A DNA stretch of 8,897 bases, from positions 1 to 8,897 of the forward strand of contig JAEORY010000138.1 of NCBI GenBank assembly GCA_016840645.1, in the 5' to 3' direction. The stretch is from Candidatus Borrarchaeota archaeon. Its GTDB lineage: Archaea; Asgardarchaeota; Sifarchaeia; Borrarchaeales; Borrarchaeaceae. Below the pieces are notes generated by a model. It was not told the origin of the DNA. It saw only the letters and a program-made list of their open reading frames with translations, and ran no database searches. Positions 1-8,897 of this stretch are shown piece after piece (position 1 is the first letter of the stretch; each line of letters opens with the position of its first letter). The position numbers and the translations under genes were made by a program.

Positions 1-789
1 GACATCGCTGTCGAGGCTTATGCAATAGTTTCAACCTTTGTAGACAATTATTTTGCTCAGGATCCAAAATATGGTGCATATAGATCTGGTATTACCAGGG
101 CTCCTGTAGGCACTTTCGTATGCCCCGTCCAAGAGTCATACTGGAAATACCTTATGGCTGTGATCAAGGAAATCCTCAATTTTCAAATAAGTGGTATAAT
201 ACTGATGGATAATCAATTTGCTAGACAAGAGTTTTGTTTTTGTGAAACATGTAGAAAAGAGTTTTCAGAATTAACGAACTTAGAGAGAGAATTCGTGTTT
301 GATACATTGGTCAATGATCCGGATATCCTTTCTCAATGGTATGAATGGCGAGCCAATAAAATAACTACATTCCTTTCTAACACTACAAGTTCAATCAAGG
401 AATTAAATCCAGATATTGAAGTCCTACTAACCGTCGATATAGATCCAGAAACCGATTATATTGAAGGGGCCAAAAAACATTTTGGACAAGACGTGATGAA
501 ATTATCTGATATTGCAGACCAATTATTATTCAATGTTTTACCACTTACACCAACACTCCCACAACCTGAAACCCCAGATTATGAAAGAGTTCTTTCAGAA
601 TTAGCTTTCACACGCGATTTAAATCGAATTGGAAGAAAGTATAGTATTTTCAATTGGGGAGTTACGGACCCAGAAATTAAGACTTTAGAAAAAATGAAAG
701 CAGACATTAATGCTACGTATCTGTTCCTTTTAGAGGGCTACCCTCAGACTTACAAGGAGAGACGAGAACTCCATCTTGGATTAACTTAA
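1..789 (+). CDS. TIM-barrel glycosidase-like protein, 3' part (5' end outside window)
   Basis: The frame is open from base 1 and the translation before the first internal ATG (base 154) is protein-like, with many aromatic residues, so I read this as the last 262 codons of a longer gene rather than a 211-residue protein. The segment GIILMDNQFAR followed by CFCETCRKEF (cysteines at about residues 79, 81 and 84 of the visible part) resembles a strand-plus-cysteine feature seen in glycoside-hydrolase-like TIM barrels, where a Gly-(hydrophobic)-Asp strand is followed by a CxCxxC-x3-F loop. The C-terminal part alternates strand-like and helix-like segments and stops at TAA without an extra domain. 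The N-terminal part and any signal peptide lie outside the window, so substrate and location cannot be given. The next gene is on the opposite strand, so the two end face to face. Family assignment is by pattern memory only; another barrel enzyme is possible. Confidence 0.6.
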   Translation, partial: DIAVEAYAIVSTFVDNYFAQDPKYGAYRSGITRAPVGTFVCPVQESYWKYLMAVIKEILNFQISGIILMDNQFARQEFCFCETCRKEFSELTNLEREFVFDTLVNDPDILSQWYEWRANKITTFLSNTTSSIKELNPDIEVLLTVDIDPETDYIEGAKKHFGQDVMKLSDIADQLLFNVLPLTPTLPQPETPDYERVLSELAFTRDLNRIGRKYSIFNWGVTDPEIKTLEKMKADINATYLFLLEGYPQTYKERRELHLGLT

Positions 790-923
790 CAAGATTCAAT
801 GTATGCTAATTGAATAAGACCACACTTCGTTGATTATCTACTGGACTTGGATAGAGTCTCGCCAATTGGATGATTCTTGAAAAACAGCTGATTAGGGAGC
901 AATTTAGAGTATTTAAGAACTTA

Positions 924-1637
924 TTAATCTCTAAGTTCAGCTCCACAACGAGAACAGAATTTATCATCAGGAGAGTTTCGCTTTCTACAACGTGGACATT
1001 TGCCAGAATAACTCAAGTTACGTAAACCTGTTTCTGTTGATGGAGGAACATTTTTTCTTCCATAACGGACTTCTTTTTGGTTCAAAGAACTATCCCACAT
1101 ACTATTGCTGTCGAAATCATTCCCTGAGAGAAATTCCTTAAGGAAATCCTCTGTATTTTCTTTTTCTGTCTTTGAATCTTCATTTGGATTACCAAAAAAG
1201 GATGAAAGATCTAAATTATCATCAACACGTGACGGTGAATTCTCACTGTAAGTGGTATGTGAATGCGTGTGTTCAAACTCTAGAAACAGTGAATGATGCT
1301 CGTCTTTAATACGAGAATACTCATCTAGCGAGAGATTAAGCATTTTTAATGTAGCGTCACGTTTATCACATTTATGAGTTCTAGGGCAACAATACGCTAA
1401 GCTGTGATAACATAAAAGAGAAAACACGTTTTTTCTTGTAGAACTATAAACCGGCTTAATAGGCATATCATTAAGTATCAATTGTGCAGTTTCATTATCG
1501 AAAGAAAGTGCGACTGACCTGTTAATTGCTTTTAGAAGTTCAATAGCAGGATACGCCTTTCCATTGATAATGATGTTTCCATCAACTTCAATTTCAGATT
1601 GAGTCATTTTTGTCGCCATCAAAAAGTGATTATACAT
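924..1637 (-). CDS. Unrecognised protein with Cys/His cluster and C-terminal zinc ribbon
   Basis: A protein of 237 residues that I do not recognise. Three parts are visible. Residues about 15-65 look like a small folded domain with a strand-rich start (VDGNIIINGKAYP) and a helix. Residues 76-94 hold C76, H78, C83, C84, H88 and C90 followed by KRDA, a plausible metal site, then a helix rich in Glu and His ending in HTHSH. Residues about 125-205 are acidic, Ser/Asn-rich and probably disordered. The tail is a classic rubredoxin-type zinc ribbon, C214-x2-C217-x10-C228-x2-C231, six residues from the end. Zinc ribbons of this kind mediate protein or nucleic-acid contacts. No signal peptide or membrane segment is seen, so it is probably cytoplasmic. 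The start at ATG 1637 is supported by a TATA-like box about 25 bases upstream, which would make the transcript leaderless; ATG 1619 is an alternative. It is the last gene of the minus-strand block. Confidence 0.75.
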   Translation of the reverse strand: MYNHFLMATKMTQSEIEVDGNIIINGKAYPAIELLKAINRSVALSFDNETAQLILNDMPIKPVYSSTRKNVFSLLCYHSLAYCCPRTHKCDKRDATLKMLNLSLDEYSRIKDEHHSLFLEFEHTHSHTTYSENSPSRVDDNLDLSSFFGNPNEDSKTEKENTEDFLKEFLSGNDFDSNSMWDSSLNQKEVRYGRKNVPPSTETGLRNLSYSGKCPRCRKRNSPDDKFCSRCGAELRD

Positions 1638-1656
1638 TTACAAACTAAGATTGAAG

Positions 1657-1667
1657 TATTTAATATT
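1657..1667 (-). promoter_or_regulatory. TATA-like box for the zinc-ribbon gene
   Basis: On the minus strand this reads AATATTAAATA. Its centre is about 25 bases before the ATG at 1637, the usual distance from an archaeal TATA box to the transcription start, and no Shine-Dalgarno sequence precedes that ATG. Together these suggest a leaderless mRNA beginning at or next to the start codon, and hence transcription independent of the cooC-like gene upstream. Inferred from spacing only. Confidence 0.45.
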
Positions 1668-1766
1668 CGTATTATCTCTAGCAATACGTTAGATATACCT
1701 GAAATGAATTAATCCTAGTAAAAATCTAGATGTTCAATACATCAATTCTGCTCGATAACTCTTATT

Positions 1767-2558
1767 TCACTGAGGAGCGAGTTTCTTTTCTAGTATTTCT
1801 TTGATGTTTTGAATCGCAACGAGCGCTGGACATTCTGGTGCAAAGTCAATAGGTGCAATACCTATGATATCAGATTGGATAATGGCAGGATCTCTGGGAA
1901 TGATACCAAGTAATTCTAAATCAGATCCTATTGCTGCATTTTTTATGAAGTTCTCTTCCTGCTCGTTAGATATCCTATTCCCCACAATATAACGGCGGGG
2001 AACTCCAAGGCTTGCTCCAAGAGAATTAATTCTTTTTGCCAGATCTAATGATCTAGTTCCTGGTTCAACGACGGTTATCATTGCATCTACACCCTTGCTT
2101 GTACCTCTTCCTAAATGCTCAAGACCTGCATAAAAATCTATTATGACAATATCATCACGTTTTAGAATTATGTGGCTTAGCAATGCGCGCAAAAGAGTGC
2201 TTTCTGGACAAATACAGCCACCTCCAGCAGTCTCTATTGTTCCAAGTACAATAAGTTTTGCCCCATCATGTCTAACATGATACTTATCAGGTATATCATC
2301 AACCCGCGGATTCAAAATAAACATTCCTGATGTTCCTGCAGGGACTCCTGTCCTTTCTTCAACAAGTTTTTTCATTTCACCAATGGGGGTAGGAAGTTCA
2401 GTTTTAGAAATTCCCATTGTAGCATGTAAATTCATATTTGGGTCTGCATCAACAGCAAGAACATTTTTACCATCTTTCGCAAATAATCTTGCTAAAGTTC
2501 CCGCTAAAAAGGTCTTTCCTACACCCCCTTTGCCAACGATAGCTAGTTTAAAAGACAT
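1767..2558 (-). CDS. cooC: CooC-type MinD/ParA-family ATPase (CODH nickel-insertion accessory protein family)
   Basis: A 263-residue P-loop ATPase of the CooC branch of the MinD/NifH-like family. In characterised members, ATP-driven dimerisation goes with nickel binding and maturation of the Ni-Fe-S C-cluster of carbon monoxide dehydrogenase. Visible motifs: deviant Walker A GKGGVGKT (residues 9-16) with signature Lys10, switch I DADPN (37-41), the CooC-type CxC at C115/C117 inside GGGCICPE, which in CooC binds metal at the dimer interface, and the Walker B region VIIDFYAGLEHLGRGT (138-153), which is characteristic of CooC rather than MinD. Length matches CooC (about 250-260). I chose ATG 2558 because GGAAGG lies seven bases upstream; the frame also opens at TTG 2573, but that codon is interlocked with this ribosome-binding site. 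It starts 58 bases after the E1 stop region on the same strand, with only 46 bases between the two genes. No CODH gene is in the window, so its client enzyme is inferred. Confidence 0.88.
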   Translation of the reverse strand: MSFKLAIVGKGGVGKTFLAGTLARLFAKDGKNVLAVDADPNMNLHATMGISKTELPTPIGEMKKLVEERTGVPAGTSGMFILNPRVDDIPDKYHVRHDGAKLIVLGTIETAGGGCICPESTLLRALLSHIILKRDDIVIIDFYAGLEHLGRGTSKGVDAMITVVEPGTRSLDLAKRINSLGASLGVPRRYIVGNRISNEQEENFIKNAAIGSDLELLGIIPRDPAIIQSDIIGIAPIDFAPECPALVAIQNIKEILEKKLAPQ

Positions 2559-2565
2559 TAGATTT

Positions 2566-2571
2566 CCTTCC
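2566..2571 (-). promoter_or_regulatory. Ribosome-binding site deciding the cooC start
   Basis: GGAAGG on the minus strand, seven bases before ATG 2558. It overlaps the codons that would follow the alternative TTG start at 2573, so it argues for the shorter protein beginning MSFKLAIVGKGG. Confidence 0.65.
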
Positions 2572-2604
2572 AATTAATCTTGATTCTAGAATAAAATTAT
2601 AATA

Positions 2605-3615
2605 TCAAACAGAATTGTGAGTTAAGACAACTCTTATTCGTATCGGTTTAGCCACAGTTGCATCTATAACGAAGATCGGTGCATACTCAGATATTTCCGC
2701 TTCAGTAATGCTCATTTCGTCATCAACTATTTTTGTTCCCACTATCATTGTAGGATCAGCGAGACCGTAGATCAATGCTATTCTTTTCCGTAGTTCGCCT
2801 ATTTTTTCATCTCCTTCTGCGAAATATCTTAATTCATCAAGTTTCCACTTTTCACCACATACAAAGCAATCTAATCTTCTAGTAAGATCAAGTTTTGTGA
2901 ATTCTTCAGAAAGACCATCGTAAAAGAGATATCCAATGGGATTACCATGCCCTAATAGCAGTTTCACAATTTCTTGGCTCATAATCCCTCCAATTACGGC
3001 AGAAATCGTTCCAACAGATGGAAATACCTCCTTCGGTTCATCCCTTTCCTTCTTCCTCGGTTCACCAGGGAGTGTACAAACTTGCTGTAATCGAGTTTCG
3101 GGGATTAGGGGTTGACATTCAAGACATGCAGAATCTGACCCAGGGATAATTACCTGAACATGACCAAAGAATTCGTAAAGACCTGCATCAATCAGTGGTT
3201 TTCCCACAGAAACACACATTGAATTTAACCAGCGGCGTGCCTCAAAGGTATCTAAAGAGGAAACAATTAGATCGCACGTTGCATAAATGCTTTCTGGAAT
3301 GTCCTCTATCTTTTGATTAAAAGCAATAACATCGACAGAAGGATTTAGTACCTTAAGATGTTCTTTTGCAACCAAAGCTTTTGATTTTCCAATATCCTCG
3401 TCACGGAATAGCCATTGACGATTCAAATTTGAAAGTTCAACAGTATCGAAATCCACAATTACCAATTTACCAATACCCATCATAGTCAATATCTCTGATA
3501 CAACACATCCAAGTGCTCCGATTCCAGCTAGAAAAATTGTAGCATTAGAAATCTTTCTTTGATCCCAGTTCGGCATTATAGTTTGCCTATGATATCTGTC
3601 GCTATTTTTGCTCAT
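2605..3615 (-). CDS. E1-like ubiquitin-activating enzyme (ThiF/UBA fold) with probable C-terminal ubiquitin-fold domain
   Basis: A 336-residue E1-family enzyme, expected to adenylate the C-terminus of a ubiquitin-like protein and pass it via a thioester to the neighbouring E2. Residues 7-11 (RYHRQ) and the nucleotide loop GIGALG (31-36) open the ThiF fold. VDFDTVELSNLNRQ (54-67) contains the conserved Asp, Asn, Arg and Gln of the adenylation site, with K79 and D122 further on. Two CxxC pairs, C164/C167 and C250/C253, form the structural zinc site. C180 in VCTLPGEPR matches the catalytic-cysteine context of eukaryotic UBA2/UBA3 (CT...P), which sets it apart from MoeB/ThiF sulfur-carrier enzymes. 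Residues about 268-333 look like a beta-grasp tail (KIGELRKRIALIYGL) similar to the E2-recruiting ubiquitin-fold domain. I chose ATG 3615 because GGTGA stands five bases upstream; GTG 3624 is the alternative. It follows the E2 gene by 124 bases on the same strand. Confidence 0.9.
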   Translation of the reverse strand: MSKNSDRYHRQTIMPNWDQRKISNATIFLAGIGALGCVVSEILTMMGIGKLVIVDFDTVELSNLNRQWLFRDEDIGKSKALVAKEHLKVLNPSVDVIAFNQKIEDIPESIYATCDLIVSSLDTFEARRWLNSMCVSVGKPLIDAGLYEFFGHVQVIIPGSDSACLECQPLIPETRLQQVCTLPGEPRKKERDEPKEVFPSVGTISAVIGGIMSQEIVKLLLGHGNPIGYLFYDGLSEEFTKLDLTRRLDCFVCGEKWKLDELRYFAEGDEKIGELRKRIALIYGLADPTMIVGTKIVDDEMSITEAEISEYAPIFVIDATVAKPIRIRVVLTHNSV

Positions 3616-3620
3616 TTTAA

Positions 3621-3625
3621 TCACC
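3621..3625 (-). promoter_or_regulatory. Ribosome-binding site deciding the E1 start
   Basis: GGTGA on the minus strand, five bases before ATG 3615. It overlaps the upstream in-frame GTG (3622-3624), making that codon an unlikely start. Confidence 0.6.
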
Positions 3626-3659
3626 GAAGGAAGACACCGTCATCCCGAGAGATTCTTAA

Positions 3660-3670
3660 TTTTAAATTAT
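3660..3670 (-). promoter_or_regulatory. TATA-like box for the E1 gene
   Basis: On the minus strand this reads ATAATTTAAAA, centred about 50 bases upstream of ATG 3615. A start of transcription some 25 bases downstream would give a leader of roughly 25 bases carrying the GGTGA ribosome-binding site. This suggests E1 can be transcribed on its own as well as with E2. Inferred from composition and spacing. Confidence 0.4.
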
Positions 3671-3693
3671 CAGATTAGCGATTATTAAATCTT

Positions 3694-3698
3694 AAAAA
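3694..3698 (-). terminator. Possible T-tract terminator after the E2 gene
   Basis: A run of five T on the minus strand inside the near-palindrome CTTATTTTTAAG, about 45 bases beyond the E2 stop. Archaeal RNA polymerases often stop at short T-runs without a hairpin. The run is short and the region is AT-rich, so this is tentative. Confidence 0.25.
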
Positions 3699-3739
3699 TA
3701 AGATGCGCAATGGGTGTGCATTTATTTTGAGAGAGTTTA

Positions 3740-4201
3740 TCAACTTTGTAATTTTTCCCAAGTAGCATATTGCTCATTAAAATCTTTTACAGTTTTCTTG
3801 AAGCGTTCTAGATCATTTTCCATCTGATTAGCAGCAGAAGTGTTTAGAGGATCTGCAGGGTTTGGTGCTGCCAATAATATTCTAAGAGTCTCAATGACAT
3901 CAACTAAGCTATTCGATGGGGACCAATCCTTACCTAATATTCCAACACAAACTTTTTCTTTGTAAATATTCGGATGCCAGATTTCTGTGAGCCATCTTAC
4001 ATGTGGAGGTGCAAAAGGAAATTGCCTAGGGATTTCAATTTCGACCTGAAAAACCCCACCTTCGTACAATTCAGTACCAAGGATGAAACCATGCCATTTG
4101 CGAATATCCCCTTTTTCAGGTTTGAACCCAGGTTCTTCACTTTTAACATGTTTTGCTTCATAAGCCAGCCTGGCCCAATAATCTTCATCAGATAAGCTCA
4201 A
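3740..4201 (-). CDS. E2-like ubiquitin-conjugating enzyme (UBC fold)
   Basis: A 153-residue protein with a complete UBC core of normal E2 length (about 150). It should receive a ubiquitin-like modifier from E1 on its active-site cysteine and transfer it to lysines, usually with an E3. Visible: helix 1 (WARLAYEAKHV, 9-19), the strand GGVFQVEIEIP (48-58), the FPFAPPHV proline turn (61-68), the HPN motif at 76-78, catalytic C85 in VCVGIL, the W93-S-P95 segment, and the LLAAPNPADPLN stretch (109-120) that follows the active site in canonical E2s. All key residues are present, so it is probably active. There is no membrane anchor or extra domain. The start is TTG at 4201 with GGGGG five bases upstream; no ATG or GTG gives a full helix 1. 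It is the first gene of the minus-strand block and lies directly before E1. Confidence 0.92.
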   Translation of the reverse strand: MSLSDEDYWARLAYEAKHVKSEEPGFKPEKGDIRKWHGFILGTELYEGGVFQVEIEIPRQFPFAPPHVRWLTEIWHPNIYKEKVCVGILGKDWSPSNSLVDVIETLRILLAAPNPADPLNTSAANQMENDLERFKKTVKDFNEQYATWEKLQS

Positions 4202-4206
4202 CTAAT

Positions 4207-4211
4207 CCCCC
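4207..4211 (-). promoter_or_regulatory. G-rich ribosome-binding site for the TTG start of the E2 gene
   Basis: GGGGG on the minus strand, followed by A, five bases before TTG 4201. It matches a canonical GGAGG site imperfectly, but it is the only purine-rich stretch near the start and supports the unusual TTG codon. The TATA-like ATATTAAAT at 4221-4229 is only about 24 bases from the TTG, so a near-leaderless transcript that omits this site is also possible. Confidence 0.4.
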
Positions 4212-4220
4212 TAGATTTAG

Positions 4221-4229
4221 ATTTAATAT
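4221..4229 (-). promoter_or_regulatory. TATA-like box for the E2 gene
   Basis: ATATTAAAT on the minus strand, centred about 24 bases from TTG 4201. It closely resembles the box at 1657-1667 before the zinc-ribbon gene (shared ATATTAAAT), which hints that both ends of the block use similar promoters. If used, the transcript would begin at or next to the start codon. An AT-rich stretch slightly further upstream (about 4230-4240) could serve instead. Confidence 0.4.
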
Positions 4230-4345
4230 GATAATTTTTTGAGATAGGTCCTAACAATATTCTCTAAAGATGCTAACATTATGAACATCATTTCAATTTA
4301 TTATGAAGATTTCGTTAGTGTATTTATTATTCCTGTGGGAAGATA

Positions 4346-5587
4346 ATGGAAGAAGATATCGCATACTCTAAAAACGATCGCAACTTCTGTTTAGTTGTTG
4401 CGTTCAATGCAAGACCCATTGCAACTTCTGCTAAAAAAGCAAATTATGATGTCCTTGCGATTGACTTTTTTGGAGATTTAGATCTTAGATCTGTTGCAGA
4501 ACATGTTTTTTCAGTTATATGGCAAAGAAAACGTCATCCAATAAGAAGAAAATTTCTCCGCCCAATTTCTGAATACATGTGCCTCCTAGCCGAAACAATG
4601 GCTGATGATTATTATGGAAAGATAAAATTCTTGCTTATAGGCAGCGGTTTTGATGATGAACCTAAAATATGGCAACGATTTGGTAAAATTGCACCTGTTA
4701 TTGGAAATACTCAAGAGATAATAAGTCATTCGGATCGCTTAAGTATCTATAGATTAGCCTCGAAATTAGGAATCGAATGCCCACGTACTATGGAAGTAAA
4801 AGAAAAAGAGGAAGCACTTGAAATTGCAAAAAATATTGGTTATCCAATTGTACTCACTACGCCAAGAAGCGCAGGCGGACTCTTTGTTAAATTAATTACA
4901 AATTTAGATGAGCTTCATAGGGCATATAACGAGTTAAGAAATTCGGGGAAAAAGATTCTTATTCAAGAATTTATTCAAGGCATTGATGCAAGTTGTTCAG
5001 TGCTTGGAACAGGTAAGGATTGTCAAGCTATTTCGGTAACAGAACAAGTAATTGGAAGATCAGAACTAGGAGTTTCCATGCCCTTTGGCTATTGCGGAAA
5101 TATTGTTCCACTAAAAAATTCAGCAACAGTTATTGAGAATATAAAAAGCATTTCTGAAGAATTAGGTTCAAAATTAGGACTCTTAGGTTCGAATGGATTC
5201 GATTTTGTTATTAGAGGTGATCAACCGTATTTAATCGAACTTAATCCACGATTTCAAGGCTCTCTCGAATGTATAGAAGCAGTTACGTCATCAAATCTAG
5301 TAAAATTGCACATTGAGGCGTATAATGGCAATTTACCTGAAAAGTCTCTTGAATCAAAAGGTTATGCCGTAAAAATGATACTATACGCAAAATACAGAAC
5401 AATTGTTCCGAATCTGTCACATTTGCCTCATATTGTGGATGTGCCGGTTGAAGGGATTATCCTTGAACCTTCAAATCCGGTTTGCACAGTTTTCATTACT
5501 GGAACAGAAAGAGAAATAACAATAGAAAAAGCTAAAATACTTGCGGATAATGTCTACAGACAACTTATCCCTGCACCAAAATCATGA
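4346..5587 (+). CDS. ATP-grasp ligase, archaeal COG2232 type, substrate unknown
   Basis: A 413-residue ATP-grasp protein. Such enzymes join a carboxylate, activated as acyl phosphate, to an amine, thiol or similar nucleophile. The N-terminal segment VVAFNARPIATSAKKANYDVLAIDFFGDLDL is the pre-ATP-grasp domain as in the archaeal COG2232 proteins, related to but distinct from biotin carboxylase and MfnD-type ligases. The ATP-grasp part follows: glycine-rich loop around 173-178 (PRSAGG), IQEFIQG with the adenine-binding Glu near 208, and the metal-binding ELNPRFQGS (E298, N300). A domain of about 90 residues follows. Oddity: where most relatives have a lysine (VKP) just before the glycine-rich loop, this protein has LTTP (170-173), so the usual first ATP-contacting Lys is missing or shifted. 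The start at ATG 4346 has GGGA five bases before it. Its stop overlaps the stop of the convergent reductase gene. Soluble; substrate cannot be named. Confidence 0.82.
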   Translation: MEEDIAYSKNDRNFCLVVAFNARPIATSAKKANYDVLAIDFFGDLDLRSVAEHVFSVIWQRKRHPIRRKFLRPISEYMCLLAETMADDYYGKIKFLLIGSGFDDEPKIWQRFGKIAPVIGNTQEIISHSDRLSIYRLASKLGIECPRTMEVKEKEEALEIAKNIGYPIVLTTPRSAGGLFVKLITNLDELHRAYNELRNSGKKILIQEFIQGIDASCSVLGTGKDCQAISVTEQVIGRSELGVSMPFGYCGNIVPLKNSATVIENIKSISEELGSKLGLLGSNGFDFVIRGDQPYLIELNPRFQGSLECIEAVTSSNLVKLHIEAYNGNLPEKSLESKGYAVKMILYAKYRTIVPNLSHLPHIVDVPVEGIILEPSNPVCTVFITGTEREITIEKAKILADNVYRQLIPAPKS

Positions 5588-6805
5588 TCTGAAGCGCGCA
5601 AAGATCATTTTCATAAGAAACAAAGGGTGTTTCAATGCATACCATTTAAAATCACTCGGCGAAACCTCGCCGCGCATATATTTTAAAAGGTGATCACCAA
5701 AATCCCGGTTTTTAAGAGCTGTGTCGACAGTAAATTCCTGCTGATAATCAGTTGTTACCATATTCCTTCTTATGTTAAAGGTAGCCTTAAGTTCCTTTCC
5801 AATCTCTTTGTCGATCGCAATTTTATAGTTTTTTAGAAATCCTGCCGAAAAATCATTAACCTCAAGGGCATCTACAGCAGTTTTCCCCGCTATTTCGCCC
5901 GACATCATTGAGTAATAAAGGCCCTCACCATTTACGAAGTCGACATTTCCAGCAGCTTCTCCAGTAACCATAAATCCGTCTCCATAGATTTTGCTAATGA
6001 CACCAGGGAAACTGATCATAGCGGCTTGAGGATAAAGTATTTTTGCACGAACAAGTTTTTTACTTGCTATTGGATGACGTTTTATGAAACCATCCAATCG
6101 CTGTCTTAATCGTATATCCTTATCTTTGCAACATTCCAGCCAAGTGCCCAAACCTACTGAAACTATATTTTTTTTAGGAAAAATCCAAGCATAGCCTCCA
6201 GGTATTATATTTGATCCATAATAGATCTCCAGTTGATCACCAATTCGGTCATCAATGAGTTTTTCATCTATTGCCATCTGATATTGATAACAAATTGTTT
6301 GAGAGCGTTCATCATTTGTCAATAAGCCAAGTTTTTTAGTTAATATACTTGGTGTTCCACTTGCGATAATTATTATATCTCCATAAATATCGAGTGATTC
6401 GCCCTGCGATTTCGCTTTTACCCCTTTAACAAATCCATTTTCGATAATTACATCAATGGCACGCGTATTTTCCTTGATTTCAGCTCCTTGATCGATAGCT
6501 AACTCGGCAAGCGTTTTATCAAGCTTTGCTCGCATAGTTGTGGCGACAATACGTTCAGGATACTCAAGTGTAACTGTTTTACATTTTGGGGAGCATAAGA
6601 ATAGTTTATAACAAGATCGGTCAAATATGTGCTCAGGAATTTGAAATCGTTGTATTGCACGCTCAGTTACACCGCCTGCACACGGTTTTTCCCTGTCAAG
6701 GCGATGTTTCTCAACAGCAATCACCTTAAGCCCTTTGTTAGCCATTTCTTTTGCAGTTGTTGAACCAGAAGGACCTGCCCCTACAACTATGACGTCGTAT
6801 TTCAC
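5582..6805 (-). CDS. FAD-dependent geranylgeranyl reductase family protein
   Basis: A 407-residue flavoprotein of the geranylgeranyl reductase (GGR) family. In archaea, members saturate the isoprenoid chains of membrane ether lipids. Visible: the Rossmann FAD motif VGAGPSG (8-14) with acidic E32 ending strand 2, the KPCAGGV motif (40-46) typical of GGR, a central PGGYAWIFPK segment matching the family's YxWxFPK signature, and the second FAD motif GDGFMVTGEAAGNVDFVNGEG. Length is normal for the family. The frame remains open to 7027, but codons before 6805 come from the adjacent insertion element, so I placed the start at GTG 6805, with GGGTGA four bases upstream and the normal N-terminus VKYDVIVVGAG. 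It converges with the ATP-grasp gene. Its original promoter was probably displaced by the element. Lipid reduction is the family expectation; a different flavin reductase role is possible. Confidence 0.85.
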   Translation of the reverse strand: MKYDVIVVGAGPSGSTTAKEMANKGLKVIAVEKHRLDREKPCAGGVTERAIQRFQIPEHIFDRSCYKLFLCSPKCKTVTLEYPERIVATTMRAKLDKTLAELAIDQGAEIKENTRAIDVIIENGFVKGVKAKSQGESLDIYGDIIIIASGTPSILTKKLGLLTNDERSQTICYQYQMAIDEKLIDDRIGDQLEIYYGSNIIPGGYAWIFPKKNIVSVGLGTWLECCKDKDIRLRQRLDGFIKRHPIASKKLVRAKILYPQAAMISFPGVISKIYGDGFMVTGEAAGNVDFVNGEGLYYSMMSGEIAGKTAVDALEVNDFSAGFLKNYKIAIDKEIGKELKATFNIRRNMVTTDYQQEFTVDTALKNRDFGDHLLKYMRGEVSPSDFKWYALKHPLFLMKMIFARFRS

Positions 6806-6809
6806 CGTT

Positions 6810-6815
6810 TCACCC
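6810..6815 (-). promoter_or_regulatory. Ribosome-binding site deciding the reductase start
   Basis: GGGTGA on the minus strand, four bases before GTG 6805. It lies between the gene and the inferred left end of the insertion element, so the translation start seems to have survived the insertion. Confidence 0.5.
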
Positions 6816-6844
6816 GCGGTTTTATAATCCTCTCCGCAAGAAGA

Positions 6845-6864
6845 CCCCCCAACTTGTTGGGGGG
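6845..6864 (+). repeat. Left-end hairpin of the IS element
   Basis: Perfect nine-base-pair stem, CCCCCCAAC with GTTGGGGGG, around a TT loop. It sits about 20 bases inside the inferred left end and matches the right-end hairpin in shape, loop and preceding AAG, fitting a TnpA recognition hairpin. On the opposite strand it would fall about 40 bases upstream of the reductase GTG, in that gene's leader. Confidence 0.7.
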
Positions 6865-6914
6865 GATGAAGTGCGTGTGTTACGTGTTTCACTTTCACCG
6901 TAGTGTCCCCCAGC

Positions 6915-6922
6915 TTTAAATA
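6915..6922 (+). promoter_or_regulatory. TATA-like box for tnpB
   Basis: TTTAAATA, 57 bases before the tnpB ATG. Transcription starting about 25 bases downstream would leave a leader of some 35-40 bases. The sequence is nearly symmetrical, so it might also fire leftward into the reductase gene. Confidence 0.4.
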
Positions 6923-6979
6923 GGTTTTTGCGTATAGTAACTCTCGTGACATGAATCTCAGGGGAACACAGGGATACGT

Positions 6980-8131
6980 ATGATGACACGGACGTACAAA
7001 TATCGCTTGTATCCGACCACACACCAACAGACTACGTTAACGCAATGGCTTACTACCTGTCGTCTGTTGTATAATAAATCTTTAGCAGAACGAAAAGACG
7101 CCTGGCACACTCATCAACACTCAGTCAGTTATTATGAGCAAGCCACCCACTTGAACGCTGCAAAACAGACCAACCCGTGTTTGAAGGGGGTTCATTCTCA
7201 GGTACTTCAAGACGTGCTAAGAAGACTGGATAAGACCTTCAACAACTTTTTTAGGCGTCTTAAGAAGGGGGAAAAAGCCGGTTACCCACGATTTAAAGGA
7301 ACATACCGGTATGATTCATTCACTTACCCGCAAAGTGGGTTCTCCCTCGAAAAGAACAACAAGAAACTCCGGCTCTCGAAAATTGGAAGTATTACCATCA
7401 AATTACACCGCCCGATACCTGCAGAAGGAGTTATCAAGACCTGTACTATTACACGCGATGTCGACCACTGGTATGCCTGTTTTGCAGTAGAACTGCCTGA
7501 TCCCGCTCCTGGCCCTCAGCAAAGAGGAATAAAGAAGGCGATAGGGGTGGATGTCGGGCTGAAGAGTTTACTGACGTTACATACTGGAGACACCATAGAC
7601 AACCCTCGCTGGTTGAGACACTCCGAGAAGAAAGTAGCCAAAGAACAGCGAAGAAAAGATAGAAAGCAGAAAGGGTCAAATAACCGTCACAAGCAGAACA
7701 GGAAGGTAGCACAGCTACACCGGAAGATATGTAACCAGCGAAAGGACTTTCATCACAAGCTCAGTCGGCAACTGGTCGATAGCTATGACCTGATTGTGTA
7801 TGAACACTTACAGATTACCAACATGGTGAAGAACCATCATGTAGCCAAGTCAATTAGTGATGCAGGCTGGGGTCAACTCATGTGCTTTACTGAGTACAAA
7901 GCGGAGGAAGCTGGTACTCTGGTAGAATATGTGAGTGCCTATAACACCACACAACTGTGTAGTAGGTGTGGGAAACGTGTACCTAAAACATTGGCAACCC
8001 GTATCCACCGCTGTCCTTACTGTGGTCTTGATTTAACCAGAGATCATAACTCTGCCATCACGATTTTACACCGATCACGCTACTATGTAGCATCACGATC
8101 AGGGCAGGAACTGCCCGTAGAGCCTGTTTGA
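6980..8131 (+). CDS. tnpB: TnpB, RNA-guided nuclease of IS200/IS605 elements
   Basis: A 383-residue TnpB of typical length. In studied relatives TnpB binds an omega-RNA from the element's right end and cuts matching DNA next to a short TAM, helping the element persist. The N-terminal part starts RTYKYRLYPT and continues with the wedge/recognition segment. The RuvC-like domain has D191 in GVDVG, E275 in YEHLQ and D355 in TRDHNSA, so the catalytic triad is complete. A zinc finger, C327-x2-C330 and C345-x2-C348, lies between the second and third RuvC motifs, as usual. A basic Lys/Arg-rich stretch lies at about 215-240. Two ATGs stand together (6980 and 6983); I used the first, without a strong ribosome-binding site. 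The C-terminal codons overlap a predicted stem of the omega-RNA. Higher GC than its neighbours marks it as acquired with the element. Apparently intact and probably functional. Confidence 0.93.
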   Translation: MMTRTYKYRLYPTTHQQTTLTQWLTTCRLLYNKSLAERKDAWHTHQHSVSYYEQATHLNAAKQTNPCLKGVHSQVLQDVLRRLDKTFNNFFRRLKKGEKAGYPRFKGTYRYDSFTYPQSGFSLEKNNKKLRLSKIGSITIKLHRPIPAEGVIKTCTITRDVDHWYACFAVELPDPAPGPQQRGIKKAIGVDVGLKSLLTLHTGDTIDNPRWLRHSEKKVAKEQRRKDRKQKGSNNRHKQNRKVAQLHRKICNQRKDFHHKLSRQLVDSYDLIVYEHLQITNMVKNHHVAKSISDAGWGQLMCFTEYKAEEAGTLVEYVSAYNTTQLCSRCGKRVPKTLATRIHRCPYCGLDLTRDHNSAITILHRSRYYVASRSGQELPVEPV

Positions 8132-8208
8132 CATGTCCCGTTGGGGAATGGATGATTCAGGAAGCCAGCCTACTTGTAGGGTGGTAGTTCACATACAATA
8201 AGCTAATC
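8095..8208 (+). ncRNA. Probable omega-RNA (reRNA) of the tnpB element with its guide
   Basis: The 3' end of tnpB and the right end of the element contain three stems in a row: GGGCAG/CTGCCC with a GAA loop (8102-8116), TCCC/GGGA (8136-8147), and the nine-position right-end stem with one G-G mismatch (8165-8184). They end at TAGTTCAC (8185-8192). In characterised TnpB systems the scaffold ends at the element border and the next ~16 bases of host flank serve as guide; here that would be ATACAATAAGCTAATC (8193-8208). The 5' edge is a guess and the RNA may begin further inside tnpB. Its transcript could come from the tnpB mRNA by processing. Confidence 0.5.
8165..8184 (+). repeat. Right-end hairpin of the IS element
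   Basis: Stem CCAGCCTAC with GTAGGGTGG around a TT loop; eight of nine positions pair, with one G-G mismatch. It resembles the left-end hairpin (same loop, same preceding AAG) and is followed directly by TAGTTCAC, the likely right cleavage site. Confidence 0.65.
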
Positions 8209-8230
8209 ATATTTGAAAGTAACGGTGCTA

Positions 8231-8235
8231 GGAGG
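8231..8235 (+). promoter_or_regulatory. Ribosome-binding site deciding the deacetylase start
   Basis: GGAGG, seven bases before GTG 8243. It favours GTG 8243 over the in-frame ATG at 8261, which is too far away for this site. Confidence 0.7.
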
Positions 8236-8242
8236 ACAAGGG

Positions 8243-8897
8243 GTGAACGTTGTTGGGATAATGTACTCAGAAGATCTCACAACATATGATTTTGGAGAAG
8301 GTCATCCCTTCCGAGGGAAACGATTTAGTGACTTTCTGATCACATTTAAACAATTAGGCCTAGATGAACTCCCACATCTTAAAATCATCCAATCGAGCCC
8401 TTGTTCTTTTGAAGATTTATTGCTTGTTCACAATGAAGAATATCTTGAGATGATAAGACAAGGAGAAAAAAGATATGAACCGCTCTCATTAGACACTCCA
8501 CTTCGACCAGGCATGTTTGAAGCTGCAAAGCACGTTGTTGGTGCGTCTTTAAATGCTTTAAAATATGTACTCGAAGGAAATGCTGCGGTTGCTGTGGGTT
8601 TAGGAGGAGGAATGCATCATGCATTCCCAAACTCAGGTGGTGGATTTTGCATCGTGAACGATGTTGCTATTTGTGCAGAATACCTTAGAAAAAAGGAGAA
8701 AATAAAGCGAATCTTGATTTTAGATACAGATGCTCATTATGGAGATGGAACAGCGAATATTTTTTATGAGACACCTGAGGTATTATTCATTTCTATCCAC
8801 CAAAATCCTTCTACACTTTACCCAGGTACGGGTTATATAAGAGAAGTAGGTAAAGGAGATGGAGAAGGATACAATGTGAATATCCCCATGCCAGTTT
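8243..8897 (+). CDS. Histone deacetylase/AcuC-family protein, 5' part (3' end outside window)
   Basis: The first 218 codons of a zinc-dependent deacetylase of the arginase/deacetylase fold. The family removes acetyl groups from lysines of proteins, from polyamines, or acts in acetyl-CoA synthetase control (AcuC). Visible: GHPF with R24/R27 near the N-terminus, catalytic histidine pair H125-H126 in GGGMHHA, the GFCIVNDVAI segment (134-143), and LDTDAHYGDG (160-169), in which D163 and H165 are the first two zinc ligands and D161 belongs to the charge relay/potassium site. ISIHQ and YPGTG follow in the usual order. The third zinc ligand (Asp) and the active-site Tyr lie beyond the window. The GTG start is set by GGAGG seven bases upstream. 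It begins 50 bases after the right end of the tnpB element and is divergent from the reductase gene. Whether it acts on chromatin or metabolites cannot be told. Confidence 0.92.
   Translation, partial: MNVVGIMYSEDLTTYDFGEGHPFRGKRFSDFLITFKQLGLDELPHLKIIQSSPCSFEDLLLVHNEEYLEMIRQGEKRYEPLSLDTPLRPGMFEAAKHVVGASLNALKYVLEGNAAVAVGLGGGMHHAFPNSGGGFCIVNDVAICAEYLRKKEKIKRILILDTDAHYGDGTANIFYETPEVLFISIHQNPSTLYPGTGYIREVGKGDGEGYNVNIPMPV

Follow-up and report, generated by a model that had tools for sequence, protein, structure and literature searches.

Gene organization of the locus

The window, that is, the whole 8,897-nucleotide stretch of Candidatus Borrarchaeota DNA analyzed here, carried ORFs for E2, E1, and CooC in a row on the minus strand. 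They were found where an earlier note on this DNA had located them, and its description of three genes on one strand with a 46-bp gap was accurate, the gap running from the stop codon of E1 to the ATG of CooC. The features of the window are listed below.

1..789, + strand: C-terminal part of a GHL10-like protein (distant likeness)
924..1637, - strand: protein combining an N-terminal Cys-rich domain with a C-terminal zinc ribbon
1767..2573, - strand: putative CooC-type nickel ATPase, TTG start at 2573 or, better, ATG at 2558
2559..2604, - strand: 46-bp gap between E1 and CooC with a Shine-Dalgarno-like GGAAGG
2605..3624, - strand: predicted ubiquitin-activating enzyme E1, single-chain and UBA3-like, 339 aa, alternative ATG at 3615
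3740..4201, - strand: predicted ubiquitin-conjugating enzyme E2, 153 aa, TTG start
4346..5587, + strand: ATP-grasp protein, divergent from E2 and kept in close relatives
5582..6826, - strand: geranylgeranyl reductase-family protein
8213..8896, + strand: histone-deacetylase-fold protein, truncated at the end of the window

The geranylgeranyl reductase ORF as called extended to 7027 and entered a TnpB element; the matches of the relatives began at residue 68-70. The closest genomes were those of Ca. Borrarchaeum yapensis, Ca. Borrarchaeum weybense (G002), one Borrarchaeota MAG, and Ca. Sifarchaeum, with nucleotide identities of approximately 79-95% over the aligned parts. The order E2-E1-CooC was kept in all four Borrarchaeota/Sifarchaeum genomes examined (G001-G004), followed on that side by the genes for the zinc-ribbon protein and the GHL10-like protein, and the deacetylase, geranylgeranyl reductase, and ATP-grasp genes were located on the other side. 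The left part of this neighborhood lay on a second contig (L005) in B. yapensis, and the deacetylase gene was cut by the contig end in Sifarchaeum. The earlier note had named adjacency of CooC and E1 in this genome alone as grounds for refutation; as the four close relatives share the order, the arrangement is not just an accident of a single assembly.

Properties of the E2 and E1 proteins

The E2 protein matched the Pfam family UQ_con (PF00179) with an E-value of 6.9e-34. Hand counting on the translation placed the HPN motif of E2s at residues 76-78, and Cys85 is the predicted catalytic Cys. The nearest solved sequences were a Toxoplasma E2 domain (2f4z, origin taken from its Tg label), E2 N, and E2 K. 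The E1 protein matched ThiF (PF00899, E=4.4e-63), and its nearest solved sequences were ubiquitin E1s, followed by UBA3 (NEDD8 E1). Alignment of 27 Asgard E1 sequences revealed invariant residues in the adenylation domain (G34, G36, G39, and others) along with two invariant CxxC pairs (167/170 and 253/256). Cys183 was also invariant in all 27 sequences, and its position suggests that it is the catalytic residue.

The AlphaFold2 model of E1 had a mean pLDDT of 84.6, and the short segment bearing the catalytic Cys was modeled with low confidence. A beta-grasp-like domain began at around residue 265, with secondary structure elements in the order strand-helix-strand-strand-strand over residues 265-334. 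The modeled C-terminal domain thus conformed to the ubiquitin-fold-like kind that docks E2, and such docking is predicted here. The best match of the model in the Foldseek search was UBA3 (3gzn_B), with a TM score of 0.77 on the query and an rmsd of 5.6 for the whole chain over 404 alignment columns, gaps counted, in agreement with the earlier remark that E1 is UBA2/UBA3-like. The protein shares the adenylation fold and the catalytic Cys with UBA3, the catalytic subunit of NEDD8 E1, and with UBA5, but differs from both in being one chain of 339 aa with a short catalytic-Cys segment. The best reading of these features is that E2 and E1 are ordinary Asgard ubiquitin enzymes with the corresponding predicted activities.

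Location of the ubiquitin, RING, and JAMM genes

None of the ORFs in the window corresponded to ubiquitin, RING, or JAMM. The earlier note had stressed this lack and suggested a look elsewhere in the genome for a ubiquitin-like gene ending in Gly-Gly together with RING and JAMM genes. Such genes were found in the relative B. weybense, where contig C4 encoded ubiquitin, a RING-like protein, and a JAMM peptidase with Vps23, Vps28, and Vps22-type genes at 118-136 kb. The E2-E1 genes of this genome were located at 215.5-217 kb, approximately 90 kb from the ubiquitin/ESCRT genes. The ubiquitin scored 42.9 bits against PF00240, above the cut-off, and ended in ...RTEGGNI; the RING-like protein was slightly under the Pfam cut-offs, scoring 27.1 bits where 29.1 were required and 25.2 where 27.3 were required. 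The expectation of a complete system was therefore borne out at the genome level in this relative, and the lack of these genes is real locally but not the oddity it had appeared to be.

Many other Asgard genomes carried E2-E1 in or beside a ubiquitin-RING-Vps23-Vps28-Vps22-Vps25-Vps4 cluster. This agreed with passages of Hatano et al. 2022 (PMC9192718), which place E2-E1 within the ubiquitin/ESCRT cluster in other Asgard lineages, describe separate Ub and ESCRT regions in Lokiarchaeota, and favor a model of a ubiquitin cycle feeding ESCRT. The E1, E2, ubiquitin, RING-like, JAMM, Vps23, Vps28, Vps22, Vps25, and Vps4 homologues are common to the system described in these passages, but the E2-E1 genes here lie apart from those for ubiquitin, RING, JAMM, and ESCRT and beside CooC. 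The main text of Hatano et al. does not contain the term "Borrarch"; a later study (PMC11354881) mentions that Borrarchaeota encode proteins homologous to multidomain E2s of humans.

Properties of the CooC protein

The CooC protein matched Pfam CbiA (E=6.2e-17), and no NCBIfam model matched it at the model's cut-off. The nearest solved sequence was CooC1 (3kje, E=1.1e-42), and the identity to three bacterial CooCs was 50-51%. The deviant Walker A motif GKGGVGKT and the C-x-C motif (C115-x-C117, numbered from the ATG at 2558) were invariant in all 15 aligned sequences. Asgard CdhA is presumably a member of clade A. According to a genomic-context study (PMC13056359), 62% of clade A CODH operons contain CooC, and CooC outside the operon is therefore not rare. 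CooC uses ATP to ready CODH for nickel or to pass nickel on, according to a review (PMC6006190). In comparison with the CODH CooC outlined in that review and in PDB 3kje, the protein shares the deviant Walker A motif, the C-x-C motif, and, to judge from the close relatives, probably the co-occurrence with CODH, but its gene is located away from the CODH genes. The protein is best read as an ordinary CODH maturation ATPase with predicted nickel and ATPase functions.

Co-occurrence of CooC with CdhA

The distribution of the genes was investigated in 195 Asgard genomes sampled evenly from a larger group (G-numbered MAGs, completeness unstated), with bit-score cut-offs of at least 185 for CooC, 278 for CdhA, and 220 for E1; all counts refer to the matches listed, with weaker or unlisted ones left out. 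Strong CooC was present in 95 genomes, strong E1 in 78, and both in 29. CdhA accompanied CooC in 80 of the 95 CooC genomes (odds ratio 54, Fisher p 1.6e-28, a value overstated because the genomes are related), whereas E1 accompanied it in 29 (odds ratio 0.46, n=195). As for mismatches, 15 genomes had strong CooC without CdhA and nine had CdhA without strong CooC. Of the 80 genomes that had both CooC and CdhA, 24 had the two genes within 10 kb of each other, and CooC was E1-linked in none of these 24.

The class of the Baldrarchaeia genome G010 (four genomes) illustrated the variation in location. CooC was near E1 in G010, whereas G026 and G033 had it near CdhA; in G019, in which CdhA was not found, it was near a gene of the CdhE cluster. 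The operon of G026 consisted of CdhA-CdhB-CdhC-CdhD-CdhE by NCBIfam, with CdhD and CdhE identified by TIGR00381 and PRK04165, respectively, each above its cut-off. CdhA was detected by TIGR00314, above the cut-off, in all four close relatives of the window; it was approximately 860 kb from CooC in B. weybense and on a different contig from CooC in the other three (G001, G003, G004). No CooC was seen beside the CdhA-CdhB locus of B. weybense, and thus the E1-linked copy may serve CODH. Since the distribution of CooC follows CdhA and the gene lies near CdhA in part of the genomes, the E1-linked gene is most simply read as the usual CooC of CODH in a different location.

On the CooC tree, the E1-linked state required four changes, counted on 28 genome rows of the 44-row tree with four distant CooC-like rows excluded. 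A single clade of the E1-linked CooC rows and three Atabeyarchaeia-like database rows was rejected (AU p=0.013), a result to be read with caution as the tree has long branches.

Proximity of E1 and CooC in other Asgard lineages

The Asgard-wide comparison suggested in the earlier note did reveal proximity beyond this genome. Seven of the 29 genomes with both genes had CooC within 1.5 kb of E1 (G001-G004, G009, G010, and G067), measured between low coordinates on a common contig. Direct adjacency on one strand was observed only in the four Borrarchaeota/Sifarchaeum genomes and the window. A small gene on the strand opposite to E1 lay between E1 and CooC in G009 and G067; it had no Pfam match and belonged to a recurrent family with five members in the loci read. 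In G010, E1 and CooC were encoded on opposite strands and separated by a Yip1-type gene. The lineages with proximity were Borrarchaeota/Sifarchaeum, Atabeyarchaeia-like G009/G067, and Baldrarchaeia G010, the latter two named from similarity to named proteins. Proximity thus recurred in at least three lineages that were apart on both the CooC and E1 trees. G009 was not among the 10 genomes of the class search of G067, although the deacetylases of the two shared 77% identity, and G067 had two CdhA copies; contig G067:C250 may therefore be mis-binned.

In the remaining 22 of the 29 genomes, CooC and E1 were on different contigs. No CooC was found in the E1 flanks of 18 of these, several of which were cut by contig ends; wide flanks of G014, G032, G039, and G053 were not included, the last three being represented by short loci only. 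In G014, CooC was located beside the zinc-ribbon gene inside the Ub/ESCRT cluster, with E1 on another contig.

Intergenic regions and wider neighborhood

The gap between E1 and CooC was 46 bp without indels in five sequences, with 74% invariant columns; the corresponding values in the same sequences were 30% between E2 and E1 and 42% downstream of CooC. As the E1-CooC gap is short and well conserved, E1 and CooC are likely co-transcribed in Borrarchaeota/Sifarchaeum. The gap downstream of CooC held an invariant stretch of 19 bp, a candidate promoter for the zinc-ribbon gene (924-1637).

The N-terminal domain of the zinc-ribbon protein was distantly related to methanogenesis marker 9 (TIGR03277; score 28.7 bits, cut-off 96.2), and the protein was a recurrent neighbor of the Asgard Ub/ESCRT region. 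The GHL10-like protein (1-789) scored 20.4 bits, under the cut-off of 27.9; its gene was also a recurrent neighbor and adjoined family B DNA polymerase (PolB) in relatives. The neighborhood further contained PolB itself and a leucyl-type tRNA synthetase, which favors conserved gene order over one pathway.

Discussion

Part of a known system has been relocated here and lies beside a known maturation factor. We consider it quite probable that the ubiquitin enzymes and CooC are all of an ordinary kind, share an old Asgard neighborhood, and have no common pathway. E1 would adenylate ubiquitin at its C-terminal Gly, carry it on Cys183, and hand it to Cys85 of E2; RING, JAMM peptidase, and ubiquitin from the other locus would complete the cycle, which probably feeds ESCRT. 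CooC would act separately as the ATP-dependent nickel/folding chaperone of CODH (CdhA). E1 and CooC would share their place because both belong to a loosely conserved and presumably old neighborhood of PolB, the GHL10-like protein, the zinc-ribbon protein, E1-E2, and ubiquitin/ESCRT, into which CooC was inserted as one among several housekeeping genes. In Borrarchaeota/Sifarchaeum, a rearrangement would have left E1 and CooC 46 bp apart, so that they are probably co-transcribed without a common pathway.

The recurrence of E1-CooC proximity, together with CooC in the G014 Ub/ESCRT cluster, exceeds what drift alone predicts and counts against this explanation. So do the short and well-conserved E1-CooC gap, the lack of a CooC beside CdhA-CdhB in B. 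weybense, and the mismatches between CooC and CdhA.

Pure chance adjacency, confined to Borrarchaeota/Sifarchaeum and unrelated to the other lineages, is improbable. The restriction of direct same-strand contact to this group and the variable linkage inside the class of G010 are consistent with it, but CooC lies within 1.5 kb of E1 also in G009, G010, and G067, and adjoins the zinc-ribbon gene in G014.

A functional link between the ubiquitin enzymes and CooC is likewise unlikely. The earlier note had raised, as one possibility, that protein modification is connected with the maturation or turnover of metalloenzymes. If ubiquitin/ESCRT controlled the turnover or localization of CODH/ACS or CooC, for example in the removal of nickel-free CODH, with the co-transcription of E1 and CooC tying them together, the recurrent proximity, the conserved 46-bp gap, and the presence of CdhA in the four close relatives would be accounted for. 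However, CooC follows CdhA and not E1 over the 195 genomes, and is near CdhA in 24 of 80; the two genes are on different contigs in 22 of the 29 genomes with both, with no CooC in the 18 E1 flanks, several cut by contig ends; an opposite-strand gene separates them in G009, G067, and G010; and PolB and the leucyl-type tRNA synthetase occupy the same neighborhood. The proposed link is thus unsupported, and coupling of this kind appears rather less probable than chance adjacency. The specific version, in which the genes are co-transcribed since ubiquitylation and ESCRT dispose of or sort immature CODH/ACS as archaeal metalloenzyme quality control in some Asgard lineages, is the least probable; if true, it would tie a forerunner of eukaryotic ubiquitin signaling to anaerobic carbon metabolism.

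A second flank of the Asgard ubiquitin-ESCRT cluster has drawn less attention. It consists of PolB, the GHL10-like protein, the zinc-ribbon protein, and sometimes CooC and a deacetylase, and it was found repeatedly in lineages that are distant from one another. A split locus such as this one can hide a complete ubiquitin system.

Genes neighboring the locus

The zinc-ribbon protein encoded at 924-1637 had matches in 87 of the 195 Asgard genomes surveyed at E<=0.001, the weakest of which rest partly on the zinc ribbon alone. Alignment of 18 sequences of this family identified an N-terminal domain with four invariant cysteines, in the pattern CxxSLAxCC...C, and a C-terminal zinc ribbon following a weakly conserved middle region. 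Genes of the Asgard ubiquitin-ESCRT cluster were frequently located close to family members. In Borrarchaeum, a second E1-E2 locus was also found (L104, C4:690-704 kb of the Ca. Borrarchaeum weybense genome G002; and L014), accompanied in L104 by a JAMM gene. Among the close relatives, G001 and G002 each harbored four PF00179 genes, compared with two each in G003 and G004.

The c18 gene family was seen across the loci L062, L063, L064 and L098, and L060, L075 and L076. A c18 gene adjoined or lay close to E1 in G146, G185, G157 and G107, and was also close to CooC in G107 and G146 and to the family B DNA polymerase gene in G008. One member matched the Pfam IFT52 GIFT domain (PF23355, 64 bits, above the cut-off) and no NCBIfam model.

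The family B DNA polymerase of G002 (L065:15020-18676) consisted of 1219 aa and contained a LAGLIDADG domain scoring above the domain cut-off, together with a weak intein-splicing match under its cut-off. The other full-length polymerases were mostly 868-892 aa, with the exceptions of 1363 aa in G067 and 1357 aa in G009.

TnpB element and the deacetylase gene

The reductase and deacetylase genes of the window are separated by a TnpB-bearing stretch.

6827-8192, TnpB-bearing IS200/IS605-type stretch
6980-8131, TnpB, within this stretch

No TnpA ORF accompanied TnpB in the 8,897-nt window. The counterpart loci L002, L004 and L005 aligned unbroken across the empty site; L003 likewise lacked the stretch, with approximately 390 bases unaligned there. 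In G067, G009, G010 and G146 (loci L048, L049, L050 and L076), a histone-deacetylase-fold gene directly adjoined CooC, and the two genes possibly form a pair in these genomes.
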